Translations under genes and position numbers: made by a program
In this document: in pieces, positions 1 to 60,689 of the stretch
How positions within the stretch are numbered: the first letter of the stretch is position 1
Layout: the number at the start of each line of letters is the position of its first letter
Assembly: GCA_030247515.1 (NCBI GenBank)
Contig: JAOTSA010000002.1
Coordinates: forward strand, 1 to 60,689
Direction of reading: 5' to 3'
Source: Sulfurimonas sp.
GTDB lineage: Bacteria; Campylobacterota; Campylobacteria; Campylobacterales; Sulfurimonadaceae
DNA length: 60,689 nt
The notes under the pieces: generated by a model
Told to the model about the DNA's origin: nothing
Database searches by the model: none
What the model saw: the letters and a program-made list of their open reading frames with translations, nothing else

Positions 1-4
1 CAAT

Positions 5-14
5 TAGATATCTA
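5..14. promoter_or_regulatory. Palindrome upstream of the RHH antitoxin, candidate autoregulatory operator
   Basis: TAGATATCTA is a perfect 10-base palindrome lying 23 bases before the antitoxin start at 38. Ribbon-helix-helix antitoxins usually repress their own operon by binding short palindromes next to the promoter. The promoter itself may lie partly outside the window. Operator function is inferred only from symmetry and position. Confidence 0.35.
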
Positions 15-37
15 TTAGTATATAAAGGATGTTTAAA

Positions 38-271
38 ATGGCAAGTGTAAAAAAACTATTTTCTTTAGATGAGAGTATTGTTAAAGAACTTGATATTGTA
101 GCATCGGCATTGCATAAATCCCAAAAAGAAGTAGTAGAAGCAGCATTGGATTACTATTTTGATTATACAGATGGTATTGTTGCCGATAAAATTACACAAG
201 ATATAAAATCAGGCAAAATGAAAACTTATGATAGTAAGGATGTTTATAAAGAGCTAGGCATAGAGCTGTGA
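38..271 (+). CDS. Ribbon-helix-helix antitoxin of a RelE/ParE-type pair
   Basis: Predicted antitoxin of 77 residues. The N-terminal half (MASVKKLFSLDESIVKELDI, then an SQKEVVEAALDYY helix) has the strand-helix-helix pattern of CopG/RHH DNA-binding antitoxins. The acidic and polar C-terminal half would wrap and neutralise the toxin. An in-frame ATG occurs at 29, but AAAGGA at 24-29 is spaced correctly for the ATG at 38, so 38 is preferred. The stop overlaps the GTG start of the toxin gene by 4 bases (GTGA), the translational coupling typical of type II toxin-antitoxin operons. Family assignment rests on pattern and neighbour; the exact family is uncertain. Confidence 0.75.
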   Translation: MASVKKLFSLDESIVKELDIVASALHKSQKEVVEAALDYYFDYTDGIVADKITQDIKSGKMKTYDSKDVYKELGIEL

Positions 272-540
272 AAATACTCTACTCAGAACATTCTGTTAAG
301 GATTTAAAAGATTTTAATGCACCTGAACGAACCTTGGTAGCCAAAAAAATTGAGTATCTTGCAGAAAATTTTGAAGTTTTAAAAGCAACAAAAAAAGTAC
401 GTGAGCTTAAAGGCACACAATTTGAAGGACAGTATCGTTACACGATAGCTAGAAAGATAAGAGCAATTTTTCGTATAGAAGATGGAAATCTTATGCTCTT
501 AATCTTGAGGGTAGGCAAACGAAAGGATATATATGAATGA
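268..540 (+). CDS. RelE/ParE superfamily toxin
   Basis: A 90-residue basic protein with the RelE/ParE layout: an N-terminal beta strand (MKILYSEHSVKDLKDF), a helical hairpin with repeated KK/RE residues, then the C-terminal sheet 'YRYTIARKIRAIFRIEDG' and 'LLILRVGKRKDIYE'. The R-x(n)-Y-R-x-I-F-R and closing VGKRKDIYE pattern is typical of RelE-type mRNA interferases, which cut mRNA on the ribosome; ParE-type gyrase poisons share the fold, so the target cannot be decided here. Translation starts at GTG within the antitoxin stop. The gene ends 3 bases before the convergent RDD gene. Confidence 0.75.
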   Translation: MKILYSEHSVKDLKDFNAPERTLVAKKIEYLAENFEVLKATKKVRELKGTQFEGQYRYTIARKIRAIFRIEDGNLMLLILRVGKRKDIYE

Positions 541-543
541 GAG

Positions 544-1011
544 CTACAGCTTCTTAACAGCTACAACCAAACTACCGCAAACTAAATCATGTAACGCTTT
601 TTTATCTCTTCTATAAAACGGAATAAATAACCCGAGCAAAGTTGTAGCAGTAAACAAAAACATCGCAAATCTAAAAATTGCTCTAAAAAAAGTCAAGTTC
701 TCCCCGCTCCTTGCATTAACAACTTTTATCTCATAAGCTTTTTTCCCAGGAGTTTGCCCAAATTTGCTCAGCAACACAGCATAGATAATCCCATAAAGAG
801 CCACGCCAGCAAATGGCGCAAACTGTGAAGCTTGAAAATCATCTTTTCCGCTCATAAAAACATAAGTAATGACATAAAGTATGGGAGCATAAATCATGAA
901 CATATCAGTAATAAAAGCCTTTACTCTATAACTATAAGGAGCATAAACTAATTTTTGCGGCTCTTTTGCTTCTGTCGGTTTGCTATTTTTTTTCAGGTTT
1001 CTAAATCTCAT
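544..1011 (-). CDS. RDD family membrane protein
   Basis: A small integral membrane protein of about 155 residues. After a short basic N-terminus comes YRVKAFITDMFMIY, the RDD-like entry into the first membrane helix, followed by a second helix (APFAGVALYGIIYAVLL), the conserved QTPGKKAYEIKVV loop and a third helix ending in RRDKKALHDLVCGSLVV. These are hallmark RDD-family signatures; the molecular function of most members is unknown. An upstream in-frame start at 1029 exists, but on this strand TACAAT (1018-1023) lies just before the ATG at 1011, so the mRNA may be leaderless or have a very short leader. No Shine-Dalgarno sequence is seen. Confidence 0.8.
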   Translation of the reverse strand: MRFRNLKKNSKPTEAKEPQKLVYAPYSYRVKAFITDMFMIYAPILYVITYVFMSGKDDFQASQFAPFAGVALYGIIYAVLLSKFGQTPGKKAYEIKVVNARSGENLTFFRAIFRFAMFLFTATTLLGLFIPFYRRDKKALHDLVCGSLVVAVKKL

Positions 1012-1030
1012 GGCGTAATTGTACCACAAT

Positions 1031-1083
1031 CGTCATTCCAAGCTTGTACCACAAGGATATTTCCTTTGGTCATTTGGAATCTC
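1031..1083. repeat. Dispersed palindromic repeat, family 1 copy 1, with expanded loop
   Basis: A hairpin of the CGTCATTCCAA...TTGGAATCT family whose short loop is replaced by a 29-base segment (1043-1071) that is itself an imperfect inverted repeat. The same 29 bases occur in the opposite orientation inside copy 2 (3282-3310) with one mismatch. The repeat sits in the gap between the RDD gene and the porin. Confidence 0.75.
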
Positions 1084-1320
1084 ATCTTTTAGTTACAAAA
1101 GAATTAGAACAAGAAAAAAATACATTTTTAGTGTAATAAATAACAATCTGTTAATAAATCATTAACAAAAGTCTGGATTTAAACTTACTTTAAAAATTAC
1201 GAGTGTAGAATGCTCTAAGTTTTAATTTCACATAATTAGAAGTGATATATAATCTTGTCATTCAGGTTTATATATCACTTCTATAGTGAGTGATTAAGAG
1301 ACAAAAAACAGGAGATATAA
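1084..1320 (+). promoter_or_regulatory. Porin upstream region with a 14-bp inverted repeat over the -10 box
   Basis: This AT-rich stretch holds no gene. AGAAGTGATATATA (1238-1251) and its exact reverse complement (1269-1282) are separated by 17 bases. A TATAAT at 1248-1253 overlaps the left arm, so the right arm would lie at the start of the transcript. This fits either an operator for a dimeric regulator or a 5' mRNA hairpin. GGAG at 1311-1314 is the ribosome-binding site of the porin. No convincing -35 box was seen. Confidence 0.55.
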
Positions 1321-2511
1321 ATGAGAAAAATTATACTATCAGTTGCTGTTGCAGCAATGGCACTTTCTACAACGGCAAGCGCACTTGAAGATATCAAAGT
1401 TAACGGTGAAGCAAAGCTTTGGTATGAGACTGACAATGCAGGACTTACAACTGCTACTCATACAGGTGATTTGTTTAACAAAAAAGATGCGTCTGGCGAG
1501 GTTGTTTTCAAACTTGGCATGACAGGTAAGCAAGGCAATGTAGGATTTGGTACTACTGTGTATCAATCTTCTTCTATGGGCTTTAATGGTGAGGCTATAG
1601 TAGGTAACCGTACTAACACAACAGACGGAGATATGTTTGTAGGTGAAGCGTATGTAACTGCTCCTATGGGTTCTGATACTACACTAAAGTTTGGTAAGCA
1701 AGAGCTTAACACACCATACCTATTTACTGAAAAATGGAATGCTATCCCGAACTCATTCAATGCTGCAGTGGTTACAAATAAATCTGTTAAAGATTTAACA
1801 CTTCTTGCTATGTATATCGGTCAAGACAATGCAAACACTTTCAAAGTTGACGGTGAAGTAAACCAAGATATGTTCGGTGGTGCTTATGTTGCTGCTGCAC
1901 TTTATAAAAATGCTTCATTTGATGTAAATGCATGGTACACAAGAATCTCTGATGTAGCTGTACCTACATTTGATACTATCAATGCTCTCTGGTTGGATGC
2001 AGGTACAAAAGTAGCTGATATCAACCTTAGAGGTTATGCTTCATTAGTAAGTGCTGATGCACATGCTGCAGAAGATGTTAACGCATTTGCACTAAGTGCT
2101 GGTACTAAATCAAACTTTGATTTATTTGCAGCAGCTTCTACTGTAAGTGATGTTGATGCTGGTCATGCTGGTCACGGACCAAGCAACTTCTCAACTGCTG
2201 GTAAAAAATCTTCTCTACCAACAGAAGGAGTTTACACAGATGGTGTTTATGTTGCACAACCTGATTCTGTAGCTGTAAAAGCTAAAGTATCTACTAAAGT
2301 TGGATCAACTGGTGTTGCACTACAAGCTGTAAACAATACTAATGATACAACTGCAATAAAAGAAACAACAGAATTTGACTTGTTCTTAACAGACAAATTT
2401 GGTGATTTCAGCACAACTGCTATCTTAATGCACCGTAGCTTCAACAACGATGCAGAAGATGACAAAGCAGGCGGCGTTTACGCTCGTTTCATCGTTGCTC
2501 TAAACTTCTAA
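1321..2511 (+). CDS. Outer-membrane porin, Campylobacterota Opr type
   Basis: A 396-residue precursor with a clear signal peptide (MRKIILSVAVAAMALSTTASA, cleaved near residue 21). The rest alternates short amphipathic strands and loops, including VNGEAKLWYET, EVVFKLGMTG and TTLKFGKQELNTPYLFTEKWN. It ends in ARFIVALNF, a beta-barrel with the C-terminal Phe needed for BAM-dependent insertion. The G-K-Q-x-L-x-T-P motif is common in Opr-type porins of this phylum. A His/Asp/Ala-rich segment near residues 275-290 could be an external loop. Substrate is unknown. The gene is monocistronic: an inverted repeat covers its promoter and a terminator hairpin follows. Confidence 0.8.
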   Translation: MRKIILSVAVAAMALSTTASALEDIKVNGEAKLWYETDNAGLTTATHTGDLFNKKDASGEVVFKLGMTGKQGNVGFGTTVYQSSSMGFNGEAIVGNRTNTTDGDMFVGEAYVTAPMGSDTTLKFGKQELNTPYLFTEKWNAIPNSFNAAVVTNKSVKDLTLLAMYIGQDNANTFKVDGEVNQDMFGGAYVAAALYKNASFDVNAWYTRISDVAVPTFDTINALWLDAGTKVADINLRGYASLVSADAHAAEDVNAFALSAGTKSNFDLFAAASTVSDVDAGHAGHGPSNFSTAGKKSSLPTEGVYTDGVYVAQPDSVAVKAKVSTKVGSTGVALQAVNNTNDTTAIKETTEFDLFLTDKFGDFSTTAILMHRSFNNDAEDDKAGGVYARFIVALNF

Positions 2512-2527
2512 TATCTACACACTTCTT

Positions 2528-2555
2528 CCCCAAGCCACGAGCTTGGGGTTCTTCA
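2528..2555 (+). terminator. Intrinsic terminator after the porin
   Basis: An 8-bp GC-rich stem CCCCAAGC / GCTTGGGG with a 5-base loop, followed by TTCTTC, 16 bases after the porin stop codon. The U-tract is interrupted, so efficiency is uncertain. Confidence 0.7.
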
Positions 2556-2584
2556 AACTCCTCTGTTTATGCTTAATTTAAAAA

Positions 2585-2598
2585 TAATCTTGTATAAT
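2585..2598 (+). promoter_or_regulatory. Extended -10 promoter of the lipoprotein gene
   Basis: The sequence TGTATAAT places a perfect TATAAT at 2593-2598 with a TG-type extension, 29 bases before the lipoprotein start. No good -35 box is visible, as is usual for Campylobacterota sigma-70 promoters. Confidence 0.55.
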
Positions 2599-2626
2599 AA
2601 TGCAAATTCACATAAAGATGGTTATT

Positions 2627-3268
2627 ATGAAAAAAATCCTCGCTCTCTCTTCTCTTTTGCTTCTTGGTATGTTATTTGCAGCATGTGGTTCTAAGTCTCC
2701 TTATGTAGAGCGAAAACCGCTTGATAATGCGGCACTTGTTTACGTTTATGTAGTATCACAAAGTGGTGTGTCAGACAACAACAGAGAGCATTTATATAAA
2801 ATTAAAGTCAATGGAAAGAATGTTGAGGGTTATGTAAAAACAGACGAGTACATGGCGTTAGACTTAAAACCTGGGAATGTCGAGGTGTCCGCTACAAGAG
2901 CTGATGTAGAGATGCAATCTATAAAACTAGAACTTAAAGCGGGCGATGTTAACTACCTAAAGATTAAAAGCTACTCTGACGCTTTTGCAAAATTTGATAT
3001 TGTAAAATCTCAAGAGATTATCGCAAAAAAAGAGATAGTAAAAACGGTGGACGCAGCTTCTAAAAATGTTATAGAAAAAGAGATAGAAAGTACATCTGTA
3101 TTTGCAGACAAAAAAGAGACTTCAAAAGAGAATGCAGTTCAAAGCACGCTACCTGTTACTTCCGTTTCAAAAACAGATGAACTAGAAAAAGCCTATAAGC
3201 TAAAAGAAAAAGGTATCATCTCAGAGGAAGAGTTTAAAACTCTAAAGTCTCAGATTATCACTAAATAA
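2627..3268 (+). CDS. Lipoprotein with DUF2846-like and C-terminal SHOCT-like parts
   Basis: A predicted lipoprotein of 213 residues. The signal peptide MKKILALSSLLLLGMLFAAC ends at the lipidation Cys20. Residues about 30-115 (ALVYVYVVSQ...YKIKVNGKNVEGYVKTDEYMALDLKPG...LELKAGDVNYLKI) resemble DUF2846 domains. A Lys/Glu-rich linker follows. The last 30 residues (DELEKAYKLKEKGIISEEEF) form a SHOCT-like short helical motif, often found at the C-terminus of lipoproteins and membrane proteins. The start at 2627 is chosen over the in-frame ATG at 2600 because only 2627 begins at the signal peptide and has AAAGATGG upstream. Function unknown; envelope location is the firm part. Confidence 0.65.
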   Translation: MKKILALSSLLLLGMLFAACGSKSPYVERKPLDNAALVYVYVVSQSGVSDNNREHLYKIKVNGKNVEGYVKTDEYMALDLKPGNVEVSATRADVEMQSIKLELKAGDVNYLKIKSYSDAFAKFDIVKSQEIIAKKEIVKTVDAASKNVIEKEIESTSVFADKKETSKENAVQSTLPVTSVSKTDELEKAYKLKEKGIISEEEFKTLKSQIITK

Positions 3269-3270
3269 TT

Positions 3271-3356
3271 AGATCCTGAACGACCAAAGGAAATACCCTT
3301 GTGGTACAAGTTCAGGATGACGGCTACTCGTCATTCAAAACTTGATTTGGAATCTG
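3271..3356. repeat. Dispersed palindromic repeat, family 1 copy 2 (two hairpins)
   Basis: The first hairpin GATCCTGAA/TTCAGGATGACG has its loop expanded by a 29-base insert (3282-3310), which matches copy 1 in reverse orientation at 28 of 29 positions. The second hairpin (3329-3355, CGTCATTCAAAA-cttga-TTTGGAATCT) has one stem mismatch compared with copies 3 and 4. It lies between the lipoprotein gene and moaA. Confidence 0.75.
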
Positions 3357-3390
3357 TCTTCTATTTTCAAATTCCCAAACCCGTACAAAC

Positions 3391-3416
3391 TTTATTTTAG
3401 TTCCAAAAGATATAAT
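3391..3416 (+). promoter_or_regulatory. Promoter of moaA-queE-queD
   Basis: TATAAT at 3411-3416 lies 28 bases before the moaA start. A T-rich stretch sits at the -35 side, with no strong consensus hexamer. AGGA at 3434-3437 is the ribosome-binding site for the ATG at 3444. Confidence 0.5.
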
Positions 3417-3443
3417 ACATTTATAAAAAATTTAGGAATTATA

Positions 3444-4409
3444 ATGTTAATAGATAGCTATGATAGAGTAGTTGACTACATTCGTATCTCTGTCACAGAA
3501 CGCTGCAATTTCAGATGTCAGTACTGCATGCCTGAAAAACCGTTCTCATGGGTGCCAAAAGAGAACCTGCTTACCTTTGAAGAGCTCTTTATATTTATCA
3601 AAGTAACCATCGATGAGGGTGTCAAAAAGATTCGCATCACTGGCGGGGAGCCACTATTGCGTGAAGATTTGGATGTTTTTATCAAGATGATTTATGACTA
3701 TGCTCCAGATATCGACCTTGCTATGACTACAAATGCCTACCTTCTAAAGTCAACTGCACAAAAACTCAAAGATGCAGGACTTAAACGCCTAAATGTCAGC
3801 ATCGACACACTCAAACCAGAAGTAGCGCAAAAGATAGCGCAAAAAGACGTTTTGGCAAATGTTTTAGAGGGTGTTGAGGAGGCTCTTGCAGTTGGGCTTA
3901 AAGTCAAAGTCAACATGGTGCCTATGCACAACATGAATGCGAACGAGATAGTAGATGTACTAGAGTATTGCAAAGCAAGAGGCATGACGGTACGTTTTAT
4001 AGAGTATATGGAAAACCGTTACGCTTCAAAAGAGATAAGCAGAGTGCCATCAAGCGAACTTTTGGAGAGCTTGGCACAGCACTATGATTTTGTAGAAGAG
4101 GGGTATGATGGTGCTTCTCCCTCACGCTACTATCGCATGAGCGATGGTTATAAATTTGGTATTATTGAGCCTTATGGAGATGATTTTTGTAAGCAATGCA
4201 ACCGCATACGTCTCACTGCCGAGGGTCAACTCATCCCATGTCTCTACTTTGATGAAGCTTTAAGCATAGGCAAAGCCATAAAAGAGGGTGATATCGCAGG
4301 TGCGGCAGAGGTGCTAAGAGAAGTTGTCAAAAACAAACCCGAAAAAAATCGCTGGGGTGGAGAAGAAGGTGAAGTCTCCTCAAGAGCGTTTTATGAAACG
4401 GGCGGGTGA
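3444..4409 (+). CDS. moaA: GTP 3',8-cyclase MoaA
   Basis: A radical-SAM enzyme that rearranges GTP in the first step of molybdenum-cofactor synthesis; cytosolic. The protein has 321 residues. The SAM-binding 4Fe-4S motif is CNFRCQYC near residues 20-30, followed by [10 protein letters not shown]. The C-terminal substrate cluster is [13 protein letters not shown]...IPC, CX2CX13C. The chain ends in Gly-Gly, as needed for GTP binding and activation in MoaA. An in-frame ATG at 3342 would add 34 residues encoded partly by the repeat; the promoter and ribosome-binding site place the start at 3444. The stop overlaps the queE start (TGATG). Moco demand is consistent with moeA nearby and the molybdoenzyme at 15368. 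Confidence 0.95.
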
Positions 4410-5167
4410 TGGTTTATCTAGTAGAACATTTTTACTCCATTCAAGGTGAGGGTCGCTACAGCGGCAGACCATCTCTCTTTTTTCGCTTTGGCGGTTGCAA
4501 TATGCGGTGTGAGGGTTTTGGTTGCATTGAGAGTGCACCTGATGGCGTAAAAGTTTTGGGATGTGATACGGTTTATGCGGTCAGCAGAGAGTATTTTTCT
4601 CAAAACTGGATTCCCATACAACACGAAAATGAGCTTTTGGGCATCTTGAGCCTTTATGATTTACCCTATGCGGTTGACGTTGTTCTCACTGGCGGAGAGC
4701 CGCTTTTGTACGCAAACGATGCTCTTTTTGTTGCATTTTTAGAGGGTTTAGATGCCTTGGGGCATAAGATAACTTTTGAGACAAACGGCTCTTTGCGTGT
4801 TGATTTTGAGCATTTTGGTGTTTATAAAAAGTGTATCTTTGCGCTCTCTGTAAAACTCTCAAACTCTAACGAGTCTTTTAGCAAACGGGTACGAGGTGAA
4901 GTTATCAGCGAAATTGCTTTAAATGCTAAAGAGGCATTTTTTAAGTTCTCTATAGACGCAGACTCTATAAATGCTGCACTAGAAGATGAGATAGCAGAGA
5001 TTTGTGCTTTTGCCCCATCACTTGAGGTTTACTGTATGCCACTTGGCGGCAACAAAAAAGAGGTAGAAGCCAATACCGAACCACTTATAGAGTTTTGCAA
5101 GGCAAAAGGATACAGCTTTAGCGACCGACTTCACATAAGAATCTGGGATCAAAATAAGGGTGTGTGA
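4409..5167 (+). CDS. queE: 7-carboxy-7-deazaguanine synthase QueE
   Basis: A radical-SAM enzyme converting 6-carboxytetrahydropterin to 7-carboxy-7-deazaguanine in queuosine (preQ0) synthesis. It has 252 residues. EHFYSIQGEGRYSGRPSLFFRFGGCNMRC is the QueE N-terminal signature; the cluster cysteines read CNMRCEGFGC, the variant spacing seen in Campylobacterota QueE proteins. LTGGEPLL follows. Its start (ATG at 4409, preceded by an in-frame GTG at 4406) overlaps the moaA stop, and its stop overlaps queD in the same way, so the three genes form one translationally coupled operon. QueE and QueD catalyse consecutive steps. Confidence 0.92.
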   Translation: MVYLVEHFYSIQGEGRYSGRPSLFFRFGGCNMRCEGFGCIESAPDGVKVLGCDTVYAVSREYFSQNWIPIQHENELLGILSLYDLPYAVDVVLTGGEPLLYANDALFVAFLEGLDALGHKITFETNGSLRVDFEHFGVYKKCIFALSVKLSNSNESFSKRVRGEVISEIALNAKEAFFKFSIDADSINAALEDEIAEICAFAPSLEVYCMPLGGNKKEVEANTEPLIEFCKAKGYSFSDRLHIRIWDQNKGV

Positions 5168-5748
5168 TGCTGATACGAAAACTTTTTAAATTTGAAAATG
5201 CACATGTTGTGCGAGGTTGCTCCACAGTAAGATGCAGAAGTTCCATCCATGGACACTCCTATAAAGTCGAGCTTCTCTTTGAGTCCAACTTTTTGGACAA
5301 TGGGCAGATGGTCTATGATTTTGGGCTGATGAAGCAAAATATGAAAGATATTATTGATAGTTTTGACCATGCTATCGCTATTTGGAGTGGCGATGAAGAG
5401 AGCTATAAAGAGGATATGAAAAAACACTCTGCACGCTGGATTGAAATCCCTCTCTCTCCATCAGCCGAGCAGTTTAGCCGTCTTTTTTTTATGCTTGTTG
5501 ACAAACTGCTCTCGCTTACAACCGCAGTCAACGGAGAAAAAGAGGTAAAGCTTCATAGCATTATTGTTCATGAAACAGACACAGGTTACGCACAAGCTTT
5601 TCGAGAAGATGCCTACTCGTCAGCTATGGGCAGCATAAACTTAGAGGAGATTTTCTTTAGCGAGGAGATACAAAAAGAGTGGCATGATGCTAGACTTTTT
5701 GAGAAGATAAAAAATGGCGAGAGGTTTGTCAACCCACAGAGTGTTTAG
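5167..5748 (+). CDS. queD: 6-carboxytetrahydropterin synthase QueD / PTPS family
   Basis: A zinc enzyme of 193 residues that converts 7,8-dihydroneopterin triphosphate to 6-carboxytetrahydropterin, supplying QueE. The zinc ligands appear as FENAHVV (His) and SIHGHSY (His-x-His); the catalytic Cys lies in GCSTVRC. FDHAIA and IIVHETDTGYA carry the other active-site His and Glu. It is longer than minimal QueD (about 120 residues) because of an insertion around residues 75-125, which is usual for this phylum. ATG at 5167 overlaps the queE TGA. Confidence 0.88.
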   Translation: MLIRKLFKFENAHVVRGCSTVRCRSSIHGHSYKVELLFESNFLDNGQMVYDFGLMKQNMKDIIDSFDHAIAIWSGDEESYKEDMKKHSARWIEIPLSPSAEQFSRLFFMLVDKLLSLTTAVNGEKEVKLHSIIVHETDTGYAQAFREDAYSSAMGSINLEEIFFSEEIQKEWHDARLFEKIKNGERFVNPQSV

Positions 5749-5754
5749 AATAGA

Positions 5755-5783
5755 TTGACTTATTTATGTTAAATCATTATAAT
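5755..5783 (+). promoter_or_regulatory. Consensus sigma-70 promoter of the structured RNA locus
   Basis: TTGACT (5755-5760), a 17-base spacer and TATAAT (5778-5783). This is the only near-perfect -35/-10 pair I recognised in the window; most other promoters here are extended -10 types without a -35. The predicted transcription start is about 5790-5791, exactly where the 5' arm of the long-range inverted repeat begins. Confidence 0.75.
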
Positions 5784-5830
5784 TTCTGCTGTAAGTATTA
5801 GTTCATAGTAGTTAATGGAGTGGTAAATTA

Positions 5831-5868
5831 AGGTTGGAGGAAGTCATGAGCCTCTGACCTTTTTTTTT
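5831..5868 (+). terminator. Internal intrinsic terminator in the structured RNA
   Basis: A 10-bp stem pairs AGGTTGGAGG with CCTCTGACCT (two U-G wobbles) around a 10-base loop, followed by T at 5860-5868. Termination here would give an RNA of about 70-80 nt and keep the downstream small ORF silent. The stem's GGAGG can instead pair with CCTCC at 5871-5875, making two mutually exclusive structures. Confidence 0.7.
5846..5857 (+). CDS. Possible three-codon minigene (Met-Ser-Leu) in the terminator loop
   Basis: GGAGG (5836-5840) followed five bases later by ATG AGC CTC TGA. The Shine-Dalgarno match is among the best in the window, yet the frame is only three codons. A ribosome engaged here would cover both arms of the terminator hairpin. 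This may be chance; it is listed because position and spacing would make it a natural antitermination switch. Confidence 0.25.
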   Translation: MSL

Positions 5869-5900
5869 GCCCTCCAAAAATTACTATGAAGGGGTTCTTT

Positions 5901-5960
5901 ATGGATAAGCTAATACTTACAATACTGCTTATGTGCATTTTCGCACCGCTGCTTCGGTAG
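5901..5960 (+). CDS. Small hydrophobic peptide MDKLILTILLMCIFAPLLR
   Basis: A 19-residue ORF with a Lys near the N-terminus, a 14-residue hydrophobic core and a terminal Arg, enough for one short membrane-inserted helix. GAAGGGG (5888-5894) is spaced six bases before the ATG. An in-frame ATG at 5886 would add MKGFF but has no ribosome-binding site. Length and composition resemble type I toxins such as Ibs (18-19 residues) and other membrane-acting small peptides, but no homology is claimed. The start region is buried in the long-range pairing of its own mRNA. Codons 4-7 form the 3' arm of the 11-bp helix, so coding and regulatory constraints overlap. Confidence 0.5.
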   Translation: MDKLILTILLMCIFAPLLR

Positions 5961-5965
5961 TGCCG

Positions 5966-5985
5966 AGGGGTTTTGCCCCTTGCCC
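5966..5985. terminator. Terminator hairpin between the small ORF and moeA
   Basis: AGGGG-ttttg-CCCCT (5966-5980) lies 5 bases after the small-ORF stop and just beyond the end of the convergent moeA gene, so it may serve both strands. No long U-tract follows on either side. Confidence 0.45.
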
Positions 5986-5986
5986 C

Positions 5987-7207
5987 CTATTTCTCATTCA
6001 CCAAACCAACTCTCTTAGAAGATGTAAAACTAAATCGTGTCGGAACTATCTTGATACTCTCTCCTTTTCCAAACGCCTCACAACTGCTATCTACAATTAT
6101 AAAAGCATTTGAATTTGCAAGAGGTGTTATCATCCCAGGGGCAAATTTGTCGTAAGGTACAAATGTCGCTCCGTCAAAATAGCCAGGGATTACGCTTCTT
6201 CTACCACCCTTTAACGTATAATCATTTGCCATTTTTGTCTCTATGGGTGCAAGATATCTTGCTTCATCGCCACTAAGGGCTAAGATGATGCTCTGCCCGA
6301 AAAGTTCAAAGTTAAGAGCTGCTGCCATCGGGTTTCCAGGGAGATTGAGAACAAGAGTTTCTCCAATACGTCCAAAAGTAGTCGGTTTGCCAGGTTTAAT
6401 CTCTACTTTGTCAAAAAATATCTCATATCCAAAAGCACCAAACGCCTCTTTGGTAAAGTCGGCATCACCCACGCTCACGCCGCCAGAGGTGATGATAAGG
6501 TCGCTTTGAAGCGCACTTTTGATATGTTCTTGTATGCTTTGCAGTGTATCACTAGCCGTGCCGATAAAGTCAACATCACATCCAAGTTCTTGAACTCTGC
6601 TGAAAAAAGTAGGCGAGTTTGTGTTGTAGAGTTGATGTGCCGCAACGCTCTCAAAGTACATTTTCAGCTCATTTCCAGAAGCAAAGATGGCAATACGTGG
6701 CTTTTTATGGACTTTGATATGGCTGATACCCTGAGATGCAAGAAGTGTAATATGGTGTGCATATAGCTTTTGTCCAGAGTGTAGCAGTGTCGTGCCGCTC
6801 TTGATATCTTCACCGCAAAGGCGTATATGACTTGCTTTTTTGATATTTTGTGGCAGAACTATCTTAGCGTCTTGATGTGTAACATCTTCAATTGGGATGA
6901 TAGCCTCGCAGCCATCAGGAATCTTTGCTCCCGTCATGATTTTTATGGCACATCCGCCCTCAAGCACCACATCCGAGTTGTCGCCTGCAAAAATAGTATG
7001 CGTAACGCTGACACTTTTTGCAGTATCTTCCATCTTTATGGCATAGCCATCCATGGCGGAGTTGTCATACGGTGGGAGATTGTAGGTTGCAACGATGTCT
7101 TCCGCCAAGATAGAGCCTAGCGCATTTTCAAGCGGCATGATTTTAAGTGATGTCGGTTTGGTATTTTTATAAATAAATTCAAGTGCTTCTTCGATTGTAA
7201 CAGCCAT
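5987..7207 (-). CDS. moeA: Molybdopterin molybdenumtransferase MoeA
   Basis: Inserts molybdate into adenylylated molybdopterin in the last common step of Mo-cofactor synthesis. About 406 residues from the ATG at 7207. Signatures: LPPYDNSAMDGYAI near the N-terminus, MTGAKIPDGCEAIIPIED, the MoCF-domain motif TSGGVSVGDADF, and LNLPGNPMAAALNFE. A longer frame reaching 7297 adds 30 residues, but those are the translation of a family-1 repeat (FRHPELDSGSSF). With AAAGAGA upstream of 7207, the shorter form is the gene. It stands alone, convergent with the small-RNA locus. Confidence 0.93.
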   Translation of the reverse strand: MAVTIEEALEFIYKNTKPTSLKIMPLENALGSILAEDIVATYNLPPYDNSAMDGYAIKMEDTAKSVSVTHTIFAGDNSDVVLEGGCAIKIMTGAKIPDGCEAIIPIEDVTHQDAKIVLPQNIKKASHIRLCGEDIKSGTTLLHSGQKLYAHHITLLASQGISHIKVHKKPRIAIFASGNELKMYFESVAAHQLYNTNSPTFFSRVQELGCDVDFIGTASDTLQSIQEHIKSALQSDLIITSGGVSVGDADFTKEAFGAFGYEIFFDKVEIKPGKPTTFGRIGETLVLNLPGNPMAAALNFELFGQSIILALSGDEARYLAPIETKMANDYTLKGGRRSVIPGYFDGATFVPYDKFAPGMITPLANSNAFIIVDSSCEAFGKGESIKIVPTRFSFTSSKRVGLVNEK

Positions 7208-7240
7208 ATTTTTCTCTTTTTGATTTGATGTTAAACTTCT

Positions 7241-7336
7241 TGTAAAACTAGACCCTGAATCAAGTTCAGGGTGACGAAAACTCGCAAATCTCGTCATTCC
7301 AAACTTGATTTGGAATCTAGTTTAGAGGTTATGCAA
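7241..7336. repeat. Dispersed palindromic repeat, family 1 copy 3 (full length)
   Basis: A 96-base unit starting TGTAAAAC and ending GGTTATGCAA, with two hairpins: ACCCTGAA/TTCAGGGT (7252-7272) and ATTCCAAA/TTTGGAAT (7296-7317), joined by the linker GACGAAAACT. It is nearly the same as copy 4 (32356-32452), including both ends, so these two copies define the full element. Confidence 0.8.
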
Positions 7337-7347
7337 AGTCTATTAAA

Positions 7348-7411
7348 CACTAAAACGAACTCGTCCGTTTTAGTGGCAGTTGCTTATGTCCATACGACCC
7401 CCTAAAGCTAC
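7348..7411. repeat. Dispersed palindromic repeat, family 2 copy 1
   Basis: CACTAAAACGAAC/GTCCGTTTTAGTG forms a hairpin of about 13 bp (7348-7375, one wobble), followed 22 bases later by CCCCTAAAGCTAC. The same two blocks occur in the opposite orientation at 31585-31649. It sits directly next to family-1 copy 3, filling the gap between moeA and the membrane-protein gene at 7474. Confidence 0.75.
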
Positions 7412-7473
7412 GAAAAGTAAACTTTTCGAGAAATCAAGGAGTATTTATACATTTTTTATTGTAATATTGCGAC

Positions 7474-7881
7474 ATGAATGAAATGTATGATATGGGAATT
7501 GTAACACATAACTGGGGTGTTATGTCGGTTTTGGGCGCAGTAGTAGTCAATCTTTTACTCCTTTTTGGTATAAAAAGCAGAGTTAAGTACACAAGAGCCA
7601 TGACGCTTTATACCCCGATAGTGGGGACGGCGATAGGTATGGTTGTTTTTACGGGTGTGGTTATGATGGCGGCAAAACATCTTGATTTTACGCTTGAAAA
7701 TATAGCGATGATTCTTTTTGCGACGCTTCTTATCGTCCTTGAAGCAAAACGCTCTAAGCATCTTGCAGGTGTGGATAGAAAAGATGAGAAGAGTTTTGCG
7801 GAGCATAGAAAATATGCACTCAAAATTTTTTTCGCCCAGATAGGTGTGGTACTTAGTATCTCTTTTTGGATGTGGGCATGA
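7474..7881 (+). CDS. Conserved four-helix membrane protein of unknown function
   Basis: 135 residues with four hydrophobic segments, at about 15-32 (VMSVLGAVVVNLLLLFGI), 46-66 (YTPIVGTAIGMVVFTGVVMMA), 76-92 (NIAMILFATLLIVLEAK) and 115-134 (KIFFAQIGVVLSISFWMW). No enzymatic motif is seen. From memory, a similar membrane protein precedes rsmE in Campylobacter jejuni, so the pairing may be old. The stop overlaps the rsmE start (ATGA). No Shine-Dalgarno sequence precedes the ATG at 7474; ATG at 7483 is an alternative start. Confidence 0.65.
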   Translation: MNEMYDMGIVTHNWGVMSVLGAVVVNLLLLFGIKSRVKYTRAMTLYTPIVGTAIGMVVFTGVVMMAAKHLDFTLENIAMILFATLLIVLEAKRSKHLAGVDRKDEKSFAEHRKYALKIFFAQIGVVLSISFWMWA

Positions 7882-8549
7882 TTTATCTTTTTGATGATGA
7901 GGCGGGTGCACAAAGGCTTCATGTACGAGGGGAACAGCACAAATACCTTATCAAAGTGCGCCGCCACAAAGAGGGCGATTTGCTCTCTTTTCGCTCAAGA
8001 GAAAATCTTAAAATGCTTCATACATATAAGATAGAGAGCGTTGAGCCAAGAAGTGCGGAGTTGTCACTTGTCGTATCAGAACTCAAAGAGGTTAAAAGCG
8101 CAAAAGAGCTTCATATAGGATGGTGCATAATTGATGCCAACTCCATAGAAAAAGTGCTTCCATCGCTTTGTGAGGTTGGTGTGAGTAAGATAACGTTTAT
8201 CGCATGTGAACGAAGCCAAAAAAACTTCAAGATGGACTTTAAACGCTTTGAGAGGATTCAGGAAGCCTCCATGCAACAGTGCGGACGCAACAGCTATATA
8301 GAGTTGGATAGTTGCAAAAGTGTGCAGGAGTTTATCAAGGCGCATCCAGAGACAAAGGTTTTTGATTTTTGCGAGAAAACTTTACAAGAGTGTAGCGATA
8401 TAACAACTGTTCTTATAGGATGTGAGGGCGGATTTTCCCCAAAAGAGAGAGAACTTTTTGCATCAGTGCAGAGTTTTAGACTAGACACCCCGATGGTTTT
8501 GCGCTCTGAAAGTGCGGCTCTTGCCGTGGCTAGTAAAATACTGCTTTAA
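7878..8549 (+). CDS. rsmE: 16S rRNA m3U1498 methyltransferase RsmE
   Basis: SPOUT-class methyltransferase of 223 residues modifying U1498 in the decoding region of 16S rRNA. The N-terminal PUA-like part has HVRGEQHKYLIKVRRHKEGD. The knot region has VLIGCEGGFSPKERELF and the C-terminal SAM-binding signature LRSESAALAVASKILL. It is slightly shorter than E. coli RsmE. The ATG at 7878 overlaps the previous gene by 4 bases; the earlier TTG at 7866 is not needed. It heads a run of ribosome-related genes. Confidence 0.92.
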   Translation: MIYLFDDEAGAQRLHVRGEQHKYLIKVRRHKEGDLLSFRSRENLKMLHTYKIESVEPRSAELSLVVSELKEVKSAKELHIGWCIIDANSIEKVLPSLCEVGVSKITFIACERSQKNFKMDFKRFERIQEASMQQCGRNSYIELDSCKSVQEFIKAHPETKVFDFCEKTLQECSDITTVLIGCEGGFSPKERELFASVQSFRLDTPMVLRSESAALAVASKILL

Positions 8550-8667
8550 AAGACTATAATTCTTTAAGATAAATCTCGGTAAAATTCCACTCGTAATAAT
8601 CCGCCCCCATACGGATTTAAAAAATATATAGATATTCGCACACTAACGAGTATCAAAAGGTAAAACA

Positions 8668-8868
8668 ATGAGAAAAGATATCCACCCAAAATTAGTAGCT
8701 TGTACAGTAACTTGTTCATGCGGTAACAGCTTTGTAAACGAGGGAGCTAAAGAAGAGATGAGAGTTGACATTTGTAATGAGTGTCACCCATTTTTTACAG
8801 GTTCTGAGAGAATGGTAGATACTGCTGGAAGAATTGACAAATTCAACAAGCGTTACGCTAAAAACTAA
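8668..8868 (+). CDS. rpmE: 50S ribosomal protein L31, zinc-binding type
   Basis: 66 residues, typical of L31. [22 protein letters not shown] and [31 protein letters not shown] are diagnostic. The cysteines (CTVTCSC...CNEC) make it the zinc-containing C+ paralogue. A TAAAAT at 8580-8585 could be its -10. AAAGG at 8659-8663 is the ribosome-binding site. Confidence 0.96.
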
Positions 8869-8880
8869 TCAAGATTTTTC

Positions 8881-9696
8881 TTGCTTACGCTCATTCCAAC
8901 CCCGATTGGAAACATAGGCGATATTTCACTTAGGGCTATAGAAGCACTAAGTGAAGCCGACACACTTCTTTGCGAAGATACAAGAGTTACAAAAAAACTT
9001 ATCCAAATCCTCAAAGAGCGTTACAGCACCTCTTTTAAATCTGAACAGCATTTTATTTCACTTCATTCACACAATGAAAAAGAGTTTGTTGAAAAACTCA
9101 CTCCCGCTTTTTTTGAGCAAAATGTTATTTATGCTAGTGATGCTGGGATGCCTGGTATCAGCGACCCAGGGCAGGCACTTGTAAAATATTGCCAAGACAA
9201 TGGTGTGAAATATGATATTTTACCAGGGGCAAACGCACTTCTTACTGCTTTTGTGGCAAGTGGATTTGTAACAACAAAGATGCTTTTTTGGGGCTTTTTG
9301 CCGCATAAAGGCAAAGATAGAGCGGCTTCACTTTTAGGTGCTTTAAGTAGCGGATATACGACAGTTCTTTACGAATCGCCGCACAGACTTGAGAAACTTT
9401 TATCTGAACTTTCACATGAAGAGCCTTCTCGAAAGCTTTTTTTGGCAAAAGAGCTTACAAAAAAGTATCAAAAGTACTATTTTGGAACTGCCGATGAAAT
9501 CAAGCAAAAAGTTGATGCAAACCTTAGAGGCGAGTGGGTGGTTGTTCTTGAAGCAAAAGAGACGATTGGCAGCTCTGCCATCAGCCAAAACGATATTTTA
9601 GAGCTTGATTTGCCAAAGAAAGTGCAAGCAAAACTTATCAGCAAAATAACAGGCGAAAATACAAAAGCCTGCTATGAGAGATTATTACACCTATAA
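8881..9696 (+). CDS. rsmI: 16S rRNA C1402 2'-O-methyltransferase RsmI
   Basis: Tetrapyrrole-methylase-fold enzyme of 271 residues that methylates the ribose of C1402 in 16S rRNA. TLIPTPIGNIGDISLRAIEAL, LLCEDTRVTKKL, SDAGMPGISDPGQALV and LPGANALLTAFVASG are the four family blocks. Translation appears to start at TTG (8881), since no ATG precedes the conserved N-terminus. This TTG lies in a small CAAGA-TTTT-TCTTG hairpin 12 bases after rpmE and has no clear ribosome-binding site, which suggests low or coupled expression. Confidence 0.93.
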   Translation: MLTLIPTPIGNIGDISLRAIEALSEADTLLCEDTRVTKKLIQILKERYSTSFKSEQHFISLHSHNEKEFVEKLTPAFFEQNVIYASDAGMPGISDPGQALVKYCQDNGVKYDILPGANALLTAFVASGFVTTKMLFWGFLPHKGKDRAASLLGALSSGYTTVLYESPHRLEKLLSELSHEEPSRKLFLAKELTKKYQKYYFGTADEIKQKVDANLRGEWVVVLEAKETIGSSAISQNDILELDLPKKVQAKLISKITGENTKACYERLLHL

Positions 9697-9710
9697 ATAT
9701 ACACTATTTT

Positions 9711-9728
9711 AATTTTTTTGGATAAAAT
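9711..9728 (+). promoter_or_regulatory. T-rich extended -10 promoter of rlmB
   Basis: A TTTTTTTGGA run leads into TAAAAT (9723-9728), seven bases before the rlmB ATG. This fits the Campylobacter-type sigma-70 pattern (periodic T tract, TGn, TATAAT) without a -35. The leader would be nearly absent. Confidence 0.5.
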
Positions 9729-9734
9729 GCCCAC

Positions 9735-10415
9735 ATGTTAATATACGCAAAACAACCCATAAACTATATCATTCAAAATCATCCGAGTAAGATAAAGAGA
9801 CTTTATCTTGCTAAAGAGATAGATAAAAAAGAGTACTCACGCCTTATGAAAATGGGCTTTGAGATAAAGAGAATCCCATCGGATGCGGCAGGAGCGATGT
9901 GTAAAAATGCTTCACATCAAGGGATGCTTGCAGAGGTCGAGGCATATGAGCTTCATGACTACAAAGCATTTTTAAATTATGAATTTGTGCTTGTTTTGTC
10001 AGGTCTTACAGATGTCGGAAACATCGGAGCTATCATAAGAACTGCTTATGCGCTTGGGGTGGATGGTGTCATCGCATGCGGTGTAAAATCACTCCCTCTT
10101 GAAGCAATCATAAGAACAAGTACGGGCGCACTTTATGATACTCCTTTTGCCATAGAGACTAATGTGCATAATGTCCTCAATGACCTTAAGATGTCAGGAT
10201 TTACGACGTACGGGGCTGATATGGGTGGAAAAGATATCCGAGAAGTTACAATCAAGCCAAAAAGAGCACTCTTTTTAGGAAGCGAGGGCGAGGGACTAAC
10301 TGCAAGAGTAAGCTCAAAACTTGACGAGATAGTAAGCATAAAAATGGCGCATGCATTTGACTCTTTAAATGTAGGTGCGGCGGGAGCGATTTTAATGGAT
10401 AGGATGAGGGGATGA
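9735..10415 (+). CDS. rlmB: 23S rRNA 2'-O-ribose methyltransferase, TrmH/RlmB family
   Basis: SPOUT methyltransferase of 226 residues. An N-terminal L30e-like RNA-binding part is followed by LSGLTDVGNIGAIIRTAYALGVDGVIA (motif 1), ALFLGSEGEGLTARV (motif 2) and AFDSLNVGAAGAILMDRM (motif 3). RlmB modifies G2251 in the peptidyl-transferase loop of 23S rRNA; a tRNA-directed TrmH role cannot be excluded by eye. Its TGA overlaps the next start (ATGA). Confidence 0.85.
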   Translation: MLIYAKQPINYIIQNHPSKIKRLYLAKEIDKKEYSRLMKMGFEIKRIPSDAAGAMCKNASHQGMLAEVEAYELHDYKAFLNYEFVLVLSGLTDVGNIGAIIRTAYALGVDGVIACGVKSLPLEAIIRTSTGALYDTPFAIETNVHNVLNDLKMSGFTTYGADMGGKDIREVTIKPKRALFLGSEGEGLTARVSSKLDEIVSIKMAHAFDSLNVGAAGAILMDRMRG

Positions 10416-11266
10416 GTATCGGCATAGAAAAACTAAAAACCATTGGTATCCAAAAAATCCATGAAGACACACATATAGCAAGGGCGTATATCGAGGCTAT
10501 TTTTCAAGAGAGTTTTGAAGGTATGAACGGTGTCCAGTACAATGGTTTTCTCTCCATACTTGAGCGAGAATATGGTGTTGATTTGAGTGATTTGAAATCA
10601 AAAGCAAAAGAACATTTTGGTTATGTTGCAAAATACATGAAGCCTGAAAAATCAACCCAAATATTTAGAGCAGACAATAAAAAGAGTAGTTTGACCCTTC
10701 TTTATACTGTTTTTGGTATTGCTCTGTTTTTTTTGTTTGCATTTTTAAGTACAAAAGAGACGGATGAAAAGATAACAGCTCCTAAGTTAGAGCAGCAATC
10801 CCAAAATACTACAAGCATACCTCGAGAGAGCGTGGTAGCACAGCTTCAAGAACAAAATCAAACTATTGCAGATGAAAATAGCACTGCCGCAGAAGATAAC
10901 AGCACAGTATCAAAGCAACACGTTGTACAAAAAGAGGAGAGAAAAGAGCCGCTTAAAATATCGCCAGTTCAGCAAAAAACCCCAAGCTCACAGCTTAAAA
11001 TCATACCAAAAAACAAGGTTTGGATGGGGTATATAGATTTGCAAACAAATGAAAAACTTCAAGCAACATCTTCAGATGAACTTTTGCTTGATGCCTCAAA
11101 AGAGTGGCTTTTGGCATTTGGGCATGGAAATATCAGCATAGAGACAAATGGTGTCTCGCATGAGTTTAAAACACATAAAAACATGAGGTTTTTATATAAA
11201 AACGGAGTGTTAAAAGAGATAGATGTTGAAGAGTATAAAACCCTCAACGGCGGGAAAATATGGTAA
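10412..11266 (+). CDS. Bitopic membrane protein with RodZ-like layout
   Basis: 284 residues. A helical cytoplasmic part (1-88) is followed by one membrane helix (about 90-111, LTLLYTVFGIALFFLFAFLS), a low-complexity Gln/Asn/Ser/Thr-rich periplasmic linker (115-195) and a compact C-terminal domain (about 200-284: WMGYIDLQTNEKLQA...WLLAFGHGNISIETNGVSHEF). The order, and the final domain in particular, resembles RodZ (cytoplasmic helices, TM, linker, DUF4115), a partner of MreB in rod-shape control. I do not see a clear RodZ helix-turn-helix, so the link is a hypothesis. The gene overlaps rlmB by 4 bases and the next gene by 7. Confidence 0.6.
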   Translation: MSIGIEKLKTIGIQKIHEDTHIARAYIEAIFQESFEGMNGVQYNGFLSILEREYGVDLSDLKSKAKEHFGYVAKYMKPEKSTQIFRADNKKSSLTLLYTVFGIALFFLFAFLSTKETDEKITAPKLEQQSQNTTSIPRESVVAQLQEQNQTIADENSTAAEDNSTVSKQHVVQKEERKEPLKISPVQQKTPSSQLKIIPKNKVWMGYIDLQTNEKLQATSSDELLLDASKEWLLAFGHGNISIETNGVSHEFKTHKNMRFLYKNGVLKEIDVEEYKTLNGGKIW

Positions 11267-12087
11267 AGGCAGCACTTTTTCTGCTTCTTTTTTTCTCTTC
11301 TACTCATGCGCAAGATTTACTTATGCAAAAGATTCAAAATTTAGTCAATCCTAAAACTTTTGCCAAAGACAGAGCCTTTATTGAGACTATATTTTCTCCA
11401 AAAAGTGACTATTACAAAAATGACGGAAGTGTTGATTCTGTTAAAATAATCAAAACATTAAAAGATAACGGTATCCTAAATCTTTTTTTTAAAACGCCTC
11501 GAGAGATGAATATAAGCTTTAAAACGCAGGGAAAACCTCTTTTGTTTACAAAAATCATGAGCGATACTTTGCAAAATATTGGGTATTACAAATACATGAC
11601 AAAAGAGTCTAGTTTTGAAAATCAAGAGTTTGTCTGGAAAATCAACCTCACTTCAGAGTACGCTGCCGACCCTATCATTCTTGCGCAAGAGTTGAAAAAA
11701 AATGGTTGTGAAATCGTTGATGTTGTGCGTGAAAATGAGAGCGATTGGAGTTATCGGATTGATACAAGAGCGGCAAAACTGAATGTTAGCGCACTTGAGG
11801 GTGGAGTACCTTTTAACCTTAAGCGTTCACTTTATGCTTACTGGCTCGATGTCTCTAAGATAGGCACACTCGATATCGCTAGCTCTTTAAGAAACGATTG
11901 GTATCCTCACATCGCTTTTTACGACAAGTCTCTTAGGCTCATAAATGTCATAAAAATGGATACGAAAAAAACAAATATTACACTAGAGATTAACCAAGAG
12001 GCACACTACATAAAAATATCAGATATTTACACGCTTAAAAATATCAAAGATGACCTAGTGCTTACTCCTTTAGAGAGAAAAAATTAA
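11260..12087 (+). CDS. Conserved periplasmic protein of unknown function
   Basis: 275 residues with a signal peptide (MVKAALFLLLFFSSTHAQ, cleaved about residue 17) and no other membrane segment. The mature part is mixed alpha/beta, with charged repeats such as FKTPREMNISFKTQGKPLLFTKI and YRIDTRAAKLNVSALEGG. I recognise no domain. It starts inside the end of the RodZ-like gene (7-base overlap), so the two are co-translated and may act together in the envelope. C. jejuni, as I recall, has a periplasmic/membrane pair at the matching position. Confidence 0.6.
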   Translation: MVKAALFLLLFFSSTHAQDLLMQKIQNLVNPKTFAKDRAFIETIFSPKSDYYKNDGSVDSVKIIKTLKDNGILNLFFKTPREMNISFKTQGKPLLFTKIMSDTLQNIGYYKYMTKESSFENQEFVWKINLTSEYAADPIILAQELKKNGCEIVDVVRENESDWSYRIDTRAAKLNVSALEGGVPFNLKRSLYAYWLDVSKIGTLDIASSLRNDWYPHIAFYDKSLRLINVIKMDTKKTNITLEINQEAHYIKISDIYTLKNIKDDLVLTPLERKN

Positions 12088-12088
12088 A

Positions 12089-12104
12089 TTTTTTTTGATA
12101 GAAT
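12089..12104 (+). promoter_or_regulatory. T-rich extended -10 promoter of the aminotransferase
   Basis: TTTTTTTTGA followed by TAGAAT (12099-12104), 28 bases before the start. Same Campylobacter-type pattern as at rlmB and alaS. Confidence 0.45.
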
Positions 12105-12132
12105 GTCGCTAATTATTTGAGTAGGAAAAATC

Positions 12133-13353
12133 ATGTTTGATGAGATACAGTTTGATAGAATGAAGCGGTTGCCGAAGTACGTTTTTGCTGAGGTAAATGA
12201 ACTTAAAATGGCTGAAAGAAGAGCAGGTGTTGACGTTATCGACTTTTCTATGGGTAACCCTGATGGAGATACTCCAGAGCATATCAGAGAAAAGCTTATC
12301 GAATCTGCCCAAAAAACTAAAACACACGGATATTCTGTCTCAAAAGGTATTCCAAAACTTCTTTTAGCCATAGCTGACTGGTACAAAAGAAGATATGGCT
12401 GCGACTTAGATCCTGCAACTGAGTGTGTTGCAACGATGGGTTCTAAAGAGGGGTATGCACACCTAGCATACGCTATCACAAACCCTGGTGATGTTGCGAT
12501 TGTGCCAGACCCGACTTATCCGATTCACGAATACTCTTTCATTTTGGCTGGCGGAAATGTTGTGAAGTTTGGCATCGAGTTTGATGAGGACTACAAGCTT
12601 AACGAGGATAAATTTTTTGAAGATTTGGAGAGAGTTTTTAAAGAGAGTTCTCCTAAGCCGAAGTATGTTCTCGTAAACTTCCCTCACAACCCGACAACAG
12701 CGACCGTAACACAAGATTTTTATGTTCGTCTTGTTGCGATGGCAAAAGAGAAGAGATTTTATATCATTAGCGATATTGCTTATGGCGACATCACATTTGA
12801 TGGTTATGTAACGCCATCTATCATGAGTGTTGAGGGCGCAAAAGATGTGGCGGTTGAGAGCTTTACACTCTCTAAGAGCTACAACATGGCAGGTTGGCGT
12901 GTAGGTTTCTTTGTAGGAAACAAAAAGCTCATCGGCGCACTTCAAAAAATCAAGTCATGGCTTGATTATGGTATGTTTACTCCTATCCAAGTTGCGGCTA
13001 CTGTTGCACTCAACGGAGATCAGCAGTGCGTCAAAGATATTACCGACAAGTACAACCACCGCCAAGAGGTACTTCTTGATGCGTTTGATAGAGCAGGGTG
13101 GCATGTGAGAAAAAATCAGGCGAGTATGTTTGTCTGGGCTAAGATACCTGATTGTTGTAAAGAGTTAGGCTCATTGGAGTTCTCAAAGAGACTTCTTAAA
13201 GAGGCAGGCGTTGCTGTTGCTCCAGGGATTGGTTTTGGAGTTTATGGTGATGAGTATGTGCGTATCGCACTTATCGAAAATGACAATCGTATCCGTCAGG
13301 CAGCACGCAATATAAAAGAGTTTTTGAAAAAATATCAAGACGAAAAAAAATAG
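12133..13353 (+). CDS. PLP-dependent class I/II aminotransferase, AlaC/LL-DAP aminotransferase-like
   Basis: 406 residues, cytosolic. IDFSMGNPDGDTPEHI, HGYSVSKGIPKLLLAIADWY, VLVNFPHNPTTATVT and the PLP-lysine motif SFTLSKSYNMAGWRVGFFVGN define a fold-type I aminotransferase of the alanine/aspartate branch. AGGA at 12123-12126 precedes the ATG. It is followed one base later by hom, so it is probably a step of aspartate-family amino-acid metabolism; glutamate-pyruvate and LL-diaminopimelate activities are both possible and cannot be told apart by eye. The pair with hom is, to my memory, conserved in C. jejuni. Confidence 0.85.
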   Translation: MFDEIQFDRMKRLPKYVFAEVNELKMAERRAGVDVIDFSMGNPDGDTPEHIREKLIESAQKTKTHGYSVSKGIPKLLLAIADWYKRRYGCDLDPATECVATMGSKEGYAHLAYAITNPGDVAIVPDPTYPIHEYSFILAGGNVVKFGIEFDEDYKLNEDKFFEDLERVFKESSPKPKYVLVNFPHNPTTATVTQDFYVRLVAMAKEKRFYIISDIAYGDITFDGYVTPSIMSVEGAKDVAVESFTLSKSYNMAGWRVGFFVGNKKLIGALQKIKSWLDYGMFTPIQVAATVALNGDQQCVKDITDKYNHRQEVLLDAFDRAGWHVRKNQASMFVWAKIPDCCKELGSLEFSKRLLKEAGVAVAPGIGFGVYGDEYVRIALIENDNRIRQAARNIKEFLKKYQDEKK

Positions 13354-13354
13354 T

Positions 13355-14617
13355 ATGATAAAAGTTGGAATCATCGGTGTTGGAACTGTAGGTGCGAGTG
13401 TTGTCAATATCTTAAGAGATAATGCAGATGTTATCTCTGCACGTGCAGGTGTCGATATAGTCGCAAAAAGCGGCGTAGTCAAAAACATGAGTAAAGATAG
13501 AAGCTCTTTGGGCATCAAGATTTCAGATAATGTTGATGATGTTTTAGAAGATAAAGAGATAGATATCGTCGTGGAGCTTATGGGCGGTGTGGAAGAGCCT
13601 TTTGAGATAGTAAAACGTGCGCTTAAAAACGGCAAAGCGGTTGTCACTGCAAACAAGGCACTTTTGGCATATCACCGTTATGAACTTCAAGAGATTGCGC
13701 AAGATATAGCTTTTGAGTATGAAGCGAGTGTTGCAGGCGGTATTCCTATCATCAATGCGTTGCGTGATGGTTTGTCCGCAAACCACATAGAGTCCATCAT
13801 GGGCATCATGAACGGAACGTGTAACTACATGATGACGAAGATGACCAACGAGGGTGTGGCGTATGATGCTATTTTAAAAGAGGCGCAAGAGCTTGGCTAT
13901 GCAGAGGCGGACCCTACTTTTGATGTGGGCGGCTTTGATGCGGCACATAAGCTTCTTATATTGGCAAGTATCGCTTATGGAATTGATGCAAAACCTGAAG
14001 ATATCCTCATCGAGGGGATACAAAATATTTCTCAAGACGACATCGCATTTGCCAAAGAGTTCGGTTATGTCATAAAGCTTCTTGGAATCGCAAAAAAAGA
14101 CAAAAATGAAGTTGAACTTAGAGTTCATGCATGTCTCATCAAAAAAGAGGCGATGATAGCAAAGATAGATGGCGTCATGAACGGCATAAGCGTTGTGGGC
14201 GATAAAGTAGGCGAAACACTCTACTACGGAGCGGGAGCTGGCGGCAATGCAACGGCAAGTGCGGTTGTGGCAAACATCATAGATATCGCAAGAAGTGGAA
14301 AAAGCAAACCTATGCTTGGTTTTGACAGACCGATGGAGGGCAAACTTACGCTCAAAGAGGCTGGCAACATAGAGTCCAAATACTATCTGCGCATCAATGT
14401 TTCCGACAAGATAGGCGTTTTGGCACGTATCACAAAGATATTTGAAGAAAACAGCATCTCAATCGAGGCAATTTTGCAAAGACAAGCTTCAAGTGACAGC
14501 GCAAACTTGCTTATCTCGACACATACGGCATATGAGCATGACATCCAAAATCTCATCAACTCTCTTGAGAAACTTGAGTTTGTCAACCAAAGACCTGTTA
14601 TGATTAGGATAGTGTAA
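13355..14617 (+). CDS. hom: Homoserine dehydrogenase
   Basis: NAD(P)H-dependent reduction of aspartate semialdehyde to homoserine, leading to threonine and methionine. 420 residues. The Rossmann motif is GIIGVGTVGASV; VVELMGGVEEP and VVTANKALLAYH (catalytic Lys region) follow, then FEASVAGGIPIINALRDGL-type and GIMNGTCNYMMTKM substrate motifs. The C-terminal ACT domain (about 345-420: YYLRINVSDKIGVLARITKIFEE) suggests feedback control by threonine. It begins one base after the aminotransferase stop. Confidence 0.95.
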   Translation: MIKVGIIGVGTVGASVVNILRDNADVISARAGVDIVAKSGVVKNMSKDRSSLGIKISDNVDDVLEDKEIDIVVELMGGVEEPFEIVKRALKNGKAVVTANKALLAYHRYELQEIAQDIAFEYEASVAGGIPIINALRDGLSANHIESIMGIMNGTCNYMMTKMTNEGVAYDAILKEAQELGYAEADPTFDVGGFDAAHKLLILASIAYGIDAKPEDILIEGIQNISQDDIAFAKEFGYVIKLLGIAKKDKNEVELRVHACLIKKEAMIAKIDGVMNGISVVGDKVGETLYYGAGAGGNATASAVVANIIDIARSGKSKPMLGFDRPMEGKLTLKEAGNIESKYYLRINVSDKIGVLARITKIFEENSISIEAILQRQASSDSANLLISTHTAYEHDIQNLINSLEKLEFVNQRPVMIRIV

Positions 14618-14622
14618 AAAAG

Positions 14623-15363
14623 GTGAAAATCCTCATAACGGGTGCAAGCAGCGGTATCGGTGAGGCATTGGCTAGGCTTTATGCTACCAAAGATAACGAG
14701 CTTTTTCTTCTTGCCAGAAGAGAAGAGCGGCTTCAAGAACTCCAAAATGAACTTGCACCACTTACAAAAAAAACAGAGATTATCGTTTGCGATGTAGCTG
14801 ATTTTGACAAGCTACAACGTAAGATGAGAGAGCTTTTGGATGTGGATGTGGTTATCCTCAATGCAGGTATTTCACTCGGTCATTCGCTTGAAATTACCCC
14901 TTTTACAGAGTTTAAAAAACTCTACGACGTTAACGTCCTCTCAAACCACGCCATTTTAGAGGTGCTTCTTCCAAAATTTTTAGAGAAAAAGAGCGGTAAA
15001 ATCGTCTTTATCTCCTCTTTGGCATCGCTACTCTCTATGCCTAGTTCAAAAGTGTATAGCTCATCAAAAAGAGCGTTAAACGCCTATGCAGAGGGACTAA
15101 GATACAAATACAAAAATGATGGGATAAAAGTTGTCAACATTTTACCAGGGTTTATCAAGAGTGAAATGACCGATAAAAACAGCTTTAAAATGCCTTTTTT
15201 GCTCTCTACTGAGGCGGGTGCAAAAAGGATTTATGATGCGATAGAGTGGGAGAAGAGATTTTATCCATTTCCCCTTAGATTTTACTGCATCATCAAGCTA
15301 CTCAACTTGCTTCCGCAATTTTTAAGAGATAAAATTATAAACTCGCTAATCAAAAGGACTTAA
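14623..15363 (+). CDS. Short-chain dehydrogenase/reductase
   Basis: 246 residues of a classical SDR: TGASSGIGEAL cofactor motif at residues 5-15, NAG at about 79-81, catalytic Ser (FISSLAS) and YSSSKRALNAYAEGLRYK (Tyr-x3-Lys). The C-terminal 25 residues (FCIIKLLNLLPQFLRDKII) are hydrophobic and may attach the protein to the membrane, as in DltE/YqjQ-like SDRs. Translation starts at GTG, five bases after hom. Substrate unknown. Confidence 0.8.
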   Translation: MKILITGASSGIGEALARLYATKDNELFLLARREERLQELQNELAPLTKKTEIIVCDVADFDKLQRKMRELLDVDVVILNAGISLGHSLEITPFTEFKKLYDVNVLSNHAILEVLLPKFLEKKSGKIVFISSLASLLSMPSSKVYSSSKRALNAYAEGLRYKYKNDGIKVVNILPGFIKSEMTDKNSFKMPFLLSTEAGAKRIYDAIEWEKRFYPFPLRFYCIIKLLNLLPQFLRDKIINSLIKRT

Positions 15364-15367
15364 TCTT

Positions 15368-17431
15368 ATGGAAAATACAAAAACAATAGATAGCGTTTGT
15401 ACCTACTGCGGTGTTGGGTGCGATATAGCAGCCGATGTAAAAGATAATAAAATTGTTAGGATTTTTGCACACAAAGATGGTGTTGTCTCACAAGGCAAGC
15501 TTTGTGTTAAGGGAAAGTACGGCTTTGATTTTGTTGACTCAAAAGAGCGTTTAAGAGTTCCACGAATCAAGAAGAGCTTTTTAGAGAAAAATCCTTCCAT
15601 TAAAGAGGCTATAGCTTCCTCTTTGGTAGAGTTTGATGATGTCTGGTATGAGAGCGACCTTGAGGGCGCAACGACTGCTGCGGCTATGAAGCTAAAAGAG
15701 ATTCAGGCAAAGTACGGACGCAAAAGTGTTGCTTCTATCGGCGGGGCTAGGACTTCATGTGAGAGTGTCTATTTTTTCCAAAAATTTACTCGTCATACGC
15801 TTAACTCGCCGCATGTCGATAACTGTGCGAGAGTATGTCACTCACCGTCCTTAAAAGGGATGCGTACAACCATCGGCGAGGGGGCTGCAACCAACCCTTA
15901 CAACGATATCTACAACTGCGAGTTTATGATAGTTTTTGGCTCTAACACGACAGAAGCACACCCCATTATCGCTAACCGTATCGTGGAAGTAGCGCAAAAG
16001 CACGACAATATGGCGGTTTTTGATGTCCGAGAGATAAAGCTTCATAAATTTGCAAAGTACAAAGCCATCATCCCTTACGAGGCAAATCTGCTTGTTCTCA
16101 ACATGCTTGCCTATGTCATCATGAGTGAAGAGCTTTATGATGAGAATTTTGTCGCTGAACGCACAAAAGGTTTTGCGGAGTTTAGAGAAAAAATCATGAA
16201 CGACCCTTTTGCAAACCCGAAATATTTTGAGCAGATTGAGGGGTATGAGTACCTAAGCAAGATGATTCCAAAAATCGCAAGAGAGTATGCGCTTAAAAAA
16301 TCGATGATTTTTTGGGGGCTTGGCATCACGGAGCATATTGATGGCTCTTATGCGGTTATGGCGATAACACATCTCGCTCTTATGACTGGCAACATCGGTA
16401 AAGCGGGAGCGGGGCTTATGCCGCTTCGTGGGCAAAACAATGTTCAAGGAGCTTGTGATATGGGGATGCTTCCATACTATGACCCAGACTATCAAGTGCC
16501 AAAAGAGGTGGGTCTTATGACGCCAGAACTTGTTGATGAGATGCTTGAGGGACGGTTAAAGGCGGTAATCAATGTCGGAGAAGATTTGACACACATCCAT
16601 CCAAACCTAAACAAAATAGACAGAGCCTTGCAAAACCTTGAGCTTATAATGGTGCAGGAGCTTTTTGTAACAGACATCACTGCAAAAGCTGACATCATCG
16701 TGGGCGTAAAATCTGCGTATGAGAAGACGGGCGTTTACATCAATGCGATGAGAAGACTACACCTCTCGCAACCTCTTGTAGAGTCTGATTTGCCAGATGA
16801 CTGGGAAGTTTTGCAGATGTTGGACAACAAAATGGGCGGAGAAAATTCTTATAAAAACTCCAATGAGATTTGGGATGAGGTGCGTGAAGTAGCGTATCGC
16901 CGTTTTAGCGGAGCATCTTATGTCAGACTGGAACGTCATAGAAAAAGAGGGCTTCAGTGGCCTGTTCATACAGAAGATACGCCGATACTCCATCAGCTTG
17001 ACTTTAGAACGGATGATGGGTTGGGCGAGTTTCACTACCATCAGTACAAACTCCGTGGAATGGTGCAAGAGATAGTTGAGAAAAAATTAACAGGTTACTA
17101 TCTCACAACTGGCAGAACCATAGCGATGTACAACAATGCCGCACAGACAAGGCAGACACTAAGTCTCGTTGACAGATACGATGAGGATATTTTGCTGGTT
17201 TGTGATGAAGATATGGCGGATTTCACAAGCGAGAGGGTAATCCTTAAAACCGCACATGGAGAGACAAAACCGCTCAAAATCCGCTTTACCGACAAAGTCG
17301 CACCAAAGACTCTTTTTGTAACATTTCACTATGCCGACTCCAAAATCAACGCACTCTTTGGAGACGAGAGAGACGAGCTTATCATGACTGCCGCTTTCAA
17401 ATCTGTAAAAGTAGAGGTTATAAATACCTAA
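15368..17431 (+). CDS. Formate-dehydrogenase-like molybdopterin oxidoreductase (Cys type)
   Basis: 687 residues. An N-terminal 4Fe-4S ligand set (CTYCGVGC...KLCVKGKYG) is followed by the bis-MGD domains with the FDH signature RGQNNVQGACDMGMLP and the metal-ligand/His pair in ARVCHSPSLKG (Cys where E. coli FdhF has selenocysteine). A C-terminal aspartate-decarboxylase-like domain (TGYYLTTGRTIAMYNN) closes it. There is no Tat signal, so it is cytosolic, like FdhF. Ferredoxin-like or membrane partners (fdhB/fdhC) are absent from the surrounding genes. A formate dehydrogenase acting with a distant partner is likely; another substrate is possible. Confidence 0.8.
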   Translation: MENTKTIDSVCTYCGVGCDIAADVKDNKIVRIFAHKDGVVSQGKLCVKGKYGFDFVDSKERLRVPRIKKSFLEKNPSIKEAIASSLVEFDDVWYESDLEGATTAAAMKLKEIQAKYGRKSVASIGGARTSCESVYFFQKFTRHTLNSPHVDNCARVCHSPSLKGMRTTIGEGAATNPYNDIYNCEFMIVFGSNTTEAHPIIANRIVEVAQKHDNMAVFDVREIKLHKFAKYKAIIPYEANLLVLNMLAYVIMSEELYDENFVAERTKGFAEFREKIMNDPFANPKYFEQIEGYEYLSKMIPKIAREYALKKSMIFWGLGITEHIDGSYAVMAITHLALMTGNIGKAGAGLMPLRGQNNVQGACDMGMLPYYDPDYQVPKEVGLMTPELVDEMLEGRLKAVINVGEDLTHIHPNLNKIDRALQNLELIMVQELFVTDITAKADIIVGVKSAYEKTGVYINAMRRLHLSQPLVESDLPDDWEVLQMLDNKMGGENSYKNSNEIWDEVREVAYRRFSGASYVRLERHRKRGLQWPVHTEDTPILHQLDFRTDDGLGEFHYHQYKLRGMVQEIVEKKLTGYYLTTGRTIAMYNNAAQTRQTLSLVDRYDEDILLVCDEDMADFTSERVILKTAHGETKPLKIRFTDKVAPKTLFVTFHYADSKINALFGDERDELIMTAAFKSVKVEVINT

Positions 17432-17764
17432 ATGAGCAGAGCCAAAGGAGACTATGCAGAAGAGCGGGCATACGCATACCTTTTAGAAAAAGGGTTTATG
17501 GTAGTTGAACGCAACTTCTCCTCCCGCTTTGGCGAGATAGATATCATCGCAACAAAAGAGAGAGTTTTGCACTTTGTCGAGGTGAAAAGTGCCATAGACT
17601 ACGAACTTGCCATCCAAAACATTACCAAATCCAAACTTTCAAAACTGCTTAAAACAGGTGATGTTTACCTCAAAAAAAATGCCCTGCACAACACAGACTA
17701 TATGTATGACGCTATCATCGTAACGCCACTGGAGATTTGGCATTTGGAGAATATTACGATTTAG
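17432..17764 (+). CDS. yraN: YraN/UPF0102 family protein
   Basis: 110 residues with the conserved restriction-endonuclease-like core: GDYAEERAYAYLLEKGFMVVERNFSSRFGEIDIIA, then FVEVKSA, giving the E-x(n)-D-x(n)-E-V-K nuclease-fold pattern. Cellular role unknown; DNA or RNA repair has been proposed for the family. ATG directly follows the stop of the molybdoenzyme gene. From memory, this gene sits next to trxA in C. jejuni, but here trxA is about 37 kb away. Confidence 0.85.
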   Translation: MSRAKGDYAEERAYAYLLEKGFMVVERNFSSRFGEIDIIATKERVLHFVEVKSAIDYELAIQNITKSKLSKLLKTGDVYLKKNALHNTDYMYDAIIVTPLEIWHLENITI

Positions 17765-17795
17765 GGAGCTTTGTATCAAAACTATAAACATATTT

Positions 17796-18041
17796 TTAAG
17801 AAAAATCTAACTCTTTTGTCACTATAGCTTTTATGATGGGCATGTTGATTCTTAAAACATCTTCGATAATCGAATCATCGACGCTATCATAGTCATGTGC
17901 GATAAAATTTCTAACAGCGCTGATGCCTTTTAAATCATTGCTTGAAAATTTCTCAAGTACATCAAATGCGTTGTCTTCTTTAAGTTTGTTGAATTGTTCG
18001 GCAATTTTGATATTTTTGAGTCTTTGTTGAGGGCTAGACAT
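17796..18041 (-). CDS. hepT: HepT-like HEPN toxin (short)
   Basis: 81 residues. The HEPN catalytic motif is RNFIAHDY, matching RX4HXY exactly; in characterised HepT the tyrosine is AMPylated by MntA to silence RNase activity. The protein is about 30-50 residues shorter than typical HepT and lacks the first helix of the fold; no coding space upstream could supply it, because its ATG overlaps the mntA stop by 8 bases. It is therefore either a minimal HEPN or a damaged one. The catalytic motif is intact. Confidence 0.75.
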   Translation of the reverse strand: MSSPQQRLKNIKIAEQFNKLKEDNAFDVLEKFSSNDLKGISAVRNFIAHDYDSVDDSIIEDVLRINMPIIKAIVTKELDFS

Positions 18042-18351
18042 AAATCAGCTCTTTTTTAATCTGCTCAATCAGCTCTTTATTACTTGAGTTTAGCGATACC
18101 AAATCAACTTTTCTTTGAAATACTTTTTCTAACTCTTTTTTTATATCTTCAATTCTTAAAAGCTTAGAAAAACCATCTTGATATTTTTGACTGAATTTTT
18201 TATGTTCCAAGCTATATGCCAAATCAATGTCACTAAATTTATCGTCAGTTCCCCTAGCACATGAACCAAAAACACCGACAATACTAAAACCCTCATTCGC
18301 ATAGAGACTCTTATATTTTGAAAGAGTTTCTGTAATAGTTTGAAGATACAT
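18034..18351 (-). CDS. mntA: MntA-like nucleotidyltransferase antitoxin
   Basis: 105 residues. GSCARGTDDKFSDIDL fits the minimal-nucleotidyltransferase motif GSX10DXD precisely. MntA antitoxins transfer AMP from ATP to the HepT tyrosine. The ATG at 18351 has AAGG six bases upstream and a TATAAT on the same strand at 18379-18384; the in-frame start at 18369 is less likely. It is the first gene of the two-gene operon, overlapping hepT by 8 bases. Confidence 0.82.
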   Translation of the reverse strand: MYLQTITETLSKYKSLYANEGFSIVGVFGSCARGTDDKFSDIDLAYSLEHKKFSQKYQDGFSKLLRIEDIKKELEKVFQRKVDLVSLNSSNKELIEQIKKELIYV

Positions 18352-18414
18352 AAAAAACCTTACATCCATTTTTTAAAGATTATACTATAAAACAGCTCGC
18401 CTTTGTGACTGCTT

Positions 18415-18804
18415 TCACTTTTTCAGCTCAACTTCATCAAGCAATGCTAAAAACCCATCAGGCTCTCTGCTCCCTCTGTCTTCATAGATGATAGTTCCGT
18501 CACTCTTTAAAAAGTAGTGTCTTGGTACGCCTTGAGTAGTGAATCTCTCTGGGATTTTGTGTCTGTCTCTTGAGAGGTAGAGCAGTACGTACTCTTTTTC
18601 AAGTCTGGCGATAACATGTTTTTTAGAGAGCGTCATCTCTTTAAACCTGTCGCACCATCTGCAAACATCAGCCCCGACAAAGAGGTAAATCTCTTTTTTC
18701 TCTTTTTGTGCCTGTTTTATGGCTGCGTCATAGTCGTGAAGCCAAGGCAGGTCTGCGCTAAAGAGTGAGCTAAAGAGTGCAAAAGCTAAAAATATCCCCC
18801 TCAA
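18415..18804 (-). CDS. Periplasmic thioredoxin-fold protein (Cys-Arg-Trp-Cys)
   Basis: About 129 residues with a signal peptide (MRGIFLAFALFSSLFSA). The mature part has DYDAAIKQAQKEKKEIYLFVGADVCRWCDRFKEMTL, a thioredoxin-like CXXC site, followed by VLLYLSRDRHKIPERFTTQGVPRHYFLKSDGTIIYEDRG with the cis-Pro loop (GVPRHYF). It looks like the DUF255/thioredoxin_7 group of periplasmic reductases. The start is probably TTG at 18804, preceded by GAGGGAGGGGAG; a longer TTG start at 18846 would spoil the signal peptide. It is divergent from the aldehyde dehydrogenase gene. Confidence 0.75.
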   Translation of the reverse strand: MRGIFLAFALFSSLFSADLPWLHDYDAAIKQAQKEKKEIYLFVGADVCRWCDRFKEMTLSKKHVIARLEKEYVLLYLSRDRHKIPERFTTQGVPRHYFLKSDGTIIYEDRGSREPDGFLALLDEVELKK

Positions 18805-18866
18805 AACTCCCCTCCCTCTTCTTTTTGTTATAATAACATAAAACAAGATTATGTTGGAGATTTTTC

Positions 18867-20282
18867 ATGAGAGCTGGTGTCTATTTTGGTTCGGTTGAGG
18901 CAACAAAAGAGCGAATGAGCGAGAGAAGAAGTCCTTATGGCGGCGAGGTGGTATCTTTTGCTCCTTCGTGTGATGCGGATGACGCAAAAAAGGCACTTCT
19001 TGTTGCAAAAGAGGCGGCAAAAGAGGCGGCAAAAACTACACTTGCACAACGATGTAGCTGGCTTTTGGATGTTGCGCAAAAGTTAAGAGAGCATAAAGAG
19101 GAGATGGCAAAAACCATTACTGATGAAGTTGGCAAACCCATAGCCTTTTCAAGAGTTGAAGTGGAACGCTGCATCGAGACGGTCACACTTGCGGCAGAGA
19201 CGATGCGCACCATGCATGGAGAGACCATCAACAGTGACGCTTTTGCTTCTGGGAAAAAGACAATGGCATTTTTCAAGAGAGTTCCTTGCGGTGTTGTTGT
19301 GGCTATTACCCCTTTTAACTTTCCGCTCAACCTTGTTGCACACAAAATCGCCCCCGCACTTGCGGCAGGCAATGCGGTTGTGCTAAAACCGACACCAGAA
19401 GCTCCGCTAACTGCCTATAAATTTGCAAAACTTTTTATCCAGAGCAAGTATGCTATCAAAGATGCGCTAAGTGTGGTTTATGGGGATGCGGAGGTTGGAG
19501 ACGCACTTGTCTCAAGCGATATACCCAGAGTGATAAGCTTTACGGGAAGTGTCGGGGTTGGAGAGATTATCACAAAGCGTGCAGGGATAAAAAAGGTCTC
19601 TTTAGAGCTTGGCGGCAATGCGGCGACTTTTGTCGATGTGAGTGCCGATTTGGATTTGGCGGCCACAAGATGTGCGCTTGGGGCGTTTGTAAACTCTGGG
19701 CAGGTCTGTATCTCTCTTCAGCGCATCTATGTTCATGCAAAAGTGTATGACGAGTTTGCCGCAAAAATGGCACATGAGAGTGCAAAACTCATTGTTGGTT
19801 CTCCGTATGATGATGCTACTTTTATGGGACCGCTCATAAATGATGAGGCGTGCCAAAGGGCGATGGCATGGGTGCAAAGTGCCAAAGATGAGGGAGCGGT
19901 TGCACTGCTTGAACCTCGTATCGATGGAAGAGTTTTTTCTCCGTGTGTTATGGCAAATGTGCGTCCTGATATGGCGATTGTCTGTCAGGAAGTCTTTGCA
20001 CCCATCGTCTCTTTGATAAAAGTTGAGAGTTTTGATGAGGCAAGTGAGATGATGAACGACTCGCCTTATGGGTTACAATTTTCTCTTTTTACCAATGATT
20101 TGGCACTCGCAATGCGTGCTATTGATGTACTTGATGCTGGCGGTGTTGTGGTAAATGATATGCCAACACTCCGCTTTGATATCCAGCCATATGGCGGTGT
20201 GAAACTTAGCGGAGTAGGGCGTGAAGGCGCTCGTTTTGCCATTGAAGAGATGAGTGAAATCAAAAGCGTGGTTATTTGTTAG
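18867..20282 (+). CDS. NAD(P)-dependent aldehyde dehydrogenase
   Basis: 471 residues of the ALDH superfamily: GVVVAITPFNFPLNLVAHKIAPALAAGNAVVLKPTPEAP (cofactor cleft), SFTGSVGVGE, catalytic Glu in LELGGN and nucleophile Cys in NSGQVCISLQRIYV. EVFAPIVSLIKV and the C-terminal YGGVKLSGVGREG complete it. It most resembles lactaldehyde/non-phosphorylating glyceraldehyde-3-phosphate type ALDHs; substrate cannot be decided. TTGGAG lies upstream of the ATG. Confidence 0.88.
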   Translation: MRAGVYFGSVEATKERMSERRSPYGGEVVSFAPSCDADDAKKALLVAKEAAKEAAKTTLAQRCSWLLDVAQKLREHKEEMAKTITDEVGKPIAFSRVEVERCIETVTLAAETMRTMHGETINSDAFASGKKTMAFFKRVPCGVVVAITPFNFPLNLVAHKIAPALAAGNAVVLKPTPEAPLTAYKFAKLFIQSKYAIKDALSVVYGDAEVGDALVSSDIPRVISFTGSVGVGEIITKRAGIKKVSLELGGNAATFVDVSADLDLAATRCALGAFVNSGQVCISLQRIYVHAKVYDEFAAKMAHESAKLIVGSPYDDATFMGPLINDEACQRAMAWVQSAKDEGAVALLEPRIDGRVFSPCVMANVRPDMAIVCQEVFAPIVSLIKVESFDEASEMMNDSPYGLQFSLFTNDLALAMRAIDVLDAGGVVVNDMPTLRFDIQPYGGVKLSGVGREGARFAIEEMSEIKSVVIC

Positions 20283-20309
20283 GCATCTCCTTAAAGAGTA
20301 ATAGGGCGA

Positions 20310-20323
20310 TTTTTGGGTATAAT
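20310..20323 (+). promoter_or_regulatory. Extended -10 promoter of alaS
   Basis: ATTTTTGGGTATAAT with TATAAT at 20318-20323, 30 bases before the alaS start, in the T-rich Campylobacter style without a -35 box. Confidence 0.6.
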
Positions 20324-20353
20324 CGCCAAATTTTATTGCAAGAGATATGACTG

Positions 20354-22903
20354 ATGGATATTAGAGAAGAGTTTTTACGATTTTTTGAGTCAAAAAACCA
20401 CGCAAGAGTTGCAAGTGCGCCACTTGTGCCAGATGATGCAACACTGCTTTTTAACAATGCTGGCATGGTGCCTTTTAAGTCGATTTTTACGGGTGAAGTG
20501 CCTGTTCCGCAAAACCCAAGAGCTACTTCGTGCCAGACCTGCATAAGAGCTGGCGGCAAGCATAACGACCTTGAAAATGTAGGCTACACTGCAAGACACC
20601 ACACTTTTTTCGAGATGTTGGGCAACTTTAGCTTCGGCAACTACTTCAAAGAAGATGCAATCGACTATGCATGGGAGTTCATAACAGAGGTTATGAAATT
20701 TCCAAAAGAGAAGCTTTGGGTAACTGTTCATGAGAGCGACGATGAGGCTGAACTTCTTTGGCAAAAACATGTAAGCCTTGAGCGTATTATGCGTTTGGGT
20801 GATAAAGATAACTTCTGGCAGATGGGCGATACTGGACCATGCGGACCGTGTAGCGAAATCTTTTTTGACCAAGGTGCAGAGAATTTCAGTGGTTCAGAAG
20901 ACTATATGGGCGGAGACGGCGACAGATTTTTAGAGATCTGGAATCTTGTATTTATGCAGTATGAGAGAAGTGCGGATGGCAAACTTACACCTCTTCCAAA
21001 ACCATCCATCGACACGGGTATGGGGCTAGAGCGTGTTGTTGCTATCAGCGAGGGCGTTACAAGCAACTACTCATCTTCTCTTTTTATGCCAATCATCAAA
21101 AAAGTGGAAGCACTTATAGGCAAAGAGTATGTTTACGCTAGCGGCGCATCTTACCGTGTTATAGCTGACCACATCAGAACAGTGCTTTTCTTGCTGGCAC
21201 AAGGCGTAAACTTCTCAAACGAGGGGCGTGGTTATGTGCTTCGCCGTATCCTTCGTCGTGCAGTTAGACACGGATATCTTTTAGGATTTAGCGAACCGTT
21301 TATGCACAAACTTGTTGACACTGTTGTAGCGATTATGGGCAAAGAGTATGACTATTTGGCGGCAAAATCAAATGCCGTAAAAGAGCAGATAGAGCTTGAA
21401 GAGGCGAGATTTTTCAAAACTATCGCATCGGGAATTGAGCTTTTCAATGCTGAACTTGAAAATACAAAAGAAGTTTTCAGCGGCGAGGTTGCTTTTAAAC
21501 TTTATGACACTTTTGGTTTCCCGCTTGACTTAACAGAAGATATGCTAAGAGAAAAAGAGCTAAAACTGGATTTGGCTACATTTGAAGCGTTGATGCAAGA
21601 GCAGAGAAGCCGTGCAAAAGCTGCTTGGAAGGGCAGTGGAGATGATGTTGTCGCTGGAGACTTTAAAGAGCTTATAGAGAAGTTTGGCGAAAACAGTTTT
21701 GTGGGCTACGAGAGTACGAAATCTAAGAGCAAAATTTTGGCACTTTTGGATGAGAGCTACCGTCATACAGATAAACTCTCATCAGGCGCAAACGGTTGGG
21801 TATTTTTGGATGTTACTCCATTTTATGCTCAAAGCGGCGGACAGTGCGGAGATAGTGGAGAGCTTGTAGGTTTTGCAAAAGTTCTTGACACTAAAAAATT
21901 CTTTGGACTAAACTTGTCGCAAATCTCGGTAGAAAAAGAGCTAAAAGTCGGCGATGAAGTTGAAGCAGTTGTGGATATCTCAAGAGGCGAGATAACCAAA
22001 CACCACTCCGCAACTCACTTGCTTCATGCGGTTCTTTTTGATGTTTTGGGAGACCATATCTCTCAAGCAGGCTCTTTGGTGGAAGCGGACAGGCTAAGAT
22101 TTGACTTCTCTCATCCAAAAGCACTCTCTCATGCAGAGTTAGTGGAGATAGAGACTAGAGTAAACTATGAGATTATGCGTGGCATAAGTGGCAAAACAGA
22201 GGTCATGAGCATCGATGAGGCTAAAAAGTCTGGTGCGAAAGCTCAGTTTGGCGAGAAGTATGGCGATGAAGTTCGAGTGGTCAGTTTCGGCGATGTGAGT
22301 GTTGAGTTTTGTGGCGGCGTGCATGTGCAAAATTCGGCAGTTATCGGCTCTTTTATCATCACAAAAGAGAGCGGTGTAAGTGCGGGCGTGAGACGCATAG
22401 AAGCGGTTTGCGGGCATGCGGCTTATGAGCATTTTGCAGAGCAAAGAGTGCTAATCAAAGAGATAGAAGCAGAGGTGAAAAACCTTGATGTTATGGCAGG
22501 AATAAGCAGACTCAAGTCAAACATAACAGAGCTAAAAAAAGAGCTTCAAGATGCTCAAAGCAGTATAAAAACAGAGATAAAAGCTGAACTTATCAACGGT
22601 GTAAGCGTTGTTGTAGATGAGCTTGCAAACGGCGATATCAAAGAGAAGATTGATGAGCTTAAAAACCAAAATGAGAAACTTTGCGCAATCCTCTTTCAGG
22701 TAAAAGACGACAAAGTGATGATGGCGGCGGGAGTTAAAGGATGTGACGCAAAAGCGGGCGACTGGATAAAACATATAGCTCCTTTTCTTGGCGGCGGTGG
22801 CGGCGGAAGAGCAGACTTTGCGCAAGCAGGCGGCAAAGATATCTCAAAACTTCAAGAGGCTAAAGCTGAGGCGTTGCGATTTATCACAGAGATACTCGCA
22901 TAA
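20354..22903 (+). CDS. alaS: Alanine-tRNA ligase
   Basis: 849 residues, normal for bacterial AlaRS. Catalytic core: [33 protein letters not shown], then [13 protein letters not shown]. The editing domain has [12 protein letters not shown] and the zinc-site [10 protein letters not shown]. The C-terminal C-Ala domain has [18 protein letters not shown] helical linker lies at about 690-760. It charges tRNA-Ala and hydrolyses Ser/Gly-tRNA-Ala. The stop overlaps the next ATG by one base. Confidence 0.97.
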
Positions 22904-23385
22904 TGCAGGATATCTTTTTAGAGTACAAAACGCTTTTTGTCTTTTTGCATGTCATTAGCGGTGTTGTTTGGGTGGGTGGCATGGTGGCGATGCGTTACGC
23001 CGCACACCACTCTTTTTTAAAGATAGAATCCCCTCTAAAAAGATTGGAACACATAGCCTATGCACTTAAGAGACTTTTTACCATTGTCGTTCCTTTTGTA
23101 GTGATTTTGCTTGTTACTGCTATTTTTATGGTTAAGGGCTATGGTCTCTCACAAAGCGATTTTGCACCTCTTAGCTATGCAAAAGAGGCTATCTGGAGTG
23201 TGATGTTTGTCAACCTTATGGTGATGATACTGCGACGAAACAGAGGCGAGCGCATGCTTCATGAGGGCAATATGGTGGGAGCAAAAAACCAGATAGAGCT
23301 TATCGGAAAAGTGATGGTACCGCTGAATATCGCTCTTGGGGTTATCGCTATCTTCTTAGGAACTTACCTCTCAGGCACGCTCTAA
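22903..23385 (+). CDS. Four-helix membrane protein, CopD/HemJ-like
   Basis: 160 residues with four hydrophobic helices (about 9-29 LFVFLHVISGVVWVGGMVAMR, 52-73, 88-106 and 136-157). The first helix carries the LHVISGVVWVGG pattern seen in CopD-type and HemJ-like heme or copper membrane proteins, where the His can bind a metal or heme. Function is not established. It is embedded in the alaS-maf-bioF series by 1-base contacts. Confidence 0.6.
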   Translation: MQDIFLEYKTLFVFLHVISGVVWVGGMVAMRYAAHHSFLKIESPLKRLEHIAYALKRLFTIVVPFVVILLVTAIFMVKGYGLSQSDFAPLSYAKEAIWSVMFVNLMVMILRRNRGERMLHEGNMVGAKNQIELIGKVMVPLNIALGVIAIFLGTYLSGTL

Positions 23386-23931
23386 ATGTTGCGCCTTGCC
23401 TCCTCATCTCCAACTCGTGCCGAGCTTCTTAGAAGTGCGGATATAGCCTTTGTACAACAGAGTGTTGATTTTGACGAGGAGCGCATCATCGCCTCTTGTC
23501 CAAAAAACTTTGTCTATCAGGCAACGCTTGGAAAGTATGAAGCCAACCTAAAAGTGTTTGGATATGACGATTTACCTCTTTTGGTCGCCGATACGGTTGT
23601 CGCTTCTGGGGGACAAATTTTGCGCAAAGCCAAATGTGCAGGTGACGCAAGAAATATCCTTATGACGCAAAGTGCGAACATCACAAGCATCATTACCTGC
23701 ATGATTTACCAATCCAAAACCATGAAAATAGTCGATATCTCAACGACAGAGTATCTTTTTGATACATTTGACCTTGATGATATAGAGGCGTATATCGCAA
23801 GTGGCGAGTGGCGTGGAAAGGCTGGAGCGTGTATGGTAGAGGGGTTTTGCAAAAAGTATATAAAGAGTGTCAAAGGGCATGAAAGTACCGCTATGGGGCT
23901 AAACACCGAGATTTTAAAGAGATTTTTATAA
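23386..23931 (+). CDS. maf: Maf family nucleoside triphosphate pyrophosphatase
   Basis: 181 residues. RLASSSPTRAELL at the N-terminus, the Asp of LVADTVVASGGQILRKA and the KAGACMVEGFC block are the Maf core. These enzymes hydrolyse modified or canonical NTPs (house-cleaning). It starts directly after the previous stop and touches bioF by one base. Confidence 0.88.
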   Translation: MLRLASSSPTRAELLRSADIAFVQQSVDFDEERIIASCPKNFVYQATLGKYEANLKVFGYDDLPLLVADTVVASGGQILRKAKCAGDARNILMTQSANITSIITCMIYQSKTMKIVDISTTEYLFDTFDLDDIEAYIASGEWRGKAGACMVEGFCKKYIKSVKGHESTAMGLNTEILKRFL

Positions 23932-25022
23932 TGCACTACACAAAAGAGCTTGAAGCGCTCAAAAAGTCAAAACGCTATAGAACAAGAGAGGTTGTCCAAA
24001 CAGATATTTTGGATTTTGCCTCCAATGACTATCTTGGACTTGCACATATAAAAGAGCTACATGATGCGACATGCAAAACACTCTCCCAGATGCCGCTTCA
24101 CAGCGCAAAAGCCTCTCTTTTGGTCAATGGATACCACCAGATTCACAAAGATTTTGAAGAGGCACTTTGCGAGGCAAACGGCTTTGAAGATGGTGTGATT
24201 GTAGGAAGCGGGTTTAATGCCAACATTGCGCTTATCGAAGCACTCATTAGGCGTGGCGATGTGCTTTTTATGGATGAAAAGTACCATGCATCTGGGGTTT
24301 TGGCGACACGGCTAAATGGCATGAATGTCAAATTTTTTGCACACAATGACATGCAAGAACTTGAAGAGCTTTTAAAGACAACAGAGGCAAAAAGAAAGAT
24401 AGTTGCGGTTGAGGGGATTTACTCAATGGATGGCGACCTTGTCTCAAAAGAGGTGTTTGAAATCTGCGATGCGTATGACGCTATTTTGATAGTCGATGAA
24501 GCCCATAGCAGCGGTGTTGTCGGGGAACATCTTATGGGAGTTTTTGACCACTATGGCATATCGATAAAACCAAACCACATCAAGATGGGTACACTTGGCA
24601 AAGCGTATGGAAGTTTTGGTGCTTTTATCTTGGCATCTTCACACATCATGGAGTATCTCATAAACCGTGCAAAGCCCATCATTTACGCTACTGCACTCTC
24701 TTTATATGACACACTTTTGGCGCATAATGCACTCCGCTATATGCAACAAAATCGCCTTATGCTTAAAGAGGAGATAAAAAAACGTCAAGATATCGTTTAT
24801 GAAGAGCTGGGTATCCGAGTTGAGGGACTTATCGTGCCTATTGTCATAAATGATAACGAAAAAGTGATAGAGATTCGTGATGCGCTCAAAAGCATGGGTT
24901 ATGCGGTGGGTGGCATACGTCAACCAACTGTTGAGAGGGCAATCATAAGACTTATAGCACGTTTGGGCGTGAGTTGTGATGATTTGAGAGATGTATGTCG
25001 TCAGGTAAAGCTTCAAGCATGA
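23931..25022 (+). CDS. bioF: 8-amino-7-oxononanoate synthase-type aminotransferase
   Basis: 363 residues of the alpha-oxoamine synthase family. LDFASNDYLGLAHIKEL, SLLVNGYHQIHKDFEEAL, VDEAHSSGVVGEHLMG and the PLP-lysine motif MGTLGKAYGSFGAF are diagnostic. BioF condenses pimeloyl-ACP/CoA with alanine in biotin synthesis. 2-amino-3-ketobutyrate ligase is a close relative, but the length and N-terminus favour BioF. No other bio gene is in the window. The stop overlaps the next start (ATGA). Confidence 0.85.
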   Translation: MHYTKELEALKKSKRYRTREVVQTDILDFASNDYLGLAHIKELHDATCKTLSQMPLHSAKASLLVNGYHQIHKDFEEALCEANGFEDGVIVGSGFNANIALIEALIRRGDVLFMDEKYHASGVLATRLNGMNVKFFAHNDMQELEELLKTTEAKRKIVAVEGIYSMDGDLVSKEVFEICDAYDAILIVDEAHSSGVVGEHLMGVFDHYGISIKPNHIKMGTLGKAYGSFGAFILASSHIMEYLINRAKPIIYATALSLYDTLLAHNALRYMQQNRLMLKEEIKKRQDIVYEELGIRVEGLIVPIVINDNEKVIEIRDALKSMGYAVGGIRQPTVERAIIRLIARLGVSCDDLRDVCRQVKLQA

Positions 25023-25708
25023 AAATAACTACTCTGCGCATCACGATGGATGCAAAAACCCTTGTTGATATAAGTTTTGACATTCCCTCTTCACTCGCAC
25101 TTGTAGGGCAAAGCGGAAGCGGAAAAAGCCTTACCATCAAAGCTTTGCTTGGCATGTTGCCACAAACGATGGATGTAACGCTTGAGTATGAGAGCGATTT
25201 TACTCTTGAAGCAGGCAAAACTCTGGCATTTGTACCGCAAAATCCTTTTACCGCACTCTCCCCTTTGACAAAGATAAAAAAACAGTTTTTTATCCCGCTT
25301 CCAAAGGTTATAAAACTTTTTGAACAGGTTGGGCTTGAGAGCGAACTTTTAGAGAGATTTCCTCCAGAACTCTCAGGCGGACAGCTTCAAAGAGTGGTTA
25401 TCGCTATGGCACTCAGCCATGAACCAAAACTTCTCTTACTTGATGAGCCGACAACTGCACTCGACCCGCAAACACGGATTTTGATTTTAAATCTTTTAAA
25501 AGAGTTGCAGGCAAAGCTTGGATTTAAGATGCTTTTTGTGACGCATGACATGAATTCTGCTAAAATGTTATGCGAAAATATCTGCGTTATAAGAGATGGA
25601 AATGTTGTTGAGAGCGGATGGATGCACGATGTCTTACAAGCTCCCGTTGCAGTCTATACCAAAACACTCATTGAAGCAAACTTTGCAAACAGGAACTTTA
25701 GAATATGA
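25019..25708 (+). CDS. ABC transporter ATP-binding protein, oligopeptide/nickel type, orphan
   Basis: 229 residues from the ATG at 25019 (overlapping bioF). Walker A GQSGSGKS, Q-loop FVPQNPFTALSPLTKI, signature LSGGQLQRV, Walker B LLLLDEPTTALDP and H-loop FVTHDM. The PQNPFTALSPLxxI spacing is characteristic of Dpp/Opp/Nik ATPases, but the usual C-terminal oligopeptide extension is missing. No permease or binding protein is adjacent, so its partner must be elsewhere. It is co-transcribed with the PBP1A gene (4-base overlap). Confidence 0.85.
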   Translation: MKITTLRITMDAKTLVDISFDIPSSLALVGQSGSGKSLTIKALLGMLPQTMDVTLEYESDFTLEAGKTLAFVPQNPFTALSPLTKIKKQFFIPLPKVIKLFEQVGLESELLERFPPELSGGQLQRVVIAMALSHEPKLLLLDEPTTALDPQTRILILNLLKELQAKLGFKMLFVTHDMNSAKMLCENICVIRDGNVVESGWMHDVLQAPVAVYTKTLIEANFANRNFRI

Positions 25709-27672
25709 AATTTTTAAGAAATCTTTTTTTTACACTTCTTCTTATAGGAGTATTGACCCCTTTTGCGCTACTTGGTTATTTTCTCAAAGAGTATAGCTAT
25801 GATGTCTCCTCACTTGTTGAGTATAAACCTCCGCTGACAACAAAAATATATGATAAAAATGGCGAAAAAATTGCCAATATTTTTGAAGAGGAGCATCGAT
25901 ACTACGCAAAATTTGATGAGATACCACCTCAAGTGATAGAAGCACTTTTGGCGATTGAAGATACTACTTTTTTTGAACACCCTGGCATAAATGTAGATGC
26001 GATTTTTAGAGCAGTTATCAAAGATGTGCAGGCAGGAAAGATGGTGGAGGGGGCAAGTACCATCACGCAACAGCTCGTAAAAAACAGACTTTTAACAAGA
26101 GAAAAAAAGCTCTCAAGAAAGGTGCAAGAGGTTATCTATGCACTTAAAGTGGAGTTGTCACTTAGTAAAGAGGAGATTTTAGAGCGATATCTAAACGAAA
26201 TCTATTTTGGGCATGGGTATTATGGCATCAAAACAGCGGCAGATGGCTACTTCCATAAAAATCTGAGTGAACTAAGCCTTAAAGAAATAGCGATGTTGGT
26301 GGGACTTCCAAAAGCACCAAGCACTTATGCGCCGACAAAAAATTATGAGATATCCATGGGCAGAGCAAACCGTGTTGTCTCAAGAATGCACTCTCTTGGA
26401 TGGATAGATGATGCAACACACACAGCTTCACTGCTTGAAAAACCAAAAGTTTTTGATGACACGCTTACACAAAACAACGCTCCTTTTGTTGTTGATGAAG
26501 TAGCAAGAAGGGCAGCGGAACTTGGTATCACTGACTTTAAAACTGGTGGTTATGAGGTACATACGACCATAGATTTAAAGTTGCAAGAAGCAGCAAGAGA
26601 GTCGCTTAAGAAGGCTTACAACCTCTCTGTTGCAAGGATTAAAGCAAATACCTCTTCCAGCGAGAAAATAGGGGCAAAAACAGATCTTTTAAACGGCGCA
26701 CTTATTTCACTTAACCCAAAAAACGGAGAGATTTTGGCACTTGTCGGAAGTGTGGACTACACAAAAAATTCCTACAACAGAGCAACACAGGGTCGTCGCC
26801 AACCTGGCTCTGCTTTTAAACCTTTTATCTATCAAGTTGCGCTTGATTTGGGTTACTCTGGTGTAACAGAACTTATAGACATCGCAAGAACCTACACTTA
26901 CTACAAAAACGGTGAAGAGCAAAAATGGCAACCAAAAAACTACAAAAACAGCTATAAAGGGCTTGTTACTCTTAGAGAAGCACTTGTACACTCAAGTAAT
27001 CTTGCAACCATCAACCTTGTAAACGATATAGGTTTGCCTCAACTGCTTAAAGAACTCAAAAAATTTGGCATTCAAAATCTGCCTCCTGATTTATCGGTCG
27101 CTCTGGGAAGTATTACTCTCTCCCCTCTGCAACTCGCACACTACTATACCTCTTTTGCAAACGGTGGTATTCAGGTTGAGCCAGTGCTGATAAACACTAT
27201 TGAAAAAGGCATGACGACTCTTTATGAGAAGAAAGAGAAGAGTAAGGTCATTACAAGCCCAGAACAAGCTTATATCATGACAACGATTTTAAAAGATGTT
27301 GTTACAAACGGCACTGGAAAATCGGCGCAAGTTCAAGGGATAGAACTAGCAGGAAAAACAGGAACTACAAATAACAATATGGATGGATGGTTTGCTGGTT
27401 ATTCGCCAACGATTGAGACGATTGTATGGTTTGGAAATGATGACAATACTCCTATGGACAAAGTAGAGACAGGAGGAAGAATCGCAGGTCCAGCATTTGC
27501 GATGTACTACACAAAAGTTTTAGAATTTTACCCTCAAATTCAGCGAAAGTTTGACGTGCCAGAGGGGATAAAAGAGATTGTCATCAACGGACAAAAAGAG
27601 TATTTCAGCGAAACTTCAAAGCCGCCACGTATCGACGCTGATGCCGACAAACAAGACACACTCCTCTTTTAA
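25705..27672 (+). CDS. mrcA: Penicillin-binding protein 1A (bifunctional glycosyltransferase/transpeptidase)
   Basis: 655 residues. One N-terminal membrane anchor (about 6-26) is followed by the GT51 glycosyltransferase with AIEDTTFFEHPGINVDAIFRA and GASTITQQLVKN. The transpeptidase has RRQPGSAFKPF (Ser-x-x-Lys nucleophile), HSSNLATI (Ser-x-Asn) and GKTGTTNNNMDGWFAGY (Lys-Thr-Gly). It polymerises and cross-links peptidoglycan in the periplasm. Length fits class A PBPs of the phylum. Confidence 0.95.
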   Translation: MKFLRNLFFTLLLIGVLTPFALLGYFLKEYSYDVSSLVEYKPPLTTKIYDKNGEKIANIFEEEHRYYAKFDEIPPQVIEALLAIEDTTFFEHPGINVDAIFRAVIKDVQAGKMVEGASTITQQLVKNRLLTREKKLSRKVQEVIYALKVELSLSKEEILERYLNEIYFGHGYYGIKTAADGYFHKNLSELSLKEIAMLVGLPKAPSTYAPTKNYEISMGRANRVVSRMHSLGWIDDATHTASLLEKPKVFDDTLTQNNAPFVVDEVARRAAELGITDFKTGGYEVHTTIDLKLQEAARESLKKAYNLSVARIKANTSSSEKIGAKTDLLNGALISLNPKNGEILALVGSVDYTKNSYNRATQGRRQPGSAFKPFIYQVALDLGYSGVTELIDIARTYTYYKNGEEQKWQPKNYKNSYKGLVTLREALVHSSNLATINLVNDIGLPQLLKELKKFGIQNLPPDLSVALGSITLSPLQLAHYYTSFANGGIQVEPVLINTIEKGMTTLYEKKEKSKVITSPEQAYIMTTILKDVVTNGTGKSAQVQGIELAGKTGTTNNNMDGWFAGYSPTIETIVWFGNDDNTPMDKVETGGRIAGPAFAMYYTKVLEFYPQIQRKFDVPEGIKEIVINGQKEYFSETSKPPRIDADADKQDTLLF

Positions 27673-27691
27673 AAGAGAGTGTATTATGAGT

Positions 27692-28114
27692 TTAGTAGTC
27701 GTCACGCACGATGTTATGACATCTAAAACATGCATGCTCTATATAGGTATAAGCACGTTGAGCCTCTTCACGGCGAACTTGCCCTGACTGGTTGTATTTG
27801 TTCTCAACCGCATCTAGGATAATCTGAACATTGTGGCTGATGATTTGCGCACTCATAACCGCCTCTCCAGCTTTGTTTTTCTTCTTATCTGGGAGCATCG
27901 TTGAAAACTTCTCTTTGTTTCCAAGTAAATCTTGCGCATGCTTTGCAAAACGTTTAACAGATTCTTCTACACCTTTTTGGTCACTTGAGATAAAAGCTCT
28001 TTGAACCTCACTAAGTTCTGCATTTAAAAGTAGCATATTAGATTTAAGGTCGTAAGCCATAAGAGAAGAGGAAAAAAGAGACGCAAGAGTAACCGCAACT
28101 ACTGTTTTATACAT
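27692..28114 (-). CDS. Periplasmic monoheme c-type cytochrome with C-terminal heme site
   Basis: 140 residues with a signal peptide (MYKTVVAVTLASLFSSSLMA). The body is mostly helical (LLLNAELSEVQRAFISSDQKGVEESVKRFAKHAQDLLG). The only heme motif, CFRCH, lies close to the C-terminus (EHACFRCHNIVRDDY), the arrangement of cytochrome c' and related four-helix cytochromes. The ATG at 28114 has AAGGAT upstream; an in-frame start at 28213 would add 33 residues before the signal peptide and is rejected. Redox role unknown; gas or small-ligand binding is typical of the c' class. Confidence 0.7.
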   Translation of the reverse strand: MYKTVVAVTLASLFSSSLMAYDLKSNMLLLNAELSEVQRAFISSDQKGVEESVKRFAKHAQDLLGNKEKFSTMLPDKKKNKAGEAVMSAQIISHNVQIILDAVENKYNQSGQVRREEAQRAYTYIEHACFRCHNIVRDDY

Positions 28115-28242
28115 GAAAAATCCTTTATTTTGTAGTGTTAGATTGTAGCATAATGTTTTTTTATTGCTTATGAGATTGTAAGAAAGTTTTTTGTTTTTTA
28201 AAATCAACGCCAAAGAAATTTACTTCCTTTGGCATTAAAATC

Positions 28243-29904
28243 TTAATGAAATGCTCTATTTAATGCACAAAATAGGGCTTTAACAGAAGCGGTTGCTATG
28301 TCGTTGTCTGCTCCTACACCAAAGCACGAGAGTGTTGTTTTTGTCTCTATCTCTATGTAGGCTATGGCTTTGGCAGAGCTTTTGTTGCCAAAAGAGTGTT
28401 CAAAGTAGGAGTTAATTGTAAAGTTGTTTGCATAGTTTTTCATAAGAGCATCTTTACATGCGTCAACTGGTCCATTACCTTCACCGTTTGATACAATTTC
28501 TACTCCATTATAGACATAAGTTAGAGTACATTTTGAAGTTCCCTTGAGAGAAGAGAGAGTAAAATCAACCAATGAGATATGCTCTGGTATGTTGAAATAG
28601 CTCTCTTTAAAAATCTCTAAAATCTCATCAGAACTAAGCTCCTGACCTTTTTTGTCGCTCACATCTTGGATTAGTTTGCCTACCTCTGGGTGCATCGCTT
28701 TTGGAAGCTGATAACCAAAGTTTTTCTCTAAAACATACGCAACTCCACCTTTTCCAGATTGAGAGTTGATACGGATGATGCTCTCATAACTTCTTCCGAC
28801 ATCCTCTGGGTCAATAGGGAGATATGGCACTTCCCAAAATGGCTCTTTTTGCGCTTTTCTGTATGCCAAACCTTTGTTGATAGCATCTTGATGCGAACCA
28901 GAAAAAGCGGTATAGACAAGCTCTCCCACGTATGGATGGCGTACATGTGTCTCTATTTCGGTGCATTTTTCAACTACTTTTAAAACTTCATTTACATCGC
29001 TAAAATCAAGATTTGACTCAATGCCCTGTGTCGTCATGTTAAGCGCAAGCGTTATGATATCGACATTTCCTGTTCTCTCGCCATTGCATAAAAGAGTTCC
29101 TTCAACTCTGTCTGCTCCAGCTAAAAGTGCAAGTTCTGTTGCCGCCACGCTTGTGCCTCTGTCGTTGTGCGTATGGGTTGAGATGATGACATTTTCACGG
29201 TTGTCTAAATGCTCACTCATCCACTCAATCTGGTCCGCATATATATTTGGCGTTGCCATCTCTACGGTTGCAGGTAAGTTGATGATAACTTTTCTCTTCT
29301 CACTTATACCCCATCTTGCCGTAACCGCATTGCAGATTTCTGCCGCAAATTCAAGTTCAGTTCCCGTAAAACTCTCAGGAGAATACTCCAAAAAAATCTC
29401 TCCATCATGCTTTGCTTCATACTTTTTAACTAAGTCAACACCCTCTAATGCAAGAGCGATAATCTCCTCTTTGTGTTTTTTAAAGACGATTTTTCTCTGT
29501 GCAACAGATGTTGAGTTGTAAAGGTGTACAGTTGCCTTTTTGACACCCTTCAATGCTTCAAAAGTTCTCTCTATAAGGTGTTCTCTCGCTTGAACCAAGA
29601 CCTGTACCGTTACATCATCTGGGATAAGTTTGTCATTGACTAAGCGGCGTAAAAATTCAAACTCAACTTTAGAAGCAGATGGAAATCCAACCTCAATCTC
29701 TTTAAATCCGATTTTGAGTAAGAGTGCAAAGAGTTCAAGTTTTTTGTTCATGTCCATAGGGTTGATAAGTGCTTGGTTACCATCACGTAAATCAACACTA
29801 CACCATTTAGGAGCTTTTGTTATGCTGTTACTTGGCCATTTTCTATGTGGCAAATCTATTTTTGGATAAGGGCGATACTTCCCTTGTGGAATATTTTTCA
29901 TCAT
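28243..29904 (-). CDS. leuA: 2-isopropylmalate synthase, long form
   Basis: First step of leucine synthesis: condensation of acetyl-CoA with 2-oxoisovalerate. About 553 residues, of the type with an extended N-terminus (KYRPYPKIDLPHRKWPSNSITKAPKWCSVDLRDGNQAL, catalytic RDGNQ motif). HTHNDRGTSVAATELALLAGADRVEGTLLCNGERTGN supplies the metal-binding His residues. A C-terminal LeuA allosteric domain (TSKCTLTYVYNGVEIVSNGEGNGPVDA) implies leucine feedback. Two adjacent ATGs (29904 and 29901) follow AAAAAGG; either may be used. Confidence 0.93.
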   Translation of the reverse strand: MMKNIPQGKYRPYPKIDLPHRKWPSNSITKAPKWCSVDLRDGNQALINPMDMNKKLELFALLLKIGFKEIEVGFPSASKVEFEFLRRLVNDKLIPDDVTVQVLVQAREHLIERTFEALKGVKKATVHLYNSTSVAQRKIVFKKHKEEIIALALEGVDLVKKYEAKHDGEIFLEYSPESFTGTELEFAAEICNAVTARWGISEKRKVIINLPATVEMATPNIYADQIEWMSEHLDNRENVIISTHTHNDRGTSVAATELALLAGADRVEGTLLCNGERTGNVDIITLALNMTTQGIESNLDFSDVNEVLKVVEKCTEIETHVRHPYVGELVYTAFSGSHQDAINKGLAYRKAQKEPFWEVPYLPIDPEDVGRSYESIIRINSQSGKGGVAYVLEKNFGYQLPKAMHPEVGKLIQDVSDKKGQELSSDEILEIFKESYFNIPEHISLVDFTLSSLKGTSKCTLTYVYNGVEIVSNGEGNGPVDACKDALMKNYANNFTINSYFEHSFGNKSSAKAIAYIEIETKTTLSCFGVGADNDIATASVKALFCALNRAFH

Positions 29905-30028
29905 AAACCTTTTTAAACTTAAATTTGAATAACGCACTCTTACATACTGTTATTTTGCGCAATTATAGCGAATTTGTGATTAGTGATTGTTTTTTGAAAA
30001 GAGGATTGAGAAAAAAATGATAGGGGAA

Positions 30029-30050
30029 ATCCCGCAAAATGCGGGATATT
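30029..30050. terminator. Terminator between glnA and leuA
   Basis: The palindrome ATCCCGC-aaaat-GCGGGAT (30029-30047) lies five bases beyond the glnA stop. On the plus strand it is followed by ATTTTT; on the glnA strand the tail is short. It most likely ends glnA transcription. Confidence 0.65.
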
Positions 30051-30051
30051 T

Positions 30052-31482
30052 TTAGCAGCTATAAGTTGTTTTAAACTCGTAAGCTGTTGGGCGGCTCTCA
30101 TCTGGCCAGATTTGTCTCTCGAACATATAGTGTTGATAATCTTCGATAAACGTATCTGTAAAGACAGGCTTTAAGAAGTCATTATCAGCGATAAGTGCTT
30201 CAGTAGCCTCTCTTAGAGTATGTGGCATTTGTTGGATACCTTTTTCTCTAATCTCATCAAGAGTAAGTTCAAATAAATCCTCATCCATTGGTCCAGCTGG
30301 AACAGTTTTGTTTTTGATACCGTCAAGTCCAGCCATCATCATTACAGAGAATGCTAAGTATGGGCAAGATGTAGAGTCTGGGAATCTCATCTCAATACGA
30401 GTTGCTTTTTCACCTGCACCATATGGGATACGGCAAGATGCAGAGCGGTTTTGCATAGAGTATGTAAGGATTGAAGGAGCTTCAAATCCTGGGATAAGTC
30501 TCTTGTATGAGTTAGTTGTCGGGTTAGTAAGTGCTGCAACTGCTTTTGCGTGAGCAAAAATCCCGCCTGCATAGTGAAGAGCCATCTCTGAAAGGTTAGC
30601 ATAATTGCCCTCTTTGTAGAAAAGGTTTTTGCCCTCTTTCCAAAGTGATTGGTGTACGTGCATACCATTTCCATTGTCTCCAAAAAGAGGTTTTGGCATA
30701 AATGTAGCAGTTTTACCGTTTAGGTGTGCTACCATTTTGATAACATATTTTAGTTTTTGAACATTGTCTGCCGCACCGATAATGTCAGAGAAAACGATAC
30801 CAATTTCGCCTTGACCTTGTGCAACTTCGTGGTGACCAAGAATAACTTCAAGACCAACTTGCTCTAGCACGTCCATCATCTCAGCTCTTAAGTCAACCAT
30901 TGTATCAATCGGAGCTACTGGGAAGTAACCGCCCTTTACACCGCCTCTGTGACCTGTGTTGTAACCATCTGCATAGTGAGTATTTGAATTCCAATCACCC
31001 TCTTCAGTGTCGATTCTGTATCCTGATTCGTTCATGTTGTCTATGATTCTTACATCATCAAAAACAAAGAACTCATTTTCAGGACCAAAATATGCTGCAT
31101 CTGCAATTCCTAGAGATTCTGCATGTTTCAAAGTTGCCTTTGCGATAGAACGAGGGCATTTTTCATACATTTGACCCTTGTAAATATCATAAACATCACA
31201 GAAAAGTATGATGGTAGGGTCTGCCGTGAAAGGATCTAAAAATGCAGTCGGAACATCTGCTTTTAAGAGCATGTCAGATTTATTGATTGGTTGCCATTTT
31301 TCGATAGACGAACCATCAAATGGGAAACCATTTGTCAAGTTCCCTTCATTTACCGCACTCATCTTGTAAGTAACATGGTGCCATGTCCCTTTTAAGTCAG
31401 TAAATCTCAAATCTACATATTTAACATCATTTTCTTTACAAAAAGAAAAAAATTCTTCTATATTGTTTACAAATTTTCCCAT
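30052..31482 (-). CDS. glnA: Glutamine synthetase type I, non-adenylylated variant
   Basis: 476 residues, ammonia assimilation (glutamate + NH3 + ATP). Class signatures: [39 protein letters not shown] and [20 protein letters not shown]. The region that carries the adenylylation tyrosine in enteric enzymes (DLYDLPPEE) reads DLFELTLDE, so the tyrosine is Phe and GlnE-type control is not possible. This fits reports of the Helicobacter pylori enzyme lacking the site. The ATG at 31482 has GGAGAAG upstream. A TATACT at 31511-31516 on this strand may be the -10. Confidence 0.95.
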
Positions 31483-31584
31483 TATGCTTCTCCAAAATTT
31501 AATAGCGTGTAGTATATCTAAAATCAAATAGAAAAATAAAAATTTCTTGATTAAATTTTAAGCAATCTCAAAAAACTTGTTTTT

Positions 31585-31649
31585 GTAGCTTTAGGGGATT
31601 GCAAAGGACTTTAGTCCTTGCCACTAAAACGGACGAGTTCGTTTTAGTG
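31585..31649. repeat. Dispersed palindromic repeat, family 2 copy 2
   Basis: GTAGCTTTAGGGG (31585-31597), a small hairpin AAGGAC-ttta-GTCCTT (31604-31619), then the main hairpin CACTAAAACGGAC/GTTCGTTTTAGTG (31622-31649). It is inverted relative to copy 1 at 7348-7411 and occupies the gap between glnA and phoU. Confidence 0.75.
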
Positions 31650-31656
31650 CGTAATA

Positions 31657-32328
31657 TCAGTTAAAAAGCTTAATCTCCCCGCCTTGTTCTGCGTACATCA
31701 TAAGATTGGCAATGTTCACGCTTCTGTCACATGAGCGTTCAAGTTTTCTAAGAGTTCCAAGCACTTTGACATAATCGACTGATAGCTCTTTCTCTTCTAT
31801 AACCTTACTAAGAAGCTCTTTTTCCAAAACAGCAAAAAGGTCATCGTTGATGCTCTCTTCCACAAGGACTTTTCTGTAACTGTCTTCATAGCTGCATGCG
31901 TGCAAGTCACCAAAGCACTCAAGAATGTATTTGAGTGCATTTAAACTGCTTTTGTGAAGTAGAACTATGCTTGACTTGAACTCTTCAAGGTCGCACTGGC
32001 TCTGCATATGCTCGTTCATTCTGCGTGCATACTTTTTGATATTGTCGCCAATGCCGACAAGCTCATTTGTCATTTTTAAAAATGCAACAAGAAAACGAAG
32101 CTCATTTGCCTCTGGTCCAAAGAGAGCAAATGCTCTGATAATCTCGTTATCTACTTCATCCGCTTTCATACCTATTTTGCTCAAAATCATCTCTGCTTCT
32201 TTGAATTTTGCAAAATCTAAAGTTTTAAATGCCTCAAGTGCAAGCTCATTTGCCGTTACGATGTCCGCTAAGATAAGTGAGAGTTTTTCTTTGATATTGC
32301 TCACTTTTTCATGATATTTTGATCCCAT
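31657..32328 (-). CDS. phoU: PhoU-like phosphate regulator
   Basis: 223 residues, all helical, with two PhoU metal-binding blocks: ADEVDNEIIRAFALFGPEANELRFLVAFLKMTNELVGIGDN and LRKLERSCDRSVNIANLMMY, the E/D-x3-D pattern near each end. PhoU links Pst transport activity to the PhoR/PhoB kinase system in the cytoplasm. It is downstream of pstB on the same strand, separated by a family-1 repeat, so it may be read from the pst transcript at a lower level. Confidence 0.85.
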   Translation of the reverse strand: MGSKYHEKVSNIKEKLSLILADIVTANELALEAFKTLDFAKFKEAEMILSKIGMKADEVDNEIIRAFALFGPEANELRFLVAFLKMTNELVGIGDNIKKYARRMNEHMQSQCDLEEFKSSIVLLHKSSLNALKYILECFGDLHACSYEDSYRKVLVEESINDDLFAVLEKELLSKVIEEKELSVDYVKVLGTLRKLERSCDRSVNIANLMMYAEQGGEIKLFN

Positions 32329-32355
32329 TTGTTTTCCTTTAATTTATTAGATTTC

Positions 32356-32452
32356 TGTAAAACCCAGATCCTGAATCAAGTTCAGGATGACGAAAACTGA
32401 TAAATCTCGTCATTCCAAACTTGATTTGGAATCTAATTTTTAGGTTATGCAA
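32356..32452. repeat. Dispersed palindromic repeat, family 1 copy 4 (full length)
   Basis: A 97-base unit with the same ends (TGTAAAAC, GGTTATGCAA) and two hairpins as copy 3: ATCCTGAA/TTCAGGAT at 32368-32388 and ATTCCAAA/TTTGGAAT within 32408-32434. The first stem is changed at both partners compared with copy 3 (ATCC/GGAT against ACCC/GGGT), a compensatory pair change. Lies between phoU and pstB. Confidence 0.8.
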
Positions 32453-32478
32453 GAAGTTTATTTTATCCGCAGACATTA

Positions 32479-33264
32479 TCAACCGAATTTTCCAGTGATG
32501 TACTCTTCTGTCAGCTTTTCTCTTGGTGTGACGAAAAGTTCTTCTGTGCGTCCAAGTTCTATAAGTTCGCCTAAATACATGAAGCCTGTGTAGTCGCTTA
32601 CACGTGCGGCTTGTTGCATGTTGTGTGTAACTATAATGATAGAAACTCTCTCTCTAAGTTGTACGATAAGCTCTTCGATTCCAGCTGTAGATATAGGGTC
32701 AAGAGCGGAAGTTGGCTCATCAAAAAGAAGTACCTCTGGTTCAACGGCAACTGCTCTAGCGATACAAAGTCTTTGCTGTTGCCCACCTGATAGCCCATTT
32801 GCATCATGTCCTAGTCTATCTTTTACTTCATTCCAAATAGCCGCATCATGAAGTGCTTTTTCAACTCTGTCTTTTAGTTCCGTCTTGTTTTTAAACCCTT
32901 GAAGTCTTAGTCCATACGCAACATTGTCAAAAATGCTCATTGGAAATGCGGTTGGTTTTTGAAAAATCATCCCTATTTGGATTCTTAGTTGTATCAAATC
33001 CTCTTTAACACCTAAAATATTTCTATCTTTAAAGATGATTTCACCCTCATATTTGTTACCAGGGTAGAGGTCATGCATGCGGTTAAAGCTTCTAAGAAGC
33101 GTTGTTTTTCCACACCCTGATGGTCCTATAAGTGCGGTAATGCTGTTTTTTGCTATTGGCATATTGAGCTTTTTTACACTCGGTGCATCTGCTCCTGCAT
33201 AGGTAAATTCAAAATCTTTTACCGCAAGTGCTTTTTCTTCTGCTATTTCTACAATTGTTGCCAT
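32479..33264 (-). CDS. pstB: Phosphate ABC transporter ATP-binding protein PstB
   Basis: 261 residues. Walker [24 protein letters not shown] (the RSFNRMHDL stretch is PstB-specific), Q-loop [22 protein letters not shown], signature [14 protein letters not shown], Walker [15 protein letters not shown]-loop [16 protein letters not shown]. It powers high-affinity phosphate uptake with PstA and PstC. The start shares one base with the pstA stop (TAATG). Confidence 0.96.
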
Positions 33265-34106
33265 TATTTAACCTTTTTCTTTAATAAAATCAATCTTCCA
33301 AGTATATTGAGCGTCAAGATAAACATACTTAGGATAAATGCCGCTGCCCATCCAAGTTTTTGCCAATCTTCATATGGACTTGTCGCATAGTTGTATATCG
33401 TCACAGTAAGTGAAGCTACTGGTTGCATCATATCTGTATTTAGGAAATTGTCGTTAAATGATGTAAAGAGCAGTGGTGCTGTCTCTCCTCCTACACGAGC
33501 TACAGCAAGAAGGATTCCTGTGAGGATTCCCGCTTTTGCTCCACGGTAAACTACTTGCGTAATAACTTTGTATTTTGGCGCACCAAGGGCAAACGCAGCC
33601 TCTCTAAGTGTGGATGGAACAAGCTGAAGCATGTCATCTGTTGTTCTCAAAACGATAGGGAGCATGATGATAGTAAGTGCGATAGAGCCTGCCCATCCGC
33701 TAAAATGTCCCATAGGTGTTACAACGATTGCATAGACAAATGCCCCAATAACGATACTAGGTGCAGACATCATAATGTCGGAAATATCACGAATGATTTC
33801 GCCTACTTTTGATTTTTGACTGTATTCGCTAAGGTATGTACCTGCCAAAACCCCAAGTGGAACGCCAAATAAAGAGGCGTAAAAGACAAGTAGAAGTTGT
33901 CCGATAAGTGCATGCTTTAGTCCACCATCTCCACTTCCTGGAGGTGTTCCCTCTGTTGTGAAAATAGTAAGAGTGAGTGCGTCAATACCATTGATGATTA
34001 AAACACCCAAAATCCAAAACAAAAAACCAATCCCGATAGCTGCAGAAGCAGTTGAGAGAATCATAACGACTTTACTGAGAAAAATTCTTTTTTGTGTGTG
34101 TGTCAT
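33264..34106 (-). CDS. pstA: Phosphate ABC transporter permease PstA
   Basis: 280 residues with six predicted membrane helices and the inner-membrane EAA-type loop ([49 protein letters not shown]), whose [13 protein letters not shown] part is diagnostic for PstA. The N-terminus begins after a short basic segment (MTHTQKRIF). Overlaps pstC by four bases and pstB by one. Confidence 0.94.
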
Positions 34107-34990
34107 TGTCCTACCCTTTTTCTACGTAAAAAATAGAATTTTGCGATTGAGATGATTACAAAACTCACAACAAGAAGAATGAGTGCCAACTCAAAAAGTG
34201 ACGAGTAGTAAAGGTCGCTATCTGCCTCTGCAAACTCATTTGCAAGTGCGACTGGGATAGAGGTTGCAGGCTCTGTAAGGTCTGCAGAGATTTTGTGGAC
34301 ATTTCCCATAACAAAAGTAACCGCCATTGTCTCGCCGATAGCACGTCCAAGAGCTAGGATGAATGAACCGATGATTCCAGATTTTGCGTAAGGGATAATG
34401 ATGTCTTTGATAACGTCCCATTTTGTTCCGCCAAGTGCATAAGCGGACTCTTTGAGGATATCTGGCGTTGTGTTCATAGCATCACGAGTAACTGCCGCCA
34501 TAAAAGGAAGTATCATAATAGAGAGAACTATACCAGCGGTAAGCATACTTATGCCCACGCCGCCAAATGTATCACGGATGATAGGCACAAAGTAAAAAAG
34601 TCCCCACATACCGTAGATGACGGAGGGGATGGCAGCGAGAAGCTCTATGGAGACACTAACGGGGGTTTTGAGCTTTGCATGTGCAATTTCGCTCAAAAAG
34701 ATAGCAATACCGATTGCAACAGGAACAGCTAAAACCATCGCTAAAAATGTGGAGACAACAGAACCGTAGATGGCAGGAAGCGCACCAAATTTTTCTAGGT
34801 TTGGCGCCCATTTGTCCTCTAGGATAAAGTCGAATCCAAACGCCTGTAGCGACTCTAACGAGTGCTCAAATAGTACGGTAAATATCCATGCCAAAAGCAG
34901 CAAAACCCCAAAAGCTATCATCCTTGTGGCATTTGCAAAGATTGTATCGATGATATTTTTCAATAATGCTCCTATGTATAAATTTCGCAA
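34103..34990 (-). CDS. pstC: Phosphate ABC transporter permease PstC
   Basis: 295 residues, six predicted membrane helices. AIPSVIYGMWGLFYFVPIIR and ILKESAYALGGTKWDVIKDIIIPYAKSGIIGSFILALGRAIGETMAV are PstC signatures. First gene of the pstC-pstA-pstB(-phoU) transcript. Its promoter carries a Pho-box direct repeat (35006-35023, read on the minus strand) exactly 10 bases upstream of a TAAAAT at 34990-34995. The -10 touches the start codon region, so if 34990 is the start, the true translational start may be slightly further in. Confidence 0.92.
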   Translation of the reverse strand: MRNLYIGALLKNIIDTIFANATRMIAFGVLLLLAWIFTVLFEHSLESLQAFGFDFILEDKWAPNLEKFGALPAIYGSVVSTFLAMVLAVPVAIGIAIFLSEIAHAKLKTPVSVSIELLAAIPSVIYGMWGLFYFVPIIRDTFGGVGISMLTAGIVLSIMILPFMAAVTRDAMNTTPDILKESAYALGGTKWDVIKDIIIPYAKSGIIGSFILALGRAIGETMAVTFVMGNVHKISADLTEPATSIPVALANEFAEADSDLYYSSLFELALILLVVSFVIISIAKFYFLRRKRVGQ

Positions 34991-35005
34991 TTTTATTTTT
35001 TTATG

Positions 35006-35023
35006 ATTACAAAAAGATTACAA
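35006..35023 (-). promoter_or_regulatory. Pho-box direct repeat, pstC promoter
   Basis: On the minus strand: TTGTAAT-CTTT-TTGTAAT, two 7-mers with an 11-base period. A TAAAAT (34990-34995) follows after exactly 10 bases. Period and geometry equal the enteric PHO box (CTGTCAT repeats, 11-base period, about 10 bases before the -10). On the plus strand the same box lies only two bases before the TATAAT of ppk2 (35026-35031), a less suitable geometry. Confidence 0.8.
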
Positions 35024-35049
35024 GCTATAATAGCCGCAAAAGGAGTCTC

Positions 35050-35925
35050 ATGAAAGAGCAACGAGAATCAAAAGCTGACAGAAGAAAAGCTGACAGAGAC
35101 AGAAGAGAAAGCCCAAAAGAGGGCAAGGTAAGAATTTGGGTAAAAGAGGAGGAGCTTCTTTATGAAGAGGAGCTTCAAAAACTACAGATTGAACTTTTAA
35201 AATTTCAAAATCATGTCAAAGAGAAGGGTCTTAAGGTTTTAATGATTTTTGAGGGACGTGATGCCGCTGGAAAGGGCGGAACCATCAAAAGAATAACAGA
35301 GCATCTTAACCCAAGAGGAGCAAGAGTTGTAGCACTTCTCAAGCCAAGCGACCAAGAGATGACACAGTGGTATTTTCAACGCTATGTCGGACACCTGCCG
35401 AGTGCTGGAGAGATAGTTCTTTTTGACAGAAGCTGGTACAACAGAGCGATGGTAGAGCCTGTTATGGGCTTTTGTACGCAAAGACAACAGAGCAAATTTC
35501 TCAAAGATGCACCGCTTTTTGAGAGGATGCTTGTGGAGGATGATATCAAAATCTTTAAATTCTACTTCTCTGTTACCAAAGAGGAGCAAGCGAGAAGATT
35601 TGCAAAAAGGGAGCAAGACCCGCTAAAACAGTACAAATTTTCTCCAGTTGACCTCAAAGCGCAAGAACTTTGGGATGAGTATGCGTTGGCAAAATACATG
35701 ATGCTTAGTGCAACACACACTGATGTTGCGCCGTGGACGGTTATCAAGAGCGATAGCAAGAGAAGAGCAAGACTTAACACCATTAAGCATATTTTAAATT
35801 TTGTAAACTATCCAGACAAGATAGACGCAAGTAAGATAGAGGTGGAAAAAGATGTTGTAATCTTTGGAAGAGACGAGGCTATCGCTATGGAGAGCTTTTT
35901 CAAGTTTACCTCAAAAGGGGAGTGA
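35050..35925 (+). CDS. ppk2: Polyphosphate kinase 2
   Basis: 291 residues from the ATG at 35050, which has AAAGGAG just upstream; the longer frame from 34966 runs through the promoter. A highly charged N-terminus (ADRRKADRDRRESPKEG) precedes the P-loop domain: Walker A EGRDAAGKGGTIKRI, lid and Walker B VLFDRSWYNRAMVEPVMGFC, then PPK2-specific KEEQARRFAKREQDPLKQYKFSPVD. PPK2 class I enzymes use polyphosphate to phosphorylate GDP/ADP or run in reverse. Its position, divergent from pstC and before pstS, puts polyphosphate turnover in the phosphate island. Confidence 0.93.
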   Translation: MKEQRESKADRRKADRDRRESPKEGKVRIWVKEEELLYEEELQKLQIELLKFQNHVKEKGLKVLMIFEGRDAAGKGGTIKRITEHLNPRGARVVALLKPSDQEMTQWYFQRYVGHLPSAGEIVLFDRSWYNRAMVEPVMGFCTQRQQSKFLKDAPLFERMLVEDDIKIFKFYFSVTKEEQARRFAKREQDPLKQYKFSPVDLKAQELWDEYALAKYMMLSATHTDVAPWTVIKSDSKRRARLNTIKHILNFVNYPDKIDASKIEVEKDVVIFGRDEAIAMESFFKFTSKGE

Positions 35926-35930
35926 TTTTT

Positions 35931-35948
35931 TTGTAATCGTCTTGTAAT
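35931..35948 (+). promoter_or_regulatory. Pho-box direct repeat, pstS promoter
   Basis: TTGTAAT-CGTC-TTGTAAT, 11-base period, followed after exactly 10 bases by TACAAT (35959-35964). This gives pstS its own promoter separate from ppk2. Confidence 0.85.
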
Positions 35949-35991
35949 GCAGAGGAACTACAATTTCGCAAACATTCAAAAAGGAAAACAA

Positions 35992-36996
35992 ATGTTAAAG
36001 AAATTAGCTCTAGCTACATTGGTTGCTGCTGCGTCGATTACATCATCGTTTGCGGCTGATAAGATAAGCGGGGCAGGTGCAACTTTCCCAGCACCTGTAT
36101 ATTATGATTGGGCATTCAATTATAAAAATGAGACAAGCAACGTTGTAAACTATCAGTCTATCGGTTCAGGCGGCGGTGTTAAACAAATCGCTAACAGAAC
36201 AGTAAACTTTGGTGCTTCTGATGAGTCTATTGAGCCGCTTAAACTTGCAAAAGACAACTTGTTTCAATTTCCAGCAGTTATCGGTTCTATCGTTGTTGCG
36301 TTTAATGTAAGCGGTATCAAAGATGCTACTTTGAAACTTAAAAACGAAGTTGTTGCAGATATCTTTGCAGGAAAAATCACTATGTGGAACGACCCTGCTA
36401 TCATGGCAGACAACCAAGGGTTAAATCTTCCAAACCAAAAAATCGTTGTAGTACACCGCTCTGATGGCTCTGGAACAACTTTTAACTTTACATACTATCT
36501 AACACAAGTTTCTAAAAACTGGAAAGACAAGTATGGAACTGGTAAAGCTATCGACTGGGCAACAGGTATCGGTGGAAAAGGAAATGAGGGCGTAACAAGC
36601 CTTATCAAAGAGACTCCAAACTCTATCGGTTATATCGAAAACGCATATAAAGAGAAAAACAACCTAAGTGCTGCTGTTCTTCAAACTGCAAACGGTAAAT
36701 GGGTTGCTGCAACAGAAGAGAACTTCAAAGCTGCTGCAAAGTATGCAAACTGGACAAAAGAGAAGCACTTCCACTCTGTATTGGCACTTCAACAAGGTGA
36801 TACATCTTACCCAGTCGTAGCGGCAACATTTATTTTGCTTCCAAGAGAAGGTGGCGAGATGAACAAAAAAGTGGTTGCTTTTTATGACTATGCGTTCAAA
36901 AAGGGCGATGAAGCTGCTAAAAAGTTAGGTTATATCCCACTTCCTGAAGAGACTAAAAAAGTGATCAGAGAGTACTGGGCAGAAAACGTAAAATAA
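35992..36996 (+). CDS. pstS: Phosphate-binding periplasmic protein PstS
   Basis: 334 residues with signal peptide MLKKLALATLVAAASITSSFA. SGAGATFPAPVYYDWAFNYK, IGSGGGVKQIANRTVNFGASDE and VVHRSDGSGTTFNFTYYL are the phosphate-contact segments. AAAGGA precedes the ATG at 35992; an in-frame ATG at 35947 lies before the -10 box and cannot be used. It delivers phosphate to PstCA. It is separated from pstCAB by ppk2 and in opposite orientation, but shares the same Pho-box. Confidence 0.95.
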   Translation: MLKKLALATLVAAASITSSFAADKISGAGATFPAPVYYDWAFNYKNETSNVVNYQSIGSGGGVKQIANRTVNFGASDESIEPLKLAKDNLFQFPAVIGSIVVAFNVSGIKDATLKLKNEVVADIFAGKITMWNDPAIMADNQGLNLPNQKIVVVHRSDGSGTTFNFTYYLTQVSKNWKDKYGTGKAIDWATGIGGKGNEGVTSLIKETPNSIGYIENAYKEKNNLSAAVLQTANGKWVAATEENFKAAAKYANWTKEKHFHSVLALQQGDTSYPVVAATFILLPREGGEMNKKVVAFYDYAFKKGDEAAKKLGYIPLPEETKKVIREYWAENVK

Positions 36997-37050
36997 TAAC
37001 AAAAACTTATATACATTCTCAAAATTTCTCTCCTAAGAAATTCTCCTATA

Positions 37051-37088
37051 AAGCCCCTGCATGCGACCGTATGTAGGGGCTTTTTTTA
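37051..37088 (+). terminator. Strong intrinsic terminator after pstS
   Basis: AAGCCCCTGCAT/ATGTAGGGGCTT stem (one mismatch or wobble near the loop) followed by seven T residues. Confidence 0.9.
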
Positions 37089-37116
37089 TTTTAAGAACCC
37101 CTGTCTCAGCCATATT

Positions 37117-37134
37117 TTGTAATCCTTTCGTAAT
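37117..37134 (+). promoter_or_regulatory. Pho-box direct repeat, porin promoter
   Basis: TTGTAAT-CCTT-TCGTAAT (one change from the other two boxes), followed after exactly 10 bases by TATACT (37145-37150). Identical geometry to the pstC and pstS promoters. Confidence 0.8.
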
Positions 37135-37180
37135 CTAATAATTTTATACTTCCCTTACAAAAAAATAAGGGATTGTAACA

Positions 37181-38470
37181 ATGAAAAAAATCGTTCTATC
37201 AACAATAGCTGCCTTGGCAGTAAGTGCTACAAGCTTAAGTGCTGCACAGCAGTTTTATGTAGATGAAAAAGGACAGGTGTTTACTACTTCAGCATCTGAT
37301 CGTATTGCTATCGAAAACAAAGAGAGTCCAGTTCTTTCTAAAGCAAAAAGTCTTGAGTTTAGTGGTACTCACTATTTTGGTTATACATCTGCTGATCCAC
37401 AAACAACAAGTTCTGCTGCAGACGCAGATGCTAAAGTTACTGTTCCAGTTGGAATAGATACAGCTGCTTATGCTGCTCGTTCAAGCGGATTTGAGCTTCG
37501 CCGTAACTATGTTCAGGTAAAAGGTTTCTTTAACGATAAAGATTACTGGCGTGTAACTATGGATACAACAAAAGAGTTGGCTTCTAGCAAATCATACGCT
37601 GATGTATTTGTTAAATATGCTTACCTTTACATAGACGGAGTTCTTCCATATACGGGAGTAGAGTTTGGTATCGCACACCGCCCATGGATTGACTATGAAG
37701 AGCATAACGGTTGGTTCTATCGTTCATTTAACAAAGTTGTTGTTGAAGAGAAAGGAACAGCTACTGAGTCTGGTGTTGACCTTATGAACTCTGCAGACCT
37801 TGGAGCAAACTTTAAAACTAGAACAGACTTTGTTAGTTCTGAAATAGGTGTATTTAACGGCGAGGGTTACCACGCAGATAAAAAAGCTGCAAACCAAGAG
37901 AATGATTCTAAAATGTCTGTTGAGTGGCGTTTAACGGGTCACCTTATCGGCAGTGGTACAAAAGTAGGTAAGCAAGACCGTACAAAAGATACTTATGCAC
38001 ACCTTTCAACTTTCGGTTTGATTTCTCATAACCACAAAGATGACACTGTTGCTCAGGGCGTTGCAGGTGAGTACGACAGAGCATTTTACGGTATCCATGC
38101 AGTTTATAACCAACCGCTTTTCTTGGTTGCCGCTCAGTATATAGATGCAGAAGACAAAGCAAGAAATACTGCTATAACAGATGGCAAAGAGTACGATGTT
38201 GTCTCAATCAATGCTGAAATCAGACCAATGACAGATTGGACGATTATCGGAAGATATGATGATTACAAAATTGACAAAGTTGCAAATACTACAGGTGTAA
38301 AAACAGTTTCTGCTGATGGCACTAAGGTTATTGCAGGTTTGGCTTACAAGTATAACAAAAATGTAACTTTTATCGGTTCTGGTAAGTTCATAGATGAAGA
38401 AAAAGCAAACGGCGGTGACACTGGACAATCTAAAGATGTTTATATGCTCACTACTGAAGTAAAATGGTAA
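37181..38470 (+). CDS. Porin, probably phosphate-regulated
   Basis: 429-residue precursor with a signal peptide (MKKIVLSTIAALAVSATSLSA). The mature protein is rich in amphipathic strands (GFELRRNYVQVKGFF, YWRVTMDTTKELA, VFVKYAYLYIDGVLPYTGVEFGIAHRPWIDYEEHNGW) and ends with MLTTEVKW, an aromatic beta-signal. The FELRRxYVxVKGxFxxxxYWRVTMD pattern resembles OprO/P-like phosphate porins. Together with its Pho-box promoter and place after pstS, an outer-membrane route for phosphate or polyphosphate is the most natural role; specificity is inferred, not seen. Confidence 0.78.
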   Translation: MKKIVLSTIAALAVSATSLSAAQQFYVDEKGQVFTTSASDRIAIENKESPVLSKAKSLEFSGTHYFGYTSADPQTTSSAADADAKVTVPVGIDTAAYAARSSGFELRRNYVQVKGFFNDKDYWRVTMDTTKELASSKSYADVFVKYAYLYIDGVLPYTGVEFGIAHRPWIDYEEHNGWFYRSFNKVVVEEKGTATESGVDLMNSADLGANFKTRTDFVSSEIGVFNGEGYHADKKAANQENDSKMSVEWRLTGHLIGSGTKVGKQDRTKDTYAHLSTFGLISHNHKDDTVAQGVAGEYDRAFYGIHAVYNQPLFLVAAQYIDAEDKARNTAITDGKEYDVVSINAEIRPMTDWTIIGRYDDYKIDKVANTTGVKTVSADGTKVIAGLAYKYNKNVTFIGSGKFIDEEKANGGDTGQSKDVYMLTTEVKW

Positions 38471-38519
38471 TCATCTAAACGAAGTTAATTTTTCTCTCTC
38501 CTCCTTTTCTCTCCTAAAT

Positions 38520-38541
38520 AAAGCCCTTTTTTGGGCTTTAA
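38520..38541 (+). terminator. Terminator after the phosphate-island porin
   Basis: AAAGCCC-tttttt-GGGCTTT (38520-38539) with an AT-rich tail; short but perfect stem. Confidence 0.7.
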
Positions 38542-38582
38542 AATTACAAATTAGTACCATTTCATATACTCTGTTAACACCA

Positions 38583-38595
38583 TTTTAGATAAAAT
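38583..38595 (+). promoter_or_regulatory. Extended -10 promoter of ilvE
   Basis: TTTTAGA followed by TAAAAT (38590-38595), 37 bases before the ilvE start; T-rich with no -35. Confidence 0.45.
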
Positions 38596-38632
38596 AGCGA
38601 CAATTTTTATCTCATAATTATTGGAGAAGCAG

Positions 38633-39553
38633 ATGGATGCAGCGAAGTATATTTGGATGAATGGAAAGTTTGTGGCTTGGGATGATGCAAAAGTGCATGT
38701 TCTTTCACACACTATCCATTATGGAAACGGCGTTATTGAGGGTACAAAAGCATACAAAACCGAAAAAGGGTATGCGATTTTCCGTCTAAATGACCACACA
38801 AAAAGACTTAAAGAGTCTGCAAAGATGACGCTCATTGACATCCCTTTTAGTGTTGAAGAGATGAATGAAGCACAACTAGAGCTTTTAAGAAGAAATGAAT
38901 TTACAGGCGACAATGTTTACATTCGTCCTTTCGCATTTTTGGGTTATGGTGTTATGGGTGTTTATCACAAAAATGCACCAGTTGAGACGGTTATGTCTGC
39001 TTGGGAATGGGGTGCTTATCTTGGTGAAGAGGGGATGAAAAAAGGGATTAAACTCAAAATCGTCTCTATGACAAGACCTGCAAACACTTCTAACATGGGC
39101 AAAGCAAAAGCAACTGCAAACTATCTCAACTCACAAATGGCAAAGTATGAAGCGATTGACTGTGGTTATGAAGAGGCACTTCTTTTGGATGACCAAGGCT
39201 ATGTTGCAGAAGCTAGCGGTGCGAGCTTTTTCATGGTAAAAAATGGTGTACTTATCACTCCTCCAAATGACAACTCATTAGAGTCTATCACACAAAAAAC
39301 CACTATTGAATTAGCTACCGATATGGGCATCAAGGTAGAACGTCGCCGTATCTCAAGAGAGGATGTCTATACTGCTGATGAGGCATTTTTGACAGGAACA
39401 GCGGCGGAGATAACCCCAGTGCGTCATGTGGACGGCAGAGATATCGGATGTGGCGCACGTGGCGAGATGACAGAGAAGCTTCAAAGTAAATATTTTGATG
39501 TAGTCTTTGGCAGAGATAAAAAGTACGAGCATTATTTGACGTACATAAACTAA
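38633..39553 (+). CDS. ilvE: Branched-chain amino-acid aminotransferase
   Basis: 306 residues, fold-type IV PLP enzyme for the last step of Leu/Ile/Val synthesis. IWMNGKFVAWDDAKVHVLSHTIHYGNGVIEG at the N-terminus, KAKATANYLNSQMAKYEA with the PLP lysine region, and EALLLDDQGYVAEASGASFFMV. The ATG at 38633 has GGAGAAG upstream; an in-frame TTG at 38621 overlaps that ribosome-binding site and is rejected. Confidence 0.94.
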   Translation: MDAAKYIWMNGKFVAWDDAKVHVLSHTIHYGNGVIEGTKAYKTEKGYAIFRLNDHTKRLKESAKMTLIDIPFSVEEMNEAQLELLRRNEFTGDNVYIRPFAFLGYGVMGVYHKNAPVETVMSAWEWGAYLGEEGMKKGIKLKIVSMTRPANTSNMGKAKATANYLNSQMAKYEAIDCGYEEALLLDDQGYVAEASGASFFMVKNGVLITPPNDNSLESITQKTTIELATDMGIKVERRRISREDVYTADEAFLTGTAAEITPVRHVDGRDIGCGARGEMTEKLQSKYFDVVFGRDKKYEHYLTYIN

Positions 39554-39580
39554 TCACGTACCAGATTAAGGAAACAAAAA

Positions 39581-40723
39581 ATGAAGGAAAACATAACAAT
39601 GGCTTCAGATATGAATGACTATTTTAACAAAAAGAAGAGCCAAGGTGAAGGTTTTGAGAAAAAGTCTAGTGGAACAGATGGAAATGGCGGAAGTGGCAAT
39701 GGTGGTGGCGGTGCAAACATGCCACAAATGCCAAAGATAGATTTCAATTTTGGTGGCTCTAAAGCAGGGATTACTTACTTTCTTATCGCTATCGTCTTAG
39801 TGCTAGTTTTGGCAAAGCCATTTACCATCATAGAAGAGGGTGAGCGAGGGATTCTTAGCACAAATGGAAAATATTCCGACCAGTCACTTCTTCCAGGACT
39901 TCATTTTATTTTGCCTGTGATTCAAAAAGTCTATATCGTTGACACAAAAGTGCGCATCATTAACTATGCTTCAAGCATAGAAGCAGGCGGCGGAAGTGCC
40001 TCTTCTGGCATCAACGCAAAACCTGCAATTACTGTTTTAGATAAGCGTGGACTTCCAGTTGCAATTGAACTAACTGTTCAGTACAGACTAAACGCACAGT
40101 ATGCGGCGCAAACTATCTCTAACTGGGGCTTTAGCTGGGAAGATAAAATCATCAACCCTGTTGCAAGAGATATTGTTCGTAACATTGTTGGAAAGTATGA
40201 CGCAGAAAATCTTCCGCAGATGAGAAACACAATAGCAACTGAGATAGAAACTGGCATCAGAGACAGTGTCGCAAATCTTGAAAATGCACCAGCGGATTTG
40301 CAGTCAATACAGCTTAGAGAGATTGTGTTACCTCCAAAAGTAAAAGAGCAGATAGAAAATGTCCAAATTGCAAAACAGCAGGTGCAACGTGCTGAGCAAG
40401 AGGTACAGCGTGCTGAACAAGAGGCACTTAGACGTGCCGCAGAGTCAAGAGGTATCGCTGAAAAAGCAAGAATCGAAGCACAAGGTTTAGCAGATGCAGT
40501 GACCATCGAAGCAGAGGCAAAAGCAAAAGCAAATCATCTAGTCTCAAAATCTTTAACTCCAGACCTTTTAAAGCTAGAGCAGATTCAGATTCAAGGCAAG
40601 TTTAATGAGGCACTCAAAGAGAACAAAGATGCGAAGATTTTCTTAACACCTGGCGGTTCAACGCCAAATATCTGGGTGGACATGAAAGACGCTAAACAGA
40701 GAACTTCAACAGCTGCAGAGTAA
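39581..40723 (+). CDS. SPFH/prohibitin-domain membrane protein, HflK-like
   Basis: 380 residues. A Gly/Ser/Asn-rich N-terminal tail (about 25-48), one membrane helix (about 62-80, TYFLIAIVLVLVLAKP), the SPFH domain (about 82-260: IIEEGERGILSTNGKY...LPGLHFILPVIQKVYIVDTKV) and a long coiled coil (QQVQRAEQEVQRAEQEALRRAAESRG). These proteins form ring or cage assemblies in the inner membrane and often control FtsH. A second ATG (39599, MASDMNDYF) has an equally good AAGGA and may be the real start. Confidence 0.82.
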   Translation: MKENITMASDMNDYFNKKKSQGEGFEKKSSGTDGNGGSGNGGGGANMPQMPKIDFNFGGSKAGITYFLIAIVLVLVLAKPFTIIEEGERGILSTNGKYSDQSLLPGLHFILPVIQKVYIVDTKVRIINYASSIEAGGGSASSGINAKPAITVLDKRGLPVAIELTVQYRLNAQYAAQTISNWGFSWEDKIINPVARDIVRNIVGKYDAENLPQMRNTIATEIETGIRDSVANLENAPADLQSIQLREIVLPPKVKEQIENVQIAKQQVQRAEQEVQRAEQEALRRAAESRGIAEKARIEAQGLADAVTIEAEAKAKANHLVSKSLTPDLLKLEQIQIQGKFNEALKENKDAKIFLTPGGSTPNIWVDMKDAKQRTSTAAE

Positions 40724-40730
40724 GTAAAAG

Positions 40731-41411
40731 ATGCAAAAGATAATAGATAAAATAGACTGGCAAAAAATCGAACTTTTGCCAGTTATCGTCCAAGATGTGC
40801 TAAGCAACGAAGTTCTGATGATGGCATATATGGATAAAGAAGCACTAGAACTCTCGCTCAAAACCAGAGTAGCACACTACTTTTCACGCTCCAAACAGCG
40901 TATCTGGAAAAAAGGCGAGAGCAGTGGACATATCCAAGAAATCCACTCTTTTAACATAGATTGCGATAACGATACGCTACTTATAAAAGTCACACAACAC
41001 GGCGTAGCGTGTCATACAGGACGACCGTCATGCTTCTTTACAGAGCTTGAGAGTGGAGCGATAGAGAGTGAAGTAGAGGTTAGCAGTGAAGCACTTTATG
41101 GTGTTATCGACACGCTCTATCACACTATCCAAGAACGTAAAAATGCCGACCCATCATCTTCATGGACAGCAAAACTTCTAAGCAAAGGTGACAATGCAAT
41201 TTTGAAAAAAGTTGTAGAAGAGGCAGGCGAATTTAGCTTTGCGTGCAAAGATAATGATGTGCATGAGATTATCTATGAAGCAGCAGATTTGACCTACCAC
41301 GTGCTTGTTGCTCTTGCTGCAAAAAATATCTCTCCAGACAGAGTCAAACAAGAGCTTGCTCGCAGATTTGGCATGAGCGGAATCGCTGAGAAAAACGCAA
41401 GAGATACTTAA
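40731..41411 (+). CDS. hisIE: Bifunctional HisIE
   Basis: 226 residues. N-terminal phosphoribosyl-AMP cyclohydrolase (VLMMAYMDKEALELSLKT, SRSKQRIWKKGESSGHIQ, DCDNDTLLIKVTQHGVACHTGRPSCFF with the zinc Cys residues) is fused to C-terminal phosphoribosyl-ATP pyrophosphatase (about 120-226: WTAKLLSKGDNAILKKVVEEAGEF, DLTYHVLVAL). They catalyse steps 2 and 3 of histidine synthesis. It is followed directly by the DUF2393 pair. Confidence 0.95.
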   Translation: MQKIIDKIDWQKIELLPVIVQDVLSNEVLMMAYMDKEALELSLKTRVAHYFSRSKQRIWKKGESSGHIQEIHSFNIDCDNDTLLIKVTQHGVACHTGRPSCFFTELESGAIESEVEVSSEALYGVIDTLYHTIQERKNADPSSSWTAKLLSKGDNAILKKVVEEAGEFSFACKDNDVHEIIYEAADLTYHVLVALAAKNISPDRVKQELARRFGMSGIAEKNARDT

Positions 41412-41927
41412 ATGGCTATACAAAAGCTAAGCGAATTTATCAAAAATCTTATCATTTATGATTATATACTTTTTGGAAGTTTGCTTGCTCTTTTCCTTCT
41501 CTTTATCATCTTGGGAATTATTTTTCGCCATAGACTTGGCGTTGCCCTTTTTTTTATTTTTTTGGCTTTTTCTCTGCTTTTAGGCGGTGCAACTTTTGGA
41601 TATAAAGCGATGCATGACTACCTCTTCAAAAATGAAACAGTACTTCTAAGTCAGAAGAAACTCTCCTTTACACAAGCTGCCGTTGTTTATGGAACGCTCA
41701 AAAATGTATCAAAAAAAGATTTTAAAAGTTGTGAGGTAAGTGCAACGGTATATAGAGTGAGTGGCAATATTTGGAAGGATACTGTTCGAAGATTAAAGCC
41801 AATCACAAAAATGTCGATAGTGGAAGAGAATATTGCCATAGATGAAGAGAGGGATATAAAGATTATCATTGACCCTTTTACTTATGGCGGGGATTATAAT
41901 GTAACACTGGGAGCGGATTGTAGATGA
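41412..41927 (+). CDS. DUF2393-like membrane protein (first of two)
   Basis: 171 residues: two N-terminal membrane helices (about 17-38 and 43-65), then a predicted periplasmic beta-rich domain of about 105 residues (YGTLKNVSKKDFKSCEVSATVYRVSG...). The domain has the pattern of DUF2393/FxLYD-like beta sandwiches. Paralogous in layout to the next gene, with which it overlaps by four bases. ATG directly follows the hisIE stop. Function unknown. Confidence 0.65.
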   Translation: MAIQKLSEFIKNLIIYDYILFGSLLALFLLFIILGIIFRHRLGVALFFIFLAFSLLLGGATFGYKAMHDYLFKNETVLLSQKKLSFTQAAVVYGTLKNVSKKDFKSCEVSATVYRVSGNIWKDTVRRLKPITKMSIVEENIAIDEERDIKIIIDPFTYGGDYNVTLGADCR

Positions 41928-42484
41928 GTACACTTTTTAATGTCTGGCACTATTTAGCATTTTTCATTGGGTTTTTTCTATTTGCAGGCGGTGTTTTTTT
42001 AGCTCTAAAACAAGAGAAGAGAAGTATGATGCTCTCTATACTCTTTTCTATAACACTCATAACCATTGTTATGTCGGGAATGACTGTGGCAATAATAGAC
42101 AAATACACCAAAGAAGCAAAACTTTATAAACTTGAAAACAAAAGAAATTTAAGCACTGAGCAGATTAGTTTTAGTGGCGTAGTTAAGAATGAGGGAGATT
42201 ATGAGATAGGGGAGGTTACGTTTGAGATAAAACTTGTCAACCAAGGTCTCTCCTCTGAAAACATGAAAGCAGGTACATTTTATAGTCCGACGGGTATTAT
42301 GAGTTTTTTTGGTTTTACGTCAGATGGCAGCTCTAAAAAAGAGAATAGACCGCAACAAGTTACTCATGAGTTTGTCGTAGCAAAAAATCTCAAACCAGGG
42401 CAATCAGAAGAGCTCAGAGTCTATTTTGACTATCCTCCCTACTTCAAGAGTGTTTCACACTTTGCGAAAGTTTATGCACACTAA
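41924..42484 (+). CDS. DUF2393-like membrane protein (second of two)
   Basis: 186 residues with the same layout as its neighbour: two N-terminal helices (about 8-27 and 36-57) and an exposed beta domain (FSGVVKNEGDYEIGEVTFEIKLVNQGL...LKPGQSEELRVYFDYPP). The two proteins probably form a complex. As I recall, C. jejuni keeps a similar tandem next to ilvE and the SPFH gene, which would hint at a shared envelope role. Convergent with the radical-SAM gene, overlapping it by four bases. Confidence 0.65.
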   Translation: MSTLFNVWHYLAFFIGFFLFAGGVFLALKQEKRSMMLSILFSITLITIVMSGMTVAIIDKYTKEAKLYKLENKRNLSTEQISFSGVVKNEGDYEIGEVTFEIKLVNQGLSSENMKAGTFYSPTGIMSFFGFTSDGSSKKENRPQQVTHEFVVAKNLKPGQSEELRVYFDYPPYFKSVSHFAKVYAH

Positions 42485-43440
42485 TACTTAAGCCCCAAAG
42501 GCTTAAGAACTGCATTTATCTCTTTTATCTGGCTATTTTTATCTCTACACCACTCGGGAGCTAAAAGAGAGTTGTCGTTGATGCCAGCAGTTACTCTTTG
42601 CACGCTCACACGCTCTGGCTTCATAGTTATTGCTTTTGCAAGTGTGTCAAGATAGAGTTGTTCGCTGATGGGAGTAAATTCGCCCTTTGTAAAATCATTT
42701 GCCAGAGCAGTCTTTTTTACAACATAAAGAGGATGGTACTTAACAGAATCAATCCCCCATGCATAAGCCTCTTTTGCCGTATGAAGCATCATTTCTTGTG
42801 TCTCGTCTGGAAGACCAAAGATAAGATGTCCACAGACATTTAAACCCCTATCTTTCGCCTTTGTTACCCACTCTTTTACATTGGCGCTGTCATGCCCACG
42901 ATTTATCTTGAAAAGTGTTGCGTCATAGACAGACTGGATGCCAAACTCTATCCATATCTCTTTTGTTTTGCCGAGTTCTGCTAGGTATTGCAAAGTCTGC
43001 TCTGTAATGCTATCGGAACGTGTGCCGATGCTAAGCCCGACCACATCATCAAATGAGAGAGCTTTTTCATAGAGAGCTTTTAGTGTTTCAAGTGGAGCGT
43101 AAGTGTTGGTAAATGACTGGAAGTAAACCAAAAATTTTTCTGCCCCATACTCTTGGCGCTGTCTTTTGCTGATGGCTTGAAACTGCATCTCAAGCTGTAG
43201 GAGCTGTTTTTCAAGATTTGGGTTGATTTTTGAGTTGAGGTTGAGGTGAAATCCTTTTAGCTCTTGCACTTGATTTGTACTTGCGCTAAAGGAGTCGTTT
43301 TCGCAAAATGTGCATCCGCCCTTTGCTACCGTGCCATCTATGTTTGGGCAGGTAAAACCAGAGATGTTGATGCCAACTTTGTAAACTTTGCAACCAAACT
43401 TATCTCTAAGATAGCTACCAAAAGTAAAAATTTGTTTCAT
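42481..43440 (-). CDS. Radical-SAM protein, YhcC/TIGR01212-like
   Basis: 319 residues from the ATG at 43440, which shares one base with the purF stop. The cluster motif is extended: CPNIDGTVAKGGCTFC, the spacing typical of the YhcC/Elp3-like group. LSIGTRSDSI, WIEFGIQSVYDATLFKINRGHDSANV and HLIFGLPDETQEMMLHT are core radical-SAM strands. The substrate of this family is not established; RNA modification has been considered. A longer start at 43467 inside purF is not supported. Confidence 0.85.
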   Translation of the reverse strand: MKQIFTFGSYLRDKFGCKVYKVGINISGFTCPNIDGTVAKGGCTFCENDSFSASTNQVQELKGFHLNLNSKINPNLEKQLLQLEMQFQAISKRQRQEYGAEKFLVYFQSFTNTYAPLETLKALYEKALSFDDVVGLSIGTRSDSITEQTLQYLAELGKTKEIWIEFGIQSVYDATLFKINRGHDSANVKEWVTKAKDRGLNVCGHLIFGLPDETQEMMLHTAKEAYAWGIDSVKYHPLYVVKKTALANDFTKGEFTPISEQLYLDTLAKAITMKPERVSVQRVTAGINDNSLLAPEWCRDKNSQIKEINAVLKPLGLKY

Positions 43441-44795
43441 TAAACTATGTATTTTCCTGTAAAACAAGCAGTACAGTAGTTCTCTTGGGTTGCATTTACG
43501 CTTCTAAGAAGTGATGCCTCATCAAGATACGCAAGCGAATCTGCCTCAATAAACCTACAGATATCATCTTGGCTCATGTTTGCCGCAATGAGTTTGTCTT
43601 TGTTTGGTGTATCTACACCATAAAAACATGGGTCGGTTGTTGGCGGAGAAGAGACCCTCATATGTACTTCACTTGCTCCTGCTTCTTTGAGCATTCTGAC
43701 GATTCTCTTAGATGTTGTACCACGAACGATAGAATCATCCACAACGATAACTCTTTTGCCTTTGATAACATCTATCATCGGAGAGAGTTTCATCTTTACT
43801 TTTAAGTCTCGCATCTCTTGTGTTGGTTCGATGAAAGTACGTCCGATGTAGTGGTTGCGCATAATTCCCATCTCATAAGGGATACCGCTCTCTTGCGAAT
43901 AACCTATTGCCGCAGGAACACCACCATCTGGCACAGGGATAACGATGTCCGCTTCAACAGGCTTGATATGTGCAAGTTCCTTTCCCATCTGTTTTCTTGT
44001 CTGATAAACGCTTTGTCCAAAAACTTTTGAGTCGGGACGTGCAAAATAGACATACTCAAAAATACAGTGTTTTGGAGTTGGTTCAAAAACTTGGATACTC
44101 TCAGGCTCTTTTTCTTCATCAAAAATAAGAAGTTCCCCAGGTCTGACATCTCTTATAAACTCTGCTCCAACAAGGTCAAATGCACATGTTTCACTTGCAA
44201 CAATGTAGCCTCCGCTTGGAAGTTTGCCAAGACTAAGCGGGCGAAAACCATGACGGTCACGCATAGCAAACATCTTTGTTCTGCTCAAAAATACGAGTGA
44301 GAAAGCACCCTCAATTTTGCCAACCGCATCAATGATTCTGTCGAGAAGTTTTCTTTTTTCACTTTTTGCTATTAGATGGATAAGGTTTTCTGTATCCATA
44401 AAAGTTTGAAAAATTGCACCTTTATCGATGAGTTTATTTCTAATCTCTTCTGCATTTGTAAGGTTTCCGTTGTGAACGATTGCCATTTCGCCTAAGTCAT
44501 ATCTTGCAAAAACAGGCTGTGCATCGAGGATAGAGTCGTCCCCAGCAGTAGAGTAGCGAGTATGCCCGATGGCACTTGAGCCTCTTAGTGTTTCTAGTTT
44601 TTTCTCATCAAAAACACGCATAACCAAACCACGTTTTTTGATAGTTTGAAGTTTTGTTCCGTTTGAAGAGCTTATGCCTGCTGCTTCTTGACCACGATGC
44701 TGAAGCGCATGCAGTGAAAAATAAGCTAGTTTAGAAGCCTCTTTATTACCATAGATTCCTACAACCGCACATTTTTCATTTACATCTTCTAGCAC
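43440..44795 (-). CDS. purF: Amidophosphoribosyltransferase PurF
   Basis: First committed step of purine synthesis: PRPP + glutamine. 451 residues starting at GTG (44795) with AAGGAG six bases upstream; longer in-frame starts lack one. The N-terminal nucleophile is Cys9 (EKCAVVGIYG), so a short propeptide must be removed. HALQHRGQEAAGI and HNGNLTNAEEIR belong to the glutaminase domain, VIVVDDSIVRGTTSKRIVRML is the PRPP-binding loop. Cys residues near the C-terminus (PCFYGVD, NYCTACF) could hold a 4Fe-4S cluster, as in Bacillus PurF. Confidence 0.95.
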   Translation of the reverse strand: MLEDVNEKCAVVGIYGNKEASKLAYFSLHALQHRGQEAAGISSSNGTKLQTIKKRGLVMRVFDEKKLETLRGSSAIGHTRYSTAGDDSILDAQPVFARYDLGEMAIVHNGNLTNAEEIRNKLIDKGAIFQTFMDTENLIHLIAKSEKRKLLDRIIDAVGKIEGAFSLVFLSRTKMFAMRDRHGFRPLSLGKLPSGGYIVASETCAFDLVGAEFIRDVRPGELLIFDEEKEPESIQVFEPTPKHCIFEYVYFARPDSKVFGQSVYQTRKQMGKELAHIKPVEADIVIPVPDGGVPAAIGYSQESGIPYEMGIMRNHYIGRTFIEPTQEMRDLKVKMKLSPMIDVIKGKRVIVVDDSIVRGTTSKRIVRMLKEAGASEVHMRVSSPPTTDPCFYGVDTPNKDKLIAANMSQDDICRFIEADSLAYLDEASLLRSVNATQENYCTACFTGKYIV

Positions 44796-44866
44796 TTTTT
44801 TCTCCTTGAGAATAATTAATGGAATTATACTCAAACCAAATTAAAATTTGACTTTGACAAGAACCT

Positions 44867-45634
44867 TTAAATAGCTAAACAATCGCCGATTGAGTATAAA
44901 CCAGCCTCTTTGTCAACAAGCCATGAAGCCGCTCTGATAGCACCCTTGCTAAATGTACTTCTTGAAGTTGCAGTGTGGTTAAGCTCTACAAACTCGCCAT
45001 CATTGTAAAAACCTACAGTGTGACGACCGACGATATCGCCGCCACGGAGTGCCATAACGGCAATCTCATTCTCGCTTCTTTCGCCAATGTTGCCATCACG
45101 TCCGCTGATGCGTACTTTGTCAAGAGCCAACCCTCGCCCAGCGGCAGCTGATTCGCCAAGAGTGAGTGCGGTGCCGCTTGGAGCATCTTTTTTGTGGCGA
45201 TGGTGCATCTCAACTATCTCAATGTCAAATCCTTTGAGTGCCGCTGCGGCTTGATGGACAAGTTTGTTAAGAAGTGCTACACCTAAGGACATGTTTGTAG
45301 CGTAGAGAATCGGCATATTTTCACTTGCCTGTTTTAAGAGGTTGAGCTGATGTGCATTTAGACCCGTTGTGCCAATGACGAGAGGTTTTGGAATCTCAAG
45401 AACTGCTTCAAGCATGACCTCTGTTGCTTCAGGAAGTGAAAAATCAATGACAATATCACACGCATGAAGAAACGATTTTATATCCGTGGTAACCAAAACA
45501 GAAGGGTCGATAGAAAAATCAAGACTATTTCTCACATAAACTGTACTGAGACTTATATCTTCTGTCGCTTTAAGGTCATCCAAAAGAAGCTTGCCAACTC
45601 TGCCATTTGCCCCAAAAACACCAACTTTTACCAT
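44867..45634 (-). CDS. dapB: 4-hydroxy-tetrahydrodipicolinate reductase DapB
   Basis: 255 residues, lysine/meso-diaminopimelate pathway. VKVGVFGANGRVGKLLL binds NAD(P)H. VIGTTGLN, EMHHRHKKDAPSGTALTLGE (catalytic His-His and Lys) and the FVELNHTATSRSTFSKGA C-terminal motif are diagnostic. The ATG at 45634 is preferred over the one at 45640, because AAAGGA sits right against the latter. Confidence 0.95.
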   Translation of the reverse strand: MVKVGVFGANGRVGKLLLDDLKATEDISLSTVYVRNSLDFSIDPSVLVTTDIKSFLHACDIVIDFSLPEATEVMLEAVLEIPKPLVIGTTGLNAHQLNLLKQASENMPILYATNMSLGVALLNKLVHQAAAALKGFDIEIVEMHHRHKKDAPSGTALTLGESAAAGRGLALDKVRISGRDGNIGERSENEIAVMALRGGDIVGRHTVGFYNDGEFVELNHTATSRSTFSKGAIRAASWLVDKEAGLYSIGDCLAI

Positions 45635-45645
45635 ACTCATTCCTT

Positions 45646-46590
45646 TTAATGATTTAAGAGTTCATCAACATATGTGATAGCTTGAAGTGCAGCAACTGCA
45701 CCATCTCCTGCCGCACAAACAACCTGTTTTGGAGCAGCGATGCGCATGTCTCCTGCCGCAAAAAGACCTTTTAGTGATGTTTTCATGCTGATATCAACAA
45801 CAACCTCTCCGTTTTTGTTCATCTCGCACAAAAAGCTTCCATCCTCTTGGATGAGTGTCTGGTTGTTTATATCGTTTCCGACAAATGTAAATACCCCAGG
45901 GACTTTGATATCACGAACCTCTCCATCGCTATTTTCTATGAGGATGCCTGTAACGCCCATATTGTCGCCATAAACCTCTTTTGGTTTAGAGTTCAGGATA
46001 ATCTCAATATTTTGTGTTTTTTTGACTCTCTCGACTGTGTTTGGAGCAGAACGGAAAGTGTCACGTCTGTGGATGAGATAGACTTTTGAGCAGAGTTTTG
46101 CAAGGTAGAGTGCCTCTTCAAGTGCAGTGTCTCCGCCGCCGACAACCGCAACTTCTTTTCCTCTATAGAAAAATCCGTCACAAGTAGCACATGTACTTAC
46201 ACCTCTTCCAAAAAGCTCATCCTCGCCCGCAAAACCTGCACGTCTTGGAGATGAACCTGTACAAACGATAACACTGTATGCCTCGCTTACTGTACCGTCC
46301 TCTTTATGAATTTTGAATATATCGCCCTCTTTGCTTATGCGTGTTACGGTAATCATGTCATGTTTTAGCCCAAACTTTTGGCACTGTGCGGGCCACGGTA
46401 TCATCAAATCCATACCACTTATCTCGCCTGTTACTCCAGGGTAGTTCTCTATTTCCGAACTTTGTGTTATCTGCCCACCTGGCATACCTTTTTCAAACAT
46501 AACGACATTGCCAAGCCCGCCACGTGTCGCATAAAGTCCAGCGGTAAGTCCAGCAGGTCCGCCGCCGATAATTGCGCAATCTAAAATCAT
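45646..46590 (-). CDS. trxB: Thioredoxin reductase
   Basis: 314 residues, [28 protein letters not shown] (FAD), redox site [30 protein letters not shown] (NADPH) and GLFAAGDMR. It recycles thioredoxin in the cytosol. It stands 12 bases before dapB on the same strand. In C. jejuni, as I recall, trxB and trxA are adjacent; here trxA is 7.8 kb upstream, beyond the giant gene. Confidence 0.95.
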
Positions 46591-46601
46591 AAATATTCCT
46601 C

Positions 46602-47108
46602 TTACAAATCTTTTATTATGGTTGATAATTCACTCAAATTATCAAGTTTGCGTATCATACTATCTTGTTTATAAATCTGCTCTTTCGTTTTTTTGATAAG
46701 GAAAATAGATGGGGATTCATAGATATTGAAGCGTTGGATAAAGCCGAGTGATGTTTTTGTTCCAGATCTTAAAAAAGTAGTGTTTTGTGTGTTTTCAAAC
46801 GCTTGGTTGTAGTAATCGATAGCTAGAATTTTATAGTTCAGTCTTGTTTGTGCAAGAAGTTTTGGAGCTTCTCTATCTTTAGAGGAGTAAAAAATAATGA
46901 TGTAATTCTCTTCGTTTGGCGTAAAAATATCTTTTTGTTCGTAAAAAACAAACTCTTTAAAATCTATAAATTTATACTCTGAAAATTTGTAGTTGAAGTA
47001 AGCAAATGCAGCAGCAATCATCGCCGCACCAAAGAAAGAGGCTAGAAGAGTGGAGAGGGAAAGAAAAGATTTGCCTCTTTTGCTAATGATATTGCTGTGT
47101 GTCTCCAT
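46602..47108 (-). CDS. Membrane-anchored thioredoxin-like protein without CXXC
   Basis: 168 residues from the ATG at 47108 (AAAGGGG upstream). One N-terminal helix (about 16-37, [23 protein letters not shown]) anchors a periplasmic domain with beta strands and helices in thioredoxin order: [35 protein letters not shown], then [14 protein letters not shown], where the Ser-Pro-Ser could be the cis-Pro loop. No CXXC follows the first strand (SSKDRE instead), so it would not be redox active. The family call is tentative; adjacency to trxB may be chance. Confidence 0.5.
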
Positions 47109-47355
47109 AAAACCCCTTTTAAATAAAAAAATATCAATATACTCTCTTGTAACCATTACGAGAGGTTGTCTATAATTGCAGCATCTTTTTTATGCACAAA
47201 TTGTAGTATATGCTAAGTAAATATAAATTTAGATTTTTTAATAGAACTTGCCAGTAAGTACCAATCATCGCAGTATTTGCGCTTCTTTGATAAATTTTAT
47301 AAGCTTTTAAAATTTTGTATGTCAATATGTTTTATTTTATTGTCAGGAAAACAAT
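47109..47355. other. Intergenic region before the giant gene
   Basis: AT-rich divergent spacer. AGGA at 47345-47348 is the ribosome-binding site for the giant gene. No convincing promoter hexamers, repeats or RNA were recognised; it does not contain either palindromic repeat family. Confidence 0.5.
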
Positions 47356-50300
47356 ATGCTTACTTCTCCTATCTCCCTTGTTAATAAAAACATCAGCGAC
47401 TATCAGAGTATTGTCAGCATCCTTGCATTTAGTGAAACATACTCTCCTGTAGATACGCAAAACGATTGGGTATTGTTGGAAAATACACAACCTGGATTTA
47501 TATTGAGTAATGGATTTCTATCCCCTTTGATAGATACATTTGAAAATGTAAATTTACCCAAAAGTATTGCTTTGCAATCGGATGGAAAAATTATTTATTT
47601 AGCTACGGTAATGCAGGGTAGTGGGGATAAAAGTTTTGTTTTAGCAAGATATATGAATGATGGAAGAGCTGATACGTCGTTTGGAATAGGGGGAAAACTT
47701 ATCGTCAATATGACATTGCGAGATGATATCGCCTCTGATGTGCTGATACAGCCTGATGGCAAAATTCTTCTTTTAGGACACAGTCAAAACAGCTCTTTTA
47801 CCGATGATATATCCATTGTGCGATACAACAGTGATGGTTTATTGGATACTACATTTGGAGTAGATGGCTATGTTGTTTCAATGATAGGAGAGCTTGGATT
47901 GTATGCAGGTAGTTACTCATTTGCAATCCAAAATGATGGGAAGATAGTTGTTGCGACAGCAAGCTTTACAGATAGTTATATCTATAACACAACGATTGTC
48001 CGTTATTTGGCTAATGGTGGTGTTGATGTAACATTTGGGGAAAATGGTGCAGTTGTTATTCCTGTAGGAGAAGCGGATAATACAGTATATGATATTAAAA
48101 TAGGTGACAGTGGAAAGATTTTTTTAGCGGGCAGTGCATCTGTTGCTGATATGGATACAAATATTATTTGTTTAAATAGCGATGGAACTTTGGATACCCA
48201 GTTTGGCGAAAACAGTACGGGTGTTGTTGTTTATAATATGTATGTTGATGATGTTGCACGTACCTTGTATTTGCAAGAAGATGGTTTTTTGGTTGGAGGG
48301 TCTGGAACGAATGCTTTTATCCTTTCAAGGTATCTTAGCAATGGTATTCTTGATGGGTCGTTTGGTAGAGATGGAGGTTTTACCACCATCTCCTTTGGTG
48401 AAGAAATAATAAGAAGTTTTGCAACAAGTATAATTGTGCAAAATGATGGGAAAATTATACTTTCTGGCTATATTTCAACTGGTGAAAATAGGGATGACAT
48501 TATTCTTGTTAGATATAGTGCTGATGGGACGCCTGATGATAGTTTTGGTACAGAGGGAAAGCTTGTATTATTAGAAGATTTTCAAGGTTCAAAAAGTTTT
48601 GAAACTGTATTGCAAGACGATGGAAAAATATTGCTTGTTGGAGAAGTGACATCAAGCTTGGATAGGACAAAACCGATTATAATCCGCATTAACAACGATG
48701 GTTCGATTGATAATAGTTTTGGAAATTTTACCGAACTTCACACATCTGTTAATTTTATAGAAGGTCAAGAGCCTGTTCTTATGGCTCAAAATATTATTCC
48801 TTATGATGCAGAATTGGCTTTAAGTGGAAATTATGAAGGTGCAAGACTGACATTGGTGCGAGATGGGGGAGCAAGTGATGAAGACCTGTTTTCTGGTATA
48901 AACATTACACCTCACTCTTTGTCTGGAAGTGTTATTGTTGAGGGGGTTATGATTGGAGCTTACACATGGACAAATGGTCTTTTAGAGATAGTTTTTAATC
49001 AAAACAGTACGCAAGCATTGACAACAACAGCTTTTCAATCTATCAGCTACAGTAATTCAAGCTCAACCCCGCCTGTGCAAGTACAGATTAATTGGCTTTT
49101 TAATGATGGAAACAGTGGCGAACAAGGGGATGGCGGAGCGTTAAGCACTGTTGGTACAACGATGGTAAGCATTACAAATGTTGTGTCTCCAGATGAAACA
49201 AATAATGCTCCAACATTTATTGTTGGTACAGGGTTTGTTGACATCAAAAATGAGTTAGACGGCAATGTTTCTTCTGTTGGTGGAATGTATGGCAGCATTG
49301 TTGGTAAGTTTGTGGAACATGATGGAAGAATTATTGTTATTGGGACAAGTGCTTTAGAAGAGAGTGTTTATGTTATGCAATATAACAAGGATGGGAGTTT
49401 AGATACTACATTTGCAACGGGTGGGAAAATTTTTGTTGCTTTTGATGGTTATTCTAGCAACAGGGCTAAAGATATAATCGTTCAAGATGATGGAAAGATT
49501 GTTGTCGTTGCTCAAGCTCAAGATGGAAGAGCAGATTTTGCATTGGTGCGATTGGAACAAGACGGCAGTATTGATCAAGGTTATGGTCAAGATGGATATG
49601 TAATTACCAATTTTGGTGATGACAGTTTTGCATATACCGCATTATTGCAGAGCGATGGAAAGATTGTTGTTGCTGGTCAAGCCAGAGGTCAATCGCATCT
49701 TGAATTTGCATTGGCACGATATACAAAAGATGGCAAATTGGACATTACTTTTGGGGATGATGGTATCCAAATGGATGATATTGGAGGCGAGTATTATAAC
49801 AATATAGATGATATTGCTATTGATACTGATGGAAAGATTTATGTTTTAGGCTATGCGTATAATGCTGGATTAGATGAAGATGTTGCTATTGTCGCACGAT
49901 ACACAAGTACAGGGTGGCTGGACAGTTCTTTCTCTTTTCCTTCTGGATGGACGTTAGGGGGCGGACTTAAAGCTGGAACAAAACTTATCGTAACGACGGA
50001 TTGGGTTGTGATTACAGGATATGCTGATACCGAAGATGGAAATAAACTTGCTATTGCTCGTTTCGATAAAGAAGATGGAAGTTATGATAGAAATTGGGTA
50101 GTTGAAACACCTCTTGAAGATTCGATAGCACACGATATGATTTTTCAAGCCGATGGCAAATTTATTGTGGTTGGTTCTGCTCAATATCAAGGTTTTATGA
50201 TACGGTATAACTTTGATAGTACAGTAGATACAACTTTTGGGAATAATGGTTCTGTGCTTATAGATGAAAATCTTTTTCAGGTTGTTGTTCAAAATGATGG

Positions 50301-53300
50301 CAGCATCTTGGTTATGGGACTAGATGATGGCGCTCTGCTCTTAGGGCATTATGATGGTAATGGAAAAATTGATATAACTTTTGGGGCGACAGATACATTG
50401 ATAAGACCTTATGTCTACAACTTGGCTGAAGCACCTATTATCCTTAACGATCATGTTGAAATTTTCGATAAAGAGTTGAATCAGCAGGATAATTATCAAG
50501 GGGCTACTCTTACACTTCAACGCCATGGCGGTGCAAACAGTGATGACCTGTTTTCAGGGGCTGGTATCATTGCTGGTGCTACTTATGGCAATATCCAAAT
50601 CAATGCAAAGCAACTTGGAGTTTACACTTATGGTTCTGGTACGCTTGAAATTGTTTTTGACAAAGCGATAACACGGGCAGAGGTCGATGAAGTAATGCAA
50701 TCAATTGCATATAGCAATAACAACCTTGCATCGTTGCCTACAATAGAACTAGATTGGATATTTGGTGATGGAAACAATGGTACTCAAGGAGAAGGAGTCG
50801 GTCAAGTTTTAGGAACGATGCCTTTGTCGCTAAATCATGTGCCTCTTTCGCAAGATTCAAATGTAACCCTCGTAAGAGATAAAAGCTATGTATTTAATGT
50901 TAATGATTTTGTTTTTAATGACCATGACCAAAACGACTCGTTATCGGAGGTCGTGATTGTGTCTCTACCTATGCAAGGTACTCTGTTTTTGCAAGGTTAT
51001 ATGGTTGGTGTCGGAGAAAAAATCAGTGCGTTTGATATTGCAGCAGGTAAATTAATCTATATTCCTATTACGGCTGATGACCAAAATATTTTTGGTTCTT
51101 TTTCTTATAAAGTAGGTGATGGATGGTCTTATTCACAAGCACATACGTTGACGCTTAATGCCATGAACAATACTCCTGTTGTGACGATGGATGGTGCTAC
51201 AAGATTGGATGTTTGGACATCTAATAATAATTACCATGTATGGAATGATGTGGCAATTACAGCAGATGGAAAAGTGATTGCTCTTGGAAATGATATCAAT
51301 GATTTTATATTGGGACGCTATTTAGGTAATGATTTATTGGATGCCTCTTTTGGAACAGATAATTCGCTTGGAAGTGGCGGCATGATAAAAACTGATATCA
51401 ACGGAGAAACGGACAGCACTCATGCTTTAGTAATTCAGTCTGATGGAAAAATTATAGCAGCTGGGCAATCGGATAACTCTTTTGCACTGGTGCGTTATAA
51501 CGCTGATGGTACATTGGACACCTCTTTTGGTACGGATGCTAAAGTTATTACACTGTTTGATGGTATCGACGACTGCATTCACGACATAGTTTTACAAACT
51601 AACGGTAAAATAGTTGTTGCTGGCAGAATGTATGATGATACTTTAAAAGAATATCATATCACATTGGCTCGCTATAACAGCGATGGTAGTTTGGATATGA
51701 CTTTTAGTGGCGATGGCAAGATAGTGGATGATTTTTTTGATTTGAACGAGTATGCCAATACACTTGGAATACAGTCGGATGGAAAGATTGTTGTTGGAGG
51801 AAGAAATGCAGACGGTTTTACCATTGTTCGATACAACAGCAATGGGACGCTAGATACCTCTTTTGGCGCAAACGGCATAACAACAACTGATATGGATTCT
51901 AATGGTATAAAAGAACTGGCTATTGACGCACAAAATAATATTTTAGCCGTAGGTGCGAGAGGAGATGATTTTGCAGTCGTACGCTATACCAGCAATGGGA
52001 CGCTAGATACCTCTTTTGGCACAAACGGTATGGTAATATTGGATGGTTATAGTGATGCACTGTGGAATAGTATAGGAGTTCAAAGTGACGGTAAAATCAT
52101 CGTAGTTGGAAATTGTTATAATAGTGAATTATATTCAAGCTCATCGATGATTATTGTTGCAAGATATACGATTGACGGAACGTTAGATACTTCATTTGGA
52201 ACTAATGGAATCGTTGAATTGGACGGCACAGCCAATAGTTTAACTATCCATGAGGACAATATTATTATTGCTGGGTCTTATCTTGTAGATGGGAGCGGAG
52301 GTTTTGGCAATCCTTATGGAACTCCAGATGAAACACGCATGCTTCTGTCATATCTTGACAAAAATGGATACAAAACATCTCTTAATAAACTCGTTGATGA
52401 AAACACTGCTATTAGATTAATTGATGATTCATTTGTAATTAGCGATGTTGAGTTGGATGCCATAGGAACTTATGATGGTGCGACACTGACAATTGCAAGA
52501 AGCACTGGCGCAAACAGTGATGACCTTTTCTTAGGAATGGGCATAGTGTCTGGACAACCAAGCGGAAGTGTGGTTGTAAATAATGTAACTATAGGAACGT
52601 ATCAATACAATAATGGTCTCTTAAAGATGATATTCAATGAAAATTCTAGTAAAGATAATGTCTCAACTTTTTTTGGTTCATTGAGCTATAAAAATGCAAG
52701 CGATGCACCATTGTCAAAAATAGAAATTGATTGGATATTTGGTGATGGCAATAGAGGAGAACAAGGCATTGGCGGTTCAAAAACAGTCTCTGGAAATACG
52801 ATTTTTTACATCAGTTCAATCAATGATGCACCAAAGATAACATCTAGTTTAATTGGTAGTGTAGCAGAGAATGCCGCAATTTCTACAGTTATCTATGATA
52901 CAAATGCAAGCGATGCGGATCTCAATCCAATCATAACATATACACTCAGCGGAACAGATGCTTCTTTGCTTAATATAGATAAAACAACTGGAAAAGTGAC
53001 ACTTAAAAAATCTGCTGATTATGAGACAAAAAGCAGTTATACATTTGATGTTATTGCAAGCGATGGAAGTTTGAACGATAATAAAACAGTTACAGTGAGT
53101 GTTAGAGACAGAAATGATTTTCCAACATCATTAAATAAGACAATAACAATAAATGAAGATAGCAACCATAAAGTGACATTAAGTTCGTTCGCTTTTAAAG
53201 ATCAAGATACAGGAGATATGCTAAGAGCAATAAAAATTACTACTTTACCAACTAAAGGGACATTGACTCTTAATGGTGTGGCAGTTGTACTTGACCAAGA

Positions 53301-54333
53301 GATTAGCGCAAGTGACATTAGTTCTGGCAAACTCATCTTTACTCCAGAGACCAATGCAAACGGAACAGCTTATGTAACTTTTGGCTTCAAAGTCTCTGAT
53401 GGTACTGTTTACTCCTCCTCAGCCTATACGACAACCATCAATATAACTGCCGTGCGAGATGATATGACTATTAACGGAACGAGTGGAAATGATACTCTAA
53501 AAGGGGATGTTATAGATATTGGAAGCTATGATACTCTAAATGGACTTGGAGGGCATGATACCTTAAATGGTAAGACAGGTAATGACAAGCTTATAGGTGG
53601 AGGAGGAGATGACATCTTAAACGGTGGCGGAGGTGCAGATATTATGCTTGGAGGTGTGGGTAATGATACTTATTATGTCGATAACGCAGGTGATAAAGTT
53701 TATGAAACTGCTACTGTAGTGTCAACAATAAATATGGGAGGGGTTGATATTGTCATTAGCTCTATCTCTTATACGCTTGGCGACTATGTAGAAAATTTAC
53801 GCCTCGACATATCAAACTCTATTAAAGCGACTGGCAATAGCTTAAATAATACTATAACAGGCAATAGTGTCAATAATATAATAAGCGGAGAAACTGGTAA
53901 CGATAAACTTATAGGCAGAGGAGGAAGTGATACTCTAATCGGAGGAGCAGGTAGTGATATCTTAAATGGCGGAGCTGGCAAAGATAAGTTAAGTGGTGGA
54001 GCAGGAAAAGATCTCTTTGTGTTCAATACTATATTAAATACTGCTACTAATGTAGATACTATTGTTGACTTCAATGTGGCAGATGATACTATAAGACTTG
54101 AAAATGATATCTTTAAAAAACTTACTGTTACTGGTACTTTAAACAGTGCCTATTTTAAAGCAAATGCTAGCGGAGTAGCAACCGATGCAAATGACTATAT
54201 TGTTTATGAAACGTACACAGGCAAGCTTTTCTATGATGCTGATGGAAATGGAAGTGATGTTGCAGTGCAGATAACACTTATAGGTACTACTACCCATACT
54301 ACACTTACAGCCACAGACTTTGTAGTTATTTGA
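47356..54333 (+). CDS. Giant delta-60/RTX protein, predicted type I secretion substrate
   Basis: 2325 residues, no signal peptide. Three blocks of seven delta-60 repeats (DGKI...ARYNxDGxLDTSFG) lie at about 75-460, 620-1010 and 1275-1675. Each is followed by a related module of about 150 residues (NYEGARLTLVRDGGA-like, SISYSN, INWLFNDGN) at 460-615, 1020-1160 and 1678-1820. A cadherin-like domain lies at 1161-1270; more at 1821-2030 (VAENAAISTVIYDTNASDAD; INEDSNHKVTLSSFAF). RTX nonapeptides (GGGGDDILN, GGAGSDILN) occupy about 2036-2215 in two groups. The last 110 residues form a typical type I secretion C-terminus. Expected to be exported past both membranes, folding with Ca2+. No transporter is in the window; role (adhesin, biofilm, enzyme) unknown. 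Confidence 0.88.
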   Translation: MLTSPISLVNKNISDYQSIVSILAFSETYSPVDTQNDWVLLENTQPGFILSNGFLSPLIDTFENVNLPKSIALQSDGKIIYLATVMQGSGDKSFVLARYMNDGRADTSFGIGGKLIVNMTLRDDIASDVLIQPDGKILLLGHSQNSSFTDDISIVRYNSDGLLDTTFGVDGYVVSMIGELGLYAGSYSFAIQNDGKIVVATASFTDSYIYNTTIVRYLANGGVDVTFGENGAVVIPVGEADNTVYDIKIGDSGKIFLAGSASVADMDTNIICLNSDGTLDTQFGENSTGVVVYNMYVDDVARTLYLQEDGFLVGGSGTNAFILSRYLSNGILDGSFGRDGGFTTISFGEEIIRSFATSIIVQNDGKIILSGYISTGENRDDIILVRYSADGTPDDSFGTEGKLVLLEDFQGSKSFETVLQDDGKILLVGEVTSSLDRTKPIIIRINNDGSIDNSFGNFTELHTSVNFIEGQEPVLMAQNIIPYDAELALSGNYEGARLTLVRDGGASDEDLFSGINITPHSLSGSVIVEGVMIGAYTWTNGLLEIVFNQNSTQALTTTAFQSISYSNSSSTPPVQVQINWLFNDGNSGEQGDGGALSTVGTTMVSITNVVSPDETNNAPTFIVGTGFVDIKNELDGNVSSVGGMYGSIVGKFVEHDGRIIVIGTSALEESVYVMQYNKDGSLDTTFATGGKIFVAFDGYSSNRAKDIIVQDDGKIVVVAQAQDGRADFALVRLEQDGSIDQGYGQDGYVITNFGDDSFAYTALLQSDGKIVVAGQARGQSHLEFALARYTKDGKLDITFGDDGIQMDDIGGEYYNNIDDIAIDTDGKIYVLGYAYNAGLDEDVAIVARYTSTGWLDSSFSFPSGWTLGGGLKAGTKLIVTTDWVVITGYADTEDGNKLAIARFDKEDGSYDRNWVVETPLEDSIAHDMIFQADGKFIVVGSAQYQGFMIRYNFDSTVDTTFGNNGSVLIDENLFQVVVQNDGSILVMGLDDGALLLGHYDGNGKIDITFGATDTLIRPYVYNLAEAPIILNDHVEIFDKELNQQDNYQGATLTLQRHGGANSDDLFSGAGIIAGATYGNIQINAKQLGVYTYGSGTLEIVFDKAITRAEVDEVMQSIAYSNNNLASLPTIELDWIFGDGNNGTQGEGVGQVLGTMPLSLNHVPLSQDSNVTLVRDKSYVFNVNDFVFNDHDQNDSLSEVVIVSLPMQGTLFLQGYMVGVGEKISAFDIAAGKLIYIPITADDQNIFGSFSYKVGDGWSYSQAHTLTLNAMNNTPVVTMDGATRLDVWTSNNNYHVWNDVAITADGKVIALGNDINDFILGRYLGNDLLDASFGTDNSLGSGGMIKTDINGETDSTHALVIQSDGKIIAAGQSDNSFALVRYNADGTLDTSFGTDAKVITLFDGIDDCIHDIVLQTNGKIVVAGRMYDDTLKEYHITLARYNSDGSLDMTFSGDGKIVDDFFDLNEYANTLGIQSDGKIVVGGRNADGFTIVRYNSNGTLDTSFGANGITTTDMDSNGIKELAIDAQNNILAVGARGDDFAVVRYTSNGTLDTSFGTNGMVILDGYSDALWNSIGVQSDGKIIVVGNCYNSELYSSSSMIIVARYTIDGTLDTSFGTNGIVELDGTANSLTIHEDNIIIAGSYLVDGSGGFGNPYGTPDETRMLLSYLDKNGYKTSLNKLVDENTAIRLIDDSFVISDVELDAIGTYDGATLTIARSTGANSDDLFLGMGIVSGQPSGSVVVNNVTIGTYQYNNGLLKMIFNENSSKDNVSTFFGSLSYKNASDAPLSKIEIDWIFGDGNRGEQGIGGSKTVSGNTIFYISSINDAPKITSSLIGSVAENAAISTVIYDTNASDADLNPIITYTLSGTDASLLNIDKTTGKVTLKKSADYETKSSYTFDVIASDGSLNDNKTVTVSVRDRNDFPTSLNKTITINEDSNHKVTLSSFAFKDQDTGDMLRAIKITTLPTKGTLTLNGVAVVLDQEISASDISSGKLIFTPETNANGTAYVTFGFKVSDGTVYSSSAYTTTINITAVRDDMTINGTSGNDTLKGDVIDIGSYDTLNGLGGHDTLNGKTGNDKLIGGGGDDILNGGGGADIMLGGVGNDTYYVDNAGDKVYETATVVSTINMGGVDIVISSISYTLGDYVENLRLDISNSIKATGNSLNNTITGNSVNNIISGETGNDKLIGRGGSDTLIGGAGSDILNGGAGKDKLSGGAGKDLFVFNTILNTATNVDTIVDFNVADDTIRLENDIFKKLTVTGTLNSAYFKANASGVATDANDYIVYETYTGKLFYDADGNGSDVAVQITLIGTTTHTTLTATDFVVI
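53476..54012 (+). repeat. RTX calcium-binding nonapeptide coding region
   Basis: At least eight G-G-x-G-x-D-x-U-x units in two groups, separated by a spacer with SISYTLGDYVENLRL. These units fold into a parallel beta-roll when Ca2+ binds outside the cell and drive secretion and folding of type I substrates. Confidence 0.85.
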
Positions 54334-54342
54334 AATTGAGTT

Positions 54343-54376
54343 TTTTGAGAGCTTCTTTGCTGAAAGACTCTCAAAA
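54343..54376. terminator. Hairpin after the giant gene
   Basis: TTTTGAGAG/CTCTCAAAA, a perfect 9-bp stem with a 16-base loop, 10 bases after the giant gene's stop and between it and the convergent trxA. No U-tract follows on either strand, so terminator function is weakly supported. Confidence 0.35.
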
Positions 54377-54413
54377 GATATATAAATTTATAACTGCCTG
54401 TCTCTTTTTTAAA

Positions 54414-54734
54414 TTACGCTAAAAGTGCGTCGATTTTTTGTGCGAGTGCAGCTTTTGATTGCGCTCCGACGATTTGATCTACCATTTTTCCGTCTTTAAA
54501 AAACATGATAGTAGGGATAGAGCGGATACCAAACTTTACTGCTATTTCTTGCTCTTCATCTGTGTTTACTTTACAGATTTTTGCTTTGCCATCAAAGTCG
54601 TTTGCAAGTTCTTCGATAACTGGAGCAATCATACGGCAAGGTCCACACCAAGGAGCCCAAAAATCAACCAAAGAAACGCCTTCTTTTAATGTAGCTTCAA
54701 AATCTGCGCTAGTTAACTCTATATATTTTCCCAT
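54414..54734 (-). CDS. trxA: Thioredoxin
   Basis: 106 residues with VDFWAPWCGPCRMIAPVIEELA (active-site WCGPC), KVNTDEEQEIAVKFGIRSIPTIMFFKDG (cis-Pro) and VGAQSKAALAQKI. Standard cytosolic thioredoxin, reduced by TrxB. GAAGGA precedes the ATG. Confidence 0.97.
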   Translation of the reverse strand: MGKYIELTSADFEATLKEGVSLVDFWAPWCGPCRMIAPVIEELANDFDGKAKICKVNTDEEQEIAVKFGIRSIPTIMFFKDGKMVDQIVGAQSKAALAQKIDALLA

Positions 54735-54810
54735 TGTAATTTCCTTCTCATTTTAAGTTCGTGCATTATACAAATCTAACTCTTTAAAGTTGCTTTGTTT
54801 GGTAAAGTAG

Positions 54811-55590
54811 CTAGAAATTTACAAATTCCCTTTTTCTGCCTCTATAAATGGCGCATTGGCTAAATCCGATTTTTTTTGCCAAATCTGTTGTCTCTTTGGA
54901 GTATAATCCAACTTGTTCAGGTTTGTGTGCATCGGATGCAAAAGTTATGGGGATGTCAAGTTTTTTTACCTCTTGAAGCAACGGAAAAGATGGATACGCT
55001 TCACCGATTGGTTTTCTAAAGCCTGCCATATTGATTTCAACGCTCATGTCGGCTTCTTTGATGGCAAGAAGAGCGTTTTTTGCTATCTCGTTTATCTCTC
55101 TTTTTGGCATGTACTTGAAAATCTTGATTAGGTCTAAGTGAGCGACGATATCAAAAAGTCTGCTTTTTGCCATCTCTTCTATGGCGTCGAAATATTTTTG
55201 CCAAATCTCATCTATATCTTGGTTTTGGTAGCTTCCTATAAATTCTGGGTTGTCAAATCCCCACTCTTCTATGAAATGCACAGAGCCGATAAGATAGTCA
55301 ACGTTGGCGTTTAAAACCCTCTCATCCATGTACCCTTTGAGGTAGTCCACTTCGTACCCTAAGAAAATCTCTATCTCTTTTTCATACTTTTTTTTAGCAT
55401 CAAGAATGCTCTGTTCGTATGCTTGCATCTGGTGAAAACCTATGCGATACTTCTCATCAAAATTCATCGGTGCATGTTCTGAAAAGCCAAAATATCGTAT
55501 GCCGCATTTGATGGCTTGTTCGATGTACTCAGAGATTTCACCCTCTGCATGATTGCAAAGTTTTGTGTGGTTATGTAGGTCTGCTATCAT
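54811..55590 (-). CDS. PHP-domain histidinol-phosphatase-like protein
   Basis: About 259 residues. MIADLHNHTKLCNHAEGEISEYIEQAIKCGIRYFGFSEHAPM is the PHP metal site (HxH and downstream His); LGYEVDYL, IGSVHFI, VAHLDLIKIF, VEINMAGFRKP and TFASDAHKPEQVG supply the other ligands. Length and order match the HisJ/HisK-type histidinol phosphatase of the histidine pathway; hisIE lies in the same window but not adjacent. A TTG start at 55605 is possible but has no ribosome-binding site. Confidence 0.82.
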   Translation of the reverse strand: MIADLHNHTKLCNHAEGEISEYIEQAIKCGIRYFGFSEHAPMNFDEKYRIGFHQMQAYEQSILDAKKKYEKEIEIFLGYEVDYLKGYMDERVLNANVDYLIGSVHFIEEWGFDNPEFIGSYQNQDIDEIWQKYFDAIEEMAKSRLFDIVAHLDLIKIFKYMPKREINEIAKNALLAIKEADMSVEINMAGFRKPIGEAYPSFPLLQEVKKLDIPITFASDAHKPEQVGLYSKETTDLAKKIGFSQCAIYRGRKREFVNF

Positions 55591-55672
55591 CCTGATTGAT
55601 TCCAAATTTATATAGTTTTATGATATTATAGTGACAAAAAATAAATTTATTCAAAAAAATGGAGAATGGATT

Positions 55673-56395
55673 ATGACTCAGGAAGAACTGGATGCTTTAA
55701 TGAGTGGCGGGTTTGATGATATTGATACTTTGGAAGAAGATACTCTTTTAGTGGAAGAAGATTTGCCAGAACAAGATGGTGAATCATTTGATGATGAAGA
55801 TGATGTTATCGCCAAAAAAGTTCCTGATGCACCTGTAGGCTACTCTAAAGATACAGCGCATCATTGGCCGATGCCTGCAACAGATGAGAACAAAATGGTA
55901 CACCAACTCGACGATGTCACACGAGAGAGTGAAGAGAAGGCGAGTGAGATTTTTGATATCATTGACGGCGTTTCAAACCAGCTGATGGAGGGCGAGGGTT
56001 CTCTTGGCAACGTGATAGAAACACTTGAAAGTAACATTGCTCTTTTTGGCACACTTCATAAAAAATTTCCTGATGTCGCAGCTTTTGGAGTGCAGCTAGA
56101 GAAAAACAGTGCCGCTTTAGAAGAGGCAAATCAGATTCTCCAAGGGCTTCAAACAAGCGGCGAATCCATCATGAGTGTTATGGATATCATGCAGTATCAA
56201 GATATCCATAGACAAAAGATAGAGCGTGTTATCAATGTGATGCGTGCGCTATCCAACTACATGAACTCTCTTTTTGAGGGTAGAATCGAAGATAAAAAAA
56301 GAGTCTCTTCTGCACAACATATCGTGGGCGATACGCACAACGAACTTGCGTCCAATGAAGATATAGAAGCACTTTTGGCACAGTTTTCAAAATAA
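55673..56395 (+). CDS. cheZ: Chemotaxis CheY-P phosphatase CheZ (remote type) with FliM-like N-terminus
   Basis: 240 residues from the ATG at 55673 (GGAGAATGG upstream). The N-terminus MTQEELDALMSGGFDDID looks like the SQ-E-ID-ALL peptide by which FliM/FliY bind CheY-P. An acidic linker (16-75) follows. The long four-helix region ends in the CheZ catalytic block MDIMQYQDIHRQKIERVINVM with the acidic-x-x-Gln pattern, and the C-terminal SNEDIEALLAQFSK would be the CheY-tethering helix. This fits the remote CheZ of Helicobacter and Campylobacter. It overlaps the U32 gene by one base. Confidence 0.8.
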   Translation: MTQEELDALMSGGFDDIDTLEEDTLLVEEDLPEQDGESFDDEDDVIAKKVPDAPVGYSKDTAHHWPMPATDENKMVHQLDDVTRESEEKASEIFDIIDGVSNQLMEGEGSLGNVIETLESNIALFGTLHKKFPDVAAFGVQLEKNSAALEEANQILQGLQTSGESIMSVMDIMQYQDIHRQKIERVINVMRALSNYMNSLFEGRIEDKKRVSSAQHIVGDTHNELASNEDIEALLAQFSK

Positions 56396-57687
56396 TGAAG
56401 AAAGTTGAATTATTGTCCCCAGCAGGGACGCTTGAAAAGTTAAAAATTGCTATAGATTTTGGTGCAGATGCGGTGTATGGAGGGGTAAGCCACTTCTCTC
56501 TTCGCATACGTTCTGGAAAAGAGTTTAGTTTTGAAGAGTTTGCAGAGGGGATAGCGTATGCACACGCCAGAGGCAAAAAAGTATATGCAACTATCAATGG
56601 ATTTCCTTTCAACTCGCAGTTAAATCTTCTTAAAAAACATATATTAAAAATGGCAGAACTTGCTCCTGATGCTTTTATCGTTGCAACGCCAGGTGTTTTA
56701 AAACTCTGTCATGAACTCGCACCTCAAATGCCTCTGCACCTCTCCACGCAGGCGAATGTTATGAATGTTTTGGATGCAAAAGTCTATGCAGATATGGGTG
56801 CTACTCGCATCATCACGGCTAGAGAGATTTCTCTTCGTGATTTGGTGGAGATAAAAAAAGAGCTACCAGAGCTGGAGCTTGAAGTTTTTGTCCATGGGTC
56901 GATGTGTTTTGCCTACAGCGGGCGATGCCTTATCTCGACACTTCAAAGCGGACGTGTGCCAAATCGTGGAAGTTGTGCAAATGACTGCCGTTTTCCTTAT
57001 GAGATGTATGCGGCAAATCCTGAGACGGGAACGCTCTTTAGGCTTGAAGAGGATGAGGGCGTGGGAACGTACATCATGAACTCAAAAGACCTAAATCTCG
57101 CTTCTCACATCAAAGAGATTTTAGATACGGGAGCGGTGGATTCCATAAAAGTGGAGGGGCGTACAAAAACGGCTTACTATGCCGCAGTTACCGCAAAAGC
57201 GTACCGCATGGCGATAGATGACTACTGCAATGGTGTAAATGATATAGAGAAATACCAATATGAGCTAAACTCTCTGCAAAATCGTGGTTATACGGATGCG
57301 TATCTTATCTCAAGACCTTTTGAGAAGCACGATACCCAAAGTCTTGACTTTACGATGCAGTTGGGTACTCATCAGGTAAGCGGACAGGTTGAGGAAGATG
57401 GAGAGTACTTTTTGTGCAAGTACAAAACCCTTCCAAATGATGAGCTTGAAATCGTCGCACCGCTTGGTTCTGTAATAGAGATAGTTGATAATGAGATAGG
57501 CACAACTTACGAGAGAGATGGCAGAACTTATCTCAAGCTCAAGCAGTTGGTAGCACAAAACAAAAAAGTGTGGGAAGAGGTGCATAGCGGTAACACAAAC
57601 CCTATTAAGCTCCCGACAAAGCTTCCTTCATATACATTTTTGAGGATTCCCTCACATCCAGATATGGGGACATACCCAAAAGTATAA
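56395..57687 (+). CDS. Peptidase U32 family protein, TrhP/YegQ-like
   Basis: 430 residues. VELLSPAGTLEKLKIAIDFGADAVYGG at the N-terminus, the family signature EVFVHGSMCFAYSGRCLISTLQSGRVPNRGSCANDCRFPYE with four cysteines suited to an Fe-S cluster, MNSKDLNLASHIKEILDTGAVDSIKVEGRTKTAYYAA and a C-terminal beta domain. Members of this length include TrhP, which works in tRNA wobble-uridine 5-hydroxylation; protease activity is doubtful. From memory, it sits between cheZ and purE in C. jejuni as well. Confidence 0.85.
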   Translation: MKKVELLSPAGTLEKLKIAIDFGADAVYGGVSHFSLRIRSGKEFSFEEFAEGIAYAHARGKKVYATINGFPFNSQLNLLKKHILKMAELAPDAFIVATPGVLKLCHELAPQMPLHLSTQANVMNVLDAKVYADMGATRIITAREISLRDLVEIKKELPELELEVFVHGSMCFAYSGRCLISTLQSGRVPNRGSCANDCRFPYEMYAANPETGTLFRLEEDEGVGTYIMNSKDLNLASHIKEILDTGAVDSIKVEGRTKTAYYAAVTAKAYRMAIDDYCNGVNDIEKYQYELNSLQNRGYTDAYLISRPFEKHDTQSLDFTMQLGTHQVSGQVEEDGEYFLCKYKTLPNDELEIVAPLGSVIEIVDNEIGTTYERDGRTYLKLKQLVAQNKKVWEEVHSGNTNPIKLPTKLPSYTFLRIPSHPDMGTYPKV

Positions 57688-57716
57688 TATAATTTCAAAA
57701 AAACAAAGGAAGATAG

Positions 57717-58211
57717 ATGAAATTTGTATCAATTATTATAGGCAGTAGAAGTGATTATGAGATTATGAAATCTTGTTCAGACACGCTAGAGGCGTTTGGC
57801 GTTAAGTATGAGATGATTATCTCTTCAGCGCATCGTTCACCTGAGAGAACAAAAGAGTATATAGAAAAAGCGGAGAAAAAAGGTGCGCAAGTTTTCATAG
57901 CCGCTGCTGGTATGGCTGCTCACTTGGCAGGTGTTTTGTCTTCTAAAACGGTCAAGCCTATCATCGGTGTTCCTATGAGCGCATCGGCTCTTAACGGAAT
58001 CGATGCACTTCTCTCCACCGTGCAGATGCCCGCTGGAATGCCTGTTGCTACGGTTGCTATCGGAAAAGCAGGAGCTATCAACTCGGCATATTTGGCGATG
58101 CAGATACTTGCACTTGACAATGAAGAACTTTCAGTAAAACTTAAAGAAGACCGCATAGCAAAGGCAAAAAAAGTTGAGATGGACTCTATGGAGATAGAGA
58201 CAATTATCTAA
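57717..58211 (+). CDS. purE: N5-carboxyaminoimidazole ribonucleotide mutase PurE
   Basis: 164 residues, purine synthesis. IIGSRSDYEIMKSCSDTLEAFGV, ISSAHRSPERTKEYIE (catalytic Ser/His) and FIAAAGMAAHLAGVLSSKTVKPIIGVPM are the class I PurE motifs; VQMPAGMPVATVAIGKAGAINSAYLAMQIL completes the fold. TATAAT at 57683-57688, inside the end of the U32 gene, may give it its own promoter. Confidence 0.96.
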   Translation: MKFVSIIIGSRSDYEIMKSCSDTLEAFGVKYEMIISSAHRSPERTKEYIEKAEKKGAQVFIAAAGMAAHLAGVLSSKTVKPIIGVPMSASALNGIDALLSTVQMPAGMPVATVAIGKAGAINSAYLAMQILALDNEELSVKLKEDRIAKAKKVEMDSMEIETII

Positions 58212-58225
58212 TTAAAAGGGTAAGC

Positions 58226-58699
58226 ATGAAGTGGATGAGCGATGAAGAGTATATGGAGTTGACGGGATTAGACATCTCTGCTATTGATGATTTGGTGCAG
58301 AGAGGCAAACTGACACAAAAAGTAGAACACGGCATTCGCTACATCGACCCATCCAAAGGCGCACGTGAAGTCGTTCCAATGCAGCTTCGAGAACTCTCTG
58401 CTTACAACTCAAAAGAGATGTTGGTTCAACCGCAGTTTGTCGAAAAGACCATAGGCACTATCATAAATCTTCATGAAAAAGTGCTTGATGCAAAGGATGA
58501 GACGCTCAAAGCGGTGCGAGTTGAAAATGAGTTTTTACGTGAAGCACTCGGCTCTTTGCAAGAACTCTATGATGAAGACAGAAAAACCATCCACACGCTT
58601 CAAGAACAGCTCAAACTTTCGCAGCAAGAGGTTGAGTTTATGAGAAGAAAATATAAACTTATGTGGAACAAAGCCATAGAAGAGCATGTTAACAACTAA
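58226..58699 (+). CDS. DUF3972-like coiled-coil protein
   Basis: 157 residues. The N-terminal 60 residues (MSDEEYMELTGLDISAIDDLVQRGKLTQKVEHGIRYIDPSKG) resemble a MerR/excisionase-like winged helix that could read DNA. Residues 80-150 are a continuous coiled coil (TIINLHEKVLDAKDETLKAVRVENEFLREALGSLQELYDEDR). Campylobacterales carry such a protein between purE and glyQ, to my memory; its function is unknown. It abuts the DUF89 gene with a one-base overlap. Confidence 0.65.
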   Translation: MKWMSDEEYMELTGLDISAIDDLVQRGKLTQKVEHGIRYIDPSKGAREVVPMQLRELSAYNSKEMLVQPQFVEKTIGTIINLHEKVLDAKDETLKAVRVENEFLREALGSLQELYDEDRKTIHTLQEQLKLSQQEVEFMRRKYKLMWNKAIEEHVNN

Positions 58700-59556
58700 T
58701 GACGATAGATAAAGCATGCGTTGAGTGCATAATCAACCAAAGTTTGAGAGTGGCAAACGCCATCCACGCTTCTGCTGCCCTAACAGAGAACCTAAAATCA
58801 ACTGTTACTAAAATGAGCAAAACCTTTTCTTATGATGACGCTCCACCAGAAATCGCCTCTTATGTCTATGAAGAGATGGCACGCATCGCCCAAAAAATAG
58901 ACCTATACGATGAAGTAAAAGAACTCTCAACTAAAAAAGCCCTCTCTTTTGTTCCGTTTTTAAAAGAGCATATCTCAACATCTCAAGACAAACTTCTTAT
59001 AGCTACAAAAATAGCAGTAGCGGGAAATGTGATAGACCTAGCCGCCGAGGTGGAGTTTGATTTGGATGAGGAGCTACAGAAGATATTTCATACCGATTTT
59101 GCGCATGATGATTTTGCACTTTTGCAAGAAAAACTTAGCACCGCAAAGCGTGTTTTGCTTATCGGGGATAATGTCGGGGAGCATATTTTTGACTATCTTT
59201 TTTTAGAGATGATGAGAGAACTTTATCCAAATACAAACTACTTTTATATGGTCAGAGGCAATCCCATCATCAACGATGTTACCGTAAAAGAAGCAGTGGA
59301 AGCTGGGTTTGACAAAATTTGTGAAGTGGTGGACAGCGGTGTCAATACCCCAGGGTTTGCATATAACCGTGCAAATACGTACTCAAAAGAGCTTTTTGAT
59401 AGTGTCGATTTGGTGATAAGCAAAGGGATGGGAAATTACGAGTGCATGAGCCCATCGCACAGAAGCGACATCTGTTTTCTACTCAAAGTAAAATGCGGAG
59501 TTGTCGCCGCCTCCCTAAAAAAAGAGGTCGGTGATATCATCTGCAAAATGGTTTAA
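58699..59556 (+). CDS. DUF89 family protein (ARMT1-like)
   Basis: 285 residues. An N-terminal Cys pair in DKACVECIINQSLRVAN begins a helical domain. The Rossmann-like part has VLLIGDNVGEHIFDYLFLEMM (metal-binding Asp-Asn), YFYMVRGNPIINDVT and SVDLVISKGMGNYECM. These are the DUF89 motifs of metal-dependent phosphatases thought to remove damaged sugar phosphates; the N-terminal CxxC class is common in prokaryotes. Substrate unknown. Confidence 0.8.
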   Translation: MTIDKACVECIINQSLRVANAIHASAALTENLKSTVTKMSKTFSYDDAPPEIASYVYEEMARIAQKIDLYDEVKELSTKKALSFVPFLKEHISTSQDKLLIATKIAVAGNVIDLAAEVEFDLDEELQKIFHTDFAHDDFALLQEKLSTAKRVLLIGDNVGEHIFDYLFLEMMRELYPNTNYFYMVRGNPIINDVTVKEAVEAGFDKICEVVDSGVNTPGFAYNRANTYSKELFDSVDLVISKGMGNYECMSPSHRSDICFLLKVKCGVVAASLKKEVGDIICKMV

Positions 59557-60087
59557 TTACTGCCCAAGCCCAAAAACATTTGATAGCGTGTTGATGTAGT
59601 TGAAGTAGCCCGTGATAGCCACCGCTTCTAAAACCTGCACATCGCTATATCCCATCTCTTTGAGTGCGTCTATATCTTCTTTTAGGATTTTATAGTTATC
59701 TTTTTGTGCCGCTCTCAAACAAAAGCGTAAGAGTGCTTTGCCTTTTTCGTCGGTATCGACTGCCTCAACGCCTTGTAAAATCTTCTCTATCTTCTCTTCT
59801 GAGAGTCCAAGCATTTTTGCTATGCTTTTGTGGACATCCACGCACATTTTGCACCCATTTTCTATCGAAACAAGAAGTGCGATAGCCTCTTTTATGTCGT
59901 AAGAGAGGGTCGTTTGGTTGAGCAGATAGTTTTGTACCATCATGTCAGTTGCAAAGTAAACTTTCTCATCCACCGCTAAAAGCTTAAAAATATCGCCTAA
60001 TTTCCCTGTTTTTTCCAATATAGGAAGTGCTTTTTCTTGGATAGCGGGACTCATCTGCTCAAATTCGGGTAGTTCTATGTGTGCCAT
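59557..60087 (-). CDS. AhpD-like carboxymuconolactone decarboxylase family protein
   Basis: 176 residues, all helical. IALLVSIENGCKMCVDVHKSIAKMLGLSEEKIEKI has the AhpD active site CxxC followed by H three residues later, which supports peroxidase or disulfide reductase chemistry. The ATG at 60087 follows GGAG; an upstream in-frame start at 60156 has no support. Convergent with the DUF89 gene, divergent from glyQ. Confidence 0.8.
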   Translation of the reverse strand: MAHIELPEFEQMSPAIQEKALPILEKTGKLGDIFKLLAVDEKVYFATDMMVQNYLLNQTTLSYDIKEAIALLVSIENGCKMCVDVHKSIAKMLGLSEEKIEKILQGVEAVDTDEKGKALLRFCLRAAQKDNYKILKEDIDALKEMGYSDVQVLEAVAITGYFNYINTLSNVFGLGQ

Positions 60088-60135
60088 GTTTTCTCCTGTA
60101 AAATTTTTATGATTATAGAGTTTGTTTCTTAGATT

Positions 60136-60149
60136 TGGTTGAGTATAAT
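60136..60149 (+). promoter_or_regulatory. Promoter of glyQ
   Basis: TTTGGTTGAG followed by TATAAT (60144-60149), 26 bases before the glyQ ATG; extended T-rich type. AAGAGG at 60165-60170 is the ribosome-binding site. Confidence 0.5.
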
Positions 60150-60175
60150 TGCGCAACTATTTACAAGAGGTTTTT

Positions 60176-60689
60176 ATGATAACTTTTAGCTCCATGTTAC
60201 TAAAACTACAAGAATTTTGGATGAATCAAGGGTGCAATATCGTCCAGCCATACGACATCCCCGCAGGTGCAGGTACATTTCACCCCGCTACATTTTTGCG
60301 CTCACTTGATTCTACTCCATGGTCGGTTGCTTATGTCGCACCGAGCCGCCGCCCGACAGACGGAAGATACGGTGAAAATCCAAACCGTTTAGGAAGCTAC
60401 TATCAGTTTCAAGCACTCATCAAGCCATCTCCAGATAACATTCAAGAGCTTTACTTAAAATCGTTAGAGTATCTCGGGCTTGATGTCAAAAATCATGATA
60501 TCCGCTTTGTGGAAGATAACTGGGAGTCTCCGACACTCGGTGCATGGGGACTTGGCTGGGAAGTTTGGCTAAACGGCATGGAAGTAACGCAGTTTACCTA
60601 CTTTCAGCAAGTCGGAGGGATAGAATGCAATCCCGTTGCAGTCGAGATAACATACGGAACGGAGCGACTTGCGATGTACCTGCAAGCCT
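60176..60689 (+). CDS. glyQ: Glycine-tRNA ligase alpha subunit, partial (cut by window end)
   Basis: 171 codons are readable, and the frame is still open at the last base. The translation begins [20 protein letters not shown] and contains [40 protein letters not shown] and [24 protein letters not shown], all hallmarks of the bacterial alpha2beta2 GlyRS alpha chain (about 290-300 residues). Charges tRNA-Gly together with GlyS. Confidence 0.96.

What the first reader, a model, noticed from the sequence alone, without database searches (positions are those of the whole stretch)
5755..5980. Compact RNA locus with a hidden 19-codon hydrophobic ORF, resembling a type I toxin message or a riboregulated leader
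Seen directly: a TTGACT-N17-TATAAT promoter; a predicted 5' end at 5791 where an 11-bp arm begins that is the exact complement of codons 4-7 of a downstream mini-ORF (5910-5920); a second 9-bp arm (5802-5810 with 5882-5890) and a third 7-bp arm (5834-5840 with 5871-5877), all nested; a good ribosome-binding site and the ORF MDKLILTILLMCIFAPLLR in the bulge; a closing terminator. Known: type I toxin mRNAs (hok, aapA) are held silent by pairing of their 5' and 3' ends and encode short membrane peptides. Inference: this is a silent toxin-like or otherwise riboregulated peptide gene. I know of no named family that matches.
Basis: partly seen in the sequence, partly recalled or inferred. Interest (0 to 1): 0.85.

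Follow-up and report, generated by a model that had tools for sequence, protein, structure and literature searches.

The report
Self-silenced mRNA for toxin-like peptide
A short RNA gene, found in many copies across sulfur-oxidising bacteria of the order Campylobacterales, makes a 19-amino-acid membrane peptide from a message whose own first bases are tailored, copy by copy, to block its translation; it looks like a new kind of self-silenced toxin gene that appears to carry its RNA silencer on the same strand.

Summary
The locus (about 5755-5988) belongs to a dispersed family: 91 distinct related sequences, three such copies in this genome, 28 of 135 genomes of its genus, and very diverged members in other Campylobacterales families. 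No Rfam, Pfam, plasmid, phage or viral match was found. Covariation is decisive: 38 of 39 modelled pairs show compensatory double changes. The ORF is fixed at 19 codons (79 of 83) and under purifying selection.

A second subfamily (20-aa peptides, three more copies here) has the same plan, its 5' end pairing over the start codon. Complementarity is copy-specific. No conserved antisense promoter exists, unlike AapA/IsoA or Ibs/Sib.

Best reading: type I toxin-like, self-inhibited mRNA, whose terminated leader may act as same-strand antitoxin. Structure, coding and distribution are shown; toxicity and the leader's trans role are inferred.

The parts
5755..5783 (+). sigma-70 promoter TTGACT-N17-TATAAT
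   Evidence: a -10 hexamer is present in 81 of 81 members tested with an intact ORF, ending mostly 5-6 nt before the 5' arm
5790..5801 (+). P1 5' strand (expected RNA 5' end), TGTAAGTATTAG
   Evidence: helix 1, 11 of 11 pairs with compensatory double changes, 94.9% of cells paired
5802..5813 (+). P2 5' strand
   Evidence: helix 2, 10 of 10 pairs with compensatory double changes, 97.2% of cells paired
5817..5826 (+). P2b 5' strand, conserved GGAGYGGYAA
   Evidence: helix 3, 98.1% of cells paired; the motif with the T9 box finds only Campylobacterota in about 85,000 genomes
5832..5859 (+). P3 hairpin (9-bp stem); apical loop 5841-5850 holds the palindrome TCATGA (5844-5849)
   Evidence: helix 4, 9 of 9 pairs with double changes; stems of 8-13 bp, median -16.7 kcal/mol, palindromic loops
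5860..5868 (+). U9 tract; with P3 an intrinsic terminator; expected end of a 79-nt leader RNA (5790-5868)
   Evidence: exactly T9 in 82 of 91 members; leader median 80 nt
5866..5875 (+). P2b 3' strand TTTGCCCTCC (shares its first T's with the U-tract)
5879..5890 (+). P2 3' strand
5888..5894 (+). Shine-Dalgarno sequence GAAGGGG
   Evidence: complementary to the 3' tail and covarying with it across members
5901..5960 (+). 19-codon ORF MDKLILTILLMCIFAPLLR
   Evidence: 19 aa in 79 of 83 intact homologues; nonsynonymous/synonymous rate ratio 0.41 overall and 0.23 for codons 8-19
5910..5921 (+). P1 3' strand, within codons 4-7
   Evidence: copy-specific complementarity
5964..5982 (+). 3' hairpin CGAGGGG-loop-CCCCTTG, its 5' strand resembling the SD; no U-run follows
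5982..5988 (+). GCCCCCT anti-Shine-Dalgarno tail; touches the stop codon of the convergent moeA-like gene

Best explanation
The locus is one copy of a dispersed chromosomal family of self-silencing mRNAs that encode 19-20-residue hydrophobic, presumably membrane-acting (toxin-like) peptides. Shown by comparative evidence: transcription should start at the first base of P1; the 5' end pairs with the ORF (subfamily A) or with the whole translation start (subfamily B); P2, P2b and P3 extend this into one long hairpin; the 3' tail can mask the Shine-Dalgarno sequence; an intrinsic terminator lies between the 5' arms and the ORF; and the arms are matched within each copy and mismatched between copies. 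Inferred: most transcripts stop at U9 as about 80-nt leaders; the rare read-through mRNA is born inert because its own leader covers the start region; if processing strips that 5' strand, excess leader RNA from the same copy can take its place. The leader would thus be a same-strand antitoxin, needing no antisense promoter. Palindromic P3 loops would let identical (not complementary) loops kiss. The peptide would be made only when leader supply fails or the arms are removed.
For: Fold z = -7.0. Covariation already on a structure-blind alignment: 19 of 35 pairs with double changes; 38 of 39 on 64 members, 96.7% of cells paired against 71.5% shuffled and 36-52% slid. Terminator stem plus T9 in 82 of 91 members. 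Copy-specific arms: cis -39.0 against trans -20.8 kcal/mol among paralogues of one genome; subfamily B cis -19.1 against trans -9.3. SD/tail complementarity 19.3 against 17.4, sd 0.25, for swapped tails, with 8-11 bp matches in the diverged members. Fixed ORF length and purifying selection. No conserved minus-strand promoter, 0.52 against 0.68 sites per element in shuffles. Palindromic loops in 12 of 13 distinct loops of 7 nt or more, against 2.0 in shuffles. ORF-less copies that keep promoter, P3 and U-run exist; an intact ORF without a leader was not seen. Inert primary transcripts are a stated hallmark of type I toxin loci (PMC6733600); IbsC is also 19 aa (PMC8309996).
Against: No RNA or toxicity data. 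The leader's trans role is not needed to explain the covariation, which cis pairing explains. Subfamily B has UUCG-like P3 loops, so kissing is not general. SD:anti-SD pairing and P1 cross topologically, so they may be alternatives. Some P3 loops are not palindromic, and related sequences inflate counts.
Confidence: 0.6

Rival explanations
1. Classical type I toxin-antitoxin locus: the inert full-length mRNA is processed and then controlled by an overlapping antisense RNA, as in AapA/IsoA or Ibs/Sib; the antisense promoter is simply not a consensus one.
For: Same order as the AapA family; short hydrophobic peptide; long 5'/3' pairing; inert primary transcript.
Against: No positionally conserved -10 on the minus strand and fewer such sites than in shuffles, while the plus-strand -10 is found in 81 of 81. 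The same-strand leader already offers the complementarity.
Confidence: 0.2
2. A non-toxic small membrane protein gene (accessory subunit or stress peptide) with an attenuator leader: the terminator and hairpin sense a signal and release both transcription and translation.
For: Promoter, terminator and ORF order is that of an attenuator; the peptide is conserved and under selection.
Against: No alternative antiterminator helix is conserved (one search tested the one candidate seen). Copies are dispersed next to unrelated housekeeping genes, patchy, multi-copy, with copy-specific arms.
Confidence: 0.15
3. A MITE- or REP-like mobile repeat whose palindromic structure serves transposition, the ORF being incidental.
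For: Dispersed copies; clean empty sites between queD and moeA in relatives.
Against: The copy fills the gap without obvious terminal repeats or target duplication (by eye). Paralogues are only about 76-78% identical yet keep pairing by compensatory change, ORF length is fixed, and nonsynonymous changes are suppressed.
Confidence: 0.03

Closest known systems
AapA/IsoA type I toxin-antitoxin family (Helicobacter pylori)
   Same: Short hydrophobic peptide; primary mRNA folded inert by long-range pairing with SD masking; several copies per chromosome; copy-specific regulation; same bacterial order (PMC6733600, PMC8322730).
   Different: AapA1 is 30 aa; the antitoxin IsoA is an overlapping antisense RNA. 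Here 19-20 aa, no conserved antisense promoter, and an intrinsic terminator splits a same-strand complementary leader from the ORF. No sequence relation was found.
Ibs/Sib type I toxin-antitoxin family (E. coli)
   Same: 19-residue very hydrophobic peptide, several chromosomal copies (IbsC is 19 aa, PMC8309996).
   Different: Sib is an antisense RNA; no such leader or internal terminator is described for ibs in the papers read. The peptide resemblance is from composition and length only.
hok/Sok
   Same: 5'-3' pairing keeps the toxin mRNA inert until processing (PMC6733600 text).
   Different: Larger toxin; antisense Sok; different arrangement (established knowledge).
Type III toxin-antitoxin systems (ToxIN)
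   Same: RNA antitoxin and toxin gene share one promoter, separated by a terminator (established knowledge).
   Different: There the RNA binds a protein toxin; here the leader is complementary to the toxin-like mRNA itself, and the product is a 19-20-aa peptide.

Membership tests
Type I toxin-antitoxin (general) | Small hydrophobic, probably membrane-spanning peptide | tested here: met
   81 distinct peptides of 19-22 aa, median GRAVY 1.76
Type I toxin-antitoxin (general) | Translationally inert primary transcript by RNA folding | tested here: met
   By comparative structure only: P1, P2, P2b, P3 covariation and SD/tail complementarity
Type I toxin-antitoxin (general) | Antisense RNA antitoxin | tested here: inconclusive
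   No conserved minus-strand promoter; a same-strand complementary leader exists; RNA data unavailable
Type I toxin-antitoxin (general) | Peptide toxic when expressed | not testable with these tools
   Needs expression assay
AapA/IsoA | IsoA antisense RNA overlapping the toxin gene | tested here: not met
   No positional or numerical enrichment of minus-strand -10 sites in 89 elements
AapA/IsoA | Sequence or RNA family relation | tested here: not met
   No Rfam hit in the window at gathering score or in five relatives at E 0.5, except one irrelevant weak hit; AapA peptide sequences themselves were not compared
Ibs/Sib | Match to curated peptide family models | tested here: not met
   No Pfam or NCBIfam match above cut-off; 20-aa minimum forced use of extended or subfamily B peptides
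Type III toxin-antitoxin | Tandem-repeat RNA antitoxin plus endoribonuclease | tested here: not met
   No tandem-repeat array; product is a 19-aa peptide
Known riboswitch or attenuator | Rfam match or conserved terminator/antiterminator alternation | tested here: not met

The most novel reading that the evidence does not exclude
A one-strand, one-promoter RNA-silenced toxin: the antitoxin is the terminated leader of the toxin mRNA itself, complementary to the toxin's own translation start, matched copy by copy, and in subfamily A recognising its target through a self-complementary (kissing) terminator loop. No antisense gene is needed.
Probability: 0.3. Interest if true: 0.92.

Novelty: new variant of a known kind. 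Interest (0 to 1): 0.76.

Why it matters
It is an undescribed RNA and small-protein gene family, as far as Rfam, Pfam, NCBIfam, PADLOC and the open literature searched can tell, with very strong covariation support, present in up to six copies per genome of environmentally important sulfur oxidisers and overlooked because the ORF is 19-20 codons. If the leader works in trans, it shows how a toxin can carry its own RNA antidote on the same strand, and why type I searches based on antisense genes would miss such systems.

Tried and rejected
Rfam at gathering score on the window and at E 0.5 on five relatives: nothing relevant. Pfam, NCBIfam, PADLOC on the peptides: nothing above cut-off. Plasmids, phages, viral contigs: no match. 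Antisense promoter: no enrichment. Leader controlling a downstream gene: rejected for this copy (moeA is convergent). Reverse-strand covariance hits are echoes of the long hairpin. Orphan ORFs without leader: the near-perfect motif matches not covered by the model were a half-deleted relic (L203) and chance matches. The library search for prior reports in Sulfurimonas found none.

Full report
OBSERVATION. The promoter, the two outer arms, the 19-codon ORF and its ribosome-binding site are at the stated places. The region 5785-5985 folds at -80.3 kcal/mol, seven standard deviations below dinucleotide shuffles.

A FAMILY. blastn found three copies in the same genome (76-78% identical) and more in relatives. 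All 13 first homologues with an intact ORF fold into the same long hairpin although their stems differ in sequence, and all encode 19 residues, such as MDKLLIAILLMCIFAPLLR or MNKLLIALLLMCFFAPMLN. A scan of about 85,000 genomes with a two-part motif hit 54 stretches, all titled Sulfurimonas, Sulfuricurvum or other Campylobacterota. Covariance models found it in 28 of 135 genomes of the genus, one to six hits each (some weak hits are reverse-strand echoes), and in 21 of 399 genomes across the order, including other families with peptides as different as MWRLLLIILLLCLLTKKLY and MGNLIVIIVLLMLIITKLY. The large searches use stricter filters, so these counts are lower bounds. Plasmid, phage and viral collections gave nothing. 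Rfam has no such family.

COVARIATION. On a MAFFT alignment made without structure, 19 of 35 predicted pairs already have double compensatory changes. On 64 members aligned to the model, 38 of 39 pairs do; 96.7% of cells pair against 71.5% after shuffling and 36-52% when the partners are slid by 1-3 columns; the covariation score is 0.69 against 0.20. That alignment is fitted to the structure and rows are related, so the numbers are not probabilities, but the effect is far outside either control.

CODING. Of 83 copies with an intact ORF, 79 encode exactly 19 residues. Single-base changes from the consensus in 73 distinct ORFs give a nonsynonymous/synonymous rate ratio of 0.41 overall and 0.23 for codons 8-19, outside P1. 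Codons 4-7, which form P1, change among mostly hydrophobic residues, as expected if this stretch serves both a membrane peptide and a variable RNA helix.

THE TERMINATOR AND THE LEADER. P3 stems have 8-13 pairs (median -16.7 kcal/mol) and the U tract is exactly nine in 82 of 91 members. The -10 box ends mostly 5-6 nt before the first base of P1, and was found in all 81 tested members with an intact ORF, so the arm begins at the expected first transcribed base. The expected terminated leader is about 80 nt and carries, single-stranded, the complement of the region around the Shine-Dalgarno sequence and codons 4-7. Termination itself is inferred from sequence.

COPY SPECIFICITY. Among paralogues within 16 genomes the 40-nt 5' segment pairs with its own downstream part at -39.0 kcal/mol on average and with a sister copy's at -20.8; for P1 alone -14.4 against -5.7. 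This is the kind of insulation described for the AapA modules, whose IsoA RNAs cannot replace each other (PMC6733600).

SECOND SUBFAMILY. A weak covariance hit at C65 of the same genome proved to be a further member with the same plan. It belongs to a subfamily with three copies in this genome and found in 16 of 99 relatives. It encodes 20-residue peptides (for example [M]FYKFLVVFLVLMVFAPALY, with TTG, GTG or ATG starts). Its extreme 5' end pairs with the SD-to-codon-4 stretch (cis -19.1, trans -9.3 kcal/mol, 15 members), and P3 plus a long U tract is conserved. Finding the same design in a diverged subfamily is the best support for the functional order: arm, terminator, complementary start region, peptide.

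3' END. The hairpin after the ORF is followed by a C-tract, not a U-run. The tail mirrors the Shine-Dalgarno sequence and changes with it (AGGGGGT/GCCCCCT, AGGGAGAT/GTCTCCCT, GAAGGGGACA/TGTCCCCTTC, GAAGGGGGCGA/TCGCCCCCTTT, CAAGGAGTCCG/TGGGCTCCTTG). Own tails score 19.3 against 17.4 (sd 0.25) for tails swapped among members. This pairing crosses P1, so the two locks may form at different times or as a pseudoknot.

PALINDROMIC LOOP. Of 13 distinct P3 loops of 7 nt or more, 12 contain a six-base palindrome (TCATGA, TAATTA, TTCGAA, TGATCA, TTATAA), against 2.0 expected after shuffling, and at most 7 in 2000 trials. The common 9-nt loops (AG-UAAUUA-A, AU-UAAUUA-C) have the 2+6+1 layout of the HIV-1 dimer-initiation loop (from my own knowledge). 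A regulator made from the same strand has loops identical to its target's, so only self-complementary loops can kiss; this would explain the palindromes, but it is inference, and subfamily B lacks them.

ANTISENSE AND RELICS. Minus-strand -10-like sites are not enriched (0.52 per element against 0.68 in shuffles) and not at a fixed place. Several copies have lost or broken the ORF but keep promoter, P3 and U tract, including two in which the deletion joins the SD AAGGGG to the repeated sequence of the 3' hairpin (L192, L193). A scan for the conserved ORF core in 135 genomes found no intact ORF lacking a leader. This asymmetry fits a costly peptide and a harmless or protective leader.

CONTEXT. 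queE-queD-moeA synteny is conserved in about twenty relatives; most of the closest ones have only about 10-60 nt between queD and moeA, while the window and one sister genome (G159) carry the 238-bp insert. Other copies here lie beside ispG, dapF, priA and similar genes (named by eye from translations), so it does not serve one neighbour.

MECHANISM, WITH MARKS. Shown by comparative sequence: promoter, 5' arm, terminator, arms complementary to the translation region, SD-masking tail, selected hydrophobic peptide, copy specificity. Inferred: abundant leader RNA, rare inert read-through mRNA, activation by removal of the 5' strand and/or tail, leader acting in trans, and toxicity. Against the known: it works like a type I toxin mRNA (inert primary transcript, short hydrophobic peptide; PMC6733600, PMC8309996), but it fails the defining antisense-gene feature of AapA/IsoA as far as sequence can test, and is unrelated by sequence search to known families. 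I therefore do not file it as a member of any named family.

VERDICT. The likely discovery is a new, widespread, self-silenced peptide-gene family with a same-strand leader RNA.

Noticed in passing
G000:C65:4635-4787 (L159, L207, L208), G000:C85:1403-1672 (L224), G000:C111:14981-15257; relatives L209-L227: Second subfamily in the same genome: 20-aa peptides, 5' end pairing over the start codon, terminator with T9; 16 of 99 relatives. Conserved G-rich box GGGGTGGGTGGGA before the SD, unexplained (possible G-quadruplex).
   Followed up: partly
L192 (G172:C11), L193 (G168:C11), L191 (G405:C47), L046, L066:454-553, L194: Copies that lost or broke the ORF but keep promoter, P3 and U tract; in L192 and L193 the deletion joins the SD to the SD-like strand of the 3' hairpin.
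   Followed up: partly
L086 (Sulfurimonas indica NW8N), L066, G039:C4:445-1029, L140: Tandem or neighbouring copies, including subfamilies A and B side by side in G039 and two leaders in a row in L140.
   Followed up: no
L195 (G131:C55:2800-3400): A copy interrupted by an unrelated palindromic insert (GATGGCTTGCC...GGCAAGCCATC) within the P2 region.
   Followed up: no
window 4406-7297: queE-queD-moeA order conserved in the genus with near-empty queD/moeA junctions in most of the closest relatives; a clean occupied/empty-site comparison.
   Followed up: yes
L203 (G101:C1:1716486): Relic in which a deletion fused the 5' arm to the second half of the ORF, removing terminator and start.
   Followed up: yes
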